From NCBI RefSeq assembly GCF_020144665.1, contig NZ_JAAHBQ010000022.1, forward strand, positions 1-64,000: a DNA stretch of 64,000 nucleotides, written 5' to 3'. Position numbers and translations under genes: made by a program. This stretch comes from Oscillatoria salina IIICB1 (GTDB lineage: Bacteria > Cyanobacteriota > Cyanobacteriia > Cyanobacteriales > SIO1D9). The notes under the pieces were generated by a model that worked only from the letters and a program-made list of their open reading frames with translations, made no database searches and was not told where the DNA came from. This document shows positions 1 to 64,000 of this stretch, piece after piece (the stretch's first letter is position 1; each line of letters starts with the position of its first letter).

Positions 1-39
1 CCTAAAGGACGGGGCTTGAAACCCAAGATTTTCGGTCAA
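1..39 (+). mobile_element. Possible right end of an IS200/IS605-type element, cut by the window edge
   Basis: The first bases contain a GC-rich block (CCTAAAGGACGGGGCTTG) and end in TCAA at 36-39. This resembles the subterminal structured right ends of IS200/IS605 (OrfB/TnpB) elements, which end in TCAA in the IS608 group. The rest of the element would lie outside the window, so neither the transposase nor the left end can be checked. The call rests on pattern resemblance only. Confidence 0.3.
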
Positions 40-61
40 AGCAGATGGGGTTAGACACTAA

Positions 62-172
62 GCAGTGAATAGTTATCAGTTATCAGTAGAGAGAGATTGG
101 AGACAAGAACCAATTAGCAAATAAACTGTTTATTGTTCGGGTGATAACTGGTCACTGCTAATCCCCAATTCC
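62..172. repeat. Intergenic repeat block (GTTATCAGT and AACTGGTCACTG units)
   Basis: Short interspersed units such as AGTTATCAGTTATCAGT and GATAACTGGTCACTGCTAA are followed by CCCCAATTCCC. The same units recur at about 7.5-7.7, 10.7-10.9, 19.8-19.9, 39.4-39.5 and 51.7-51.9 kb. The block lies just downstream of the stop of the first substrate-binding protein gene. It is non-coding as far as can be seen. Confidence 0.7.
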
Positions 173-173
173 C

Positions 174-1115
174 TTAATTCGCAGAAGCGATCGCTTGTTG
201 TCCTGGCTGGGAATTTGCAAAACCTAAAAATGCTTGTACTTGGGGAGATGCGGGTTGCTGGTAAACATAGGCTAGGTTGCGTTGATAAGGATAGTTAACA
301 GCTTGGGGTGTTATACCATCAACTGGTACTACTTGTACTGTACTTTGATTCGCAGCTTGGGCGTAAGTTGCATAACCGATTCCGTTTTCGCCTAATGCTT
401 GAAATAAAGGTGTCGTCGCATCTCGGTCTAAAGTGGTAAAGTTAGCACCATTACCAAAGTTACCACCATTTAGCACTAATTCTTGAAAAGCTTGGCGAGT
501 GCCACTAACTGGAGGACGATTAATTACTTGAATGGTTCCGGAAGCAGTTCTACCTACTGCTGACCAATCGGTAATTTGTCCTTGAAAAATTTTAACAACT
601 TGTTCTTGAGTTAAACCACCTCGGAGAGGATTAGCAATTCCCACAACGATCGCGATCGCGTCTTGGGCTACGGGAACTGCTGTTAAACCTGTATTTTTTT
701 CTTGAGGTGTTAAAGGACGTGAAATAGCTGCTAAATCGGCACTTCTTGACTGTACAGCTTCGATACCTTTTTCTGTTCCACCTGCTAAGGTAACAATTCT
801 CGTATTAGGAAATTGTTGCTCGAAACTATTTTTTAGTGCCTGATTAATTTGTACCATACTTGTTGAACCTTCGATGCGAATTGTGGTTCCTGCTGGTACG
901 TTATTCGGTGGAGTAAATTCGTTTGTGGGTGCGTCGGGAGAACTATTCGTAGTTACTGGTTGATTGTTTGCTGGATCGAGATTTTCGTTATTGTTTCCGC
1001 CAATTAATCCTTGTATTCCTCCAGATTTAGTAAACCACCAATAGCCGCCGCCAAGTAAGGCTAAGGTGATAATTAAAGCTAAAATTAAGGGTATGGTTTC
1101 GTTTTTTTGGGACAT
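174..1115 (-). CDS. PstS-like phosphate-type substrate-binding protein, membrane-anchored
   Basis: This is a 313-residue protein with an N-terminal membrane anchor (about residues 9-27), an Asn/Pro-rich linker (about 36-75) and a PstS/SphX-type periplasmic binding domain (about 78-313). The ligand-contact type motifs GSTSM and VSGTRQAF fit oxyanion binding, most likely phosphate. The ATG is at 1115. No lipobox or cleavable signal peptide is evident, so the anchor is probably retained. The first residues match the anchors of the next two binding proteins. The gene is last in a minus-strand run behind a Ser/Thr kinase, with no PstC, PstA or PstB nearby, so a sensory role is as plausible as transport. 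Confidence 0.8.
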   Translation of the reverse strand: MSQKNETIPLILALIITLALLGGGYWWFTKSGGIQGLIGGNNNENLDPANNQPVTTNSSPDAPTNEFTPPNNVPAGTTIRIEGSTSMVQINQALKNSFEQQFPNTRIVTLAGGTEKGIEAVQSRSADLAAISRPLTPQEKNTGLTAVPVAQDAIAIVVGIANPLRGGLTQEQVVKIFQGQITDWSAVGRTASGTIQVINRPPVSGTRQAFQELVLNGGNFGNGANFTTLDRDATTPLFQALGENGIGYATYAQAANQSTVQVVPVDGITPQAVNYPYQRNLAYVYQQPASPQVQAFLGFANSQPGQQAIASAN

Positions 1116-1233
1116 GGTGATTTATTTGTAACCACTGATAAACGCAGATAAATGCAGATTTATTTATCTGAAAATTTTCGGCGATATTTTTGATTAATGT
1201 AAGTTAAAAGTGAGAATTTTAACTAATGTTTAT

Positions 1234-2292
1234 TTAGCGAATTCTGACGAATCCGGCTTCCTCGATTAGCTGTTGACCTTGATTGCTTAGTAATAAGTTA
1301 GCATAGGTAATGCCAGCTTGTTCGTCAACGCTACCATCTTGTTTAACAATGACAAATAGTCTTCTAGTAATGGGATATTCTCCATTTTGAAAAGCTGCTG
1401 AATTTAACTGATTTCGTCTGTTAGGGCATTCATCAAGAGGTACGAATGGTTTTTGGTAGGGAGCCACAAATTCGTCGCTTCTACGTCCAATTGGGAGGGT
1501 TTTGATAGTACATTGAGGAACGACTTCGGGTGCGGAAGCAAAATAAATTCCGCCCGGATTTTCCGCAACTTTTCTTAAAGCTTCTGTGGTTGTAGAAACA
1601 AGTTCAATATTAGCAGCAAATTCTGCGCCATTTAAGACATTTTCGACAAAAAATTCGCTCGTGCCTCCTGCTTCTACAGGTCGAGAATAAGCAATAATCG
1701 GAATACTGTTACCACCAATTTGATTCCAATTAGTAATTTTGCCTGTATAAATATCTTGAAGCTGAGAAATAGTGATTCCGGGAATTGTTAAATCGGGATG
1801 AGTAGCGATCGCAATTCCATCGATGGCTACGGGAATTTCTTTCAAGCTAAAACTGCGTGTTTGCGCTTTTTCATATTCTTCCTCTTTTAGCGATCGCGAA
1901 GATTGAGAAAATGCTAGTTGATTATTTAATAACATTTTAATCCCCGTACCAGAACCGGGCGCACCACTGGTAGGATCGGTATAGCGTAAGTCAAACTTAG
2001 GCCAAACAGTTTGGATTGCTGGATCTACTTCTTTACGAATTGTTGCCCAGGTTGTACTACCACCATAGCTAAATAAGCCGGAAGGTACATTTTCTACTTC
2101 GGCAAAGGTATCTACACTTGCTGTTGTTGCTGCTTCAATCTGAGAGTTATTGGCGGTTTGGTTATTATCTTGAGAATTATCCTGACTCAGATTAAATCCA
2201 CCTCGATTAAACAGCCAAAAACCACCACCTAATAAAGCTACTGTAATCGCTAAAGTTAAAATTAAGGTTAAGGTTTCGTTTTTTTGTGACAT
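1234..2292 (-). CDS. PstS-like substrate-binding protein, membrane-anchored
   Basis: A 352-residue relative of the downstream protein. The N-terminus (MSQKNET then a hydrophobic stretch to about residue 28) is nearly identical to the other two binding proteins in this run. An Asn/Gln/Ser linker is followed by a type 2 periplasmic binding domain (about 70-352) with GGSTTW near its start and a phosphate-like GSGTGI segment. Spacing to the following gene is 118 bp and to the preceding one 29 bp, consistent with cotranscription. The ligand cannot be fixed from sequence. The family is best known for phosphate, but the binding residues differ enough that another oxyanion is possible. Confidence 0.78.
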   Translation of the reverse strand: MSQKNETLTLILTLAITVALLGGGFWLFNRGGFNLSQDNSQDNNQTANNSQIEAATTASVDTFAEVENVPSGLFSYGGSTTWATIRKEVDPAIQTVWPKFDLRYTDPTSGAPGSGTGIKMLLNNQLAFSQSSRSLKEEEYEKAQTRSFSLKEIPVAIDGIAIATHPDLTIPGITISQLQDIYTGKITNWNQIGGNSIPIIAYSRPVEAGGTSEFFVENVLNGAEFAANIELVSTTTEALRKVAENPGGIYFASAPEVVPQCTIKTLPIGRRSDEFVAPYQKPFVPLDECPNRRNQLNSAAFQNGEYPITRRLFVIVKQDGSVDEQAGITYANLLLSNQGQQLIEEAGFVRIR

Positions 2293-2321
2293 AGAAGCTG
2301 CAAATATCTCCTGCTTCTACT

Positions 2322-3731
2322 TTAAGGTATTGGCACGAATTCATAGCCAAAAGAAGTGCGCGATCCTGGTTGAATAGTTACTAATTGTACAGCTTGGTTG
2401 CGATCGCCAGAACTCAAAAAGCGAATTTTGCCTGATGCACCGTTGGCTTCAAAGTTACCAGAAGAAAGGGTTTGTTGTAAGCCACTACGACTGGGATTAG
2501 GTTGTAAACCAGCGATTAAGGCTTGGCTAGCATCATAAGCTAAAGCGGTACGCCAGTTAACTTCTCCTCCCCATAATTTTCCCGCCGTTTGGGGAAATTC
2601 AGCATCGGGATCGGCAAGAATATGCCAAGGTACTGCTAAAATCATCCCAACGGCGTCAGAGCGACCAATTTGTAAGGTTTTAACTTTGTAAGCACTATCT
2701 CCAGCTAATAATGGTAAGCGTTTATCGTTAACTTGGACTACTTGTAAAGCTTGGTCGAGAGTAGCAGAATTCGGTGCTAACATTAAAACTTCTGCGTTTT
2801 TGGCGATCGCGTCGTTCACCGCATTGGCAGAATTAAAGTTATTATCGGCAAAGTTATATTCAGCAACTACCTCTCCACCGTCACCAAATAAGGCGGTTGT
2901 ATATTCATTTTTGAGAGATTTACTGTAACTACTCTCTGAGTTGAAAAAGACGGCTGCTTTTTGTAAGTTTAATTCGTTGACTGTATAGCGAGAAAGGGCG
3001 CTACCTGCAAAGCGATCGCTAGGAACTGTCCGAAAGATATAATTGCCTAGAGTAGAAAGTTCTACTGATGTGGATGTCGGCGAAATCATTACCAATTTAT
3101 TTGCTTGATAAATTTCGGCTGCGGCTAAACTAACTGCGCTGCCAAAATGACCGATAACTCCTAAAATATCAGAGCGATCGATAAATTCTTCAGCTAATTG
3201 TTTGGCAATTTCAGGATTATTATCATCGTTAGCAATTAAAATTTTTAGAGGAATACCATTAATTCCTCCTACTTGATTGATTTCTTGTTGCGCTTGGGCT
3301 ACTCCCCGCAGCATTTCTTGGGCGGCATCAATTTCTTCACCGATAGGCATTGAAGCAACAATTGTGTATGATTTATTTTTCCCAATCCGAGCATTATTCA
3401 GATAAATTAGGGCTTCTGGATCGTTGGGTTTTTCTTTGAGAGATGCTTGTAAATTCTTAATTGCTTCAGGATAGTTATCTTTAGCGATCGCTGCTGTCGC
3501 ATTCACTTTTTCCTGAGTACCATCCCCAGGAATTAAAACTTTTTCGCCCTCACTAATTCTTGCTGACAAACTTTTTTTCGATTCAGATAGATTTATTGTT
3601 TCTCTTGCATTATTCTCTGAAGTTGAGTTAATAAATCTACCATTAGTAAACCACCAAATCCCCCCCGCAACTAAACCCAAAGTAATCAATAGGGAGATTA
3701 ACAAAAGTTTTGTTTCATTTTGCTGATTCAT
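2322..3731 (-). CDS. Membrane-anchored branched-chain amino acid type (Peripla_BP_6) binding protein
   Basis: A 469-residue protein. It opens with MNQQNET and a hydrophobic anchor (about 9-28) like the two PstS-like proteins downstream. A short TPR-like helix pair (about 75-115, with NYPEAIKNL and PNDPEALIYL) comes next, then a Leu/Ile/Val-binding-protein-type domain (about 120-469) with GVIGHFGSA and MISPTSTSVEL. This family binds amino acids, urea or amides and also occurs as a sensory domain. The mix of an LIV-type and two PstS-type domains on one anchor type, without permease genes, argues against an ordinary ABC importer. Confidence 0.78.
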   Translation of the reverse strand: MNQQNETKLLLISLLITLGLVAGGIWWFTNGRFINSTSENNARETINLSESKKSLSARISEGEKVLIPGDGTQEKVNATAAIAKDNYPEAIKNLQASLKEKPNDPEALIYLNNARIGKNKSYTIVASMPIGEEIDAAQEMLRGVAQAQQEINQVGGINGIPLKILIANDDNNPEIAKQLAEEFIDRSDILGVIGHFGSAVSLAAAEIYQANKLVMISPTSTSVELSTLGNYIFRTVPSDRFAGSALSRYTVNELNLQKAAVFFNSESSYSKSLKNEYTTALFGDGGEVVAEYNFADNNFNSANAVNDAIAKNAEVLMLAPNSATLDQALQVVQVNDKRLPLLAGDSAYKVKTLQIGRSDAVGMILAVPWHILADPDAEFPQTAGKLWGGEVNWRTALAYDASQALIAGLQPNPSRSGLQQTLSSGNFEANGASGKIRFLSSGDRNQAVQLVTIQPGSRTSFGYEFVPIP

Positions 3732-3803
3732 TTTTAGTTATTTAATAACCACCTAAATTTATTAGTTAGCAAGTCCCTGCATTTACTAGTTATCAGTTAC
3801 CAG

Positions 3804-5315
3804 TTAAATCATTGCCGATAGTAATTTATAAATTAAACGGAAAAGGGCTGTAACTGCAACTGTTGCTGCTGCGGTAAAAATTCCTGCTATCAGCACAAAT
3901 TGAATCCCAAAACCGCCTCGCAGGCCGGGAATTAACATCAATGCTAAAGTAATAATGGCAATAATTGGTAAATCTTTTCCTTCAATTATGCGGCGATATT
4001 GCACAAAAATTAATCCGCCGACAATTGCACCTAATAATCCGATACTAATTCCTGGAGAAGGTAATAAACTTCCTAAAGCAAAAAATAATAACCCCGCTTC
4101 AAATCCTGTAAAAGCGGCGCTAAGAAGGATGTCTAGTAAAGAAAATCGTCGTCGTGCAGGTGTGCCACTAGGTTGCTGCTGAATTCTTCCTTGTTGCTGA
4201 GACGGAGGTACTGGGGAAGATGCTTGTGAGGGGTTGACAGATTGAGGAGTTTGTGGTAAGTTGCCTGATTGAACGGTAGCTGCTTGGGGAGAGGGATTAA
4301 CTACGGCTGTTGATTGGGCAGGATTAGGTGAAGGTTGTGGTGGTAGTGGAGTGGGAGTTATCGAGTGATTTTGGAGAGCATCAATAACTTCTTGGGCGGA
4401 GGAGTAGCGATCGCTGGGATTATGTTGTAACATCCGATCGAAAATCTCAGCAAGAGAGTCACTAACGCCCGGAGCCTGCGATCGCCAATTCCAGCGATCG
4501 TCATGGTAAAGTTCTTCAAAATCCTTCCCCGTCAGTAAATTTACGCAAGTAGCCGCCAGTGCATACAAATCCGTCGAAGGATAGACGCGAGAGCCAATCA
4601 TTTGTTCTGGCGGAGCAAAACCCATCGAAAAAATGCCCGTAGAGCGTGAAGGTGGGGGAGTACCTGCACCTGCGGTAACTTGCTTCACAGCCCCAAAATC
4701 GAGGAGATACAAACGCCCGGAGCGATCGCGCATAATATTAGACGGTTTAATATCTCGATGGATCGAATTATGTTCGTGGACAAACTGAAGTACATTAAGA
4801 ATCGACTCTAACACCTCACGAACTTCAGCTTCGCTCAACTGTCCTTTTGCTTGTAATTCTTTTTCTAAATCTTGTCCATCGATAAATTGCTGTACCAAAT
4901 AGAAAAATTGGTTTTCCGAGTTAGCTGCACCATTACCCACAATCAAAGGGAAAAAAGCGTACAGATCGGGAATTTGAGGATGTTCGCTTCCCAACCTTTC
5001 TAAAACCTCAGCTTCGCGAGAAAACAAATTTTGGGCAATTTCCAACTGACGAGAACTTAAATTTCCTGCTGGCTGAAACTGCTTCACCACACAAAAGCGC
5101 ATCGTCGGAGTATAGCGATCGCGTGCTAGAAATGCTGCACCAAAGCCACCTCTACCCAACAAACGAGAAGGAAGATAGCGCCCTGCCAAAATTAAAGGCA
5201 TTCCACAACTAGTGCAATATTTCTGCTGTGCTGTTTTCAGCTTCGACTCATCGTCAAGATCGCTAAAGTTATTTAGAGGTTTCGAACAGCCAGGACGGGT
5301 GCAAATAATTTCCAT
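3804..5315 (-). CDS. Zinc-ribbon serine/threonine protein kinase with C-terminal membrane domain
   Basis: The ATG at 5315 gives 503 residues; a TTG 15 bp upstream would extend it without support. Cys5, Cys10, Cys34 and Cys37 form a zinc-ribbon-like head. The Hanks-type kinase domain (about 48-315) is complete: glycine loop GRGGFG, VVK lysine, HRDIKPSN catalytic loop, LDFG, and APPEQ before the activation-segment end. A Pro/Gln-rich linker (about 320-390) leads to roughly four membrane segments. It should be an active membrane kinase facing the cytoplasm. The membrane part has no large external domain, and the following three genes encode anchored solute-binding proteins, so these may act as its sensors (inference). 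The gap to the next gene is 72 bp. Confidence 0.9.
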   Translation of the reverse strand: MEIICTRPGCSKPLNNFSDLDDESKLKTAQQKYCTSCGMPLILAGRYLPSRLLGRGGFGAAFLARDRYTPTMRFCVVKQFQPAGNLSSRQLEIAQNLFSREAEVLERLGSEHPQIPDLYAFFPLIVGNGAANSENQFFYLVQQFIDGQDLEKELQAKGQLSEAEVREVLESILNVLQFVHEHNSIHRDIKPSNIMRDRSGRLYLLDFGAVKQVTAGAGTPPPSRSTGIFSMGFAPPEQMIGSRVYPSTDLYALAATCVNLLTGKDFEELYHDDRWNWRSQAPGVSDSLAEIFDRMLQHNPSDRYSSAQEVIDALQNHSITPTPLPPQPSPNPAQSTAVVNPSPQAATVQSGNLPQTPQSVNPSQASSPVPPSQQQGRIQQQPSGTPARRRFSLLDILLSAAFTGFEAGLLFFALGSLLPSPGISIGLLGAIVGGLIFVQYRRIIEGKDLPIIAIITLALMLIPGLRGGFGIQFVLIAGIFTAAATVAVTALFRLIYKLLSAMI

Positions 5316-5391
5316 AATTGTTGCAAACAAGGCTCACTCACCAGTCTGCCATAATTTTCTGTTTGCACTATAACAGGTGACTTACTCCCAG

Positions 5392-6417
5392 CTAAGTCAA
5401 CTCTTGCTCTTGATTAGCTTGTTCTTGATTGGGAGTAGTAGCTTTAACTTTAGAAGGCGATCGCGACGCATTCAACTCGATCCCGGTATACCATCCCTGA
5501 GTAGCAAACTTCGGCAAAATTTCCTGGCTAAAAGCTTCTGCGGCTTTAGAGCGGTAACGACTAGGATTAATAATCACGTGCAAAATACGTTTAATTACCA
5601 GATCGTCAAATTGAGCGCGGTGCAAAATTCCCATCTGCAACTCTTTTTCGATCGCCGAAATCGAGACAAAAGCTGCTCCCAGTCCTGATTGGACAGCATT
5701 TTTAATCGCCTCAATCGAGTTTAACTCCATCTCAATTTTCAACCGCTTCGGATCGATATCCCAGCGACTCAACACCCCATCAATTACTTTGCGGATTGTC
5801 GATTGAGAATCCAGAGCAATAAACTGCAATTTATAAAGGTCTTCTTTTTGAATTTTGTCAACCTGAGCAAACTGATGAGTCACAGGCAAAATTAGCGCCA
5901 ACTCATCTTCAGCATAAGGAATAACATCTAAAACATCTTGCAATTCTGGGGGTACTTCCCCACCAATAATCGCCAAATCCACTTGTCCATTTGCCACACT
6001 CCAAGAAGTGCGCCTTGTCGAATGAACTTGTAGTTGTACCGACACATCAGGATACAATTGGCGAAACAAACCGATCATCCGAGGCAAAAAATAAGTTCCG
6101 GTAGTTTGGGATGCGCCGACGATCAGCGTACCGCCTTGAAGATTTTGCAAATCCTCCAAAGCTCGGCAGGTTTCCTGACAAAGAGTGATAACTTTTTCCC
6201 CATAATTGAGGAGTAAGTGACCTGCTTCAGTTAGCTGCGCCCTGCGTCCTCCTCGATCGAATAAAGGTACATTAAGTTGTCTTTCCAAGTTTTGTACTTG
6301 CAGGCTAACTGCTGGTTGGGATACATAAAGGCTATCAGCAGCACGTTTAAAACTCCCCTCAGCAGCGATCGCTTTGAGTATCCGGAGTTGATCGAGAGTA
6401 AAAGGGATATCAGACAT
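5392..6417 (-). CDS. rbcR: LysR-family transcriptional regulator RbcR (Ycf30)
   Basis: A 341-residue LysR regulator with an N-terminal winged helix-turn-helix (about 1-65; [19 protein letters not shown]) and an effector-binding domain (about 95-300). The opening and the conserved [20 protein letters not shown] stretch match the cyanobacterial/plastid RbcR (Ycf30) group rather than NdhR/CcmR. Members control Rubisco and carbon-fixation genes in response to metabolites. The C-terminal tail after about residue 310 is Gln/Asn-rich and probably disordered. It is divergent from the NnrU-like gene and close to the ndhF1-ndhD1 pair. Like most LysR genes it may regulate itself from the shared intergenic region. 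Confidence 0.85.
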
Positions 6418-6824
6418 AAGGCTAAGGAGAGAAAGTTTAATTATCCGGGGTTATGGTCGGTTCCGACAGTCTGCCCGGACTTTGAGCTGCCCGGTGTCTT
6501 AATCTCAATCTCATTGCTATTGGAACCACAATTTACGAAACTAATTTTTGCTTACAGTTACTAATTGATGTAAGACAAAGCATTTTTTCTTGAGATGTTA
6601 TCTATAATACCGACAAATATCTCCCTTAACGATCTGAACTTACAAATATTATGGGATGAGGGAGTAAAAAAGAAAGTCTCCGCTCAAAATAGACAGTAAC
6701 ACAACAGGGGAGCGACTACCTACTCAATCATCAAAATCCTTTGAGGATGAGGATTTGTCAATGTTACCATTGAGCAGTGTTCGTACTGAAATTAACTGCC
6801 AAAACTGGATTGTTTCCTAAACTT
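6418..6824. other. Divergent intergenic region between rbcR and the NnrU-like gene
   Basis: About 400 bp without a convincing gene. It holds a small perfect palindrome GTCGGTTCCGAC (6456-6467), about 40 bp upstream of the rbcR start, a reasonable place for an operator, but I cannot assign it to a regulator. A short hairpin-like TCCTTTGAGGA lies near 6739. No tRNA or recognised small RNA was found. Confidence 0.4.
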
Positions 6825-7541
6825 ATGATCTTCAAAGACTGGTTGACACTTAGTCACTGGATAATGTTGGGTTTGCTGTTAGGGTTTGCGATCGCCCATA
6901 GCGGTTTGGCTGCACTACGCCCTTGGGGAGAAGCCAAAATTGGCGCCAGACTCTACCGCCTGCTCTTTGCTAGTGTTAGTATTCCCCTCGCCACAATTTT
7001 AATTATTTATTTCTTTAATCACCGTTACGATGGTCTCCAACTTTGGCAACTACGACACATTCGAGGGGTATTTACCACAGTTTGGGTTTTAAGTGCGATT
7101 TCCTTTATTTTTCTTTACCCAGCTACTTTTAACCTCCTAGAAATTGCGGCAATTCAGAAACCAGAAGTTCACCTCTACGAAACCGGGATTATGCGCATTA
7201 CCAGACATCCCCAAATGGTCGGACAAATAATTTGGTGTATTGCTCATAGCCTATGGCTTGGCACAAGTTTCACTTTATTGACTTCAGTAGGATTAGTTGC
7301 CCATCATTTGTTTGCCATTTGGCACGGCGATCGCCGTTTAGAAGCACGCTACGGAGAAGCTTTTCTAACTGCCAAAGCTCGCACTTCTGTGATTCCTTTC
7401 CAAGCCATTCTTGATGGTCGTCAAACTCTTAAATGGCAAGAGTTTCTCCGTCCTGCTTATCTGGGAGTCCTAGCTTTTGTTTTGCTCCTTTGGTGGGGTC
7501 ATCCCTGGTTGATGACTGTCACCGCTAAAGTTCCTTGGTGA
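6825..7541 (+). CDS. NnrU family membrane protein, 15-cis-zeta-carotene isomerase (Z-ISO)-like
   Basis: The ATG at 6825 (MIFKDWLTLSHWIM) gives 238 residues; a GTG at 6777 would add 16 weakly supported residues. The protein has about six hydrophobic segments. It shows the NnrU/Z-ISO features: AHSGLAALRPWGE near the start, a central RHIRG, then GIMRITRHPQMVGQ and a late HGDRRLEARYGE. Plant Z-ISO, a haem-containing carotenoid isomerase, belongs to this family, so a carotenoid isomerase role in the membrane is plausible, though bacterial NnrU proteins were first linked to denitrification loci. An STRR repeat array begins immediately after the stop. Confidence 0.75.
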   Translation: MIFKDWLTLSHWIMLGLLLGFAIAHSGLAALRPWGEAKIGARLYRLLFASVSIPLATILIIYFFNHRYDGLQLWQLRHIRGVFTTVWVLSAISFIFLYPATFNLLEIAAIQKPEVHLYETGIMRITRHPQMVGQIIWCIAHSLWLGTSFTLLTSVGLVAHHLFAIWHGDRRLEARYGEAFLTAKARTSVIPFQAILDGRQTLKWQEFLRPAYLGVLAFVLLLWWGHPWLMTVTAKVPW

Positions 7542-7742
7542 TTGGGGATTGGTGATTGGGGATTGGTGACTGGGGATTGGTGACTGGGGATTGGGAAGAG
7601 GGGAAAGAGGGGGAGGACAAGGAAGACTTGGGAGATAAACTATTAACTGATAACTGTTCACTGATAACTGTTCTCTGATAACTGTTCACTGTTAACTGTT
7701 CACTGTTAACTGTTCACTGATAACTGTTCACTGATAACTGAA
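7533..7742. repeat. STRR heptamer array followed by AACTGTTCACTGAT tandem units
   Basis: The block begins with GGTGATTGGGGATTGG units (heptamer GGGGATT/GGTGACT), then a purine-rich bridge (GAGGGGAAAGAGGGGG), then about eight copies of a 14-bp unit TAACTGTTCACTGA or close variants. It fills the gap between the NnrU-like gene and the thioredoxin-like gene. The heptamer matches the known cyanobacterial STRR class. Confidence 0.85.
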
Positions 7743-7880
7743 CCTAGTCCCCAATAAAACACATACTTTTGTTATTTTGTCAAGAACAAAATTATTGAGA
7801 TCCCCATTATCACTCGATCCCAAATAGATGTAGCATGATCCAAAGTGCATATAACAAAAGTTAGATAACAAAACGGAATT

Positions 7881-8222
7881 ATGCTGGTTTCTGTAAGCGA
7901 GCGGAACTTTTCCAAAGAGGTTTTAGAATCGAACCAGCCAGTGCTGGTTCACTTTTGGACACCTTGGTGTGGTTTATGTAAAAGAATTAACCCTTTATTG
8001 CATCAATTTCAGTTGGAATGGGAAGGACAAGTTAAAGTAGTGGGGATCAATCCCGACGAAAACTTAAAACTAGCTTCTCAATATCGTCTCACCAGTTTAC
8101 CAACATTGCTAATGTTCGATCGCGGAGCAGTAGTAGATCGTATTGAAGGCTTTCAGGGACGGGAGGAACTCAAACGGAACTTAGATAAACTAATGGTTAG
8201 TTTGCTACCAAGTTCTGCTTGA
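7881..8222 (+). CDS. Thioredoxin-like protein with atypical WCGLC active site
   Basis: A complete 113-residue thioredoxin fold. The redox motif reads TPWCGLCKR, so the usual WCGPC proline is replaced by leucine. The cis-proline segment SLPTLLMF is present. The Pro-to-Leu change is expected to alter the redox potential or partner range relative to standard TrxA. There is no signal peptide, so it should act in the cytosol. It stands alone downstream of a repeat array and is followed by a strong terminator at 8315. Its specific partner is unknown. Confidence 0.85.
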   Translation: MLVSVSERNFSKEVLESNQPVLVHFWTPWCGLCKRINPLLHQFQLEWEGQVKVVGINPDENLKLASQYRLTSLPTLLMFDRGAVVDRIEGFQGREELKRNLDKLMVSLLPSSA

Positions 8223-8572
8223 AGAGGAAGGTGTCAAAGCAACTGGTGAAAAAGAAAGCGAACAATAGAGCGATCGCTATTAACCTCACTTAAAAAATTT
8301 TTAGTACAACCACTAAAAAACCCACTAGCAAAAATCAGCCAGTGGGTTTTTCAGATTTTTGCAGGCTAATTTCTTTTCTTAAGAGGGATTTTTTCAGTAT
8401 CAAGCTTAGTTTTCATGGGAACTAACATTCAGACATTAGACAACTTCAAAAAACTTCACCAGGGAAACGATCCCAGCAAAAATAGGTACAAACACTTCCC
8501 GATCTCACCGTATGTGTCACAATTGTTAACGGTACTAGCCAAAAAGTGAAGAAATATAAAGTAGGCATTTAG
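8223..8572. other. Intergenic region with terminator and ndhF1 leader
   Basis: A 350-bp gap. The first part holds an intrinsic terminator for the thioredoxin-like gene. The remaining 220 bp upstream of ndhF1 should contain its promoter and leader, but no clear -10/-35 pair, small RNA or ORF stands out. Confidence 0.5.
8315..8351 (+). terminator. Intrinsic terminator after the thioredoxin-like gene
   Basis: The stem AAAACCCACT pairs with AGTGGGTTTT across a 14-base loop and runs into a T tract. It lies about 95 bp after the stop codon. Confidence 0.85.
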
Positions 8573-10654
8573 ATGGAACCGCTGTATCAGTACGCATGGC
8601 TAATTCCCGTCCTACCGCTAGCAGCAGCAATGCTAGTTGGGTTAGGACTAATTTCCTTAAACAAAGCAACTAACAGTTTGCGTAAATTGAACGCCGCATT
8701 CATTATTTCTATTTTAGGAATAGCAATGGGGCTTTCCTTTGCGCTGCTGTGGAGTCAAATTCACGGACACGAAGTTTATACGCGCACCCTAGAATGGGCA
8801 GCAGCAGGAGATTTTCACCTCAAGATGGGCTATACCATCGACCACCTCAGTTCCCTGATGCTGGTCATTGTCAGCACCGTAGCCTTTTTGGTAATGATTT
8901 ATACCGATGGCTACATGGCGCACGATCCAGGTTACGTGCGCTTCTACGCTTACCTCAGCTTATTTAGCTCATCAATGCTGGGCTTAGTAGTAAGTTATAA
9001 CCTGGTACAAATTTACATCTTTTGGGAACTGGTAGGAATGTGTTCCTACCTCCTGATCGGTTTTTGGTACGATCGCCCAGCCGCAGCCGATGCTTGTCAA
9101 AAAGCCTTCGTCACTAACCGCGTCGGCGACTTTGGCTTGCTCTTAGGGATGCTGGGTTTATACTGGGCAACCAATAGTTTTGAATTCGATGTCATCGGGA
9201 CTCGCCTCGAAGAGTTAGTTAACTCTGGCTTATTGAGTGCGGGTTTAGCTTGTTTATTCGCAATTCTCGTCTTTATGGGACCAGTAGCCAAATCTGCTCA
9301 ATTTCCCTTACAGGTTTGGCTTCCCGACGCAATGGAAGGTCCGACACCAATTTCCGCCTTGATTCATGCGGCAACAATGGTCGCAGCCGGAGTATTTTTA
9401 ATCGCCCGGATGTATCCGGTATTTGAACATATTCCCGTAGCGATGAGCACGATCGCTTGGACAGGTGCTTTTACTGCCTTTTTGGGAGCAACGATCGCGA
9501 TTACCCAAAATGACATTAAAAAAGGTTTAGCATATTCGACCATTTCCCAACTCGGTTATATGGTCATGGCAATGGGAGTCGGAGCATACACCGCCGGACT
9601 TTTCCACCTGATGACTCACGCTTATTTCAAAGCAATGCTGTTCCTATGTTCGGGTTCGGTAATTCATGGAATGGAAGAAGTAGTCGGTCACGACCCGGAT
9701 TTAGCCCAGGATATGCGTTTAATGGGAGGCTTACAGAAATTTATGCCGATTACCTCCTTAACATTTTTAGTCGGTACCTTAGCAATTTCGGGTATTCCTC
9801 CCTTTGCAGGCTTTTGGTCAAAAGATGAAATCCTCGGTAATACTTTTGCAGTCAACCCTCTATTGTGGCTTATTGGCTGGATTACTGCCGGAATCACGGC
9901 TTTCTATATGTTCCGGATGTATTTCATGACCTTTACAGGTGATTTCCGAGGTAACGATAAATCCATTCGCACCAAGCTAAAAGCAGCCGCAGCAGAAGCC
10001 CAGACAGCTTCTCTACAACCTGCCTTTGGACCAGGTGCAATGAACCCCCAAGAACTCGAAGCAGACGATCGCGAGACTCATAACGGACATCATCATAGCG
10101 AGAAACCCCACGAATCGCCTTTAACAATGACTTTACCCTTAGTCATCTTGGCAGTACCTTCACTGGCGATTGGTTTATTAGGTAAACCGTGGGAAAACTT
10201 GTTTGAAGAATTTATTTATCCCCCAGGAGAAACTGCTTCGGAAGCATTAGCCGCAGCCAGTCATTTTGAGTGGACAGAGTTTGGGATTATGGCAGGTGCA
10301 TCAGTAGGAATTTCCTTAATTGGAATTACCTTAGCATCGCTAATGTATTGGCAGCACAAAATCGACCCAGGCGCGATCGCTAAAAAAATTGAACCACTTT
10401 ACCAGCTTTCGCTCAACAAGTGGTACTTTGACGACATTTATAACTCGGTGTTTGTTATCGGTTCCCGTCGTTTAGCGCGACAAATCCTCGAAATTGATTA
10501 CCGTGTCGTCGATGGCGCAGTTAATTTAACTGGTTTAGCCACGTTAATTAGTGGCGAAGGATTGAAATACTTAGAAACTGGTCGCGCCCAATTTTATGCC
10601 TTAATTATTTTTGGCGCGGTTTTGGGTTTGGTAATCTTGTTTAGTGCAATCTAG
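8573..10654 (+). CDS. ndhF1: NAD(P)H-quinone oxidoreductase subunit 5 (NdhF1)
   Basis: A 693-residue multi-spanning membrane subunit of the thylakoid NDH-1L complex, which carries electrons from ferredoxin to plastoquinone in respiration and cyclic flow and pumps protons. The Mrp antiporter-like core is recognisable by GPTPISALIHAATMVAAGVF, the YSTISQLGYMVMAMG helix and the conserved VGMCSYLLIGFWY segment. A His-rich hydrophilic loop (NGHHHSEKPHE) precedes the C-terminal helices. Length and order fit NdhF1 of the respiratory complex rather than the CO2-uptake paralogues NdhF3/F4. ndhD1 follows after 228 bp that are mostly repeats. Confidence 0.95.
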   Translation: MEPLYQYAWLIPVLPLAAAMLVGLGLISLNKATNSLRKLNAAFIISILGIAMGLSFALLWSQIHGHEVYTRTLEWAAAGDFHLKMGYTIDHLSSLMLVIVSTVAFLVMIYTDGYMAHDPGYVRFYAYLSLFSSSMLGLVVSYNLVQIYIFWELVGMCSYLLIGFWYDRPAAADACQKAFVTNRVGDFGLLLGMLGLYWATNSFEFDVIGTRLEELVNSGLLSAGLACLFAILVFMGPVAKSAQFPLQVWLPDAMEGPTPISALIHAATMVAAGVFLIARMYPVFEHIPVAMSTIAWTGAFTAFLGATIAITQNDIKKGLAYSTISQLGYMVMAMGVGAYTAGLFHLMTHAYFKAMLFLCSGSVIHGMEEVVGHDPDLAQDMRLMGGLQKFMPITSLTFLVGTLAISGIPPFAGFWSKDEILGNTFAVNPLLWLIGWITAGITAFYMFRMYFMTFTGDFRGNDKSIRTKLKAAAAEAQTASLQPAFGPGAMNPQELEADDRETHNGHHHSEKPHESPLTMTLPLVILAVPSLAIGLLGKPWENLFEEFIYPPGETASEALAAASHFEWTEFGIMAGASVGISLIGITLASLMYWQHKIDPGAIAKKIEPLYQLSLNKWYFDDIYNSVFVIGSRRLARQILEIDYRVVDGAVNLTGLATLISGEGLKYLETGRAQFYALIIFGAVLGLVILFSAI

Positions 10655-10656
10655 GA

Positions 10657-10862
10657 CTGGATTGGGGCTTGGGAGACAAGAGAGAGGGGGAGGACAAGGG
10701 AGAGGGGGAAGATAAACTGATAACTGTTCCCCGATAACTAAACCCAATCCAAGGGTCCCCAATCCAAGGGTCCCCAATCCCCAATCACCAATCCAAGGGT
10801 CCCCAATCACCAATCACCAATCCAAGGGTCCCCAATTCCTAATCACCAGTCCCCAATCCTTA
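10657..10862. repeat. Repeat array between ndhF1 and ndhD1
   Basis: The block starts with GGATTGGGGCTTGGGAG, passes through a GA-rich segment and GATAAACTGATAACTGTTC, and then carries many copies of CCAATCCAAGGGTCCCCAATC and CCCCAATCACCAAT. It is an STRR-type array with an unusual AAGGGTC interruption. It fills almost the whole spacer of what is otherwise a two-gene NDH-1 operon. Confidence 0.85.
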
Positions 10863-10882
10863 ATGACGAATAGCGGAGAAAA

Positions 10883-12493
10883 ATGACAGAATTTCCCTGG
10901 CTAACAACAATTATTCTTTTTCCCATCGTGGCTTCACTGGCAATTCCGTTTTTTCCGATTGAGGAAGATAAAGCGGAACAACCAAAAACTGCGGTGAGAG
11001 TAAGATGGTACGCCCTCATTGTCGGGCTGATTGATTTTGTTTTGATTGTTTATGCTTTCTACACCAATTACGATTTAAGCAACCCAGATTTACAACTGGT
11101 AGAAAGTTATTCTTGGGTTCCTCAACTCGATTTAAATTGGTCTGTAGGTGCTGACGGCTTATCGATGCCGTTGATTATCCTGACTGGTTTTATTACGACG
11201 CTGGCAATTTTAGCAGCTTGGCCCGTAACTCTCAAACCAAGGCTGTTTTATTTCCTAATCTTGGCAATGTATGGCGGTCAAATTGCCGTTTTTGCCGTTC
11301 AGGATATGTTGTTATTTTTCCTGGTTTGGGAGTTAGAGTTAATTCCGGTTTATCTGCTGTTAGCGATTTGGGGCGGGAAAAGACGGCTGTATGCAGCGAC
11401 GAAGTTTATTTTGTATACCGCCGGTGGTTCGTTGTTTATCCTCGTTGCGGCGCTAACGATGGCATTTTACGGGGATAGTGTTACCTTTGATATGCGATCG
11501 CTAGCCCTCAAGGATTATGCAATTAATTTTGAATTGTGGCTGTATGCGGCTTTTCTAATCGCTTATGCAGTGAAATTGCCCATTTTCCCCTTACATACTT
11601 GGCTACCCGATGCCCACGGTGAAGCTACTGCGCCAGTGCATATGTTACTAGCTGGTATTCTCCTAAAAATGGGCGGTTACGCCTTGTTACGCATGAATGC
11701 CGGAATGTTACCCGATGCTCATGCTTATTTTGCCCCAGTATTAGTAATTTTGGGGGTAGTGAATATTGTCTACGCTGCCTTCACCTCTTTTGCCCAGCGT
11801 AATTTGAAACGAAAAATTGCTTATTCTTCGATTTCTCACATGGGCTTTGTCTTAATCGGTATTGCTTCATTTACCGATTTAGGGATTAGCGGTGCAGTCT
11901 TGCAAATGGTATCCCACGGTTTGATTGGGGCGAGTTTATTCTTCCTCGTCGGCGCAACTTACGATCGCACTCACACGCTGATGTTAGATGAGATGGGCGG
12001 TGTGGGACAGAAGATGAAGAAGATTTTCGCCATGTGGACTACTTGTTCCCTCGCCTCGTTAGCTTTACCGGGAATGAGTGGATTTGTGGCAGAATTAATG
12101 GTCTTTGTGGGCTTTGCGACTAGCGATGCTTACAATGCGACATTTAAAGTAATTGTCATCTTCCTGGCAGCAGTAGGCGTAATTTTAACTCCGATTTATT
12201 TGTTATCCAATCTGCGGGAAATTTTCTACGGTAAGGAAAACAAAGAATTGGTGTCTCACGAAGTTCTCGTGGATGCCGAACCCAGAGAAGTATTTATCAT
12301 CGCTTGTTTATTAGTGCCGATCGTCGGAATTGGCTTGTATCCCAAGATACTTACTGAAATTTACGATGCGACCACAATACAGCTAACTGCCAAACTGAGA
12401 AATTCTGTGCCTTCGCTAGTGGAAGAAATACCAGTCGCGGCAAAACAAATGCCCCAGGTAGCCTTGAAAGCACCAGCGATCGCCCAAAACTAA
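10883..12493 (+). CDS. ndhD1: NAD(P)H-quinone oxidoreductase subunit 4 (NdhD1)
   Basis: A 536-residue proton-pumping membrane subunit of NDH-1L, about the usual length. Conserved elements include [17 protein letters not shown] (with the key glutamate), a central [17 protein letters not shown], and [18 protein letters not shown]. Pairing with ndhF1 argues for the D1 form of the respiratory and cyclic complex. The C-terminal 40 residues are hydrophilic and variable. A long inverted repeat downstream probably ends transcription. Confidence 0.95.
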
Positions 12494-12507
12494 ATTCTCT
12501 ACTTAGG

Positions 12508-12553
12508 TAATAATCAAAGGGCAGCGCATTCTTACGCTGTCCTTTGATTATTA
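12508..12553. terminator. Long hairpin after ndhD1
   Basis: A near-perfect 19-bp stem: TAATAATCAAAGG, a wobble pair, CAGCG, an 8-base loop, then CGCTG and CCTTTGATTATTA. It lies 15 bp after the ndhD1 stop and 34 bp before the next gene. No clean T tract follows on the plus strand, so it may act as a processing or stability hairpin as well as a terminator. Confidence 0.7.
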
Positions 12554-12586
12554 GAGAAAATAAACAAAGAACTTGCCGCTAGGGCG

Positions 12587-14650
12587 ATGACCATGCCAAA
12601 TATCAATCAGCTTTTGCGTGCGCCTGGCTTAGAGAGAGCAATGGAAAGAAACTTTCTCTGTGTTAGTGTCGAAACCTCTGTGGCTGAGGCGATTGCACTG
12701 AGGAATAACTTAAATACTTCACCCTATCTAGTGACAACTCTAGTAGTGGTTGAACAAAAGCAAGTATTGGGATTATTGAGCGAAAGGGAACTTTTGGCTT
12801 TACTCGTTTCCGGAAAAAGCTTGTCAACAAAAGTAGCTGAGGTCATGAACTCTTCTCTCATTACCCTGAAACTGTCTGATTCTCCAGATATTTTGACGGC
12901 TTTATCTCTCTTAAATCGCTATCAGCTTAACTGTTTGCCAGTAGTAGACGATCGCCAAGAAATTGAGGGTATTATTACTCACCAAAGTATCAATCAAGCA
13001 ATCCTCGCTTGTAATAGCGATCGCCGACCAGGATTCTCCCCCCCACTAAACCCGCCCTCAACTGAGAGTCAAGAAAGGCAAAAACCTCGAAAATCTTTAC
13101 CAGAGGCAATTACAACTAGCGATCGCCACTCACCAAATATCTACAATAAGCTTTTTGGCGCGATTTCTGCTCGTCTCAAAGCTACAGAAGAGTTAACCCA
13201 CACTCAAGAACAACTCCAAGCATTTTTTAATGCTGTACCGGGATTTGTCTCTTGGGTTGGTTCTGATGGTCGCTATCTGAAAGTTAATCAGCATTTTGCT
13301 TCTACCTATAACCTTACTCCCGAAGATTTTTTAGGCAAAAAAGTGGGTTTGATTGAATCTAGTCCGGAACTGACTCACATTATGGATCAATTTTTAGCTA
13401 GTTCTACCTCGAAAATTACTTGCGAAGTTACTAGCAAAGTTAAGGGCGAGTTTCACAATTATTTAGTTGTAGCTCAAAAGTACCAAAACGGTAACGCTGC
13501 GGTGACAGTCGGCATTGATATCACCGAACGTAAACGCACTGAAGAACAATTACTTACTGCTACTTGCCGTCTTTCTGCTTTGATTGAAAACTTACAAGCT
13601 GGTGTAGTTGTCCTTGACGAGTTTGAACGAGTTGTTCTCATTAATCAAACTTTCTGCAATCTTTTCGCAATCCCTATTTTACCTGCGGCTTTAATTGGCG
13701 CAGATTTTACCGATTTTGCTGAGAAATATCAACATTGTTTTGCTCAACCAAGACAATTTAAGCAACGCTATCAAGCAATATTATCAGCGCGGAAAATCGT
13801 CACGGCTGAAGAACTTCAACTAGCTAACGCTAAGATCCTCGAACGAGATTACGTGCCGATTGCTGTAGAGGAAAATTATGTTGGTAATTTGTGGATGTAT
13901 CGCGATATTACTCAGCGTAAGCAATCAGAAGCAGAACTGCGGAATTCCTTAGTCAAGCAACAAGAACTCGCTGCACTAAGATCTCGTTTCGTCACGATGA
14001 CTTCTCACGAATTTCGCACTCCTTTGAGTACCATTCTTTCTTCTGCCGAACTCCTGGAACACTATCGTTATAAATGGACTGAGGAAAAGCAATTGCTTCA
14101 TTTGCATCGGATTCAAAACTCAGTCAAACAAATGAGAGAATTGTTAGATGATATTTTAATTATTGGCAAAGCCGAAGCCGGGAAACTAGAATTTAACCCA
14201 GTCGCCATAGATTTAGTCTCCTTCTGCCGCGAATTAGTAGAAGATTTACAATTAAATGCTTTCAACAAGCAAGAAATTGCTTTTACTTATCAAGGAGAAA
14301 AAACTCTAATTTTTCTGGATGAAAAATTATTGCGCCAAATCTTGACTAATCTTCTTTCCAATGCAATTAAATACTCTTTTAACGGTAGTACGGTTAAGTT
14401 TTCCGTTCTCCAGAAACAGCAGGAAGTAATATTCCAAGTTCAAGATCTGGGAATTGGCATTCCGAGCGAAGATCGATTACATTTATTTGAACCTTTTCAT
14501 CGAGGTAGCAATGTTGACGATCTCCCAGGTACGGGGTTAGGATTATCAATTGTTAAAAAATGCGTTGATTTTTGTCAAGGTACAATTAAAATAAAAAGTC
14601 AAGTAGGTCAAGGCACAGAATTTACAGTTATTTTGCCAATCGGTCATTAG
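12587..14650 (+). CDS. CBS-PAS-PAS hybrid sensor histidine kinase
   Basis: A 687-residue soluble sensor kinase. Two CBS domains (about 1-150) suggest adenine-nucleotide sensing. Two PAS domains follow (about 200-315 and 320-445), each ending in an ITERK- or ITQRK-like tail. The phospho-acceptor His474 is in SHEFRTPL (HisKA about 465-530), and the HATPase domain (about 575-687) has NLLSNAIKYS, GIGIP and GTGLGLSIVKK. All catalytic boxes are intact. The next gene, 34 bp on, is a response regulator with an EAL domain and is its likely partner. The two other ATGs near the start differ by two codons only. Confidence 0.9.
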   Translation: MTMPNINQLLRAPGLERAMERNFLCVSVETSVAEAIALRNNLNTSPYLVTTLVVVEQKQVLGLLSERELLALLVSGKSLSTKVAEVMNSSLITLKLSDSPDILTALSLLNRYQLNCLPVVDDRQEIEGIITHQSINQAILACNSDRRPGFSPPLNPPSTESQERQKPRKSLPEAITTSDRHSPNIYNKLFGAISARLKATEELTHTQEQLQAFFNAVPGFVSWVGSDGRYLKVNQHFASTYNLTPEDFLGKKVGLIESSPELTHIMDQFLASSTSKITCEVTSKVKGEFHNYLVVAQKYQNGNAAVTVGIDITERKRTEEQLLTATCRLSALIENLQAGVVVLDEFERVVLINQTFCNLFAIPILPAALIGADFTDFAEKYQHCFAQPRQFKQRYQAILSARKIVTAEELQLANAKILERDYVPIAVEENYVGNLWMYRDITQRKQSEAELRNSLVKQQELAALRSRFVTMTSHEFRTPLSTILSSAELLEHYRYKWTEEKQLLHLHRIQNSVKQMRELLDDILIIGKAEAGKLEFNPVAIDLVSFCRELVEDLQLNAFNKQEIAFTYQGEKTLIFLDEKLLRQILTNLLSNAIKYSFNGSTVKFSVLQKQQEVIFQVQDLGIGIPSEDRLHLFEPFHRGSNVDDLPGTGLGLSIVKKCVDFCQGTIKIKSQVGQGTEFTVILPIGH

Positions 14651-14684
14651 TCGGAAAAATCAAAAAACAGCAAAAAATTGACAA

Positions 14685-16436
14685 ATGACTAAAGTTTTGA
14701 TTATCGAAGATGAGGAACTAGTAAGAGAAAACTTGCTCGAACTGCTCGATGCGGAAGGATTTGACGTAATTACGGCAGAAAATGGGCTCGTTGGTTCCCG
14801 ATTAGCCCAAGAGCAAATTCCCGATCTAATTCTTTGCGATGTGATGATGCCGGAAATGGATGGTTATGCTGTGTTAGAGTGGCTACGTCAAAACCCAGAA
14901 ACAGCAACTATACCTTTTATTTTTCTCACAGCAAAAGCTGCGAAAAGTGATTTTCGTCAGGGAATGGAACTGGGAGCAGATGATTATCTGACTAAACCTT
15001 TTACAAGAGCAGAATTACTAGGAGCAATTAATAGTCGTCTAAAAAAAAAGGCGCTAATTCAAGCACATCATCATCACCAAATTTCGCAATTAGAAGAAAA
15101 ACTTAAATATGTTCTCGATCACGATCGTCTAACTGATTTACCAAATCGACTTTCTTTGCGAGAAAATTTTACCCGGATTGTCGGTAATATCTCTACTACT
15201 TCGCGCAATAATCATTTGTTAATAGTGATGTGTTTGGCTGTAGACCGATTTAGTCGCATTAATGAAACATTAGGTCATAGTTCCGGCGATTCGTTACAAA
15301 AAATTGCCGCACAACGTTTGCTTGATTGTGTTAATTCTGACGATTTAGTTGCTTATTTAAGTACCAATAGGTTTGCGATTCTGCTGACTAGCGATCGCTA
15401 CGAGAGCAAGGAGTTTTATGCCAGTGAGTTCGCTCGCCAAATTCTCGACCGTTTCAGTAAATCTTGTACAATTAATAATCAAGAGGTTTTTGTTACTGCT
15501 AGTATTGGTATTTCTTTTTATCCGCAAAATAGTATCGAGCTAGAAAGTTTGTTGGGACAAGCTAATTTGGCGATGGATTATGCTGCTTCTCAAGGAGGCA
15601 ATCAATTTCAATTTTATACCCCTGCTTTTAATATTCAAAGTAGCGATCGTTTAGTGTTAGAAACGGATCTTCGCTACGCTTTAGCAAGAGAAGAATTGAT
15701 TGTTTATTATCAGCCGAGGCTGAGTTTGAAAACAGGTGAAATTGTTGGCGCTGAGGCATTAGTGCGCTGGTTACACCCGAAACGGGGTTTGATTTCTCCT
15801 AGTAAATTTATCCCGATTGCTGAAGAATCTGGGGAGATTTTTCCCATCGGAGAATGGGTTTGGCGTACTGCTTGTCGTCAAGTCGCTAGTTGGAATTTAC
15901 TTAGAGCAGAACCTTGCCAAATAGCAGTTAATTTATCAGCACGTCAATTTGGACAAATAGATTTGCCAAATCACTTGGAAGATATTTTGCTTGAAACAGG
16001 GCTAAATCCGCGATATCTAGAGTTAGAATTAACTGAAAGTATTCTCGTGCAAAATCCTTTGCTTGCTAAACAAAAAATGGAAGCGATTAAATCCTTGGGA
16101 GTCCAGTTGGCTATCGATGATTTTGGTACTGGTTATGCTTCTTTAAGTTATTTACAACAGTTTCCTTTTGATATTTTGAAAATAGATCGCTGTTTTGTGC
16201 ATAATCTTTCTGATGAAGCTAAAAATGCGGCAATTGCGATCGCGATCGTTCAAATGGCTCACAAGCTTAATTTTAAAGTGATTGCTGAAGGTGTCGAAAC
16301 TCAAGCTGAGTTGGATTTTTTGCGCGAACATGATTGCGATGAAATTCAAGGATATTTTTTGAGTCACCCTTTATCAGCAGAGCGATTTTTTCAACTTTTC
16401 ATTACTGAAAAAAGTAACAATTTTTACTTTGATTAA
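14685..16436 (+). CDS. Response regulator with degenerate GGDEF and intact EAL domain
   Basis: A 583-residue protein. The receiver domain (about 1-120) has phospho-acceptor Asp52 in LCDVMMP and the TKPF lysine. The diguanylate cyclase-like domain (about 150-310) has STNRF at residues 226-230 where GGDEF is expected, so it should not make c-di-GMP. The EAL domain (about 325-575) keeps GAEALVRWLHP, ELTES, DDFGTGYASLSYL and KIDRCF, the set expected of an active c-di-GMP phosphodiesterase. Phosphorylation by the upstream CBS-PAS kinase probably controls c-di-GMP breakdown. A His run (HHHH) sits in the linker near residue 128. Confidence 0.9.
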   Translation: MTKVLIIEDEELVRENLLELLDAEGFDVITAENGLVGSRLAQEQIPDLILCDVMMPEMDGYAVLEWLRQNPETATIPFIFLTAKAAKSDFRQGMELGADDYLTKPFTRAELLGAINSRLKKKALIQAHHHHQISQLEEKLKYVLDHDRLTDLPNRLSLRENFTRIVGNISTTSRNNHLLIVMCLAVDRFSRINETLGHSSGDSLQKIAAQRLLDCVNSDDLVAYLSTNRFAILLTSDRYESKEFYASEFARQILDRFSKSCTINNQEVFVTASIGISFYPQNSIELESLLGQANLAMDYAASQGGNQFQFYTPAFNIQSSDRLVLETDLRYALAREELIVYYQPRLSLKTGEIVGAEALVRWLHPKRGLISPSKFIPIAEESGEIFPIGEWVWRTACRQVASWNLLRAEPCQIAVNLSARQFGQIDLPNHLEDILLETGLNPRYLELELTESILVQNPLLAKQKMEAIKSLGVQLAIDDFGTGYASLSYLQQFPFDILKIDRCFVHNLSDEAKNAAIAIAIVQMAHKLNFKVIAEGVETQAELDFLREHDCDEIQGYFLSHPLSAERFFQLFITEKSNNFYFD

Positions 16437-16572
16437 AATTTGACATTGGTTAAAATTAGCAATATAATTATAAAACAAATTGGGATTTTAAGCTAGAAGC
16501 TAAAGTTAGTTTTTTCTTAAGAAATAAGCTGGTAAACTTAACTAATATCTATTTTCTAGGAAAGAAAAAATT

Positions 16573-17652
16573 ATGTCTGACTACTTTTTACTGACTCGAG
16601 TTCTCCTTCGGTTTGAGGAAAGAGCAGATGATGTCGTCGGAGATATATCTGCGGCTGCTTTTACACCGGATGGTAGTTTATGGATCGGCTCTGATGAAAT
16701 GATTGGAGTTGAACGTCTTTCTCCTATTGAAACAAATATTTTTGCCCAGCACAAGCGATTTGCCATGGCAGATTTTATCGAACTATTTAATAATAAAGAT
16801 GAAATCGATATCGAAGGAATGGATTATGCTGATGGTTATCTGTGGTTGACTGGTTCTCAAAGTACCAAACGCAAAAAAGCTAAAGGAAAGAAAGCAGAAA
16901 AAGACCTAAAACGATTAACACAAATTAAAACGGATTTAAATCGTTACTTATTGGCTCGAATTCCAGTTATCAATGGTGAATTAGTCAAGTCTTGCGCCTT
17001 AGCTGACGACGCTGAAGAAAAACTGACCGCAGCTTGTTTAGAAAAAAGAGAAAGTAGTAATATTTTGATTGAAGCGCTGAAAGAAGATCCCCACTTAGGT
17101 TTAATTATTTCCACAGGATTACCGAGCAAAGATAATGGCTTAGATATTGAAGGATTAGCGGTACGGGGAAATAAAGTTTTTCTGGGTTTGCGCGGTCCGG
17201 TTTTGCGCGGCTGGGCGATAATTTTAGAACTTGAAGTAGAAGAATCGGAACCGGGAATTTTAACTTTGAAAGAAATTGGTGAATCGGGACAAAAATACCA
17301 AAAACATTTTCTAGAATTGAATGGTTTAGGCGTGAGAGAATTATGTTTACATGGCGAAGATATGATTGTTTTAGCCGGACCAACAATGGATTTAGAAGGT
17401 GAAATGACAGTCTTTCGGGTAAAAAATCTCTTTGAGCGTTCTGGAGAGACAATTTCTTGGCAAGAATCAGGAGATATAGAAGTATTATTTGACTTACCGT
17501 TTACAATTGGTTCAGACCACGCCGAAGGATTAGCCTTGTATGCTTGTTTAGGAAAGGAAGATTGTTTATTTGTAGTTTACGATTCTCCTAACGAAAACAG
17601 AAAAGCAGGAGAAAAAGAAATTTATGCAGATGTTTTCCGCTTAAAGAAGTAA
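16573..17652 (+). CDS. DUF3616 domain-containing protein
   Basis: A 359-residue protein with no signal peptide. It begins with a beta-propeller-like pattern (DISAAAFTPDGSLWIGSDE) and has repeated EGMDYADGYLWL and DIEGLAVRGNKVFLGLRGP motifs typical of DUF3616. A basic, Lys-rich insert (KRKKAKGKKAEKD) interrupts it near residue 95-110. The function of the family is unknown; the fold suggests a beta-propeller or SdiA-regulated-like esterase. It converges with the next gene with only one base between the stop codons. Confidence 0.8.
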   Translation: MSDYFLLTRVLLRFEERADDVVGDISAAAFTPDGSLWIGSDEMIGVERLSPIETNIFAQHKRFAMADFIELFNNKDEIDIEGMDYADGYLWLTGSQSTKRKKAKGKKAEKDLKRLTQIKTDLNRYLLARIPVINGELVKSCALADDAEEKLTAACLEKRESSNILIEALKEDPHLGLIISTGLPSKDNGLDIEGLAVRGNKVFLGLRGPVLRGWAIILELEVEESEPGILTLKEIGESGQKYQKHFLELNGLGVRELCLHGEDMIVLAGPTMDLEGEMTVFRVKNLFERSGETISWQESGDIEVLFDLPFTIGSDHAEGLALYACLGKEDCLFVVYDSPNENRKAGEKEIYADVFRLKK

Positions 17653-17653
17653 G

Positions 17654-18349
17654 TTAATAAATGCCAAACTTACGCAAAAATTTATCGATTTTGCGAGCAA
17701 CACCGTCTTTCTTACCCATTTCAGTGCGAGGATCGATAGTGGTTTGAGTCTCACCTTGAAAAAGAATAAATCCACCCACAGAAACAGCGATCGCCAACAA
17801 CAATAGCGAAACGGCGATCGCGATCGCCCTGACAAATTTTACCAGACGATATTGGAGACGTTCTCGACGCAGCCGATCCAGCGATCGCTGTTCTCGTCCC
17901 ATCAACCACACTAAGTAAATACCACCACCCCAAAAGGGTAAAGAAAGGCGAACATCGACCGAATGCTTTCGCCAAATGCGGTTAGCAAATACCGCTTCAA
18001 CGATCTCCAATTGTTCCTCAGAGAAAGTAGCAGCCGTGCGATCGTCGATTCGCGCAAAAAATCTCAGCACGAAAGCATCATGAGATCCCAACCGCCTCGC
18101 TTTTCCTTCAGCCCGAAGACGCGATCGAGAGCGAGTTTCTCTCCCCGCTAAAAATACCAAATAAAAGCGCAAAAACGGAATCGGTACAGAAAAGCGCAAA
18201 TCCACTAGATGAGAACTCTTCAAAGGAGTTTCAAAAGCAATCTTAATCGCCTCAAGTTGCTCATCAGTGAAACTGTCCCTCATTTCCAAAGGAACATAAG
18301 CAAGAAACTGACTCAAAAAAGGGTCAGGCTGAGTTTGGTGTTTCTCCAT
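17654..18349 (-). CDS. Unknown protein with internal duplication and one membrane segment
   Basis: A 231-residue protein not recognised as a named family. It contains two copies of a roughly 65-residue unit: residues about 22-85 (SFTDEQLEAIKIAF, VDLRFSVPIPFLRFYLVFLAGRE) and about 105-165 (TFSEEQLEIVEAVF, VDVRLSLPFWGGGIYLVWLMGRE). Each has an EEQLE-type helix, a beta-like VDLR/VDVR strand, a hydrophobic stretch and a GREQR-type basic tail. A transmembrane helix (about 175-197) is followed by a basic C-terminus. It is probably a cyanobacterial membrane-associated protein of unknown role. The hydrophobic stretches inside the units could be half-membrane segments. Confidence 0.6.
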   Translation of the reverse strand: MEKHQTQPDPFLSQFLAYVPLEMRDSFTDEQLEAIKIAFETPLKSSHLVDLRFSVPIPFLRFYLVFLAGRETRSRSRLRAEGKARRLGSHDAFVLRFFARIDDRTAATFSEEQLEIVEAVFANRIWRKHSVDVRLSLPFWGGGIYLVWLMGREQRSLDRLRRERLQYRLVKFVRAIAIAVSLLLLAIAVSVGGFILFQGETQTTIDPRTEMGKKDGVARKIDKFLRKFGIY

Positions 18350-18576
18350 AATCTTTCGCTTAATGACATTACCACTGGCAGAAAACTCACCCTCGATGAC
18401 TGTGTTTTACTAGCTTTTTACCTGATACCTGCCTTGAATTTCCCAGTTACCTAACTGACATTTTCCACTATTTTGCACCACTGTAGCGAATCCCCAACCA
18501 CAAAAAAAGATGCGCTGCCTCGAAGTAAATTGTAAGTTGGCTAACGCACCCTCAAACTAAATTTTTATCAATCTTC

Positions 18577-18681
18577 TTAATCGCGACCGTTGAGAGCAAT
18601 CAACAGACGCAAAATAAAGATGAACAGATTGATATAAGTCAAATACATCGACAGGGCAGCAGGCAAATACTGCTCATCTTC
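18577..18681 (-). pseudogene. Detached C-terminal fragment of the Bax inhibitor-1 gene
   Basis: Read on the minus strand, the segment encodes EDEQYLPAALSMYLTYINLF and a further hydrophobic stretch ending NGRD before a TAA. This is the final transmembrane segment and tail of a Bax inhibitor-1 (TMBIM/YccA) protein. It has no start codon of its own. It joins in frame to codon 208 (Tyr) of the ORF at 19078-19701 if the 396-bp element between them is removed, restoring a protein of about 242 residues. Confidence 0.85.
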
Positions 18682-19077
18682 TTGACTACTCCCCTCCCTC
18701 CGCGTTGCTAAAGGGAGGGGATTCACAAGTAGTTCTCTTTCCTCTTGCCGGCACAGTCAAGTTGCCTCTAGACGCTCAATATGTTGACATATAGCCGCAT
18801 ATATTGCGCTTACTTTTTTGAGTTTTATGCTTTCAAACATCCATCACTCAGCTAGTTTAGTACGCTCCTCGCTCTGAAGAAAGCTTGCAGTGGTTTAGTC
18901 ATACTGCCGTTAGAGCCAATCTAACCGTTGTTTCTTACTTACCGGGATTTCGACCTACTAGAGCGAAGAATCACGTAGATTTTCGTTTTACTCGCGATCA
19001 ACTATTGTACTAACTTTCTAGTTTCTTTTCAATCAAAGTCGCCGTAGAACAGCGAGGCTTTAAACCCATTTTTTTTG
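18682..19077 (-). mobile_element. 396-bp transposase-less IS200/IS605-like element inserted in a Bax inhibitor-1 gene
   Basis: On the minus strand the element starts immediately after TTAC in the host gene (GTAA on plus, 19078-19081) and ends in TCAA (TTGA on plus, 18682-18685), exactly the cleavage signals known for IS608-type elements. Near the left end is a 7-bp hairpin, TCGCTGT-TCT-ACGGCGA. Near the right end is a 9-bp hairpin, CCCCTCCCT/AGGGAGGGG. No ORF resembling TnpA or TnpB is visible inside. Excision restores the host reading frame exactly (TAC then GAAGAT). It is best read as a non-autonomous derivative that relies on a transposase elsewhere. The interior could still encode a structured RNA. 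Confidence 0.8.
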
Positions 19078-19701
19078 GTAAGTACGTGGCAGTATGTAAA
19101 AATCTACCACAGCCACACCTGCAAAGAGAAAAACACCCACCCCAGAAATCGCAATTTCTAGCCAACTCGGTGTATAAACACCAAAGAAGGTCAAAGCTAG
19201 CTGACCAACCAAAACAATCAGCAAAGCGATAACTCCCAGACGGACGGTTTGCGCCAGCGCGATACCATCCTCTTCCGAGAGATTTGAGCCAATTTGTCTG
19301 GCGGCGATAAAAGTTACACCGCAGCCAAGGGCAGCAATGCCAATTCCCTCAATACCAACACCAGGAGTTGCTAAGGCGACAAAGACAATGCCGCTAAGAG
19401 TGTAGCCAGAAAGTAAGCTATACAGTGCCAACAAAGGCAATGCAGTGCTGTTATTTCCTTCTTCAGCAATGCCACGGGCGATGAAAAACAGCACTAACTC
19501 AGCAATCAACGCGCCGATAAATGTCGGCATAAATAGACTTGGGTAGGAGTTCATCACTCCCAAACCGCCATAAGTTCCCAGGGCGGTTAAAATCAGCCCA
19601 CCACCGAGAAAGGGAAGGGCGTTAGCAATGACGTTAGGACCAATCAGAGATTGACCCTTGGCTTTATTCATTGCTTCCCGGAAATTACTTGTGTTGCTCA
19701 T
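19060..19701 (-). CDS. Bax inhibitor-1 family membrane protein, 3' end replaced by an insertion
   Basis: A 213-residue reading frame with about six membrane helices. It matches the Bax inhibitor-1/TMBIM family (soluble N-terminus, GGGLILTALGTYGGLGV, and VAVVDFYILPRTY near the end). Members are calcium-leak or stress-related channel-like proteins. The genuine sequence stops at Tyr208. The last five residues (QKKWV) are read from the inserted mobile element, and the missing last helix lies at 18577-18681. The truncated product lacks the final membrane segment and is probably inactive, although it could still be translated. If the element can excise precisely, function would return. Confidence 0.85.
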   Translation of the reverse strand: MSNTSNFREAMNKAKGQSLIGPNVIANALPFLGGGLILTALGTYGGLGVMNSYPSLFMPTFIGALIAELVLFFIARGIAEEGNNSTALPLLALYSLLSGYTLSGIVFVALATPGVGIEGIGIAALGCGVTFIAARQIGSNLSEEDGIALAQTVRLGVIALLIVLVGQLALTFFGVYTPSWLEIAISGVGVFLFAGVAVVDFYILPRTYQKKWV

Positions 19702-19791
19702 AAATTTTTTTCAGGGATTGTATACCGAAATAATTTTCCAATATCACTATTGTTGCGCTGATGCAAGCTCGGCGCTAGTCCGGAAAACCGA

Positions 19792-19923
19792 TAAAGGGGA
19801 CTGGGGACTGGGGACTGGGGACTGGGAGACAAGGAGGACAGGGAGGACAAGGGAGACAAGGGAAGGGGGAGGATAAACTGATAACTGGTCACTGCTAACT
19901 GTTCACTGAACCCAGTCCCCTTT
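19792..19923. repeat. STRR array bounded by a 13-bp inverted repeat
   Basis: GGGGACTGGGGACT heptamers and GA-rich filler are followed by GATAAACTGATAACTGGTCACTG units. The outer borders are AAAGGGGACTGGG (19792-19804) and CCCAGTCCCCTTT (19911-19923), so the whole array could fold back on itself. It lies between the Bax inhibitor gene and the sigma factor gene. Confidence 0.75.
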
Positions 19924-20091
19924 GCGTAATTCTGCGGACACTGCGCTAGTGCAGTCGGGGTATTTCCGTGAAACAACGATAGTAATTTGTTTTTTCGGTA
20001 AAGACAATAAAGTTAGGTTTTTTACTTGATTTGTTTTGAGATTCATTTTCTCCGATAAACCGATTTGCCCTACTTAATTACTTTGAGGCTC

Positions 20092-20859
20092 ATGACTACT
20101 AAGTCTTTGTCTGCTCGCACAATGGAACTTTTGATTGCTTATTCTCGCAATCCTAGTGTTAAACTTCGCAATCAATTAGTAGAATTGAATACAGGTTTAG
20201 TGCGTAAAGTTGCCCACCAAGTTAACCATCAATGTGCTGAACCTTATGAAGATTTAGAGCAAGTGGGTTTTATTGGTTTGATTCGGGCAATCGAACGTTT
20301 CAACACTCGTTCTGGTTGTGCTTTTAGTTCTTTTGCGATGCCTTATATTCGCGGCGAAATGTTACATTATTTACGTGATAAGGGCAGTATAATGAGAATT
20401 CCTCGTCGCTGGCAAGAACTTCATACTAAAGGGAAAAATTTGCGTAAGGAGTTGACGATCGCTCTTGGTAGAATGCCCAAAGATACGGAAATTGCTAATG
20501 GTTTAGGCGTTTCTCTCCAAGAATGGCGCGAATGCAAGCTAGCTTTACAAAATCGCTTGCTCTTAAGTTTAGATGCTACGGTTGGTTCTTTACCTGATTC
20601 TACAGCGACTTTAGAAGATACTTTGGTCGATCCTCGCTATCACTTAATGCAAAATTGGCAAGAAGATCGCCAACAATTACATGGTGCAATTTCTCAACTT
20701 GAAGAAAAAACTCAGGCGGCGATCGAGTTTGTGTTTCTACGCGATTTACCTCGCAAGGAAGCTGCGAAACGAATTGGTATTAGTCCGATGACGGTAACTC
20801 GTTATCTCCATCGTGGTATCGATCAGTTATCTTCTTTGATGGAACCTCAAGTTGCTTGA
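20092..20859 (+). CDS. sigF: Group 3 RNA polymerase sigma factor, SigF-type
   Basis: The ATG at 20092 gives 255 residues; a TTG at 20065 would add nine unsupported residues. Region 2 (about 20-95) contains EDLEQVGFIGLIRAIERF and FSSFAMPYIRGEMLHYLRD, region 3 spans about 105-165, and region 4 (about 195-250) has the RKEAAKRIGISPMTVTRYL helix-turn-helix. It resembles the SigB/SigF alternative sigma factors, which in cyanobacteria are linked to motility, pili and stress genes. No anti-sigma factor gene is adjacent. The preceding gap contains a repeat array. Confidence 0.88.
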   Translation: MTTKSLSARTMELLIAYSRNPSVKLRNQLVELNTGLVRKVAHQVNHQCAEPYEDLEQVGFIGLIRAIERFNTRSGCAFSSFAMPYIRGEMLHYLRDKGSIMRIPRRWQELHTKGKNLRKELTIALGRMPKDTEIANGLGVSLQEWRECKLALQNRLLLSLDATVGSLPDSTATLEDTLVDPRYHLMQNWQEDRQQLHGAISQLEEKTQAAIEFVFLRDLPRKEAAKRIGISPMTVTRYLHRGIDQLSSLMEPQVA

Positions 20860-20875
20860 TATTTATCAGCAAAAT

Positions 20876-21256
20876 TCAAGTTATATCGAAAGTTGGTTCA
20901 ACAATATCTCCTAAGATTTCTCCGCTTCCCTTGGCTACCCCAAAGGAAGCTCGTTTTTGTTCAATATACTCTTCAAACAAATTAAACAATCTATCAAGAG
21001 CATCTCTTTCGTCTGATGAATAAATAAAGAGAATTTCTGCCCATGAGCGATTGATTTTGAGAGGAAAACATTCCTCCCTAATCCAATTTAAAAAAGTATC
21101 AAATTCTTGTTCTGCTTTGGTTTCCGGTAAGTTATACATATGTTTTGCTATTAGATAGCCATTATAAAAAGACTGGAAAGAAAATATTGAATACCTATTT
21201 AAATATAAAGGAGGTCTTTTTTTTACTTCTTCTAATAACTCAGAAAAGCTTTGCAT
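20876..21256 (-). CDS. Small protein of unknown function, immunity-protein-like
   Basis: A 126-residue soluble, acidic protein. It opens with KKRPPLYLNRYSIFSFQSFYNGY; a similar 'YLN-SI-x-F-x-x-F-x-x-GY' pattern is common in small immunity-like and SUKH-neighbour proteins. That resemblance is only a pattern, and no toxin gene is adjacent. It converges with sigF (16 bp between stops) and ends upstream of the nickel/cobalt cluster on the same strand. Confidence 0.5.
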   Translation of the reverse strand: MQSFSELLEEVKKRPPLYLNRYSIFSFQSFYNGYLIAKHMYNLPETKAEQEFDTFLNWIREECFPLKINRSWAEILFIYSSDERDALDRLFNLFEEYIEQKRASFGVAKGSGEILGDIVEPTFDIT

Positions 21257-21311
21257 GGTTGTTTTTTAGATATCTACATTTATGTATTTATTTTCCCCCA
21301 ATCCCCAATCC

Positions 21312-22088
21312 CTAATCCCCAAAAAAAGGATGTGGTAGCAGAGAGTGGGGTTTTTCTAAACCGTGGGTTTCCATTAAGTCACGATCGCCCATAATCTCTT
21401 TTGGTTGACCATCAGCAATAATTTTACCTCGATCGAGGAGAACGACGCGATCGCAAACTTCTAAAATTAGTTCTAAGTCGTGGGAGGAGATGACAATCGT
21501 TTGGGAAGATTGTTGCAAAAACTCGATTAATCTCCGTCTCGCACCCAAATCTAGGTTAGCGGAAGGCTCATCATACAAGATTATCTGCGGACGCATGGCT
21601 AAAACTGTGGCGATCGCTACCATACATTTTTCCCCACCGGAAAGTTGATGCGGTACGCGATCGCTTAATTTTAATACTCCGGTTGTCGATAATGCTTCCT
21701 CAACTCGCTTTTCTACTTCTGCGGGGGAAAGTCCCATATTTTCGGGACCAAATGCAACATCATCTCGTACACTGGGACAAAATAATTGATCGCTAGGATT
21801 TTGAAATACTAAACCGATTTCTGGACGAAATTCCCCTGTAACTACAGGTTTTTCAACTAAAATAATTTCGCCAGTATAAGGAGATAAAATACCGCAAACT
21901 AATAAAAATAACGTAGTTTTTCCCGCACCATTTCCCCCAATCAAGCCTACTTTTTCTCCTGGTAAAATCTCTAAACTCAATTCCTGGAGAATTTCTGGTT
22001 GTTGGGGATAAGCAAAGGATAACTTCTTAATCGAAATTGCTACTTCCGTTTCTCGTTCAAGATTAACTGGTTGCGTCAGTTTCTCCAT
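21312..22088 (-). CDS. cbiO: Nickel/cobalt ECF-type transporter ATPase (NikO/CbiO)
   Basis: A 258-residue ABC ATPase with all boxes: Walker A GGNGAGKTT, Q-loop VFQNPSDQLF, the CbiO-specific CPSVRDDVAFGPENMGL, signature LSGGE, Walker B ILYDEPSANLD and H-loop SSHD. It powers Ni or Co uptake through the NikM/NikQ membrane complex. The last residues (FFGD) and the stop codon are formed by an STRR heptamer unit (GGGGATTAGGGATTGGGG on minus), so a repeat trimmed or created the C-terminus. It is 13 bp downstream of the permease gene. Confidence 0.92.
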   Translation of the reverse strand: MEKLTQPVNLERETEVAISIKKLSFAYPQQPEILQELSLEILPGEKVGLIGGNGAGKTTLFLLVCGILSPYTGEIILVEKPVVTGEFRPEIGLVFQNPSDQLFCPSVRDDVAFGPENMGLSPAEVEKRVEEALSTTGVLKLSDRVPHQLSGGEKCMVAIATVLAMRPQIILYDEPSANLDLGARRRLIEFLQQSSQTIVISSHDLELILEVCDRVVLLDRGKIIADGQPKEIMGDRDLMETHGLEKPHSLLPHPFFGD

Positions 22089-22101
22089 TATTCCTCACTT
22101 T

Positions 22102-22872
22102 TTACCATAAAATTTCTCCGACAATCAAGCCCACAGCTACTAACAAAGTTAAGCAAAAAGCGATCGTACTCGTGCGATCTATTTCCGCCAAATTATGGTT
22201 GAGACGCTCTCGATCTAAGTTACCATAACCGCGTAGAATCATTGCTTGATAAACTCGCTGGGATTGTTCGTAACTGCGTACTAAAAGACTACCTGTTAAA
22301 CCTGCTAAAATCCGCAAATTCCGTCGAGAAAATATCTCGCTACGAAAACCCCGCAAACGCATCGCTTGTTGCATCGTTGTCAAAGTATTGCCAAATTCTT
22401 CTAAATAACGGTAAGATAGCAATGTCATATCAACGATCGCACTCGGTAATCCTAGCGATCGCAGCGCTTTTATACTTGTTAAAAATGTCGCTGTCCCAAA
22501 CAAAACTAAACTTACTGTTAAAATACAAATAAACCGAGTTACAATCAACAAAACCTGCAAGCAACCTTCTTGTTTGATTGCTAATTCACCAATTTGAAAA
22601 ATTACTGTATCTCCGGTCACAAAAGGCAAAAATATTACTACTGCTGCAATAAACCAACCTGGATAGCGTAACCTACTCAATAAAAACCCCAATGGTAGTC
22701 TTGATAAAATAAACAGTGTCGCCGTTACCAAAACCATTCCTGGTAAGAAAATTAACTCTTGGACAAAAGCAAAAGCAAAAATTAAACTTAGCAATGCTAC
22801 CAGTTTGGAACGCTGTTCCCAGCGATGAATTGGAGATCCTAAATGGGCGTATTTGTCAAGAGCCAATTTCAT
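22102..22872 (-). CDS. cbiQ: Nickel/cobalt ECF-type transporter transmembrane protein (NikQ/CbiQ)
   Basis: A 256-residue membrane protein, usual length for CbiQ/EcfT. It starts with a conserved LDKYAHLGSPIHRW-type segment, has several hydrophobic helices, and carries the coupling motif AMRLRGF followed by a second AMILRGYGN (EcfT A-R-G motifs that touch the ATPase). It sits between nikM (182 bp upstream) and nikO (13 bp downstream). It forms the energy-coupling scaffold for metal uptake. Confidence 0.9.
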   Translation of the reverse strand: MKLALDKYAHLGSPIHRWEQRSKLVALLSLIFAFAFVQELIFLPGMVLVTATLFILSRLPLGFLLSRLRYPGWFIAAVVIFLPFVTGDTVIFQIGELAIKQEGCLQVLLIVTRFICILTVSLVLFGTATFLTSIKALRSLGLPSAIVDMTLLSYRYLEEFGNTLTTMQQAMRLRGFRSEIFSRRNLRILAGLTGSLLVRSYEQSQRVYQAMILRGYGNLDRERLNHNLAEIDRTSTIAFCLTLLVAVGLIVGEILW

Positions 22873-23054
22873 GAAATAGTCAATTAAATTTTTAGCAAAT
22901 AGATTAGATCCTACCCAAAATATAAAGCTTATTTTGATTTATTTATGTCTATCTTTGGGAATAAATTTGATTTGTAAAATCTATTTTTCCGAGCCGCAGT
23001 TACTTATTTTTGAAAAAGGCAAAAACAAAATTGTCAAATTGCACAAGCCTAACT

Positions 23055-23696
23055 TTAGTTATTTGACAAAAGTTCTGGTTTAACTCGCTCCAAAAACGAA
23101 ACTAACATTACTGTAAAAACGCCTTCAATAACTGCTTGAATTGCATAACCTCCTAGAGCAACGAAAATAGCTTTTTGTTCCGTTTCTGCATTAAGATCGG
23201 GTGTAATTGTCGTAATAGTCACAACTGTAAAAATAGCAGCCGAAGTCGCCAAAGCCCCTGCACCAGCGAAAAAAGCAAAAAGTTTAGTACGAAAATTAAA
23301 ACGAGATTCCTGGCTTTTACCTAATCGAAAAAGATGATAAGCTAGTAACGCAGGAATGCCCATCATTGCAGCATTCACCCCTAAAGTAGATAAACCCCCA
23401 TGTTGAAACATTACTGCTTGAAAAAATAAGCCAATTGTAATCGCTGGAAAAGCATAATAACCCAAAAGCACGCCCACAAGTCCGTTTAAAACTAAGTGAA
23501 TGCTCGAAAAACCTAGGGGAATATGAATTAAAGAAGCAACAAAAAAAGCAGCAGTTAGCAAAGAAGCTTTAGGAATCTTTTCTTGAGGACTTTTGTCTTT
23601 GTTAATTTGTCGTAAAGAATACCAGGTTGCGCCGCCAGTAACGGCGTAACCAATAATCGAAACACTGGGAGGAAGAAAACCGTCAGGGATGTGCAT
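23055..23696 (-). CDS. cbiM: Nickel/cobalt-binding S-component (NikM/CbiM)
   Basis: A 213-residue membrane protein that begins MHIPDGFL, the hallmark N-terminus whose Met-His coordinates Ni or Co in this family. Further conserved segments are SSIHLVLNGLVG and MFQHGGLSTLGVNA. It has about six or seven helices. No fused NikN segment is seen; a separate NikL-like protein is encoded just upstream. Nickel is favoured by the NikL-like neighbour and by the absence of a visible cobalamin riboswitch, but cobalt cannot be excluded. Confidence 0.9.
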   Translation of the reverse strand: MHIPDGFLPPSVSIIGYAVTGGATWYSLRQINKDKSPQEKIPKASLLTAAFFVASLIHIPLGFSSIHLVLNGLVGVLLGYYAFPAITIGLFFQAVMFQHGGLSTLGVNAAMMGIPALLAYHLFRLGKSQESRFNFRTKLFAFFAGAGALATSAAIFTVVTITTITPDLNAETEQKAIFVALGGYAIQAVIEGVFTVMLVSFLERVKPELLSNN

Positions 23697-23816
23697 TCTT
23701 ATCTAAGATCTATGGAAATATCGATTCCTAATTGGCACGAGAGGATAATAGTAATTAAATAATCTTTTTCCAGTTTAATTAGTGTTATCAGTCGTTAAAA
23801 TTAAACTTACTCAAGT

Positions 23817-24293
23817 TTAATTTCCAGCTTTTTTTCTGGCAAAAAATAGCGCTGTCCCGACAAATCCCCAAACACCAACAACTGCCATTACTGCTTTTTG
23901 GAGAGGTGTATAGTTAGCATTTGCGGTAGAAAATTGCTCCTCAGTTTCCTGAATTTGAGTTGACTCGCCTACGGGAATAGTAGTAATATCGCCATGACCA
24001 GATTGACGAACTTTTACTTCCCAATTGCCTACTTTTTCTTGGTCTGGTGCAAAAGTAAATTCGCCTTTGTCGTTAGTAGTTCCAGTTAGCCAAGGTGTAG
24101 CGGGATCGTCAGGGGCGTAAACTGTTACTTGAGCATTTGCCATTGGTTCGCCGCCATCATAAATGGCTTTGATTTGTAATGCTTCGGTTTGACGATATTC
24201 GATACTAGCACCGTGGGCTAGGGCTTTGGTTGACCAACTGAGGAAAGAAAAACACACAAGAGGAATTAGATATTTTAGCTGATAATTTTGCAT
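23817..24293 (-). CDS. NikL-like accessory protein of a nickel transporter
   Basis: A 158-residue protein with a signal peptide (about 1-27, ending at ALAHG), a carboxypeptidase-regulatory-like beta-sandwich (about 30-110; GGEPMANAQVTVYAPDDPATPW, TNDKGEFTF) and a C-terminal membrane helix (about 132-152) followed by RKK. This architecture matches the NikL-type component of NikKMLQO nickel importers. After signal cleavage the mature N-terminus starts with a histidine (HGAS), a possible metal ligand. It is 120 bp upstream of nikM. Confidence 0.75.
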   Translation of the reverse strand: MQNYQLKYLIPLVCFSFLSWSTKALAHGASIEYRQTEALQIKAIYDGGEPMANAQVTVYAPDDPATPWLTGTTNDKGEFTFAPDQEKVGNWEVKVRQSGHGDITTIPVGESTQIQETEEQFSTANANYTPLQKAVMAVVGVWGFVGTALFFARKKAGN

Positions 24294-24373
24294 AGTTATT
24301 TGTCTCTAGTGGTGTGGTTTTTATTGGTTATTTTGGCTGAAAAGTTAACAATTAATAACCAACAAGTTTAAGA

Positions 24374-25213
24374 TTATTTGCAGTGACCTTCACCTACATG
24401 ACCTAAACTAGCGATCGCGTTTTCTAACTTTTGATAGTCTTCGCTGCTTAGTTCCGATTGTAAGGTTTCTTGGTCTACTTCTAGTGTGCCATTTGTCGCT
24501 AAAGCTGCCATTGGCTGAAAACCGACTGCTTCTTGGTTGAGAGGATCGTCTGCGGGAGCGTCTGCATCGCCGAAAATATGGTCAAAGTGAAAAGTTGTCT
24601 CGACATCCGCAGTTTCTGTACCTTTAAGAATACCTTTGCGATCGTCACCGACAAATTCGCCACATTGGTAAGTTAAAGGTTGGTTAAACCCAATTACAAA
24701 GTCTACTGTTTCGCCGTCTTTCGTTGCTGTACCATCGAGAACAATTGTTTTGCCTGCGGTGACATCTGTCTCTCCTGGTACAACTTGCCACGATAAAGCA
24801 TTATAATTGCCTGCCGGGGCTTCTTTTTCTGCTACTGTAATTGGTTGAGCATCTGCATCACCTTCAGCTAAATCAATAGTAATTGGTTCGCTGATGAGAA
24901 CTACACTTTCGGAGGCTTTAATTTCTTCAGCAGTATCGGGATCGAAAGGCGGCTCAGTTTGATAAGCTTGAACGTCAGCAAGAGTAACATAGACATTATC
25001 AAAGTTGATTTGCCATCCGTCTTTAGTTACAAATCCTTGACGCACAAAATCTTCACCGTTTGCGACGAGGACGAGGTTGCCTTTTTCCCCAGAACTTGCT
25101 ATAGTCTCACTTTCAGTAGGAGTTTCTACTTCCGCAGTTTCGTTACCGCTACAACTCACAAGTGCGATCGGGGCTAAAAAAGTTAAACTCGCCACTAGCA
25201 ATAAATTTTTCAT
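24374..25213 (-). CDS. Lipoprotein of unknown family, candidate metal-binding component
   Basis: The ATG at 25213 (MKNLLLVASLTFLAP) is chosen because it gives a clean lipoprotein signal with lipobox LVSC; an ATG 63 bp upstream would put a basic extension in front. The product has 279 residues, with an acidic Glu/Thr linker and then a beta-rich domain. Histidine-rich motifs TTFHFDHIFGD and the terminal GHVGEGHC could bind metal. It is the first gene of the nickel/cobalt importer run (80 bp to the NikL-like gene), so it may scavenge metal for it (inference). The family may be DUF4382- or MbnP-like, but I cannot settle this. Confidence 0.65.
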   Translation of the reverse strand: MKNLLLVASLTFLAPIALVSCSGNETAEVETPTESETIASSGEKGNLVLVANGEDFVRQGFVTKDGWQINFDNVYVTLADVQAYQTEPPFDPDTAEEIKASESVVLISEPITIDLAEGDADAQPITVAEKEAPAGNYNALSWQVVPGETDVTAGKTIVLDGTATKDGETVDFVIGFNQPLTYQCGEFVGDDRKGILKGTETADVETTFHFDHIFGDADAPADDPLNQEAVGFQPMAALATNGTLEVDQETLQSELSSEDYQKLENAIASLGHVGEGHCK

Positions 25214-25410
25214 TGCTCTTAATGTTCCTCGAATCTTACAAAACTTTATCTTTCTCATTTTTGCTAGTTTTTTCAATACCCCCAGAGGGCATTTTTGTCT
25301 AAAATTAGGAGTTATTTAAGGTTTATTTCACTTTTTCAGGCTGGTTGTAATTTACTCTCAAAAGTGCTGAGATAAGTAGAGATACTTATGTTGACGGAAA
25401 AAAAATTAAG

Positions 25411-25851
25411 ATGAGAGAGCTAGATCGCGAAAAAACGATTGAACTATTGAACGAGATTATGCAGTTCGAGTTAGCAGGTGTCGTGCGCTACACTCACTAC
25501 TCGTTGATGGTGACGGGACCAAATCGTATTCCCATCGTCCAGTTTTTTCAAGAACAAGCGACGGAATCTTTAACCCACGCGCAACAGGTAGGCGAGATTC
25601 TGACTGGGTTAGAAGGACATCCTACCCAAACTATTGCTCCGATTGAAGAAACTTTCAAACATGAGTTAGAAGCGATTTTAACCGAAAGTCTCAACCACGA
25701 ACGCAAAGCGCTGGATTTGTATAAAGAGTTACTTGATGTTGTCCATGATGCCAGTATTTACTTGGAAGAATTTGCTCGGGGGATGATCGGTCAGGAAGAA
25801 TTGCATAACATCGAAATTAAGAAGATGTTGCGCGATTTTGCTTCGTCTTAG
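25411..25851 (+). CDS. Ferritin-like / bacterioferritin-like diiron protein
   Basis: A 146-residue four-helix-bundle protein. Putative metal ligands are in MQFELAGVVRYTHY, EQATESLTHAQQ, NHERKALDLY and GQEELHNIEI, giving the paired E and ExxH pattern of ferritin-like proteins. It is shorter than classical bacterioferritin and is probably a cyanobacterial ferritin-like subunit for iron storage or detoxification. The FTR1 iron permease starts 26 bp downstream of its stop, so the two are likely cotranscribed and iron-regulated. No clear Fur box was found upstream. Confidence 0.82.
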   Translation: MRELDREKTIELLNEIMQFELAGVVRYTHYSLMVTGPNRIPIVQFFQEQATESLTHAQQVGEILTGLEGHPTQTIAPIEETFKHELEAILTESLNHERKALDLYKELLDVVHDASIYLEEFARGMIGQEELHNIEIKKMLRDFASS

Positions 25852-25877
25852 TTTTTTGCAAATAATTCTTGACAAAA

Positions 25878-26807
25878 ATGGATTTTAGTGCTATATTGCC
25901 GACGTTTGTCGTCACCCTTCGAGAAGGAGTGGAAGCTACGTTAGTTGTAGGAATTGTTTTAGCTTGCTTGAAGAAAGCCGAGCAAACTAAGTTGTATACT
26001 TGGGCTTATGCAGGCGTAGGCGCGGGAATTGCTGCCTCAGTGCTAGTAGGATTGGTATTGTGGGGGACAATCCAAAGATTAGCCACCTCAGAAGCTAATT
26101 ATGCCCCAGTCATCCAGGAATTTTTAGAAGCAGGATTTTGTTTAGTAGCGATCGCCATGCTCAGTTGGATGTTAATCTGGATGACACAACAGGCGAAATC
26201 TGTCAAGTCGGAAGTGGAAGAATCAATTACCGCCGCTATAAAATCAAGTAAGGCTGCGGGTTGGGGCGTTTTTACCCTCATTTTCATCGCCGTTTTGCGC
26301 GAAGGTTTCGAGACAGTATTATTCATTGTCGCTAAATTTCAGGAAGAATGGGTGCTTCCCAGCTTGGGTGCAGTTGCGGGTTTAGTCGGAGCAGTAATTA
26401 TCGGTGTCTTGCTGTTTCAGTTAGGAGTTAAAATTAACTTGCGCTTGTTCTTTCAAGTAATGGGCATTTTCTTGTTAGCGATCGTTGGTGGTTTAGTCGT
26501 GGGAATGCTCAAAGATATTAACACTGGTGTTAGCATACTTGCTCAACTTAATCCTCAGTATGCGGGATTATGTGCTTCCGAGAGTGCATCTTGCATTTTA
26601 GGACCGCAAATTTGGGACGCATCCGACATTTTACCAGACAAAGAATTTCCCGGAATTATCCTCAAATCCTTATTTGGGTATCGAGAGACACTGTATTTAG
26701 TGCAAGGAATAGCTTATGTAGTGTTTATGGCGATCGTGGGAACTCTTTATTTCCAATCTCTGAGCGGCGTTTCAACTACTACGAAAAAAGAACCTTCGGC
26801 AACTTAA
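25878..26807 (+). CDS. FTR1 family iron permease (EfeU-like)
   Basis: The ATG at 25878 gives 309 residues; a TTG at 25869 is three codons upstream. Seven hydrophobic segments are visible. The two REGxE-type iron motifs are TLREGVEATLVVG near the start and VLREGFETVLF near residue 145. This family moves ferric or ferrous iron across the inner membrane, in EfeUOB or oxidase-linked systems. No efeO or efeB is adjacent; the partner here is a ferritin-like gene. A periplasmic-type loop with two cysteines (CASESASC) lies near residue 235. Confidence 0.9.
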   Translation: MDFSAILPTFVVTLREGVEATLVVGIVLACLKKAEQTKLYTWAYAGVGAGIAASVLVGLVLWGTIQRLATSEANYAPVIQEFLEAGFCLVAIAMLSWMLIWMTQQAKSVKSEVEESITAAIKSSKAAGWGVFTLIFIAVLREGFETVLFIVAKFQEEWVLPSLGAVAGLVGAVIIGVLLFQLGVKINLRLFFQVMGIFLLAIVGGLVVGMLKDINTGVSILAQLNPQYAGLCASESASCILGPQIWDASDILPDKEFPGIILKSLFGYRETLYLVQGIAYVVFMAIVGTLYFQSLSGVSTTTKKEPSAT

Positions 26808-26813
26808 ATTTTT

Positions 26814-26840
26814 TCAGGTGCGTTTTCGTAACGCACCTGA
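26814..26840. terminator. Hairpin downstream of the iron permease
   Basis: A perfect 11-bp stem TCAGGTGCGTT/AACGCACCTGA with a TTCGT loop, only 6 bp after the stop codon. The T run precedes rather than follows it on plus, so it may act as a weak terminator or a stability element. Confidence 0.6.
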
Positions 26841-27051
26841 ATCTTACAGGACAATAAGTCAAAAATTTAATATTTTTACTGGCTTTGGCTGACTAAAGAA
26901 TCAATCGAAAAAACTATTCTTGTTCAACTCATAATGAAAATTATTATCTATCGTAGAGAACGAGTTAGTTAGCACATCCTCATTTTTGGAAAACCTTGCT
27001 AGCATAGGCTTCGCTCGCTGATAACTGATAACTGCTCACTGCTATATCGCA

Positions 27052-27426
27052 CTATCGTTTTTTCGATTTTGGAGGATAACCTTTGCCTGTCTCGACATAT
27101 CTTTTTACAGCTACTTTGATTTCTGGATTTGTTAATGGTTCGAGATATTCGATAATGTCTGGAAAACCATTTAATGCAGCAGTTAATAAAGCTGAGTCGC
27201 CATAGATAGATTCTGCATTAACATCTGCACCTAGTTTTACCAATAACTTGACAGTTTCCAAGTTTCCCGTAGCTGTGGCAAACATAAGAAAGGTAATTCC
27301 CTCTTCAAAAGAACTGCCATGATTTCCATTGACATCACAACCAGCTTTAATTAAAGCATGGATCTTTTCTAGATCTTTTTCTTCAATTGCGTCAAACAAA
27401 TCGTCTTCAAGATGAGGTTTCCGCAT
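27052..27426 (-). CDS. Small ankyrin-repeat protein
   Basis: A 124-residue cytosolic protein with about three ankyrin repeats: DLFDAIEEKDLEKIHALIKA, TFLMFATATGNLETVKLLVK with LGADVNAES, and SALLTAALNGFPDIIEYL. Such proteins mediate protein-protein contact; the partner is unknown. A Lys-rich tail (GYPPKSKKR) ends it. It stands alone, followed on its 3' side by an AACTGCTCACTG repeat unit (27018-27046). Confidence 0.8.
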   Translation of the reverse strand: MRKPHLEDDLFDAIEEKDLEKIHALIKAGCDVNGNHGSSFEEGITFLMFATATGNLETVKLLVKLGADVNAESIYGDSALLTAALNGFPDIIEYLEPLTNPEIKVAVKRYVETGKGYPPKSKKR

Positions 27427-27720
27427 GGCTATTTACGTTCTCCTTTAAAAGAAATAATAAATAAAATTATCTTGAAAATCGATCGCTCCGGATCGAGGTG
27501 CTAGTCTATCGTAAAACCTTTGGGATGAAAAACCAACTAGCAAAACGACCAGGAAACTTCCATCTGCCTAAAGGTAGAAAAAGAACTCGCTGGGCGTGAA
27601 AACGTAAGTATACCTAAACAAATGCGATCGCGTCCCCCATAGAGATTAAAACATCACAAGCGATCGCCTACCTCCTATCCAAGTTTTGCTAGCTTGTAAG
27701 CGTGGAATCGGTAAACAGTG
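27427..27720. other. Divergent intergenic region before the acyl-CoA synthetase fusion
   Basis: About 290 bp without a convincing ORF. It contains two HIP1-like octamers and a GGAAACTTCC palindrome near 27552. I see no recognised RNA or promoter motif, though an unannotated small RNA cannot be excluded. Confidence 0.35.
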
Positions 27721-30468
27721 ATGATGCAAACTATACAAACTCTCGATCCTGCTCATAATGTCCTAGGCTACGAAGAACAACCTCTTGACGCGATTTTCTT
27801 ACCGAAGAATGTCGCTGTGATTGGTGCAAGCGAAAAACTCGGTAGCGTCGGGCGTACTTTACTTTGGAACTTAATTAGCAATCCTTTCGGGGGGACAGTT
27901 TTCCCGATTAATCCCAAACGCAGCAGTGTCTTAGGAATTAAAGCTTATCCTAGCATTGCCGCAGTACCAGAACCAGTGGATTTAGCGATAATTGCCACTC
28001 CCGCGTCAACTGTCCCCGAAATTGTCGCTGAATGCGTGGCGGCTGGGGTAAAAGGCGCAATTATCATTTCGGCTGGGTTTAAGGAAGTTGGTGCGGTCGG
28101 GGTAGAATTAGAACGACAAATCCTCAGCAAAGCACGTCAAGGGAATTTACGCATTATCGGTCCCAACTGCTTGGGAGTAATGAACCCAGTCGGTGGTTTA
28201 AATGCTACGTTTGCCAATGCAATGGCGCGATCGGGTAATGTGGGTTTTATCAGTCAAAGTGGGGCGCTGTGTACCTCGATTCTCGATTGGAGTTTTCGCG
28301 AGAATGTGGGTTTCAGTGCGTTTATTTCCATCGGTTCAATGCTGGATGTAGACTGGGGTGACTTAATTTATTACCTCGGCGATGACCCCAACACCCACAG
28401 TATTGTAATCTACATGGAATCGATTGGGAATGCGCGATCGTTTATTTCTGCCGCTAGAGAAGTCGCCCTCAGTAAACCGATTATAGTCATTAAATCAGGG
28501 CGTACTGATGCGGCGGCAGCAGCAGCCGCTTCTCACACGGGCGCAATGGCGGGAAGTGACGATGTTTTAGATGCGGCTTTCCGACGCTGCGGGGTGTTGC
28601 GAGTCAATACCATTGAAGATTTGTTTAACTTAGCGGAAGTTTTAGCTAAACAACCTCGCCCTAAAGGTAAGCGTTTAACTATTCTTACCAATGCAGGGGG
28701 TCCGGGAGTTTTAGCTACCGATGCGTTAATTTCTGGTGGTGGCGAGTTAGCGACTTTATCTGAAGAAACCAAAGCCAAGTTAAATGAATTTCTACCGCCT
28801 CATTGGAGTCACAGTAACCCGATCGATATTTTAGGCGATGCCGATCCCGAAAGATTCACTAAGGCGATCGCAACTGCTCTCCAAGATTCTACCAGCGATG
28901 GACTACTTGCTATCCTAACTCCTCAAGCAATGACCGATCCGACTCAAACCGCCAAGCAGTTTGTGCAAATGTTAGAAAACGACTCGTTACCCACAAAACC
29001 AATTTTAGCTAGTTGGATGGGTGGTACAGGAATTCTTACCGGGGAAGAAATACTCAACGATGCGCGAATTTTTACCTTACCTTTTCCCGATACGGCGGCG
29101 GATGTCTTTAACTCGATGTGGCGCTATGCTTATAACTTACGCGGTTTATACGAAACCCCAGTTTTACCGAGAGAAGATGGAGAAAATGCGCCCAACCGTG
29201 CCAAAGTTAAAGAAATTATCGATCGCGTTCGTCAAAGTAACCGTACTCTCCTGACAGAATTTGAATCGAAGCAGCTTTTGTCAGCATACAAGATCCCCAC
29301 AGTAGACACGCGCATCGCTACCTCACCAGAAGAAGCCGTCCAACTCGCAGATAAAATTGGCTATCCTGTAGTCTTGAAATTGTACTCGGAAACTATCACT
29401 CACAAAACCGATGTTGGTGGTGTGCGACTTTTACTACAAGACGCAGAAACCGTTAGCAAAGCTTATCAAGCAATTGAAAATTCTGTTGCGGAAAAAGTCG
29501 GTAGCGAACATTTCCTCGGCGTCACTGTACAACCGATGCTTAACTTGGAAGGATACGAACTAATTATCGGTAGCAGTCTCGATCCTCAATTCGGTCCGGT
29601 GTTACTCTTTGGTACAGGTGGTTCTTTAGTCGAAGTCTTTAAAGACCGTTCTCTGGCTTTACCGCCTCTCAATACTACCTTGGCGCGGCGGATGATGGAA
29701 CAAACCAAAATTTATACTGCGCTTCAAGGTGTACGCGGACGAGCAAGTGTAGACTTAGAAGCACTAGAGCAAATCATGGTACGCTTTAGTCAGCTTGTGG
29801 TCGAACAACCTTGGATTAAAGAGATTGATATTAATCCACTTCTGGCTTCCAGTGACAGGTTAATCGCTTTGGATGCGCGAGTAGTTTTACACGAGATCCA
29901 AACTCAAGAGTTACCTAAACCAGCAATTCGTCCCTATCCGATTCATTATGTCAGCAAGTGGCTTACTCAAAATGGCATACCTGCAACGATTCGTCCCATT
30001 CGTCCCGAAGATGAACCTTTAGTCGTTAAATATCACGAAAGTCTCTCAGAAGAAAGCGTTTATTTACGTTACTTTCATTTGATGAAACTTTCTCATCGTA
30101 CTTCCCACGATCGCCTTTCTCGGATCTGCTTTATCGACTACGATCGCCAAATGGCTTTAGTCACTGAATGGACAAATCCCGATAGTGGGGAAAAAGAAAT
30201 CCTGGGGATCGCCCGTCTTTCCAAACTACATGGCAAAAATGAAGCCGAATTTGCCATGTTAATTAGCGATCGCTTCCAACGTCAAGGAATCGGTACTGAG
30301 TTATTGCGTCGTCTTCTCGAAATTGCACGGGAAGAACAACTAGAATACGTTAGTGCCGAAATTCTCTCCCAAAATCGCGCGATGCAGCACATTTGCGAGA
30401 AATTAGGCTTCCACCTCAAACCTATTCCTGCCGAATCGATAGTCAAAGCTACCTATAAACTGCGATAA
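27721..30468 (+). CDS. ADP-forming acyl-CoA synthetase fused to a GNAT acetyltransferase
   Basis: The ATG at 27721 gives 915 residues; a GTG one codon upstream and a further ATG differ trivially. Domain order: CoA-binding (about 25-160), succinyl-CoA-ligase-like (about 165-480), ATP-grasp (about 500-720) and GNAT acetyltransferase (about 750-915, with [17 protein letters not shown]). His272 in [14 protein letters not shown] is the phospho-histidine of ADP-forming acetyl-CoA synthetases and is intact, unlike in the Pat/YfiQ acetyltransferases where that site is lost. It could therefore make acetate and ATP from acetyl-CoA as well as acetylate proteins (inference). Pyruvate formate-lyase and AdhE are encoded 2-8 kb away. 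Confidence 0.85.
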
Positions 30469-30539
30469 TTTCCCCTGGCGATCTGTTTTTTCCGGATATG
30501 GTGAAATTCCCAGTAGCTAGACAACTGTTAGAAATTATT

Positions 30540-30563
30540 CCCCCCTCTTACTGGTTAGGGGGG
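30540..30563. terminator. GC-rich hairpin between the synthetase fusion and the CBS gene
   Basis: CCCCCCT pairs with AGGGGGG around a 10-base loop. No T tract follows, so it is either a weak terminator or a small dispersed repeat. Confidence 0.45.
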
Positions 30564-30647
30564 ATTCTGAATGTTTAACTCTGGGGAAAACCTAAGCTAT
30601 CCTACCCTTGTCGCTATCAATATCTAACTCAATTGGAGATACCCATC

Positions 30648-31262
30648 ATGATGAAAGCATCCGATATTATGACTGAAGATGTCGTCACGATTAAAGGTAG
30701 TGCGACTGTAGCTGAAGCAGTGGAATTAATGAGAGAAAATACCATTCGCACTTTACTGGTCGAACGTCGTAACGAACAAGATGCTTATGGTATTATCAGC
30801 GAAACTGATATTATCTATAAAGTAGCTGCTTATGGACGCGACCCGAAAAAAGTCCGCGTTTATGAAATTATGAGCAAGCCTTGCGTTGTCGTTAATCCTG
30901 ACCTTGGTGTAGAATACGTGGCGAGGCTATTTGCTAACACTGGTATTCACTGCGCCCCAGTAATTAAAGGCGAACTTTTGGGGATTATTTCTGTTACTGA
31001 TATTCTCCATCGTGGTAATTTTGTTGAGGAACCACAAGAAGTTGTTATCGCCCAAGAAATTGAAAAAGCTGTCATCGAAGCCCGCGCTATTTGTCAGGAA
31101 AAAGGTGCTACTTCTCCTGAATGTGCTGCTGCTTGGGATATTGTTGAAGAGTTACAAGCGGAAGCTGCTCATCAACGGGCGCAAAAACCTGAGAAAACTT
31201 ACTTTGAGGAATACTGTGAAGAAAATCCTGATGCTTTTGAATCTCGAATGTACGATACTTAA
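30648..31262 (+). CDS. Paired CBS-domain protein
   Basis: The ATG at 30648 is chosen: GGAG at 30635-30638 is a well-spaced ribosome-binding site, whereas the TTG at 30633 would overlap it. The product has 204 residues. Two CBS motifs (about 1-60, MKASDIMTEDVVTI; and about 68-125, YEIMSKPCVVVNPDL) probably bind adenine nucleotides. A C-terminal helical region (about 130-204) has two cysteines (AICQEKGATSPECAAAW), a spacing seen in redox-sensitive CBS proteins, and ends acidic. It may sense energy or redox state for the nearby fermentation genes, but this is only contextual. Confidence 0.8.
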   Translation: MMKASDIMTEDVVTIKGSATVAEAVELMRENTIRTLLVERRNEQDAYGIISETDIIYKVAAYGRDPKKVRVYEIMSKPCVVVNPDLGVEYVARLFANTGIHCAPVIKGELLGIISVTDILHRGNFVEEPQEVVIAQEIEKAVIEARAICQEKGATSPECAAAWDIVEELQAEAAHQRAQKPEKTYFEEYCEENPDAFESRMYDT

Positions 31263-31273
31263 TTGATTTTTTT

Positions 31274-31307
31274 AACTACAAAAGTCTCTTTGGCTTTTGT
31301 AGTTTTT
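31274..31307 (+). terminator. Intrinsic terminator after the CBS gene
   Basis: AACTACAAAAG pairs with CTTTTGTAGTT across a 9-base loop and runs into TTT. It is 12 bp past the stop codon. Confidence 0.88.
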
Positions 31308-31387
31308 AAGCGGATTTTTAGCTAAAAATATTTGCTTAGTTATTTGATTCTTCGGTGTCAAAAAGCAAAATATCATATAAGTTGTCA

Positions 31388-31648
31388 TTACTGTTGCGAT
31401 CGATTAATAATATCTTGTTTAAGTTTATTAATTGCTGTTTCACTATCGACTTTTTTTCTTCTTTCTAATTGTTCAATCCCAATATCGATTTCTTTTTGCA
31501 GTTCGGCTAAACGCATTTGGGAAACAAAATAACGGTCTTCTAACAATCTTAATCCCTTAGCGATCGCGTCGCTTTTTGAGTTAGCTAAACCACTAGCAAT
31601 TAGTTGGTTAATTAACTGTTCTTGTTTAGGTGTTAAAAATACTTCCAT
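31388..31648 (-). CDS. Orphan ParD/CopG-like antitoxin-type protein
   Basis: An 86-residue protein. Its N-terminal 45 residues (MEVFLTPKQEQLINQLIASG, then KSDAIAKGLRLLEDR) fit a ribbon-helix-helix DNA-binding domain of the ParD type. A charged helical tail (QMRLAELQKEIDIGIEQLE) would be the toxin-binding part. No ParE/RelE gene lies on either side, so it is an orphan or the toxin was lost. It is transcribed in the same direction as xisH-xisI, 48 bp after xisI. Confidence 0.7.
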   Translation of the reverse strand: MEVFLTPKQEQLINQLIASGLANSKSDAIAKGLRLLEDRYFVSQMRLAELQKEIDIGIEQLERRKKVDSETAINKLKQDIINRSQQ

Positions 31649-31696
31649 CTTCTCTCTTCAATCCAGTGCTTTTTCTTATTTTATCAGCAAATTATT

Positions 31697-32038
31697 TTAG
31701 ACAACTGCAAAATCGGTGTACTGGCGAATTTTTGGTTCGTGAAATCCTAAAACTATTTCCTCTTTCGGAATACCTGCTGCTACTAAGTCATTAGCAATTC
31801 CATAATCTGTTCCGTCTCGTTGTACCCAAACTTTACCATCAATAATGTCTAAATGAATCAAGCAACCATGAATTCGCTTGGGCTGATTTTTGTACCAACC
31901 AATAGACATTACTAGATAATGGTCGTTTTCTAGATCGAATACAGTTTGGTTTTGAATCTCCGCATTAGCATATTCAAGCTTAGTGAATTCTGCCAACATT
32001 TTAATAATAATTTCGCGGTAAGAGTTTAACTTATCCAT
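31697..32038 (-). CDS. xisI: XisI family protein (fdxN element excision controlling factor)
   Basis: A complete 113-residue XisI (MDKLNSYREIIIKMLAEFTK, VWVQRDGTDYGIANDLVAAGIPKEEIVLGFHEP). It overlaps the end of xisH by 13 bp, a strict operon arrangement. The family was named for a factor needed to excise the nif fdxN element in Anabaena, but xisHI pairs are widespread in cyanobacteria without that element. No nif gene or XisF recombinase is visible here, so the biochemical role is open. Confidence 0.92.
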   Translation of the reverse strand: MDKLNSYREIIIKMLAEFTKLEYANAEIQNQTVFDLENDHYLVMSIGWYKNQPKRIHGCLIHLDIIDGKVWVQRDGTDYGIANDLVAAGIPKEEIVLGFHEPKIRQYTDFAVV

Positions 32039-32442
32039 CTCACAATCGCCTCCAAATCAGAATTAAAAACAATCAGTTTAATTTTTTTATCTTCCAAGAG
32101 AACTTTCCCCAGAGAATCTTCAAATAGTTGAGTAAAAATAGTTTCGCGGATAGCAAGATAAAGTTTTCTTTCGGGATCTGTTCGAGCTAATAAAGCTTCG
32201 TCTAAAACAAATTGACCAACCGCATTTCTTAAGTCTTCTACTTCAGAAGGACTAACAAAACTTTTCACCTCAACTGCTATTTTACTATCAATTTTTTCAG
32301 CCGCTAAAATTTTTTTTGCACCTAAATCAACGTATAAATCTTTCGATCCCCATCGCAGAAGATAGGGATCGTGAGTAATAGCCCAGCCATCATGAATTAA
32401 AGCGTTTTTACAGCTATGATGAAAAATATCTCTTGCAGGCAT
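32026..32442 (-). CDS. xisH: XisH family protein with PD-(D/E)XK nuclease-like motif
   Basis: A 138-residue XisH (MPARDIFHHSCKNALIHDGW). The segment YVDLGAKKILAAEKIDSK followed by IAVEVKSF has the D...ExK spacing of PD-(D/E)XK nucleases, so an endonuclease-like fold is likely. It overlaps xisI, which suggests a tight two-protein complex. A nuclease-like protein with a small overlapping partner resembles toxin-antitoxin or DNA-processing pairs (inference). It is divergent from no gene and sits upstream of the antitoxin-like ORF. Confidence 0.9.
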   Translation of the reverse strand: MPARDIFHHSCKNALIHDGWAITHDPYLLRWGSKDLYVDLGAKKILAAEKIDSKIAVEVKSFVSPSEVEDLRNAVGQFVLDEALLARTDPERKLYLAIRETIFTQLFEDSLGKVLLEDKKIKLIVFNSDLEAIVRWIS

Positions 32443-32503
32443 GGCTGACGATTTCTCAATACTTTATGTTACTAAAATTGCTTTTCCTTTAGTATATCTT
32501 GGT

Positions 32504-32532
32504 CAGAAAAAAGGTGAGCTATTCGCTCACCT
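32504..32532 (-). terminator. adhE: Intrinsic terminator of adhE
   Basis: On the minus strand, AGGTGAGC pairs with GCTCACCT around a 5-base loop and is followed by TTTTTT. It lies 39 bp after the adhE stop. Confidence 0.88.
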
Positions 32533-32570
32533 AAAATAAACTAGCTAAACTACAAAAGTCTTAATTTTGC

Positions 32571-35249
32571 TTAAACTCTGGCAACTTCTGGCTCATCTTT
32601 GGTTTCACTTTCCACCACACCCCTTGACATATCTACTTCAGTGTGGTAAGCGACAGAATCCAAACGACAACCTTGGTAAGCGAGGACAAACAACTCTTTC
32701 AAGTCTCGAATCAAAGGATAGCGGGGATTTGCGCCCGTACATTGGTCGTCAAAAGCTTGTTCGGAGAGTTCTTCTAATTGTTCGTAGAATTCGCGATCTT
32801 CGCCGTGTAAAGCTTCTTTAATCGTCAGAGGAATCTCTACTTGTTGCTTGAGATTTTCCACTGCTTCGACGAGTTTCTCAATCTTCTCATCAATGGTATC
32901 GCCACCGAGATGCAAATGATCGGCAATTTTCGCGTAACGTTCCTTCGCGTGAGGATATTCGTATTGTGGGAAAATTGCTTGTTTGAAGGGCGCATCTGTG
33001 GCATTGTAGCGGATGACATGGGAAATCATCAGCGCATTGGCTAAACCGTGAGGAAGATGGAACGTAGAACCCAATTTATGCGCCATTGAGTGACAAATAC
33101 CGAGGAAAGCATTAGCAAACGCCATTCCAGCGATCGTTGCCGCATAGTGGACTTTTTCACGCGCTACGGGGTCATCAGCACCTTTTTGGTAGGATCGAGG
33201 CAAATATTCCATCAGTAACGCGATCGCCTCTAGCGCTAATCCTTCAGTAAACTCAGTTGCTAACACGGAAACATATGCTTCTAAAGCGTGAGTCAGCGCG
33301 TCAATTCCACCATAAGCAGTTAACTTCTTCGGCATATTTAACACCAATTCGGGATCGACGATCGCTATATGCGGTGTTAAGGCATAATCAGCTAAAGGAT
33401 ATTTGATCCCGGTGCGATCGTCGGTAACAACCGCAAAGGGAGTTACCTCGGAACCTGTTCCGGAAGTTGTGGGAATCGCTACCATTATGGCTTTATTTCC
33501 TAAAGGCGGTAACTCGTAAACCCGCTTGCGGATATCCATAAACCGAGTCGCTATACCTTCAAATTCTACCTCTGGATTTTCATACATCAACCACATAATT
33601 TTCGCTGCATCCATCGGCGAACCACCACCAAAAGCAATCATTACATCTGGTTGGAAGTTATTGATTGCCGCTACTCCTTTATTAATTGTGGTTAAATCGG
33701 GATCTGGTTTCACATCATAAAATACTAGATGTTCGATCCCAATTTCATCCAAAATCTCAGTTACTTGTTTCAACATCCCCATATCAAACAGGGGTTTATC
33801 GGTAATCAGAAATGCCCGTTTCTTACCCACCAAATCTCTTAAAGCCACAGGCAAACAACCGTACTTAAAGTAGATTTTCGGTGGCACGCGGAACCAAAGC
33901 ATATTTTCCCGACGTTCCGACACAGTTTTAATATTCAGTAAGTGATGAACGCTCACATTTTCACTCACTGAATTACCACCCCAAGTACCACAACCCAGAG
34001 TTAAAGATGGGTCTAACTTAAAGTTATACAAATCGCCGATCGCACCTTGGGAAGAAGGCGTATTAATCAACACGCGACCTGTAGGCAATTGTGATTCAAA
34101 ATAAAGGATACGGTCTTCATTGGCTGGGGCTGTATATAAAACCGAAGTATGTCCCCGTCCTCCAAAAGCAATTAATTCTCGCGCTGTGGCTACTGCTGCG
34201 TGAAAATCGGGTAAGCGATACATTCCTAAAACCGGCGAAAGTTTCTCATAAGCAAAAGGTTCATTAACGCTAACTTCTTCCGCTTCACCAATTAAAACTT
34301 TCGTTCCTTCCGCAACCTCAATTCCTGCTAATTCAGCAATTTTGGTAACAGGTTGTCCGACAATTGCCGCATTCAAACGACCTTCTTTCAGCAGAACTCC
34401 ACGAACTCGATCTGCTTCTTCTGAATTCAAGAAATAAGCGCCGCGATCGCTAAATTCTTGCTTCACTGCTTCATAAACTTCATCAACAACAACTACTGCT
34501 TGTTCTGACGCACAAATCATGCCGTTGTCAAAGGTTTTACTCAGCAGAATTGAACTTACTGCAACTCGAATATCAGCAGTTTCATCAATTACCGCCGGCG
34601 TATTTCCGGCGCCAACTCCTAAGGAAGGTTTACCCGAAGAATAAGCCGCTTTCACCATTCCCGGTCCGCCTGTTGCCAGAATTAAATTAATATCTGGATG
34701 CTGCATAAAAGCTTGAGAAATTGGCAGCGTCGGTTCGTCAATCCAGCCAATAATATCTTCGGGCGCACCTGCCGCTACTGCCGCTTCTAAAACAATTTTC
34801 GCCGCAGCTACGGTGCATTTCTTCGCCCGGGGATGGGGAGAGAAAATAATTGCGTTGCGCGTTTTTAAAGCAATTAAGGCTTTAAAAATTGCTGTAGAAG
34901 TTGGGTTAGTTGTCGGCACAATTCCGGCTAAAATCCCTACAGGTTCAGCTAACTTTTGAATTCCGTAATGTTTATCAGCTTCGATTACACCGCAGGTTTT
35001 TTCCTGCTTGTATTTGTTGTAAATCATTTCTGAGGCAAAATGATTTTTAATCACTTTATCCTCAACTACACCCATTCCGGTTTCTTCTACTGCCATTTTT
35101 GCTAAAGGAATTCGGGCAGCATTAGCAGCAAGGGCAGCTTTTTTAAAGATTTCATCTACCTGTTGTTGCGTATAGGTAGCGTATTGGGCTTGAGCTGCTT
35201 TGACGCGCTGAATCAGGGTTTCTAGTTCTTGTAGATTAGTTACTGTCAT
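32571..35249 (-). CDS. adhE: Bifunctional acetaldehyde-CoA/alcohol dehydrogenase (AdhE)
   Basis: An 892-residue, full-length AdhE. The N-terminal aldehyde dehydrogenase domain (about 1-440) has its catalytic cysteine in FDNGMICASEQ. The C-terminal iron-dependent alcohol dehydrogenase (about 450-870) has GGGSPMDAAK for NAD and metal ligands in GGIDALTHALEAY and GICHSMAHKLGSTFHLPHG. It reduces acetyl-CoA to ethanol with two NADH under fermentative conditions and may form spirosomes. It lies 124 bp downstream of pflA and has its own upstream element (35306-35316), so it is possibly both cotranscribed with and independent of pfl. Confidence 0.96.
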   Translation of the reverse strand: MTVTNLQELETLIQRVKAAQAQYATYTQQQVDEIFKKAALAANAARIPLAKMAVEETGMGVVEDKVIKNHFASEMIYNKYKQEKTCGVIEADKHYGIQKLAEPVGILAGIVPTTNPTSTAIFKALIALKTRNAIIFSPHPRAKKCTVAAAKIVLEAAVAAGAPEDIIGWIDEPTLPISQAFMQHPDINLILATGGPGMVKAAYSSGKPSLGVGAGNTPAVIDETADIRVAVSSILLSKTFDNGMICASEQAVVVVDEVYEAVKQEFSDRGAYFLNSEEADRVRGVLLKEGRLNAAIVGQPVTKIAELAGIEVAEGTKVLIGEAEEVSVNEPFAYEKLSPVLGMYRLPDFHAAVATARELIAFGGRGHTSVLYTAPANEDRILYFESQLPTGRVLINTPSSQGAIGDLYNFKLDPSLTLGCGTWGGNSVSENVSVHHLLNIKTVSERRENMLWFRVPPKIYFKYGCLPVALRDLVGKKRAFLITDKPLFDMGMLKQVTEILDEIGIEHLVFYDVKPDPDLTTINKGVAAINNFQPDVMIAFGGGSPMDAAKIMWLMYENPEVEFEGIATRFMDIRKRVYELPPLGNKAIMVAIPTTSGTGSEVTPFAVVTDDRTGIKYPLADYALTPHIAIVDPELVLNMPKKLTAYGGIDALTHALEAYVSVLATEFTEGLALEAIALLMEYLPRSYQKGADDPVAREKVHYAATIAGMAFANAFLGICHSMAHKLGSTFHLPHGLANALMISHVIRYNATDAPFKQAIFPQYEYPHAKERYAKIADHLHLGGDTIDEKIEKLVEAVENLKQQVEIPLTIKEALHGEDREFYEQLEELSEQAFDDQCTGANPRYPLIRDLKELFVLAYQGCRLDSVAYHTEVDMSRGVVESETKDEPEVARV

Positions 35250-35305
35250 TGAATTTCTCTTAGTGGCTGTTTGGCTTTGTCGTTATCGTTTAGTGCTTAT
35301 TTTCC

Positions 35306-35316
35306 AGGCTAACTAA
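35306..35316 (-). promoter_or_regulatory. adhE: Candidate shared upstream element of adhE
   Basis: The 11-mer TTAGTTAGCCT (minus strand) lies 57 bp upstream of the adhE ATG. The identical 11-mer lies 54 bp upstream of pflB. The matched sequence and distance suggest a common binding site or promoter element for anaerobic expression. No known regulator is assigned. Confidence 0.45.
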
Positions 35317-35373
35317 CTAGACAAAATTTTTGAGTTAATTAGGGGTTTTCCAGCACTATCTTGCTCTGAGAAT

Positions 35374-36150
35374 TTACTGAACTTCCAAACCGTATTTTGT
35401 AAAAGTATCCATTACTTCCTGAACTAATTTTGGTGATGGTGGAAGAGTATCTTTTAATTGGTATTCGTATCCAAGTTGTTCCCATTTATATTCACCCATT
35501 TTGTGAAAAGGTAGCACTTCTACTTTTTCGACATTCTGCAAACTGGAGACAAATTTAGCTAATCCTTCGACATTGTGTTGCGGCTCGGTAAGATTGGGTA
35601 CTAAGACAAAGCGAATCCAAGTTGGTTTGTTAATTTCCTTCAGGTACTTAGCAAATTCTAAGGTAGGTTCTAGGGAAACACTGGTAACTTTTCGATAAAT
35701 TTTAGGATCGTAGGATTTGATGTCTAAAAGTACCAAATCCACGTAATCGAGAATTGATTGAACAATCTGGACGTTAACGTAACCGGAAGTATCGAGGGCG
35801 GTGTGAATACCTAATTCTTGACAGCGACGGAAGATTTCGCCCACGAATTTTGGTTGCATTAAAGGTTCTCCACCTGTTATGGTAACGCCACCGCCAGAAA
35901 ATCGCATATAGGAGCGATATTTTTCAATTTCGGCGATTAGTTCTTCGACTGTAGTTTCTTGACCATCTTCGATGTGGCGACAGTCAGGATTGTGACAATA
36001 GAGACAACGTAGGGGACATCCTTGGGTAAAGATTACGAAGCGAATACCGGGTCCATCAACGGTTCCGCAGGTTTCGATGGAATGAATGCGTCCGGTTATT
36101 GGGGATTGGGGATTGGAAGATTCCTTCTCACTCCTGCTCATAATTACCAT
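35374..36150 (-). CDS. pflA: Pyruvate formate-lyase-activating enzyme (radical SAM)
   Basis: A 258-residue radical SAM enzyme that installs the glycyl radical on PflB. The iron-sulfur motif is CPLRCLYC (CxxxCxxC), and GGVTITGGEPLMQ follows. The core begins at GRIHSIETCGTVDGPG, the normal start of short PflA proteins. The first residues (about 10-17, NPQSPIT) are encoded by an STRR heptamer unit at 36098-36116, so a repeat sits inside the N-terminus. It follows pflB by 63 bp, a standard pflBA operon order. Confidence 0.95.
   Translation of the reverse strand: MVIMSRSEKESSNPQSPITGRIHSIETCGTVDGPGIRFVIFTQGCPLRCLYCHNPDCRHIEDGQETTVEELIAEIEKYRSYMRFSGGGVTITGGEPLMQPKFVGEIFRRCQELGIHTALDTSGYVNVQIVQSILDYVDLVLLDIKSYDPKIYRKVTSVSLEPTLEFAKYLKEINKPTWIRFVLVPNLTEPQHNVEGLAKFVSSLQNVEKVEVLPFHKMGEYKWEQLGYEYQLKDTLPPSPKLVQEVMDTFTKYGLEVQ
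36098..36116. repeat. STRR heptamer unit inside the pflA coding start
   Basis: TTATTGGGGATTGGGGATTGG on plus, read in frame on minus as NPQSPIT. It is the same heptamer as in the intergenic arrays. Confidence 0.75.
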
Positions 36151-36213
36151 AATTTTGTTAACTCCTCGATCGATCCCTCTCGGAGAGAGAGGGAATTGTA
36201 GCGAACAGAAGAT

Positions 36214-38442
36214 TTAGAAGCGATCGTGGAAGGTACGATTGATTACATCTAGTTGTTGTTCGCGGGTTAGTTTGATAAAGTTAACGGCGTAACCAGAGAC
36301 GCGGATGGTTAGTTGGGGATATTTTTCTGGACGATCCATTGCATCTAGGAGTGTTTCCCGGTTTAAGACGTTAATGTTGATATGATGTCCGCGATCGCAG
36401 AAGTAACCGTCTAACATTCCGGCGAGGTTTTTGTTCTTGTCGGTTTCGGTTTTACCTAATGCTTCGGGAACGATGGAGAAGGTGTAGGAAATACCGTCTT
36501 GGGCGGATTCGTAAGGAAGTTTGGCGACGGATTCTAAAGCAGCGATCGCGCCTTTGGTGTCTCGTCCGTGCATTGGGTTTGCACCGGGGGCGAAGGGTTC
36601 TCCTGCTTTGCGTCCGTCGGGTGTATTTCCGGTTTTCTTACCGTAGACGACGTTGGAGGTAATTGTCAAAATTGACTGGGTGGGAGTCGCATCCCGATAG
36701 GTTTTTTGTTTGCGGAGTTTGTTCATGAAGTCGGCGACTAGGTTAGCGGCGATTTCGTCAGCGCGATCGTCGTTGTTGCCAAATTTGGGATAATCGCCTT
36801 CTATTTCGTAATCTACGGCTAAACCTGCTTCGTTGCGAACTACTTTGACTTTGCCATATTTAATCGCTGAGAGAGCATCTGCTACTACTGACAAACCAGC
36901 AATACCGCAAGCCATTGTCCGATAAACGTCGCGATCGTGCAATGCCATTTGCAAGCGTTCGTAACAATATTTATCGTGCATATAGTGGATGACGTTGAGG
37001 GTATTGACGTATAGCTTCGCTAACCAATCCATAATTTGGTCGAATTTGGCTACTACTTCCTCATAGTCAAGATACTCTCCGGTAATAGGTGCAAACTGAG
37101 GTGCTACTTGTTGAGCGGTTTTTTCGTCTTTACCGCCATTAATTGCGTACAATAAAGCTTTGGCTAAGTTCGCCCGCGCACCAAAGAATTGCATTTGCTT
37201 ACCTAGGCGCATTGCGGAGACACAGCAAGCTATACCATAGTCATCGCCATAGGAAGCCCGCATTAACTCATCGTTTTCGTATTGAATCGAACTGGTGTCT
37301 TGAGAAACTTTAGCGCAGTAGTGTTTGAAGTTTTCGGGAAGTTTTTCTGACCAGAGTACAGTTAAGTTGGGTTCTGGTGCCGGACCGAGGTTGGATAAAG
37401 TGTGTAAGAAGCGGAAACTAGATTTAGTTACTAAGGGACGACCATCTAATCCGATTCCACCAATACATTCTGTTACCCAAGTAGGATCGCCGGAGAATAA
37501 TTGATTGTATTCTGGTGTCCGTAAAAAGCGTACCATCCGCAGTTTCATGACGAAATGGTCGATTAATTCTTGGGCTTCGGCTTCGCTGAGAGTATCGTTA
37601 TTTAAGTCGCGATTGATATAAATATCGAGGAAAGTGGAAACTCGTCCCAAGGACATCGCTGCGCCATTTTGTTCTTTCACAGCACCGAGATAGCCAAAAT
37701 ATGTCCACTGTACTGCTTCTTTGGCGTTAGCCGCAGGTTTCGAGATGTCGCAGCCGTAACCAGCCGCCATTTCTTGCAATTCTTTTAAGGCTTTGATTTG
37801 CTCGAAAATTTCCTCGCGTAGGCGAATTATGGGTTCGTCAATTACGTCTACTTCCAGAGATTCGAGTTGCGATCGCTTGTCTGCAATTAATCGTTCTATG
37901 CCATACAATGCTACTCTTCGATAGTCACCGATAATCCGTCCGCGACCGTAAGCATCGGGTAGTCCTGTAATAATACCAGAACGTCGTGCTTCCCGCATTT
38001 GGCTCGTGTAAGCCGAAAATACACCGTCATTGTGCGTTTTGCGGTATTTGGTAAATATTTCTTCGGTAGTCGGATCGAGTTCGTAACCGTAAGCTTCTAA
38101 GGATTGTTTCACGACTCTGATCCCACCAAAGGGCATAATTGCTCGTTTTAGCGGTTTCTCTGTCTGTAAGCCGACTATTTGCTCTAAATCTTGGGCAATG
38201 TAACCGGGATCGTGGGCTGTAATGCTGGTGGGAACTTCTGTCTCTGCGTCGAGTACCCCTTTTTCCCGTTCCTGCTTCATCAGGAATTTTACTTTATCCC
38301 AGAGGGTTTTGGTACGCTCTGTCACATCTGCTAAAAAGGACTCATCACCTGTGTAGGGGGTGTAATTCTTTTGTATAAACTCCCGAACGTTTATTTCCTG
38401 CGTCCACTTGCCGTGGGTAAAGTCTTGCCATTGTTCTAACAT
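36214..38442 (-). CDS. pflB: Pyruvate formate-lyase (PflB)
   Basis: A 742-residue glycyl-radical enzyme that converts pyruvate and CoA into acetyl-CoA and formate. The active-site cysteine pair is in [13 protein letters not shown]. The radical glycine is in RVSGYAVNF near the C-terminus, and [19 protein letters not shown] marks the pyruvate-site region. Length is normal. PflA activates it. Oxygen destroys the radical, so it should act in dark anoxic conditions. The upstream 11-mer at 38496-38506 is shared with adhE. Confidence 0.96.
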
Positions 38443-38899
38443 ATTGTTACCCCTACTTTTTGTTGCGATCGACTAGGAAATCTTTCCTGTTTACTAGGCT
38501 AACTAAATCTTTAGAAAATAGCGATAATTCTTAGGCTTTTCTTTAAAAATTTTCTTCAAGATTTTCCTTTAGGTTTTTTAAAGATTTTTCGGAAATTACT
38601 GATGGCTGTAACTTACTTAAAATCTTTCCTCCTAAGCTTTCAGTGAGATTATTTTCGGGAATTTACGGAAAATTTAACTTTGCCGTCTATCTTGGTTTTA
38701 TCGAACCTTAATCGAGAATAATTTATCAGAGTTATAATTAGAATGAAAATTTCCATTTATTTAAGCAAAAACAACCTAATTGTTGTTTAAATTCAAGTTA
38801 AAACAAACTTAAACTATTAGTCCAACAAGCAGTTACTAATTATCGTCAATCCTTAACAAAATCATTGACAGAAAATGATCGATGTGGTAAGAAAAGAAA
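38443..38899. other. AT-rich region upstream of pflB
   Basis: About 457 bp, strongly AT-rich, between pflB and the 3' end of tsaE; it must hold the pflB promoter. Apart from the shared 11-mer no recognised operator, FNR/CRP-like palindrome, RNA or ORF is evident. Confidence 0.45.
38496..38506 (-). promoter_or_regulatory. pflB: Candidate shared upstream element of pflB
   Basis: TTAGTTAGCCT (minus strand) is 54 bp upstream of the pflB ATG and identical to the element 57 bp upstream of adhE. The flanks differ, so the identity is not part of a longer duplication. Confidence 0.45.
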
Positions 38900-39370
38900 T
38901 TAAGGTGAAATCAAAGGGAGAAAAGCGCGATCGCCAATTCCCACTAACTGCAAAGTAGCGATTCGTCCTGATTGCGGGGAAAGAGAAAGTTGCAGCTCGA
39001 GGTAAGCAGAAGGTTTGTAGGGTAAACGTTGCCCCCACTCGATCGCCGTAATACCTGGAGAAACTTCGCTCCCTTCCCAATAGGTTTCCGGGTAAATACC
39101 CTCAATTTCGTTTGCTGAGAGACGATAGAGATCGAGATGATAAAGAGGTAATCTCCCATCGAGGTATTCATTAACCAAAGTAAAAGTAGGGCTAACAATT
39201 ACTTGCGTAATACCTAATCCCGCACCGATACCTTGAACCAAGGTCGTTTTTCCCGCCCCCAAGTCCCCTTCGAGTAAAATAACGCTTCCTGGGGGGAGAG
39301 TTTCTCCTAACCGTTTACCTAAGTTAAAAGTCGCTTGAGCATCGAGAAGATAGATTTGTTGCTGAGTCAT
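38900..39370 (-). CDS. tsaE: tRNA threonylcarbamoyladenosine biosynthesis ATPase TsaE
   Basis: The ATG at 39370 gives 156 residues, the usual TsaE length. The open frame continues 37 codons further upstream, but that part is repeat DNA (GGDWEH-type heptamer translation), so the longer start is rejected. Walker A is GDLGAGKTTLVQG, SPTFTLVNEY is the conserved second motif and YHLDLYRL contains the catalytic aspartate. It works with TsaB and TsaD to make t6A on ANN-decoding tRNAs in the cytosol. Confidence 0.92.
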   Translation of the reverse strand: MTQQQIYLLDAQATFNLGKRLGETLPPGSVILLEGDLGAGKTTLVQGIGAGLGITQVIVSPTFTLVNEYLDGRLPLYHLDLYRLSANEIEGIYPETYWEGSEVSPGITAIEWGQRLPYKPSAYLELQLSLSPQSGRIATLQLVGIGDRAFLPLISP

Positions 39371-39372
39371 GG

Positions 39373-39484
39373 TTAATTGGGGATTGGGTTCAGTTATCAG
39401 TGAACAGTTATCAGTTATCAGTAAACAGTTTACTATCGACTTCCTCCCCCTCTTCCGGTGTTCCCAATCCCCACCTCCCAATCC
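39373..39484. repeat. Repeat block between tsaE and the YvcK-like gene
   Basis: GGGGATTGGG, GTTATCAGTGAACAGTTATCAGT units and CCCAATCCCCACCTCCCAATCCC fill the gap of about 110 bp. It is the same STRR/ATCAGT composite as elsewhere. Confidence 0.8.
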
Positions 39485-40876
39485 CTAGTCAGTAAAATTA
39501 ACACCGTGGGTGCGACTATACCAACGTAATAAAATCCTAGCAAGACGATGAGGATCGTGGCGGACGTAACCTGTTTGAGTATCTTCATCCATAACATTCG
39601 TGAGAACAATCCGGCGACCCAATTTAGCCACATCTTCGCGGTCAAAAAATACGGGATGGGAATTTTCTTGAGCATAACGAATCAAAGCTTGAGCGCAAGG
39701 TACGCGACGATTCACAACTACAGCATCAAAAAGTTTTTGACCGCAAATGTCGTCAATAGCGCGAATGTGATCCGAGACGCTAAAACCGTCAGTTTCTCCT
39801 GGTTGAGTCATAATATTGCAAACGTAGATACGCGGCGCTTTACTTTTCGCGATCGCAGAACGAATCTGGGGAACTAATAAATTGGGGATCACACTAGTAT
39901 AAAGACTACCCGGTCCGAGAATAATATAATCAGCTTCCGCGATCGCCTTAATTGCCGCAGGTAAAGCAGGAGGATTCTCTGGAAGACAGCCAATGCGGAT
40001 AATTTTCCCTTTAGCTTCGCTAATTTTCGATTCTCCCTCAATTCTGCGTCCATCAGCCAAATCTGCCCAGAGACAGACATCACTCAAAGTAGCCGGAAGC
40101 ACACGTCCTCGTACCGCCAAAACCTTAGAAGAAGCCGCGATCGCCTGTTCGATATCGCCAGTAATTTCGCTCATCGCCGTTAAAAACAAGTTACCAAAAC
40201 TATGACCCGTCAAGCCATCTCCGGCTTTGAAGCGATATTGAAACAATTCCGTCAGTAACTTTTCCTCATCAGCCAAAGCAGCGACACAATTACGCAGATC
40301 TCCAGGAGGAAGAACCCCAATTTCGCGTCTGAGTCGTCCCGAAGAGCCACCATCATCAGCCACAGTCACGATCGCCGTAATATTAGCACTATATTCTTTT
40401 AGCCCTCGTAACAAAGAAGAAAGCCCAGTCCCTCCACCAATAGCCACAATTTTCGCACCTCGGTTGAGGCGGCGATGCGCCATCAGCACATCGATAAGTT
40501 CCTCCGAATCTCCGGGTTTGAGAACTTGAGTAATCGAACCCACAGTGCGAGTTTGTCCCAAAAAAATGAGAAACAAACCGATCGCGATCGCCAGAGGTCC
40601 GGAAACATAACTAGGGAGAATTTTGGCGATCGTCTCCAAAACTCTCGCTGTAATCTGAATCAAGTAAAAAATTGGTGTCAGCTTCGCCCAAATAGCAATA
40701 CCCAAACTGGTAAACAAAACACCAGTAACGCTAATTAGCAACCAACGTTTGACAAACAAACCCGGAGCTAACCATTGACACCAACGGTTGAGATGCGATC
40801 GCCTCCGGGTAGAACCGAAAGACTGTTTTTCACTTTTGAAATTGCGTAAGGCTTGTTTAAAGATACCAATTGACAT
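39485..40876 (-). CDS. YvcK/CofD-like gluconeogenesis factor
   Basis: A 463-residue protein. The N-terminal third has two membrane segments (about 45-70 and 90-112), then the YvcK core (about 130-455) begins with [19 protein letters not shown] and includes [22 protein letters not shown] and [14 protein letters not shown]. The family binds UDP-sugars and coordinates central carbon use with cell-wall synthesis; it is not a LPPG transferase. Cyanobacterial members usually carry such an N-terminal membrane extension. It is upstream of tsaE on the same strand, separated by repeats. Confidence 0.88.
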
Positions 40877-41110
40877 AACAGATGAGAGACATCATTCGTA
40901 AGTTAGAGGGGACTTTAACCGAGCGCCAGCTCAAGCTTTGACTAGATTGAACGCAAGCTGTTAATTCAACTTAAGAAGAGCATCGAGCCTCAACAAGAAC
41001 ACCTTTTTTCTCTTTGCTTCCTTGACTTAAGGTCAACGAGCAAGCAAACTAACCCTAGCCCAATTAAGGTAGCATCCTCAGATTAGATGTCAACCTCGCA
41101 TCAAAATTAG

Positions 41111-41605
41111 ATGGAAAAGTGCATTTTAGGACTCGATCCCGGATTAGCAATTTTAGGATTTGGAGCAATTATTTGCCCCAATTCGCAAATCCACAAAAGC
41201 CAATCTCACCCAGCGCAGTTACTTGATGTTGGAGTAATTGAAACTCCAGCGAAAACTGCTATAGAAGAGCGACTGCGGACTATTTATGACGATCTACATT
41301 TCCTCATCCAAGAAATGCGCCCCGATCTTGTAGCCATTGAAAAACTATTTTTTTATCGGATGAGTTCGACGATCGCCGTCGCTCAAGCACGAGGAGTTGT
41401 TATGTTAGTTTTGGCTCAAGCAAATCTCCCCTATGTGGAATTTACACCTGCCCAAATTAAACAAGCTTTGACCGGATATGGCAATGCTGATAAGTATGAA
41501 GTTCAAGAAGCAGTAGCTAGAGAACTAGAGTTAGATGCTATTCCCAAACCCGATGACGCGGCTGATGCTCTCGCTGTCGCCCTTACCGCTTGGTTCCATT
41601 CTTAA
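41111..41605 (+). CDS. ruvC: Crossover junction endodeoxyribonuclease RuvC
   Basis: A full-length 164-residue Holliday-junction resolvase. The four acidic active-site positions are visible in [19 protein letters not shown], and the C-terminal [13 protein letters not shown]. It cuts four-way junctions presented by RuvAB at the end of homologous recombination. No ruvA or ruvB is adjacent, the usual dispersed state in cyanobacteria. Confidence 0.94.
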
Positions 41606-41619
41606 ACAACCTCAGTTGA

Positions 41620-41745
41620 CACCTTCTTGGTGATTCTTCAGCCTCTTTGATTCCAACTCAGGAAGCTTTAATCGGTTTGCTAACACGAAATGCCCAAATA
41701 TTTGCTACAGATCGTTATGCAGGCTGCCCTTTGAGGATTCTTTAG
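41620..41745 (+). pseudogene. Open relic without start codon downstream of ruvC
   Basis: A frame of 41 codons bounded by TGA and TAG reads SLIPTQEALIGLLTRNAQIF, then a hydrophilic DRYAGCPLRIL end. It looks protein-like in composition but has no ATG or ribosome-binding site. It is possibly the tail of a decayed gene; the family is not recognised. Confidence 0.3.
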
Positions 41746-41790
41746 CCCGACTTCGGTAAAATAAAAAAGACCTCGTCTAAAATTTACTAC

Positions 41791-42408
41791 ATGAAATTAA
41801 GATACTCTGATATCAAAAAACTAGAAAACTTTCTCGAAAAAATTAAATCTGATACTTATCCCGAACCGCCAACTTCACTCCATACAAATATTACCAAAAA
41901 AGTTATCGATTACTTCTTCAAGAAATTTTCTCTACCCCCACAAGCCAAAATTCTTGATATTGGTTGCGGACAAGGTGTGGCTTTAGAAATTTTTGCCGCT
42001 CAAGGGTATCATCCTATTGGTATTACTCTCAATAGTGAAGATGTTGCTGTTTGTCAGCAAAAAGGTTATGAAGTATATGAAATGGATCAATCTTTTTTAG
42101 ATTTTGAGAACGAGACTTTTGATTTAATTTGGTGTAGACATTGCTTGGAACATAGCATTTTTCCTTATTTTACCCTCAACGAAATCTATCGAGTTACCAA
42201 GCCCCAAGGCTATCTTTATGTTGAAGTACCCGCCCCAGAAACCAGTTGTCAACACCAAAGTAATCGCAATCATTACAGCGTTTTAGGCAAACAAATGTGG
42301 CTAGAATTAATCAAACGGGCGGGCTTTAAAATTGCCGATACTATTGATATTGATTTTACCGTTCCTGCTGGTCCTGATACCTATTGGGCAATGATCCAAC
42401 AAAAATAA
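41791..42408 (+). CDS. Class I SAM-dependent methyltransferase
   Basis: A 205-residue Methyltransf_11-type enzyme. The SAM-binding motif I is ILDIGCGQGVALEIFA, an acidic loop follows, and motif III-like VTKPQGYLYVEVPAP is present. There is no targeting signal. It opens the glycan locus on the plus strand, facing a glycosyltransferase-methyltransferase gene, so a sugar or sugar-nucleotide substrate is plausible but unproven. Stops of the two converging genes are 15 bp apart. Confidence 0.85.
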   Translation: MKLRYSDIKKLENFLEKIKSDTYPEPPTSLHTNITKKVIDYFFKKFSLPPQAKILDIGCGQGVALEIFAAQGYHPIGITLNSEDVAVCQQKGYEVYEMDQSFLDFENETFDLIWCRHCLEHSIFPYFTLNEIYRVTKPQGYLYVEVPAPETSCQHQSNRNHYSVLGKQMWLELIKRAGFKIADTIDIDFTVPAGPDTYWAMIQQK

Positions 42409-42423
42409 TTTACTTGGAGAAAC

Positions 42424-43917
42424 TTAACTAGCAATTTTTTGGACTACTACTTGATGACCTTTATGAATTAACTTAATTTTATCGCGAAAAGCAGCCGTAA
42501 ACGCATCAATACCTAACTTCGCACTTTCGGTGGGATTTGGGGAAAAGGTAACATTATAATCATCAAAAATAATTATACCTCCTTTTTTCAATAAACGCCA
42601 ACTTAAGGCGGCATCTTCTAGCACATCTGGTGCTAAATGTGAACCATCAATGTAGATAAAATTATAAGTGTTAGTCGGCAAAGTTCGTAGAATTTCTTGG
42701 GAATAACCGACTATTTTTTTGACTTTCTCCGCTACTTTAGTTTGAGCAATATTATGGTCAAATCTACCTTCTAAAGATTCAATATAACCTTGCTCGTACC
42801 AACTTTTATGTTCGACGCTTCCCTCAAAAGTATCGATACAAGTAATTTTAGCTGATTCGTGGGTTAAAATATTATCGAGTAGCCAACAAGTAGACCTCCC
42901 TTCCCAACTACCTATTTCTAAGAAATTTAAATTTGGTTGATGAGCAAATTGCTTAAATACTTGTTCCCACAAAGGAATATTTAAACTAAACCAATCTTGG
43001 GTAAACTGATAGCCTTTTGACTGACAATCGGCTTGGTAATTTTGTTGCCATTTTTGTTGAATTGTAACTAATCCCTTGCTTTTTTCCACCAGTTGTGCTA
43101 GCTTTTTTTGTTCTAATTTGCCAACTTCGGTAAACCAGCTAACCTCTTCCGGTGAAAGATTTTCTTGATACTCTCCTGGGGCAAATTGGTATTTTTCTAG
43201 TTGTTTATCAAAGCTATTACCAGGATAGCGAACATATTCAACTGTTTCTAAGTTAATCGTCCCGATTTTAAAGAATTTGAATAAATATTTATAATAAGAG
43301 CAATCTTCGCCGCCGCGAATTTTTTTGTAAACTTCATCTTCGGGAAAACCGCCGATAAATTCGTGACATTTGCGACGCACGCAGGTGTTAATTGTTAAAC
43401 TATTTTCGATGGGTGTACGCCAGCCGGGATGAATTTTGTCTTTGATTCTGACGCCAGTTTTAATGGCATCTATTGGTTTTTGTGGTAAAGGAATAGTGTA
43501 ATTATTTTCGTTAATTTTTAGCTTTAAATATACGTTTTTATCTGGTTGCGGTTGATGATTCAACAGCATGAAACAAATATAAACATGATGGGGTAAAAAT
43601 AAGTCATCTCCGTCACAAAAAAATAAAATTTCGCCTTGAGAGTTATTTACACCTGTATTTCTGGCTGCGCCCGCGCCTTTGTTAGTATTATGGGTAATAA
43701 TTTTTAGTGGATAATTGTTGCTGACTAGCTGGTTGAGGATGTCTAAAGTGTTGTCTGTGGAAGCATCATTGACGACGATAATTTCTGATTTGATTTGTGC
43801 TGATTGAGGGTAGTTTTGCTGGAAAAAGTTGACGCTGGTGATGATGCTGTCGAGGGTTTTGGTGACTACTTCGGCGCAGTTATATGCTGGTACGATAATC
43901 GAAAGTTGGTTAATCAT
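42424..43917 (-). CDS. Family 2 glycosyltransferase fused to a class I methyltransferase
   Basis: A 497-residue two-domain protein. The GT2 domain (about 1-250) has LSIIVPAYNCAEVV, VNDASTDNT, NKGAGAARNTG and the metal-binding FFCDGDDLF. A linker leads to a methyltransferase (about 310-495) with NFLEIGSWEGRSTCWLL, ITCIDTFEGS, and YIDGSHLAPDVL/IIFDDYN of the Methyltransf_24 kind. It could transfer and methylate a sugar in one step on a surface polysaccharide. The region before its ATG is tandemly duplicated together with the 3' end of the upstream giant glycosyltransferase gene. Confidence 0.85.
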   Translation of the reverse strand: MINQLSIIVPAYNCAEVVTKTLDSIITSVNFFQQNYPQSAQIKSEIIVVNDASTDNTLDILNQLVSNNYPLKIITHNTNKGAGAARNTGVNNSQGEILFFCDGDDLFLPHHVYICFMLLNHQPQPDKNVYLKLKINENNYTIPLPQKPIDAIKTGVRIKDKIHPGWRTPIENSLTINTCVRRKCHEFIGGFPEDEVYKKIRGGEDCSYYKYLFKFFKIGTINLETVEYVRYPGNSFDKQLEKYQFAPGEYQENLSPEEVSWFTEVGKLEQKKLAQLVEKSKGLVTIQQKWQQNYQADCQSKGYQFTQDWFSLNIPLWEQVFKQFAHQPNLNFLEIGSWEGRSTCWLLDNILTHESAKITCIDTFEGSVEHKSWYEQGYIESLEGRFDHNIAQTKVAEKVKKIVGYSQEILRTLPTNTYNFIYIDGSHLAPDVLEDAALSWRLLKKGGIIIFDDYNVTFSPNPTESAKLGIDAFTAAFRDKIKLIHKGHQVVVQKIAS

Positions 43918-44146
43918 GGTGGTTTTTTGCGCAAAGTCGCTAAGATGCTAAGGAAGAGGTGACAAAGTTATTGGTTTTGGGGTTTTGATAGGGTGTTGTC
44001 GCAAAGGGTGAGTAAATGTTGTTTGGATAAGGTGTTAATCATGATAGTTTTTTCGCGCTAAGTCGCTAAGTCGCTAAGAAGAGGTGAAAAGTTAATGGTT
44101 TGGGTTTTTTAGAGGGTGTTGTCGAAGACGGTTAGTAAGCGCTGGA
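43909..44146. repeat. Degenerate tandem duplication spanning two gene ends (period about 125 bp)
   Basis: Copy A (about 43909-44021) and copy B (about 44034-44146) align along their length: TTAATCATGGTGGTTTTTT versus TTAATCATGATAGTTTTTT, AAGTCGCTAAG, GAAGAGGTGA, and GGGTGTTGTCGCAAAGGGTGAGTAA versus GGGTGTTGTCGAAGACGGTTAGTAA. Each copy contains an ATG context of the GT2 gene and the 3' end of the giant glycosyltransferase gene. Confidence 0.75.
43968..44042 (-). pseudogene. Chimeric relic mini-ORF: GT2 start joined to glycosyltransferase end
   Basis: A 24-codon frame reads MINTLSKQHLLTLCDNTL and ends in TAA after six more codons. MIN equals the start of the GT2 gene. KQHLLTLCDNTL corresponds to the C-terminal [14 protein letters not shown] of the giant protein. 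It appears to be the scar of a deletion that fused the start of a lost GT2-like gene to the end of a lost glycosyltransferase gene. Confidence 0.55.
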
Positions 44147-47100
44147 TTTGTTTTTCCCATGTCCAGTTTTGCATGAATTGGGCGGCTTGGGTTCCTTTTT
44201 GTTGGGCTTGTTCCCGGTTTTGATAGACTGTTTCTAGTATGGCGACTATTTCGTCAATGTCTGATTCTCCCCATCCTTCTGTACCGGGAAATTGGGGAAT
44301 TGGCTCTACTTTACTTTGTTGGTGTAAGGGATAGCAATTGTTTGTTTGAATTAGGTCGAGGTGTCCGGTGTTTGCTGATAATATTGTGGGGATACCGCAA
44401 GCCATACATTCCATTGCTACCAGATTTGTTCCTCCTTCGCAACGGTTGGGAAAAAGTGCGACATCGGCTTCTCTTACGATTTGTCCCATGAGATTATTAG
44501 CTGTAGGTCCAATGTCGATGACTGCATCTTTGGGTATGTTATTGTGGGCGAGCCAGTCTATAATTTGCAAGCGTTTGTTATTATCTACTTGGGGAATTCC
44601 TCTGACGTGACCTGCGCGTTCGATTCCTCTGATAAACTGGGGCCAGAAGTTGTGCCATGCTACCATTAGTAGTGCTTCTGGGTGATGGTTGTGGAATTTT
44701 TTGAAGGCAGCGATTACGAGATCTTGTCCTTTACGGTATTCTAACTTGCCGCCGGAAAAGATTACGAAGCGATCGCGTAATAAGTTCGCTTTTGGTGCAG
44801 GATGGAAGATGGTGGGTTCGATTCCTTGTTGGACTGTGGTAACGTTGGTTATACCTTTACTTCGCAAGACTTGCTCGTTCCAGTTACTTCCGACGACAAT
44901 AAGATCGTAGGATTTTGCTCTGGCGATCGCCTCTGCCTCGATTCTGGTATTCTCGAAAAAAATCACCCCTATTTGTTTTTTCCCGACTAAGGCTGATGGT
45001 GGTGCCGCGAAGTCGTTACCCAATGCGGATAAAATGGGAAAGTCACAAGCTATTTTCTTTCCAGGATTACTTTTGATTAATTTTTGCAATTGCTGCGGCT
45101 GATTTAGCAACGGACGTAGTAGTAAACTATGAAGAGGGTTAGCTAAAGCATTCGCCGCAGGTGGCATTAATAAGAAAGGTTCCCAATTAGGATTTTTGAT
45201 TAGTTGTAGGGTAAGATTCAATCCGTATACGCCCCAGCCTAACATGGGATTGAGTTGCCAGCCTATACCTAATGCTTTTGGTTTACTTGGGGGTTGAGGT
45301 TTGGTGACTGGTGACTGGTGACTGGTAACTGGTGACTGTTTACTGGTAACTGATAATTGTTGTAATTCTTGCTTGACTTGGGTAAATACACTTTCCCAGT
45401 CACCTGCTTTTGGCTGACGGAACAGTTGCATGGTAGGATACCAAGGAGAATCTTGGCGATTTAACATCCAACGCCAGTCGGGTGCAAAGGGAAGTAATAC
45501 CCAGACAGGTTTACCTAATGCACCTGCGAGATGTGCGACTGCGGTATCGACGGTAATTACTAAGTCTAAAGGAGCGATCGCATTTGCGGTATCGGCAAAA
45601 TCTTCTAAACTGTTACTTAAATCTTCTATGGGTAACTGACTCAGTTTTTCAAGATCTGCTTCGGTTTGCCATTTTTGCAGGCTATAAAATTCTACGTCTG
45701 CTATCTCTAACAATGACTCAAAATCTTGTAGTTGGCAAGAGCGTTTGCTGTCAATGCGGTTATGAGGGTTTCCCGCCCAAACTATACCTACTTTTAAGTT
45801 AGGATTAGTCTTATTCTCTCCCTCTCTAGCTTTTTCTGGCAAGGGAGATAAATAAGGTACTTTGTTTGGTACTGTTTCTAAGGTAGTGCCAAAAATATGT
45901 GGCAAACTCATTAAAGAAATTTGTACGTCAAAATCGGGTAATTCTGCACCTTTTGCGACGACGTGAGAAACTCCACCGACGGTAGCGATTAACCGCACTA
46001 AAGGATCGTAACATTCAACGACAATCCTTCGCGCCCCACGCTCTTTAACAAAAGGAATATAACGACTAAATTGGATAGTATCGCCGAATCCTTGTTCGCC
46101 GTAGAGTAAAATTGTTTTACCTGCTAAAGATGAGCCATCCCACTGGGGTTGAGTGAAGTCTCGTTTTTGGTTTTCGACGATTAACCAACGCCATTCATAT
46201 TCTGCAAAACCTGTGGCAAAATCGCCTAACATTAGTTTAGTTAAGGCGTAGTCTAGATGAGCATCGGCGTAGTTGGGTTTGAGAGATATGGCTTTTTCGT
46301 ATTGTTTGAGGGCTGCTTCTAGCTGATTTTCTTCTTTGAGGGTATTGCCCAGGTTATGATATGCTACCGCGAAATTGGGTTCGATCGCGATCGCCTGTTC
46401 AAAGTTCTCTTTGGCTGCTGCTAGTTTACCCTGCTCCTTGAGGTTGGCTCCCCTTTTGTTATAAAATTTTGCCGATCTGGGTAATTGGTGACTGGTGAGT
46501 GGGGATTGGGAATCGGTAACTGATGACTGGTAACTGTTAACTGGTAACTGCTCACTGTTAATTGGTAACTGCTCACTGTTAACTGGTAACTGCTCACTGT
46601 TAACTGATAATTGCTGTAATTCTTGCTGAATTTGGGTAAAGACACTTTCCCAGTCGCCTGCTTCTGGTTGTCGGAACAAACGCATGGTAGGATACCAAGG
46701 AGAATCTTGGCGATCTAACAACCAACGCCAATCGGGTGCATGAGATAATATTGTCCAAACTGGTTTACCTAATGCACCTGCCAAATGAGCGACTGCGGTA
46801 TCAACGGTAATTACTAAGTCTAATTGGGAGATAATTGCGGCTGTGTCGGCGAAATTGTTGATTTCTCCACTTAAATCCTGGATTTTGACATCATATTGAG
46901 TTAATTCGGCTGCGGCTTTTCCTTTTTGCAGACTATAAATTTCTATTCCGGGTATTGACAATAAACCCAAAAAGTGCTTAAGCGAACTCGAGCGCCAGCG
47001 ATCGCTCCAATTTTCCGGATTTCCCGCCCAGGCAATTCCGACTTTAAACTGATTATTAGCGGAAATTAGCTTATTTTTACCTAATTTCGCCTGCAAATAA

Positions 47101-50100
47101 GGAACTTCGTTAGGTATCGTTGTCAATGTCGTCCCGAAAATATGAGGTAAACTCATCATCGATGCTTGCACGTCGAAATCTGACAAGCTTTCCCCTTGAC
47201 TAATTACCTCTATAGTGCTAAAGGAATCAGCAAATAATTTTTGCAAAGGAGGGTGACATTCGAGGACAACTTTAGCACCTTTTGCAACAAGAAGCAGGAC
47301 ATATCTGACAAATTGAATTGTATCGCCAAAGCCTTGTTCAGCATAAACTAAAATAGTCTGCCCTTGAAGAGAAGTTGTCTCTAAAGTCTCTTTAGTTAAT
47401 ACAGGTTGAGAGAAAGTGCGGAAATTGTAACGTGGAATTCGCTTACGATACTCATAGCCAGCGAAACCCGCAAGCAAGTCACCTTGAATCAATTTTAGAT
47501 TAGCCAAACAGAAACGAGCATCAATACAATTAGGATCGAGCGCGATCGCAGTTTCACAATGTTGCTCTGCTTCCGACCATTTTCCCAGAATCCTCAGCGA
47601 ATTGGCAAGATTATTGTGGATTGTAGCATCATGAGGATTTAATTCCAAAGCGCGGCGATAAGCAGTTACAGCTTCCGGGATTTTTCCTAATTGTTTAAGA
47701 GCCACACCTAACTTATTATGAGTGTCAGCAACTTCGGGTTGTAGTGTCAAAGCTTGCTGAAATTTAGTTATAGCTTCGGCTAATTTTCCTTGCTCTTGAT
47801 AGAATACAGCCAAATGTGTATAAATTTCCGCATTTTCTGGCTGTAAAGCAATTACTTTTTCTAGGAGTTGCGTAGCGATGTAAAAATCTCGCTGTTGATA
47901 AGCAAGCACCGCTAAAATGTGTAACTTATTCGCCTTTGTCGGTGCGGATTGTAAAATGAAACTACATATTTGTTTTGCTTCGACAAATCTTTCTTGTCGA
48001 TAAGCTTTAATTGCTTGTTTTACCAACTTATCCGCAGAATCAACTTGATTTGCTGCTAACAATTGTAACTCTTGTTTCACGCGATCGATTACACCTTGCC
48101 AATCATTCGGTTGACTTTGGCGAAACAAACGCATGGTAGGATACCAAGGAGAATCTTCTCTTGCTAACATCCAGCGCCAGTCAGCAGCATAACACAGTAA
48201 CACCCAAACAGGTTTACCCAGCGCACCTGCTAAATGTGCTACTGCGGTATCAACAGTTATGACTAAATCTAGTTGAGAAATAGCTGTCGCGGTATCAGCA
48301 AAATTATTTAATTCGTCACTAAGATCGCTAATTCTCTCTTCTGTAATTTCTTTTAATTGTGCCGAGCCTGGTTCTTTTTGTAAACTGTAAAAAGCAACGC
48401 GATTTACATCTAAAAGTTTCCGAAAATATTCTAAACTACTAGAGCGTTTATAATCTGTAGGATTTTCGGGATTTCCCGCCCAAACTAAGCCAACTTTAAA
48501 ATATTTTATTGGGGTTGTAGTGCGGGGATCTTGCCCGCTAAAGTTAATATTATCAACCGAAGTTTCTTCAGTTAAATCAATGTCATTAACTGAATTTTGC
48601 CCGCGTAAGTCAATGTTTTTAACTAGATTTTCTTCGCGCAAATTAATATTATCAACCGAATTTTGCTCACCAAAGTAAATATTATCAACCGAAATTTCTT
48701 CATTTAAATTAAGATCATTAACTGAATCTTGCCCGGACAAATTAATATCATCAACTAGAATTTGCTCGCGCAAATTAACATCATTAACTGTATTTTTCTC
48801 CGAAAAGCAATTAGGTAAGTGAAGCTGATTATCAGCAGGGGGAAATAGATAAGGAACTTGAGTAGGAATAGTATCAATTGTATCGCCAAAAACTCTCGAT
48901 AAACTCAATAAAGGCGAATGGACATCAAAATCAGGTAAAGGTTTTCCTCTTCCAACAACTTCGTCAATATCATCTAAGACTTGAAACAATTCAACCAACG
49001 CATTTTGAGTTTCCACAACTACCCGCGCACCTTGAGCTTTCAATCGGGAAACATAGCGAATAAACTGAATAGTATCGCCCAAACCTTGTTCGGCGTGTAA
49101 TAATATTGTACGTCCTGCGAGGGACGAACCATCCCAAATTGGTTGCGGAAATTTCCTTGGTGAATTATCCTTTAATTTCCAGCGCCATTCGTAGCCTTGA
49201 AAACCGCGCTGAAAATCACCTTCCATCAATAATGCACCAGCTAAACCAAACTGTGCTTGTGCGTAATTCGACCTAATGGCGATCGCCTGATGATATGCTA
49301 CTTTGGCACTAGCTAAATCGCCTTTCTCTCGATGCGCGTTACCGAGATTATTGTAAAGTACCTCCCAGTCAGGTTTAAGTTTCAAAGCTTGTTGATACTG
49401 TACAATTGCTTCTTCAGCTAAACCCAACTCCCGATAAACCATGCCCAATTTATTATAAAGGTCAGCTTGCTCGGGTTGAATTGTAATAGCTTGTTGGTAA
49501 GCAGCCGCAGCTTGCTCTGACAATCCTTTTTCTTTATAAGCCAAACCGAGATTTTTATACAAATCCGCCGAATTAGGGCGTAAACTAATAGCTTGTTGAT
49601 AGTAGACGATCGCCGCATCCAGATCCCCTTGATTTTTCAGTGCGATCGCGAGATTATTATATACGTCAGGATTATCTGGTTTAATCTCGATCGCCTGACG
49701 ATATTTGGCGATCGCTTCTGGCTTATTACCCTGTTCGTATGCCAAAATACCTAACAAGTGGAGAGCATCCGCTTGTTGTGGCTCACTTTGCACTATTTTC
49801 CGACAAATTTGTTCGGCTGCGGCAAAACGACCCGCTTGATAATGTTTTAATGCTTGTTGTAAACTCTTAGCAATATTTTCTTTACTAATTGGTTTCGCTA
49901 CTCTAGGTGTATTCGTCGTAACTGCATCACCACCCTTAATTTCTAGTACAATTTCCGTCTCAGAAGGGGATTGGGGATTAGGGATTGGGGATTGGGGATT
50001 GGGAATTGGTGATTGGGGATTAGGGATTGGGGATTGGGGATTGGGAATCGGTAACTGATGACTGTTAACTGATAAAGCTTCTGTTACTTGCTGAAAAACA

Positions 50101-51701
50101 GCCTCCCACTCACCCGGTGCTGGCTGTCGAAATAGTCGCATACTAGGATACCAGGGAGTATCATCCCGAGCCAACATCCAACGCCAATCAGGTGCAAAAG
50201 GAAGTAAAATCCAGACAGGTTTACCCATCGCACCCGCTAAATGTGCTACTGCGGTGTCTACGGAAATTACCAAATCCAGTTGCGAAATCGCCTCGGCAGT
50301 ATCAGCAAAATCGTTTAATTGCGCTCTGAGGTCGATAATCCCTGATGACTGCAAAAATTGCAAATCTGCCTCGTTTGGCTCTTTCTGGAGGCTATAAAGC
50401 TCAACTCCTGGCACATTTAACAAGCCCTGCACCAAATTGGGCAAAGCACAAGAGCGTTTTTGGGAATCAGCACCTCTTACACCAGCCGCCCAAACAATAC
50501 CAATTTTGTAGGGAAGATTCGAGGAAGTTTGCTTACTTTCTTGCTCTTTTCCAGTTACAAATAAATAAGGAACTTGATTAGGTATCGTTTCTAAAGTAGT
50601 TCCCAAAATTTGCGGTAATTTCATCAACGGCGCATGACAATCAAAACTCGGTAATTCTGTAGTTTGAGTTGCTACTTTTTCGATACCGGGAACTGTTTGG
50701 AATAACCTTACCAAAGCCGTCGGACAACCAACAACAACTTTACCACCTTGACTAGCAATTATCGACGCATAGCGAATAAACTGAATTGCATCGCCAAAAC
50801 CTTGCTCGGTATGCAGTAAAATTGTTTTTCCTGCTAAAGATGAACCATCCCAAAGTGGTTTCGGAATGGGATTAATATTTTGTCCCGGAATTTGCCAACG
50901 CCAACTATATTCGGTAAAACCTTGTTTCAAGTCGCCTTGTAACAAGTAAACTAAACCTAAATTAAAATGTGCTTCGGCAAAATTTGCTTTGAGACTGAGA
51001 GCTTTTTGATATTGTTGTTTAGCTTCTGCAAGTAAATTTTCTTCTTTATAAACGCTACCGAGATTAGTAATAACTTCTGCCGAGTCGGGTTTGAGGGCGA
51101 CAGCTTCTTCTAGATGATACCTCGCTTCGGTTAATAAACCTTGCTCTTTTAAAGCCATCCCCAAATCATTATGCAGTTTCATCGAGTTAGGTTTGAGTTT
51201 AACTGCTTGTCGCCAATAATTAATTCCAGTAGAGAAATTTCCCTGTTTAATTAATACGTTCCCCGCCGCAACTAGCGCCTCAGTGTAGTCAGGATTGAGC
51301 CGGATCGCCTCTTGCCAATGTTCGAGGGCTTCGGAGATATTTCCGACTTGATTCAAGGCTACGCTCAAATTATTGTGAAATGCTGCGGATTTTGGTCGGA
51401 GGCGAATTGCTTGTCGATAATGGGCGATCGCATCTGCCACCTTTCCCTGCTGGCGCAGTACCATACCTAAGTTACTATGCGCGTCGGGATTATCGGGCAT
51501 CAATTTCAATACCCGTTGATACAAATCCAGCGCTTCAGCAACATTTCCTGCTTGATACTTTAAAATTCCGAGTAAATGTAAGGTATCAGCATGATTCGGC
51601 GATTTTTCCAAAATTTTCGCACATAGTTGCTTGGCTTGTTCTCTCGAACCTGCTTGGTATTGTTGAAAAGCGAGAGATAAAGCTTCAGAAATCGACAGCA
51701 T
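44109..51701 (-). CDS. Giant four-module TPR-glycosyltransferase with C-terminal GT4-like domain
   Basis: A 2530-residue protein. Four similar modules occupy about 1-545, 598-1190, 1222-1690 and 1738-2113. Each has TPR repeats, a GDxxxGFxxYEWRW-type junction and a GT9/heptosyltransferase-like domain marked by [42 protein letters not shown] and DWRWM. The last part (about 2137-2530) is a GT4-type glycosyltransferase with [26 protein letters not shown] and [20 protein letters not shown]. Module linkers are made of genomic repeats read in frame. There is no signal peptide, so it is cytosolic. It probably builds or regulates a surface glycan, or glycosylates proteins as SPINDLY/OGT-like enzymes do. 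It is a likely product of successive tandem duplication. Confidence 0.85.
45301..45358. repeat. In-frame repeat linker between module 4 and the GT4-like domain
   Basis: GGTGACTGGTGACTGG and GGTAACTGGTGACTG units encode [20 protein letters not shown]-like residues (about 2114-2136). No stop is introduced. Confidence 0.8.
46483..46612. repeat. In-frame repeat linker between modules 3 and 4
   Basis: GGTAACTGCTCACTGTTAACT units (period 21 bp, seven codons) plus GGGGATTGGGAATC encode repeated VNSEQLP heptapeptides and a SPLTSHQLP tail (about residues 1696-1738). Confidence 0.85.
48528..48791 (-). repeat. Minisatellite of 8 x 33 bp inside the giant glycosyltransferase gene
   Basis: Exactly 264 bp encoding eight 11-residue units of consensus SVxDINLxxxx: for example [33 protein letters not shown] and [11 protein letters not shown] (about residues 971-1058). 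It interrupts the glycosyltransferase half of module 2. Its downstream edge on plus (GTAGTGCGGGGATCTTGCCCGC) resembles a dispersed cyanobacterial palindrome-type repeat. Confidence 0.9.
49966..50074. repeat. In-frame STRR array between modules 1 and 2
   Basis: About nine GGGGATT/GGGAATT heptamers, read on minus as the repeated heptapeptide NPQSPIP (about residues 545-579), plus one AACTGATGACTGTTAACTGAT unit. It is identical in kind to the intergenic arrays. Confidence 0.88.
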
Positions 51702-51711
51702 ATCACTTATA

Positions 51712-51948
51712 GGGATTGGGGACTGGAGATTGGGGATTGGGGACTGGGGATTGGGGACTGGGGATTGGGGACTGGGGACTGGGGACTGGGGATTGGGGAC
51801 TGGGGATTGGGGACTGGGAAATTGGAAGACTAGGAAGAATTAGAGAACAAACTGATAACTGCTCACTGGTAACTGCTCACTGATAACTGCTCACTGATAA
51901 CTGCTCACTGGTAACTGTTCACTGGTAACTGCTCACTGGTAAAGTTTA
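51712..51948. repeat. Large intergenic STRR array and AACTGCTCACTG tandem array
   Basis: About 15 GGGGATT/GGGGACT heptamers (51712-51820) are followed, after an A-rich bridge, by about seven GATAACTGCTCACT / GGTAACTGCTCACT units. It lies directly upstream of the giant glycosyltransferase start codon (11 bp) and is the longest array in the window. The rest of the gap to the HAD gene (to 52055) shows no other feature. Confidence 0.9.
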
Positions 51949-52055
51949 CCTTTTTTAAACACAGTTTGGCTATCATAATAGTGGTTACCACAAAATGTCA
52001 TTTTACTAGATATTTGTGATTAAAATTAACACTCAAACTTGCTTGAGAGAGAAGA

Positions 52056-52772
52056 ATGCTAAGACTAATTACAGACTTCGACGGTCCAATTATGGACGTA
52101 TCGGATCGTTATTATTGCGTGTATCAATTATGCTTAGAGAAGACAAAAAGAAGCGAACAAGCAGTCAGAAAACTATCGAAAGAGGAATTTTGGCAATTAA
52201 AGCGATCGCGTACGCCAGAAGTACAAATCGCCCAAATGTCGGGATTAGATCCAGAGCAAGGGCAAAAATTCGCTCGGATGCGACGGGAAATCATCCATAA
52301 TATACCTTTTCTCATCCACGATAAATTATCTCCAGGAGCGGTAGCTGCCTTAGAAAAAGTACAATCTTTAGGAATCGACCTAGTTGTCTTAACCATGCGT
52401 CGGTTAGGAGAAATCGAAATCGCCTTCGATCGCTATAATCTCAGAAGATTTTTTAGGCGCGATCGCTGCTACGCCTTAGCCGCCGATTATCCCAAAACCA
52501 CCGATGTCAGTGACAAAACGCTGTTGATGGCAAAAGCTTTAGGGGAATTACCCCCAGCCGAAGAAGTGTGGATGGTAGGAGATACAGAAGCCGACGCGAT
52601 CGCCGCGCAAACCCACGGAATCAAAGTGATTGGCGTGTTATGCGGTATTCGTTCTCGCGCTCAACTAGAGAAATATCAGCCCAACTCGATCGTCAACAAC
52701 CTCAGTGAAGCCGTAGACAAAGTAATCGAGAGATCGCTATTTAAGCAGCTAAATTACGACCCTTCCCCTTAA
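52056..52772 (+). CDS. HAD family hydrolase
   Basis: A 238-residue haloacid dehalogenase-type phosphatase. Motif I is LITDFDGPIMD (DFDG with the nucleophile Asp8 and acid Asp10), motif II LTMRR, motif III lysine in DKTLLMAKAL, and motif IV VWMVGDTEADAIAA. The cap is helical (about 18-95), as in the phosphoglycolate phosphatase group. Substrate unknown; phosphoglycolate-like small phosphates are candidates. Its stop overlaps the stop of the converging CPP1-like gene by four bases. Confidence 0.85.
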   Translation: MLRLITDFDGPIMDVSDRYYCVYQLCLEKTKRSEQAVRKLSKEEFWQLKRSRTPEVQIAQMSGLDPEQGQKFARMRREIIHNIPFLIHDKLSPGAVAALEKVQSLGIDLVVLTMRRLGEIEIAFDRYNLRRFFRRDRCYALAADYPKTTDVSDKTLLMAKALGELPPAEEVWMVGDTEADAIAAQTHGIKVIGVLCGIRSRAQLEKYQPNSIVNNLSEAVDKVIERSLFKQLNYDPSP

Positions 52773-53398
52773 CGCAAAAAGCTCGAAATTAGCCAAAAGA
52801 ACAACAAACTCAGCAGCGTCGTTAACACCTCAGCCGATAAACCAATACCGAGTAATTGCTGCGTCAGGAAACTAGCCAGCAAAGTTCCCAAACCGACACC
52901 AACCAGTAAACCAACCAAACTCAGCAATACCGAACGACCAAACTTTTGCTCCTTGCGGTTAAGAAAATAAATACAAGCCCCAAAACCCAAAGCGATCGTC
53001 AACGATAGCATTGACTGATTACTAGAGTCAGAGAATAGCGTCAAACCGCCCAAAATCGCAAATACTGCTGCTGACCAAAGAATCTCGGACTGTGAGGGCG
53101 TATCCCACAACTGTTGCAGCCACCCAGGAGAATTATTCAGAGTCGGTGGCGTAAATTTTGGTGGTGCTGGGGCAACCTTTTCTGGGAAACGAATTCGCTC
53201 TGGAACCTTAATTTTCCCTTGCTGACGCTGTTTGAGCCGATCCATAATAATCGCATCGTAGGCTGTCTCGATGCTTTCTTTGAGCTTAGTATCGTTACTG
53301 TGCTGTTGAGTTAAGCGATTTTTCGCCTCTTGGATCGCCTCAAAGGAAGCATCTTCAGATACCCCAAGCTTTTGATAAGGATTTTGTTCGTCGCTCAT
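52769..53398 (-). CDS. CPP1-like membrane protein with J-like domain
   Basis: A 209-residue protein. The first 65 residues (NPYQKLGVSEDASFEAIQEAKNRL) form a J-domain-like helical unit without the HPD motif, so it cannot be a standard Hsp70 co-chaperone. A Pro-rich linker (about 80-105) leads to four membrane helices (about 108-208). This is the layout of plant CPP1 and its cyanobacterial homologues, which stabilise protochlorophyllide oxidoreductase. A thylakoid chaperone role is likely. Confidence 0.83.
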   Translation of the reverse strand: MSDEQNPYQKLGVSEDASFEAIQEAKNRLTQQHSNDTKLKESIETAYDAIIMDRLKQRQQGKIKVPERIRFPEKVAPAPPKFTPPTLNNSPGWLQQLWDTPSQSEILWSAAVFAILGGLTLFSDSSNQSMLSLTIALGFGACIYFLNRKEQKFGRSVLLSLVGLLVGVGLGTLLASFLTQQLLGIGLSAEVLTTLLSLLFFWLISSFLR

Positions 53399-53839
53399 CG
53401 ATTACCTCCTTCGCTGTTGCCATTTCTGGTGGTGTTGAGAAACTTTAAACTGGTAACAGTGCTGTTGCACTTGGTGTCATTAAGTGCGCTTGGTGGTTTC
53501 ACAGCCTTTAACATTAAGTTACATTCCTTAGTTTAATCAATACCTCCCTTTGTTGTTAGTTTAGCGTTTCTGTAGCCAAAGACTTCCACAGCGATCGCCT
53601 ATCCTTAAAATATAATTCTGGCATCAAGTCAGTTATTAGTTTAACAGTTATTACTTGTCCCTTGATAATTATCAAAATTTATGTTAAGACTTCAGAGCCA
53701 TCTAATTCTCAAGAAGTCTCCTGGGCAAGATTTTGACCGAATCTACGTCCATAATTGTCTAAAATGCACAATACAAGATCGTGTATTTCGCAACCCTGCG
53801 CCCAGATCGTAATATCTAGTTCTACTCAGAAATATTGCT
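53399..53839. other. Divergent intergenic region before the OmpR-type regulator
   Basis: About 440 bp between the divergent CPP1-like and response regulator genes. It contains a TGATAATTATCA palindrome (near 53661) and otherwise AT-rich DNA. No RNA gene, ORF or known operator is recognised. Confidence 0.4.
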
Positions 53840-54532
53840 ATGGCCCCTGCCAAAATTTTAGTCGTAGATGATGACCCAGCAATCCGTAATCTGATCGTGC
53901 GCTTTCTCGCGCAGAAAAACTATCAAATTGAATCTGCTGTTGACGGGAAAACTGCTTTAGCAGTATTCGATCAATTTCATCCAGATTTAGTAGTTTTGGA
54001 TGTTAATTTACCCGATGTCAATGGCTACACTTTGTGCGAACGAATGCAAAGTCGTACTGATGTGTTTGTCCTGATGCTGACTTCTCGGACTGACTCTGCT
54101 GATAAAATCCAAGGCTTTTCTAAAGGAGCTGATGATTATCTGACTAAGCCTTTTGACCTGCAAGAACTAGAATATCGCGTCGGGGCGATTTTAAGACGTC
54201 AGCGTACTGTAACACCTTCAGAACGCCCAATTTTGGTTTATGGCAAGCTAGCTATTGACCAAGAAAGTCGAGAAGTAAAAATTAACGATAATTTAGTTTC
54301 TTTAACTGCTCTGGAATTTGATTTACTACTATTTTTAGCTAGTAGTCCAGGGAAAGTTTGGACTCGTTCGGAACTGATTCAAGAAGTCTGGGAATATGAT
54401 TATGTTGGCGATCAACGAGTAGTTGATGTTCATATTGGTCAAATTCGCAAGAAAATTGAACCAGATCCTTCTAATCCAACTTGGATTGAAACAGTTAGGC
54501 GGGTTGGCTATAAATTTAATCCTACTTCTTAG
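53840..54532 (+). CDS. OmpR/PhoB family response regulator
   Basis: A 230-residue two-domain regulator. The receiver (about 1-120) has the acidic pair DDD near residue 10-12, phospho-acceptor Asp in VVLDVNLPDVNG (about residue 54) and TKPF. The winged-helix DNA-binding domain (about 130-230) has LTALEFDLLLFLASSPG, and RVVDVHIGQIRKKIE with RRVGYKF at the end. It is not clearly RpaA or RpaB. No kinase gene is adjacent, so it is orphan. It converges on tatA with 23 bp between stops. Confidence 0.9.
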   Translation: MAPAKILVVDDDPAIRNLIVRFLAQKNYQIESAVDGKTALAVFDQFHPDLVVLDVNLPDVNGYTLCERMQSRTDVFVLMLTSRTDSADKIQGFSKGADDYLTKPFDLQELEYRVGAILRRQRTVTPSERPILVYGKLAIDQESREVKINDNLVSLTALEFDLLLFLASSPGKVWTRSELIQEVWEYDYVGDQRVVDVHIGQIRKKIEPDPSNPTWIETVRRVGYKFNPTS

Positions 54533-54555
54533 GAGAAAAACCAACCCTAAGATCG

Positions 54556-54843
54556 TTAACTTTGCTCGGAGGTACTGGGGGTAGCATTTTCCGATTCGTC
54601 GGTAGTTGCTACTGTTTGAGGTTCTTTTGCTTGTTCTAGTTGCGCTTTCATTTTTACTGATTCTTCTAGTTGTTGGGCTTCCCGTTGAAATTCGTCCTGA
54701 AATTCACGGGAAGCATCTTGAAATCCACGAATTGCTTTACCTAAACTACGTCCGATTTCTGGTAGTTTCTTTGGTCCAAAGATTAATAGTGCGATGACGA
54801 AAATTACTGCCATTTCCGGCAAACCAATACCAAAAAAGTTCAT
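54556..54843 (-). CDS. tatA: Sec-independent translocase TatA/TatE-type protein
   Basis: A 95-residue protein with one N-terminal membrane helix (FGIGLPEMAVIFVIALLIFG), the conserved FGPKKLPEIGRSLGKAIRGF amphipathic hinge and helix, and an acidic, disordered tail. It forms the pore of the Tat pathway, which exports folded proteins to the thylakoid lumen and periplasm. Single TatA/E/B-like proteins are usual in cyanobacteria. It lies downstream of psbH, on the same strand, but beyond a terminator. Confidence 0.92.
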   Translation of the reverse strand: MNFFGIGLPEMAVIFVIALLIFGPKKLPEIGRSLGKAIRGFQDASREFQDEFQREAQQLEESVKMKAQLEQAKEPQTVATTDESENATPSTSEQS

Positions 54844-54918
54844 AACATTTCCTAAGTTAGTTTTTTCCTACTAAAAAAAGCGATTTTTCCCAAGGGTACT
54901 TTTTTTAGTATAGAATTG

Positions 54919-54941
54919 CAAAAAAACCCGGACGCGCCGGG
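54919..54941 (-). terminator. psbH: Intrinsic terminator of psbH
   Basis: On minus, CCCGG-CGCGT-CCGGG is followed by seven Ts. It lies about 40 bp after the psbH stop and before tatA. Confidence 0.88.
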
Positions 54942-54981
54942 AAGTTGGAAATTTCTTTTGATTGTTATTAAATGCGGGAGT

Positions 54982-55185
54982 CTATAAACCTAGGCTTCTC
55001 CAGTCTGCATCAAAGCTGTTGAGCAGCAAGGAAGAGTTATAGATTTGGAGAATGATCAACAGAAAAACGAAGAACAATAACATAAAAACTCCCATTAAGG
55101 GTGTAGTTCCCCAACCAGGAACGACTTTACCATATTCGGAGTTTAGGGGTTTAAGAATCTCTCCCAACCGTGTGCGCTGTGCCAT
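54982..55185 (-). CDS. psbH: Photosystem II reaction center protein H (PsbH)
   Basis: A 67-residue thylakoid protein with one membrane span (about 29-47). [20 protein letters not shown] and the [12 protein letters not shown] entry into the helix are diagnostic. The N-terminal extension that is phosphorylated in plants is absent, as usual in cyanobacteria. It stabilises PSII near CP47 and QB. It is divergent from psbN with an 84-bp spacer that contains TATAAT on both strands. Confidence 0.97.
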
Positions 55186-55269
55186 AAGTCACCAATGATG
55201 AATCTAAGTTATTTTTTGCAACTTTTCGTAATATTATAATAGAATAGCACTCATAATTTGATTTATTCT

Positions 55270-55401
55270 ATGGAACCAGCAACAGTTCTTAGCATAGGCA
55301 TTGCTGTCGTGGTCGTTGGCGTGACAGCCTTTTCTATTTATACCGCTTTTGGGCCACCTTCTACGGAGTTGAGCGATCCCTTTGAAGATCACGAGGATTA
55401 A
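55270..55401 (+). CDS. psbN: Photosystem II assembly protein PsbN
   Basis: A 43-codon gene. It reads [20 protein letters not shown], then [10 protein letters not shown] and the acidic end DPFEDHED before TAA. One membrane helix, then the conserved YTAFGPPS. PsbN is not a stable PSII subunit but is needed for assembly and repair. The usual divergent arrangement with psbH is kept. Confidence 0.95.
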
Positions 55402-55433
55402 GCTTGCTTTTTTGTTGCGCTCGCGCGCAACAA

Positions 55434-58400
55434 TTAATCTTCTCTCTTTACCATAAAAGTAGCAATTTGCCAAGGGAGAATTGGAAATTTGTTCTTGTTA
55501 ATAAAAGTTAAAGGTCGCTCTAAGAAATCGACTTGAGAGGCGATCGCCAATTCTAATTCTCCATTTAAAGATAAGTGGGCAGTTTCTCCGTGGCATTCGT
55601 AGCAGCGCAAAATTAAGGCTTCGGAGTCGTTTTCTGCGGGTTTTAACGCCATTAAAATTAAGTTTTCGGCGGAGAAGTCTAATAGTTTACCAGCCGGAGG
55701 TAAGCTAGTTTGAGCATTTTCTCCAGAATTTACTCGCTCCCCCAACCAGACTTTTACTGGTAAATTCAATTCGTAGCCTTTACGGACTGTCTCTGCTGAG
55801 AGCCAAGAACCTTGATGAGGGTAGAGAGCATAGGTAAAATGATGGATACCGCGATCGCTGTGGGGATCGGGCCAAGTTGAACTTCGCAGCAAGGTTAAGC
55901 GTAATTGATGGGGTTTACTGTCATAGCCATATTTACAGTCATTGAGTAAACTAACGCCATAATTATCGTCGCTTAAATCTGCCCAGTGGAGTGCAGGAAC
56001 CTCCCATTTCGCTTTTTCGGCGGGAGTTTGCGGTTTTGTCGGGCGTTTAATTGTCGCGCAGGGTATTTCGTAGCTAGCATAGTCGCTTTCGAGGTTGAGA
56101 GGGAAAGCGGCTTTGACTAAAACGTGAGTTTCTCGCCAGTTAACGGTTGTAGAGATTTTGAGTATTGGCGAGTTAACTTCTAAGAGATAATCTTGACAAA
56201 ATTCCGAGGATGCTAAAGTGCGAATTACTTGCAAACGCTGTCGGATCTTACCGCGATCGCGCCATTGAATCGATTTTAGCGTGGTTGGGGGTAAAGGATA
56301 CTGTTCGTAATTCGGGTCAATATTCCACGCATCCCAATATTGTCCGCGATCGCGGAACCCTTGTAATTTATTTCCCGCACCACGAAGGACTTCTTGACAG
56401 TTAATTTTGTCGTAAACACTACTTAAATCGCCTGTTTCTGGATTAACGACTACTCGCAAATAGTCATTTTCCAAGATATATTCTTCCCCAGTCCCTAATT
56501 CCCCCTCACCAGTCCCCAGTCCCTCATCTTGACACAACCAAAAAACACGATAACCAATTGAGGGAATATCTTTCGCAACAAATAAAAGTTGATTGTTAGT
56601 AGTCAACTGAGAAGGTAACTTTTCTCCAGCTAAATCGTAAATAGCCCACTCACCCAGAGGTAAACTAAGAGAAACCACTGGATCTCGCTGCCAGTTTAGA
56701 GAGTTAAAAATAATTATTGGTCGTGCTTCTGGTTGAGGTGGTGATGGTAACTTAATTTGGGAGGCAATATAGTCTAAGGAATCTGTTAAGATTTCTGTAG
56801 CTATTTTTTCTACTTCCCGCCATCCTTGGTTAGCGTCCACAAAAACCTTCGGAATCGATGTTCCCGGTAAAATATCGTGAAATTGATTGAATAATACCCG
56901 TTTCCAAGCTGAGGAAATTTTCTCTTTTACCTCTTGCCAAACCGCCGTTTTGGTGTTATTATTTATCATGGGGAAAGATGACGACCTATAAACCCCCTCT
57001 CGATCGATTAGGGTAGCAAGAGAAGAAAATAACTCTGCTTGAGACAATAAATCTTCACAACGACGATTGAATAATTTTTGGTCGGCATGGGTAGTATAAC
57101 AACCCCGATGGAACTCAAGATATAATTCATCGTTCCAAATGGGAAGTTGGTGGTTGGTGGTTGAAAGAGACGTGAAATTTTGCGTCTCTTTTTTTGTCAT
57201 CGCAAGTAACTCCTGCAAATATTCACTCGCAGTAGTAAATTCTAAGCGAGGTAAAAAAGGAGAAGTAGAGAAACGCTGCTGTACTTCTAGCATATCGCGA
57301 GAAGGACCGCCGCCGCGATCGCCAACACCAGGAAGCCAAAAAGCAGTCTTCAAACTCGTTTGTTGTTCCCAAGTAATAGCATAATCAGTCATAGGCTGGG
57401 GGTTAGTATCCATCACCCCAGTTACATTAGGAGGAGACATCAAAGTTAAAATTTTTGTCTCATCCGGAGACATCCACCAAAAAATACCATGAGGAAACTT
57501 AGTCGAATCATTCCAATGTAATTTTCCCGTCACAAAATATTCGATTCCACTTTGCTTTAAAATTTGTGGTAGCTGCCAAGTAAAACCAAAACTATCTGGT
57601 AGCCATGCAACTTGAGTAAATTCGCCAAACTTTTCTTGAAAATAAAGTTGTCCATAAAGCAATTGACGAATAATTGATTCTCCCCTCACTAAATTTACAT
57701 CAGGTTCGACCCACATTCCCCCCAAAAATTCCCAACGTTTAGTTTTGATAACTGCTTTAATTTGCGCAAATAAATCGGGGCGATTTTCTTCAATCCAAGC
57801 ATACAAAGCTGGCGTACTATGACCAAAAGTAAGCTGAGGAAAATCATTTTGTAACTGTAAAACCGACGCAAAAGTTCGTTGCGCTACATCCCAAGTTTCC
57901 TTAACTTCCCATAGCCAAGCCATGTCAAGATGAGCATGAGAAAGCATTTTAATTTTGCGTTGTTTAATGTCAGCAGCTAAAGGCTGTAAATTCTGGCGGA
58001 TAGCGGCTAAACAAGCATCAAATTCAGCTTTATTTGAAACAGCATCCCAAGGAATTGTCATTAATTCTTTAGTAAAAATATCTAGTTTTTCTGGTGCAAA
58101 AGCAGCTAAATATTTCTGCAAAACAGTTAACTCATCGGCGACAAAACCTGGGTCAAGAGAGTCACTTAAATACTCAGCTTCATAAACACATTTAGACCGC
58201 ATCAAAGCACCAAGATCGTGTCCCGGACTAACTAAACGCAAAGTAACGATAATTTCTGTACCAGGAATTGCTGATTCTGTGAGTAATATTCTCACTGAAG
58301 ATTCCCATAGATCTCCTTCTTGAACTAACTTACCATTAACAAAAACTTGGACATATTCCGCCCACCAAGTTAGTACCAGACGCAAACTTAATCCTGCTAA

Positions 58401-58631
58401 AGGATAACCTTGTAAATTTTCGGGAATCACAAATTTTTGTCCTAACCAACGCACTTGACTACCAGCATCCCAAGCAAGATAACCTTTTTCGTTTGGTTCC
58501 GCAAATTGCCAATCAACTAAATTAATTGCTGGCGAATTTTCCCTTGCTGGTAAATCAGAATAAAGCCAATTAGCTTGGACATCAATTTCAGTTAAAGAAC
58601 GAAGTTTAGCGAGATTGTCGAACGTTATCAT
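55434..58631 (-). CDS. Glycoside hydrolase family 38 alpha-mannosidase
   Basis: A 1065-residue cytosolic-type alpha-mannosidase. The N-terminal sandwich (about 1-220) precedes the catalytic domain (about 225-500) with zinc-ligand and nucleophile motifs: SHAHLDMAWLWEV, EPDVNLVRGESIIRQL and WLPDSFGFTWQLPQIL (nucleophile Asp). A helical bundle and C-terminal beta domains follow. It likely trims alpha-mannosides or recycles storage glycans. An STRR unit at 56485-56526 is read in frame as GLGTGEGELGTGEE in a loop near residue 705-718. No signal peptide. The gene starts 32 bp past psbN on the opposite strand. Confidence 0.93.
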   Translation of the reverse strand: MITFDNLAKLRSLTEIDVQANWLYSDLPARENSPAINLVDWQFAEPNEKGYLAWDAGSQVRWLGQKFVIPENLQGYPLAGLSLRLVLTWWAEYVQVFVNGKLVQEGDLWESSVRILLTESAIPGTEIIVTLRLVSPGHDLGALMRSKCVYEAEYLSDSLDPGFVADELTVLQKYLAAFAPEKLDIFTKELMTIPWDAVSNKAEFDACLAAIRQNLQPLAADIKQRKIKMLSHAHLDMAWLWEVKETWDVAQRTFASVLQLQNDFPQLTFGHSTPALYAWIEENRPDLFAQIKAVIKTKRWEFLGGMWVEPDVNLVRGESIIRQLLYGQLYFQEKFGEFTQVAWLPDSFGFTWQLPQILKQSGIEYFVTGKLHWNDSTKFPHGIFWWMSPDETKILTLMSPPNVTGVMDTNPQPMTDYAITWEQQTSLKTAFWLPGVGDRGGGPSRDMLEVQQRFSTSPFLPRLEFTTASEYLQELLAMTKKETQNFTSLSTTNHQLPIWNDELYLEFHRGCYTTHADQKLFNRRCEDLLSQAELFSSLATLIDREGVYRSSSFPMINNNTKTAVWQEVKEKISSAWKRVLFNQFHDILPGTSIPKVFVDANQGWREVEKIATEILTDSLDYIASQIKLPSPPQPEARPIIIFNSLNWQRDPVVSLSLPLGEWAIYDLAGEKLPSQLTTNNQLLFVAKDIPSIGYRVFWLCQDEGLGTGEGELGTGEEYILENDYLRVVVNPETGDLSSVYDKINCQEVLRGAGNKLQGFRDRGQYWDAWNIDPNYEQYPLPPTTLKSIQWRDRGKIRQRLQVIRTLASSEFCQDYLLEVNSPILKISTTVNWRETHVLVKAAFPLNLESDYASYEIPCATIKRPTKPQTPAEKAKWEVPALHWADLSDDNYGVSLLNDCKYGYDSKPHQLRLTLLRSSTWPDPHSDRGIHHFTYALYPHQGSWLSAETVRKGYELNLPVKVWLGERVNSGENAQTSLPPAGKLLDFSAENLILMALKPAENDSEALILRCYECHGETAHLSLNGELELAIASQVDFLERPLTFINKNKFPILPWQIATFMVKRED
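56485..56526. repeat. STRR unit inside the mannosidase gene
   Basis: CCCCAGTCCCTAATTCCCCC and CCAGTCCCCAGTCCC on plus, read on minus as a Gly-rich loop. Same heptamer family, opposite reading strand to the other in-gene copies. Confidence 0.75.
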
Positions 58632-58808
58632 CTTCCTAAATTAACTAATTAAGTCGAGCTTGAAGTAGTCAATCCCCTCTCAGTTATAATTGTGACATCT
58701 AGGATCGCTAATTTCTGCAATTAGAGGGAGAGAGAGTCAGTATTTAGATGGAATTATTGACGCGATCTTCTCGCTAGCATAATCTATGAAGCATTGATAG
58801 AGTCAATT

Positions 58809-59255
58809 ATGAGTGCGACAGGCTTGTCTGTATTTGACGAAACTGTACAAAAGACGAATATTTTTGTCAACGAAGTCGCAAAAGAACTTAACCTGGATAA
58901 GGATAAAGCTTTTCGAGGACTAAGGATAGTTTTGCATAAATTGCGCGACCGAATTCCAGTTAACGAAGCAGTTGACTTGGGTTCGCAATTGCCAATTTTC
59001 CTAGCTGGATTTTACTACGAAAGTTGGAAACCTGCGGCTACTCCGACAAAAGAACGCAGCCAAGAAGCATTTTTCGACAGCATCGAGTCAACTTATCAAA
59101 GTCAAAATCTCGAACCCGATGTAGAAATCGAAAAATTGGTTCGCGCTGTTTTCAAAGTCTTGTCTAAGCAAGTCAATTCCGGAGAAATAAAAGATGTCGT
59201 CTCGATTATGCCAGCCGAGTTAAAAGAACTTTTTCCTCAAGCAGTAAGAGCCTAA
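58809..59255 (+). CDS. DUF2267 domain-containing protein
   Basis: The ATG at 58809 (MSATGLSVFDETVQKTN) gives 148 residues; a TTG 15 bp upstream has no better support. The DUF2267 pattern is clear: DETVQKTNIFVNEVAKEL, AFRGLRIVLHKLRDRIPVNE, and a second half-repeat ending DVVSIMPAELKELFP. The family is all-helical, soluble and of unknown role, often near stress or ribosome-hibernation genes. It precedes the HPF fusion by 29 bp, so they are probably cotranscribed. Confidence 0.85.
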   Translation: MSATGLSVFDETVQKTNIFVNEVAKELNLDKDKAFRGLRIVLHKLRDRIPVNEAVDLGSQLPIFLAGFYYESWKPAATPTKERSQEAFFDSIESTYQSQNLEPDVEIEKLVRAVFKVLSKQVNSGEIKDVVSIMPAELKELFPQAVRA

Positions 59256-59284
59256 AAATGTAGCCAGGAGAAATAAAATCAATC

Positions 59285-59908
59285 ATGAAAATACCTTTAG
59301 AAATTTCTTATCGTGGTGTAGATAAATCCGAAGCAATTGAATCGCTGATTCGGCAAAAAGCTAGTAAACTAGAACAAGTTTGTAACTACATGAATAGCTG
59401 TCGAGTTATTGTCGAAAAAATTCACGAACATCCGAAAAGCGGTTCTCCTTATCGGGTGAGAATTGATATGACTGTACCGCCCGGACACGAATTAGCTGTT
59501 GATAAAAGTCCCGATGCAGGTAAACAGTATGAACCTTTAGATGCAGTGATTCGCGATGCTTTTGAAGCAGCGCGTCGTCAGCTAAAAGAATTAACTGAAA
59601 AGCAACGCGGTGATGTTAAATTCCATCCCGAACAAGCAATGGAAGCCGTTGTTACTAAGTTATTTCCCGAACAAGATTACGGTTTTCTCCAGCCCTTGTC
59701 CGGTCAAGAAGAAGTTTTCTTCCACCGGAATAGCGTAATTAATAATGATTTTGACCGGATAAGAGTAGGTACTGGGGTTCAATTTGCGGCTCTACAAGAT
59801 GACCAAGGTGTTCGTGCAACTACAGTGCAAATTGTTAGTAAACCTGGTGCTACGATTGACCGAGATACAAAAGAAGAAATAGAGCCGCCTTTGGGTTGGA
59901 AAAAATAA
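59285..59908 (+). CDS. HPF/RaiA ribosome-hibernation-like domain fused to a cold-shock domain
   Basis: A 207-residue fusion. The N-terminal half (about 1-110) is an HPF/YfiA-type fold (LEISYRGVDKSEAIESLIRQ, CRVIVEKIHEHPKSG, DAVIRDAFEAARRQLKEL). The C-terminal half (about 120-190) is a cold-shock/S1-like beta-barrel (TKLFPEQDYGFLQ, EEVFFHRNSV, VGTGVQFAALQDDQGVRAT) with the RNA-binding aromatic residues. It is shorter than the light-repressed LrtA type, which has a different C-terminal dimerisation domain. It probably binds ribosomes or RNA under stress. A terminator follows. Confidence 0.85.
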   Translation: MKIPLEISYRGVDKSEAIESLIRQKASKLEQVCNYMNSCRVIVEKIHEHPKSGSPYRVRIDMTVPPGHELAVDKSPDAGKQYEPLDAVIRDAFEAARRQLKELTEKQRGDVKFHPEQAMEAVVTKLFPEQDYGFLQPLSGQEEVFFHRNSVINNDFDRIRVGTGVQFAALQDDQGVRATTVQIVSKPGATIDRDTKEEIEPPLGWKK

Positions 59909-59926
59909 ATTATTTTCCGGGAGATA

Positions 59927-59961
59927 AAACTGCAAAAGTTGTGGTGACTTTTGTAGTTTTA
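59927..59961 (+). terminator. Intrinsic terminator after the HPF-cold-shock gene
   Basis: AAACTGCAAAAGT pairs with ACTTTTGTAGTTT (one wobble) across a 7-base loop, then TTATTTATTT. It lies 19 bp past the stop codon. Confidence 0.85.
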
Positions 59962-60022
59962 TTTATTTCAACAATTTGTAAATATTGACTTGCTTTTCAA
60001 GGCAAAATAATTAATTATATTT

Positions 60023-61432
60023 ATGGGGCATCTCGTGTCGTATCATTCGTCAGGACATCTTGTGCAGGACTTTAGTTCTGAAATTTTATCTCCTTATTTG
60101 TCACCGGGAAGCGATCGCGACCTGAGTTTGGATTCTACGCTCCGAGAATTGCCTTTGTATGATTTTCGGGCAGAATTGACTTGTTTGGGGATAGAAGTAG
60201 CCAGAATTTTCCAAAAAGATGCTTTATTGCCCGGAGCGATCTTGACAGAAGAAGGAGAATATGCTGGGATAATTTCGCGACGACAATTCCTAGAATTTTT
60301 GCTGTTACCCCACGGACGAGAGTTATTTTTACAGCATCCGTTAGAAGTTCTCCACAGTTACAATCGTCAAGAAACCTTGATTTTACCTGGGGATACGCCA
60401 ATTTTATCAGCAGCGCAACAGGCATTGCGGCGATCGCCACTTTTACAATCAGAACCAATTGTCGTAAAATTAGAACCCTCAGTTTATCGTCTTTTAGATT
60501 TTCAGCAGTTAAATCTCGCTTCTTGGCAAATTCGTGGAATCGAAACTCAAGTACGTTACGAACGCACCCAAGCGCGAATCATTCAAACTGAAAAAATGGC
60601 AAGTTTGGGGCGTTTAGTTGATGGTATTGCACACGAAATTTTAGATCCAGTGGGTTTTATTTGGGGTAATTTAACTTACGTTTCTACTTATACAGAAGCA
60701 TTATTAGAATTAATAGCTGCTTATGAAGAAATTTGTCAGGAAACAAACGCAGAAATTGTTCGATTAAAAGAAGAAATTGAACTAGATTTTTTACAGCAAG
60801 ATTTACCGAGAGCAGTTGGTAGTATTAAAACTGGCGCAGAACGCTTAAAAAAGTTATCAGTTAGCTTGCAAAACTTTTGTCATATTGACGAAGTTTATCC
60901 GAAACCAGCAGATATTAATTCTTGTTTAGATGGAATTATTTTGCTCTTAAAAAATCGCCTGCAAAGCGAAATTGAAATAGTCAAAAACTACGGTCATCTG
61001 CCGCCAGTAACTTGTTATATCGGCGAAATATCGCAAGTTTTTATGAATATTTTGACAAATGCTGTTGACGCTTTGCTTAACGAAGCTGTCAGTCAGAAAC
61101 TCGCTCAAGAATATGGGAGAAAAAGACAAGAAACAGTTAATGAAAAACCGCGCATCGAAATAACAACCCAAGTCTGGTTTGCCGATACAAAACATACTAA
61201 AACCAGTGTCGAACGCTGGGTTTCCGTTCGTATTAGGGACAACGGACCCGGAATGCCGCAAAAGACTCAACGAGAAATTCGCGAGACTTTTTCCGTGAAA
61301 AAACGAGCCGCCAAAGAGACAAGTTTAGCCGTCAGTTATCAAATTGTAACCGCCAAACACGGAGGGGAAATTAAGCTGCGATCGCAACCGGGAATGGGAA
61401 CAGAATTTGAAATTCTTTTACCTTTAGTTTGA
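60023..61432 (+). CDS. Sensor histidine kinase with CBS-like N-terminus
   Basis: A 469-residue soluble kinase. The N-terminal part (about 30-160) has a CBS-like pattern (LYDFRAELTCLGIEVARIFQ, GAILTEEGEYAGIISRRQFL). His204 in DGIAHEILDPVGF is the phospho-acceptor. The catalytic domain (about 320-469) has NILTNAVDAL, RDNGPGMP and GTEFEILLPL. The usual GxGLGL G2 box reads KETSLAVSYQI, so it is divergent, as seen in some cyanobacterial kinases. No partner regulator is adjacent. Confidence 0.85.
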   Translation: MGHLVSYHSSGHLVQDFSSEILSPYLSPGSDRDLSLDSTLRELPLYDFRAELTCLGIEVARIFQKDALLPGAILTEEGEYAGIISRRQFLEFLLLPHGRELFLQHPLEVLHSYNRQETLILPGDTPILSAAQQALRRSPLLQSEPIVVKLEPSVYRLLDFQQLNLASWQIRGIETQVRYERTQARIIQTEKMASLGRLVDGIAHEILDPVGFIWGNLTYVSTYTEALLELIAAYEEICQETNAEIVRLKEEIELDFLQQDLPRAVGSIKTGAERLKKLSVSLQNFCHIDEVYPKPADINSCLDGIILLLKNRLQSEIEIVKNYGHLPPVTCYIGEISQVFMNILTNAVDALLNEAVSQKLAQEYGRKRQETVNEKPRIEITTQVWFADTKHTKTSVERWVSVRIRDNGPGMPQKTQREIRETFSVKKRAAKETSLAVSYQIVTAKHGGEIKLRSQPGMGTEFEILLPLV

Positions 61433-61465
61433 GTTGATTGTTACTTCTTAAAAGAGGAGATAAAA

Positions 61466-62398
61466 ATGGTACAGCAAGAGCAAGAGGAAAAAAAAATAAT
61501 CGAAAATTCATCTGAAGTAACCAGGAATTCTGACGTACAAGAAGATTTTCCTATTTCAAATAGTCAAACAAGTTTCATGCATTTAACAGAAAATAATAGT
61601 TCTAAGTTAGGTTCTCTACAATCATTAAGGCACTTAACACATTTAAGCTTGTCTGCTAATCAAATTATTGATCTTACTCCATTATGCTCGCTAGTCAACT
61701 TAAAGTGGTTAATGTTGGATGTAAAGCAAGTTAGTGATTTTAGTCCATTGCGCTCGTTGAACAACTTAGAAGATTTAATGATTCATAATCATAAAATTAG
61801 TAACCTAGAACCATTAAGTTCGCTATTGAACTTAGTAAATTTACAGTTGACTAGCAACCAAATTAATAATTTGAATCCATTACAATCCCTTTCTAAGTTA
61901 AAAACTTTATTTTTTTGGAATACTCAAATTAGTGACCTCAGCCCTCTAAGATCGCTTCTTAATTTAAAAGTTTTGCATTTAGGTAATAATCAAATTAGTG
62001 ACCTCAGCCCACTAAAAGATCTACCTAAATTAAAAACATTTCGTATTTTTCGTGTTCACCTTTCTAGAAAATATTGGACTCGCATTAATGAGTGGAAAGC
62101 GGAATGGCTTTTGACAGAAACAAATGCAGCAATCAGACGAGTTCTTATCCGACAAATAGGTTATAAAAGAATTTGTTCGGAATTAGGAGCAACAGAAATT
62201 GATGCTTGGAGAGAATATGTTTTATTTAGAATTGATGCTGAGATAGACACAGAACCAATTTTTCTTTTGAAAATGATTGACTCTAGCACCAATGACATTT
62301 ACTTTCTGAGAGTACCACCAAATCTCAACTCAGCGCGTGAAGCTATTCGCTGGCTAAATCACGGTATTGACCCCGAAGAATTTGCCATTGAAACTTAA
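61466..62398 (+). CDS. Leucine-rich-repeat protein, internalin-type
   Basis: A 310-residue protein with no signal peptide. After a charged N-terminus, about six repeats of 22 residues (about 45-190), each with L(T/S)xLxLxxNxIxDLxPLxxLxxL, form a solenoid. The remainder (about 195-310) is a folded-looking, Trp- and Arg-rich domain (WRTRINEWKAEW-like, then IGYKRICSELGATEIDAWREY). The C-terminal domain resembles DUF-type regions of cyanobacterial LRR proteins, but no name can be given. A protein-binding role is likely. Confidence 0.8.
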   Translation: MVQQEQEEKKIIENSSEVTRNSDVQEDFPISNSQTSFMHLTENNSSKLGSLQSLRHLTHLSLSANQIIDLTPLCSLVNLKWLMLDVKQVSDFSPLRSLNNLEDLMIHNHKISNLEPLSSLLNLVNLQLTSNQINNLNPLQSLSKLKTLFFWNTQISDLSPLRSLLNLKVLHLGNNQISDLSPLKDLPKLKTFRIFRVHLSRKYWTRINEWKAEWLLTETNAAIRRVLIRQIGYKRICSELGATEIDAWREYVLFRIDAEIDTEPIFLLKMIDSSTNDIYFLRVPPNLNSAREAIRWLNHGIDPEEFAIET

Positions 62399-62468
62399 AC
62401 CGAATCTGATTTTCTTCACAGAATCTCGCGGTTTCTAGAAAACTTATCTCGTTCTAAAAATTAAATTC

Positions 62469-63281
62469 CTAAAACAAAAATGACCATTCTTGCCATAACA
62501 TTAGCAAACCACTAAACATGACAAAAATCATCACCAACTGGCGAAATCTATTTTCACTGATGCGTTGTAACACCAAATGACCCAGCCAATTGCCCGGTAT
62601 TGCCGCCAAACCGATAAATAAGCCATAAATGAGATGTTGAGTCAGGAGAATGCCAAAAATCGCGTAGGAAAAGATTTTCACGATGTGAACCACCACCCTT
62701 GCAGTAGCTTGGGTTGCTAGCAACTCTTCTTTTTGCAGTCCAAAGCCAATATAAAAGGGCGCTAACAAAGGTCCCATACTTCCAAGAATTCCTGACAACA
62801 GCGAATAGACAAAGCCCCCAGGTAGAAAATACCAAGCCCGAACGTGGAAACCTTTTGCTTCTGTTTCCTTGGGGCGGAATTCTTTGAGTAAATAGTTGAG
62901 GGCGGAAACGATTAAGAAAATGCCGACAAAAACACCAATCCACTCAACGCGCACTTTGGTTAAGATGAAAGCCCCCATCAAGCTACCAAAGATAGCACCA
63001 GGAACTTCCCACAGAATCACACCCCAGTTGATGTGTTTTCGATAAGCAAAGGCGCGGTCAGCATTTCCGAGAATGGCTCCGGTTGTGGTGACTGGCGCGA
63101 TCGCGGCTGCTCCCAAAAATAATCCGATAATCGGCATTAAAAGTAAAGAGCTACCTCCCCCGGCGATCGTGCTAACAAACCAACTCAAAATACTAATTGG
63201 TTCTAAGCCAGCTATTACCTGAAGGTCTACTTTATCTAAAAAATACTGACTAGCTAATAAACTCAGCATTACTAATAACAT
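62469..63281 (-). CDS. TauE/SafE family sulfite exporter-type permease
   Basis: The ATG at 63281 gives 270 residues; a TTG one codon upstream and another ATG at 63269 are alternatives. Eight hydrophobic segments fit the TauE/SafE fold. It has a first-half motif STIAGGGSSLLLMPIIGLFL and a second-half GGFVYSLLSGILGSMGPLLA. The family moves sulfite, sulfonates or other organic anions, and the substrate is not predictable. It converges with the LRR gene (70 bp between stops). Confidence 0.85.
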   Translation of the reverse strand: MLLVMLSLLASQYFLDKVDLQVIAGLEPISILSWFVSTIAGGGSSLLLMPIIGLFLGAAAIAPVTTTGAILGNADRAFAYRKHINWGVILWEVPGAIFGSLMGAFILTKVRVEWIGVFVGIFLIVSALNYLLKEFRPKETEAKGFHVRAWYFLPGGFVYSLLSGILGSMGPLLAPFYIGFGLQKEELLATQATARVVVHIVKIFSYAIFGILLTQHLIYGLFIGLAAIPGNWLGHLVLQRISENRFRQLVMIFVMFSGLLMLWQEWSFLF

Positions 63282-63445
63282 CAACTCTAATAAAATACTA
63301 AAAGCTTGCTCTGTACAATCAACCTTAATTTACAGTGTCGATCGACAAAGAGCAAGCAACTGACAATCTCACAAACGCCTAAATAATTATCGATGGATAT
63401 TGCGAGGACAAATTGACAAAATCTATCCTCAAATGTTAATGAATT

Positions 63446-63931
63446 CTACTCGTAGAAAACACCTTCAATCGGAACCCCATCCTCATGCTTATTCGCTTTG
63501 GATTTCCCCGGTAAAGACTCACCATCGACCCCAATACGGCTGACAGGAAGTTTTTCTTTTTCTGCACCTACGCGCAACAAAACCAGGGGTTCATCTCCGC
63601 AGCTTTGAAACTTGTAATAAGTTCCACGAGGTAGCAGAATTCCTTGATTTCGGGACAACTCAGCCACTTCTCCATCTTTACCAAAAAAGCGGGCTTTACC
63701 TGCGAGAACAACAAAAGTATGATCTTCACCTGGGTGGCTATGAAGAACATTTTCTCCACCTTGAGCGTAGCACTTGATTCTCACTGACATGAGATCTGTA
63801 CTTGCAAGAACGTAATCACTTCGACCTTTGCTCAAAAGCTGGGTTCTGACTTGATAAACTTGTGGTTCGGGAGAATTCGTGACCCGATCGTTAATATTAG
63901 TCGATTCTATCGATGACGCTTGAGCTTGCAT
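63446..63931 (-). CDS. Cupin domain-containing protein
   Basis: A 161-residue protein with a single RmlC-type cupin (about 45-130). Metal-ligand motif 1 is HSHPGEDHTFVVLAGKARFF and motif 2 is the GILLPRGTYYKF segment, which lacks a clear second histidine. The N-terminus (1-25) and the C-terminal tail with KANKHEDGVP are polar. It may bind a small ligand or metal. It is the last gene of the window and is transcribed toward the TauE/SafE gene 164 bp away. Confidence 0.85.
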   Translation of the reverse strand: MQAQASSIESTNINDRVTNSPEPQVYQVRTQLLSKGRSDYVLASTDLMSVRIKCYAQGGENVLHSHPGEDHTFVVLAGKARFFGKDGEVAELSRNQGILLPRGTYYKFQSCGDEPLVLLRVGAEKEKLPVSRIGVDGESLPGKSKANKHEDGVPIEGVFYE

Positions 63932-64000
63932 CGTAACAACTCCTTATTCAGTAGAACAGGTAGAACAAAACGTATGTTGCTAACATCAAGTTGAAAAATC

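Follow-up and report, generated by a model that had tools for sequence, protein, structure and literature searches.

A gene for a serine/threonine kinase that is followed by three genes for solute-binding proteins (SBPs), with no transporter gene beside them, raises the question of what these binding proteins serve. The window, i.e., the whole 64,000-nt stretch analysed here, opens at one end of contig 22 in a 5.96-Mb cyanobacterial draft genome, and the ORF list places the four genes consecutively on the minus strand at positions 174–5315 (Table 1). Read from right to left, the order is kinase, LIV-type SBP, PST2 and PST1, with intergenic gaps of 72 bp (kinase/LIV-type SBP), 29 bp (LIV-type SBP/PST2) and 118 bp (PST2/PST1), in agreement with the preliminary description of this DNA. 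The kinase was taken to start at the ATG at 5315; the mechanical ORF reaches a TTG at 5330. As had been stated, no ORF for an ABC permease or ATPase adjoins the locus, a result that covers the 12 kb to its right; to its left, only 173 bp separate PST1 from the contig end. The RbcR-type LysR gene lies within 1.2 kb of the kinase in 20 of the 21 loci of the same kinase with sufficient upstream sequence, and is probably a context marker that stands outside the receptor.

Table 1. Coordinates and predicted parts of the features in and around the kinase–SBP locus
Feature	Length	Position	Strand	Basis	Parts (residues)
4-Cys-prefix Ser/Thr (Hanks-type) kinase	503 aa	3804..5315	(-)	Pfam Pkinase, NCBIfam NF045510	Cys prefix 5-37; kinase domain ~46-315; Pro/Gln-rich linker ~316-390; about four predicted C-terminal membrane helices ~393-502
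Putatively membrane-anchored type I (LIV/HAAT-like) SBP	469 aa	2322..3731	(-)	Pfam Peripla_BP_6, structure model	tag MNQQNET; one predicted TM ~8-28; linker; helical hairpin stalk 73-116; Peripla_BP_6 120-469
Putatively membrane-anchored type II (PstS-like) SBP, PST2	352 aa	1234..2292	(-)	Pfam PBP_like_2	tag MSQKNET; one predicted TM; PBP_like_2 75-337
Putatively membrane-anchored PstS-like SBP, PST1	313 aa	174..1115	(-)	Pfam PBP_like_2, Sll0540 relative	tag MSQKNET; one predicted TM; PBP_like_2 74-300
RbcR-type LysR regulator, directly upstream of kinase		5392..6417	(-)	conserved adjacency	
Thioredoxin-like ORF, near kinase locus		7881-8222		ORF list	

The kinase domain was matched by Pfam Pkinase (E 3e-33) and is preceded by an N-terminus that scores 45.1 bits against NCBIfam NF045510 ("4Cys_prefix_kin"; curated cut-off 24). 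In an alignment of 13 orthologues, K78, E101, HRDIKPSN, DFG and the APE-like PPEQ were invariant in all 13, as were the cysteines C5, C10, C34 and C37. Judged from these residues, the active site is intact, as previously proposed. For the Cys-rich N-terminus, earlier labelled "zinc-ribbon", "4-Cys prefix" is the better name, and metal binding is putative. A resembling Cys-rich N-terminus, that of SpkB, is reported as a redox target of thioredoxin (PMC10651672). The C-terminus is hydrophobic by hydropathy and was modelled by AlphaFold as four helices with low confidence (pLDDT 61 for the kinase, too weak for conclusions on the Cys prefix or on how the membrane helices pack), which is consistent with the claim that the kinase ends in membrane helices and has no external domain. 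No extracytoplasmic domain was found in it, the putative helices being joined by short loops, and no TPR domain was matched by Pfam.

Pfam assigned two of the SBPs to PBP_like_2 (E 1e-35 and 9e-30) and one to Peripla_BP_6 (1e-31), corresponding to the two PstS-type proteins and the one LIV-type protein recognised earlier. The LIV-type SBP was modelled as a complete type I SBP atop a helical stalk (pLDDT 88.5), and its closest solved structures are amino-acid binders: 3td9, the best match (Z 40, rmsd 2.8, 334 aligned), and 3ip5 (Z 39, rmsd 3.0, 339 aligned). S198, T221 and D345, which are invariant or nearly so in an alignment of 18 relatives, correspond in leucine-binding protein to S79, T102 and E226, residues that hold the alpha-carboxylate and alpha-amino groups of its ligand. 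This match makes an alpha-amino acid the probable ligand of the LIV-type SBP. PST1 is closely related to Synechocystis Sll0540 of the PstS family (PDB 9l8j; E 9e-79 across 240 residues), of which the solved chain comprises the soluble domain only. It keeps an SGT motif and its ligand is probably phosphate; Sll0540-like proteins are listed as phosphate-binding in Nodularia (PMC3610870). Profile matches of PST2 to 9l8j and 4q8r indicate a more distant relation than that of PST1, and an oxyanion or related ligand is predicted. No lipobox cysteine was found near the N-terminus of any of the three window SBPs.

The common start of the three proteins, already pointed out in the preliminary description, was borne out. 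PST1 and PST2 begin with MSQKNET and the LIV-type SBP with MNQQNET, and in each the tag is followed by one hydrophobic segment, the three endings being GGYWWF, GGFWLF and GGIWWF. In 60 genomes, namely this one and those of 59 further species in its order, the pattern ATGWSNCARAARAAYGARACN (M-S-Q-K-N-E-T) gave 32 exact matches, versus 0 for the reversed pattern. Comparison of coordinates placed 30 of the 32 at the start of a LIV, PST2 or PST1 gene; the other two are out of frame, immediately 5′ of the LIV gene in genomes G036 and G059. The consensus MSQKNETxxLvLaLLITlGL is common to all three families despite the differing LIV and PstS folds, and over the first 28 residues their consensus sequences are almost the same. 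Between the three window SBP genes, identical residues are specified by different codons in 8/19, 10/13 and 8/12 cases, ruling out recent copying of the gene starts; the tag is therefore maintained by selection.

Conserved synteny, which had been suggested as a check, was found in the same 60 genomes. With the kinase called present at E ≤ 1e-70 and the 25 best candidates per genome scored, 46 of the 60 genomes carry it. A tagged-family SBP lies downstream of the kinase, on the same strand and within 6 kb, in 22 of these 46 genomes (often 20–100 bp apart), and kinase and LIV-type SBP form one ORF in 4 of the 46. Records with the operon include Nostoc, Aphanothece, Scytonematopsis, Anabaenopsis and Hassallia. 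The downstream set varies among LIV, PST2, LIV plus PST2, two PST2, two LIV, and PST1 (G027); PST1 adjoins the kinase in only 2 of 24 cases. No SBP adjoins or is fused to the kinase in 23 of the 46 kinase-bearing genomes, and most genomes that have the kinase and no adjacent SBP encode SBPs of these families elsewhere. The SBP families are present in 44/46 kinase-bearing versus 8/14 kinase-negative genomes (Fisher p 0.0013, kinship ignored), so that, with 25 candidates per genome scored, 8 of the 14 genomes lacking a detected kinase still carry SBPs. The closest LIV relatives, from Microcoleus/Tychonema (62–64% identity), stand alone near ctaA/ctaB-like genes, and no ABC permease was recognised among their neighbouring ORFs. 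In a wider sample of the phylum, the kinase was detected in 42 of 146 genomes.

The strongest support for an SBP as the putative receptor domain of the kinase comes from kinase–TM–SBP fusions. Those with Peripla_BP_6 are 740–838 aa long and are of three types: L140, L141 and L155 combine a kinase 48–60% identical to the window kinase with a more distant SBP; L025, L057, L060, L066 and L067 combine a distant kinase with an SBP 53–61% identical to the window LIV-type SBP; and L090 and L091 contain another Cys-prefixed kinase. A further protein, L142, is a kinase–TM–PBP_like_2 fusion whose SBP domain is 63% identical to PST2. As to whether the LIV stalk might be a true TPR, a weak TPR_2 match was obtained, in L140 only. 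Because a single TM separates the cytoplasmic kinase from the SBP, the fused SBP domain would lie outside the cytoplasm. In the kinase-domain tree, in which deep branches are weak and from which L142 was left out by the motif filter (loop HRDIKLSN), the LIV fusions fall in three places and the well-supported (starred) branches require no fewer than two changes, pointing to at least two origins of the LIV-type fusion. Within the window kinase's own family, the four-helix tail of split members is replaced in fused ones by one TM and an SBP. No other finding speaks as strongly as this exchange for the tail as the possible entry point of SBP input. Members of these SBP families are linked via one TM to other effector domains, too, namely CHAT (L143, L149, L087), caspase (L144), caspase-nSTAND-WD40 (L088) and DUF4912 (L145, L152, L154), and the families therefore serve as general sensor modules in cyanobacteria.

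On this combined evidence, we propose, with a probability of about 0.72, that the four genes encode a nutrient-sensing receptor–kinase complex in which ligand closure of an SBP alters the activity of the cytoplasmic Ser/Thr kinase. An uncleaved N-terminal helix, one per protein, would hold the SBPs in the inner membrane; their MSQKNET tail would face the cytoplasm, and the domain that binds the ligand would lie in the periplasm. The LIV-type SBP would bind an alpha-amino acid, PST1 phosphate, and PST2 an oxyanion or related ligand. Anchor, tail and stalk would contact the C-terminal four-helix membrane domain of the kinase and pass on ligand closure, changing kinase activity, and one kinase would be served by several SBPs. 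The cell would thus probably sense outside nutrients by protein phosphorylation. The earlier suggestion that the binding proteins are receptors of the kinase is largely supported by the conserved linkage, the fusions, the tag and the transporters' own SBPs, described below; the description of these receptors as detachable would suit the split arrangement. More tentatively, and at somewhat under even odds, the MSQKNET tail and anchor helix may form a docking code by which SBPs of different folds act as interchangeable plug-in subunits on a single kinase membrane platform; several nutrients would then be integrated by one kinase, even via SBPs encoded away from it.

Alternatively, the anchored SBPs could be extra subunits for ABC permeases encoded elsewhere, such as those of Pst or Liv/Urt-type systems, with the kinase as an incidental neighbour or a regulator of transport. 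Orphan SBPs that cooperate with distant permeases are known in general. The SBP domains themselves are ordinary, their best PDB matches being transport SBPs, and the Nodularia listing of Sll0540-like proteins as phosphate-binding (PMC3610870) fits such a role. An SBP fold is present in all three proteins; a cognate permease and ATPase are not adjacent, and none was recognised beside the related loci, which were inspected by ORF starts, length and motif, so membership of an ABC transporter was rejected as far as neighbourhood is concerned. In the same genome, the Pst operon on contig 28 (L082) has its own SBP gene, assigned by gene order and size, and the Liv/Urt-type operon on contig 117 (L162) comprises a BPD_transp_2 permease pair, an SBP-sized ORF and two ATPase-sized ORFs. 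Because both transporters carry their own SBPs, those of the cassette would be superfluous to them, and the use of a distant Pst or Liv permease did not emerge. Of the two findings that had been named as counting against the receptor idea, this one and the lack of a conserved gene neighbourhood, neither was thus obtained. Related SBP domains are, moreover, fused to kinases, CHAT and caspase with no permease part, and one tag spans two different SBP folds. Borrowing of a distant permease by the window SBPs is thus unlikely, as is this explanation as a whole.

Two further explanations concern the kinase itself. It might be under redox control via its four cysteines and independent of the SBPs, the gene order reflecting inheritance as a block next to the rbcR, nnrU-like, thioredoxin and ndhF genes. 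The 4-Cys prefix, the reported SpkB precedent (PMC10651672), the nearby thioredoxin-like ORF and the position beside rbcR in 20/21 loci, regardless of the SBPs downstream, are all in keeping with this. However, the downstream position is taken repeatedly by these SBP families, in changing combinations, and kinase–SBP fusions arose more than once, which makes the explanation rather improbable; redox and ligand control of the kinase could also coexist. The signal might instead run from kinase to SBP, the kinase phosphorylating Ser2 or Thr7 of the MSQKNET tails and so controlling SBP placement, abundance or partner choice. The short, putatively cytoplasmic tail is strongly conserved: Thr7 never varies in the LIV alignment and predominates at its position in each of the three families. 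Some PST2 members, however, read MSQKNEI, without Thr7, and the fused receptors lack the tail yet retain kinase and SBP. We regard tail phosphorylation as very doubtful.

The nearest working parallel of the proposed receptor–kinase complex appears to be GlnH–GlnX–PknG of Mycobacterium/Corynebacterium, an operon of an SBP, a four-TM relay and a Ser/Thr kinase for which amino-acid control has been proposed (PMC6069109, PMC9769921). In both systems a gene for an external SBP stands beside one for an internal Ser/Thr kinase, a likeness seen here in gene order. PknG is soluble and has a TPR domain, whereas the window kinase has hydrophobic C-terminal helices and no TPR match. GlnX is a separate four-TM relay with periplasmic domains, whereas the predicted membrane helices here are the kinase's own and have short loops; no separate four-TM relay ORF was found between the kinase and the three SBPs, up to the contig end 173 bp past PST1. 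A single lipoprotein SBP in that system contrasts with three putatively TM-anchored, commonly tagged SBPs of two folds in the window. Since soluble kinase, separate relay and lipoprotein SBP are all lacking, the window system is not a member of GlnH–GlnX–PknG, even if it probably works like it.

Fused receptors were described in 2005 (BMC Genomics; PMC1262709), where a survey reports a kinase with an ANF-receptor domain in Nostoc PCC 7120 and a kinase with a solute-binding protein in Streptomyces coelicolor. In these, the kinase is joined to an extracellular SBP domain of the same class, but within a single polypeptide, whereas the window system is split into separate genes; the split operon, common anchor tag and multi-SBP set were not found in the part of the survey considered. 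SpkB-type 4-Cys kinases share the Cys-rich extension ahead of a Hanks kinase domain, while linked SBPs and a four-helix tail are not described for SpkB in the part of the source considered (PMC10651672). No SBP domains were found in the portion consulted of a 2007 survey of cyanobacterial kinases (PMC2176072), nor was a description of a split, tagged kinase/SBP operon found in the open-access literature, a scope outside which most subscription journals lie.

Little is known of the signals that activate Hanks-type kinases in bacteria, cyanobacteria among them. A widespread, conserved operon that points to likely receptor subunits and to their ligand class makes the signal of this kinase testable. 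If the proposal is true, placing one N-terminal tag on binding domains of different folds would offer a simple route to a kinase receptor with multiple inputs.

Eighteen PST2-like matches were found in a single genome (G023) of the 60 same-order genomes searched, a large expansion that suggests many SBP-fused sensors; many of these domains sit within ORFs of 550-820 aa. SBP domains are also joined to other modules. At L145, L152 and L154, three inspected loci, the exported N-terminus is a PST1-like SBP domain, followed by a TM and then by repeats of DUF4912, an uncharacterised domain, and the same layout was assigned to L146 and L153 as judged by length. The caspase-like protein at L088 (1847 aa) has the domain order caspase-nSTAND1-WD40-Peripla_BP_6.

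Coordinates of the features described
Feature	Location	Remark
Thioredoxin-like ORF	window 7881-8222	three genes from the 4-Cys kinase
Another kinase/PBP neighbourhood	L080:1398-8022	own genome (contig 33)
Caspase-like (Peptidase_C14) protein	L088:4967-10507	SBP domain C-terminal
Caspase-like (Peptidase_C14) protein	L144:1116-3974	SBP domain C-terminal
Extra out-of-frame MSQKNET start	G036:C87:34941	directly upstream of LIV gene
Extra out-of-frame MSQKNET start	G059:C1:2447083	directly upstream of LIV gene
Three-gene unit	L149:375-4335	CHAT-TM-SBP type protein
Three-gene unit	L150:502-4150	CHAT-TM-SBP type protein
Three-gene unit	L087:7161-11654	CHAT-TM-SBP type protein

The thioredoxin-like ORF is possibly, if speculatively, a redox partner of the 4-Cys kinase; similar ORFs lie near this kinase in several other genomes. 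At L080, a PBP_like_2 protein of 392 aa, which lacks the type of tag seen in the cassette SBPs, lies between two kinases that are similar. At the positions listed for G036 and G059, a LIV gene begins in frame with MSQKNK and is preceded by a second, out-of-frame MSQKNET, as if the tag had undergone duplication plus frameshift.

The three-gene unit comprises an ORF of ~190-225 aa (no Pfam match in L149), a DUF1822-like protein and the CHAT-TM-SBP type protein, and looks like a separate sensor-effector system built on the SBP families of the cassette.
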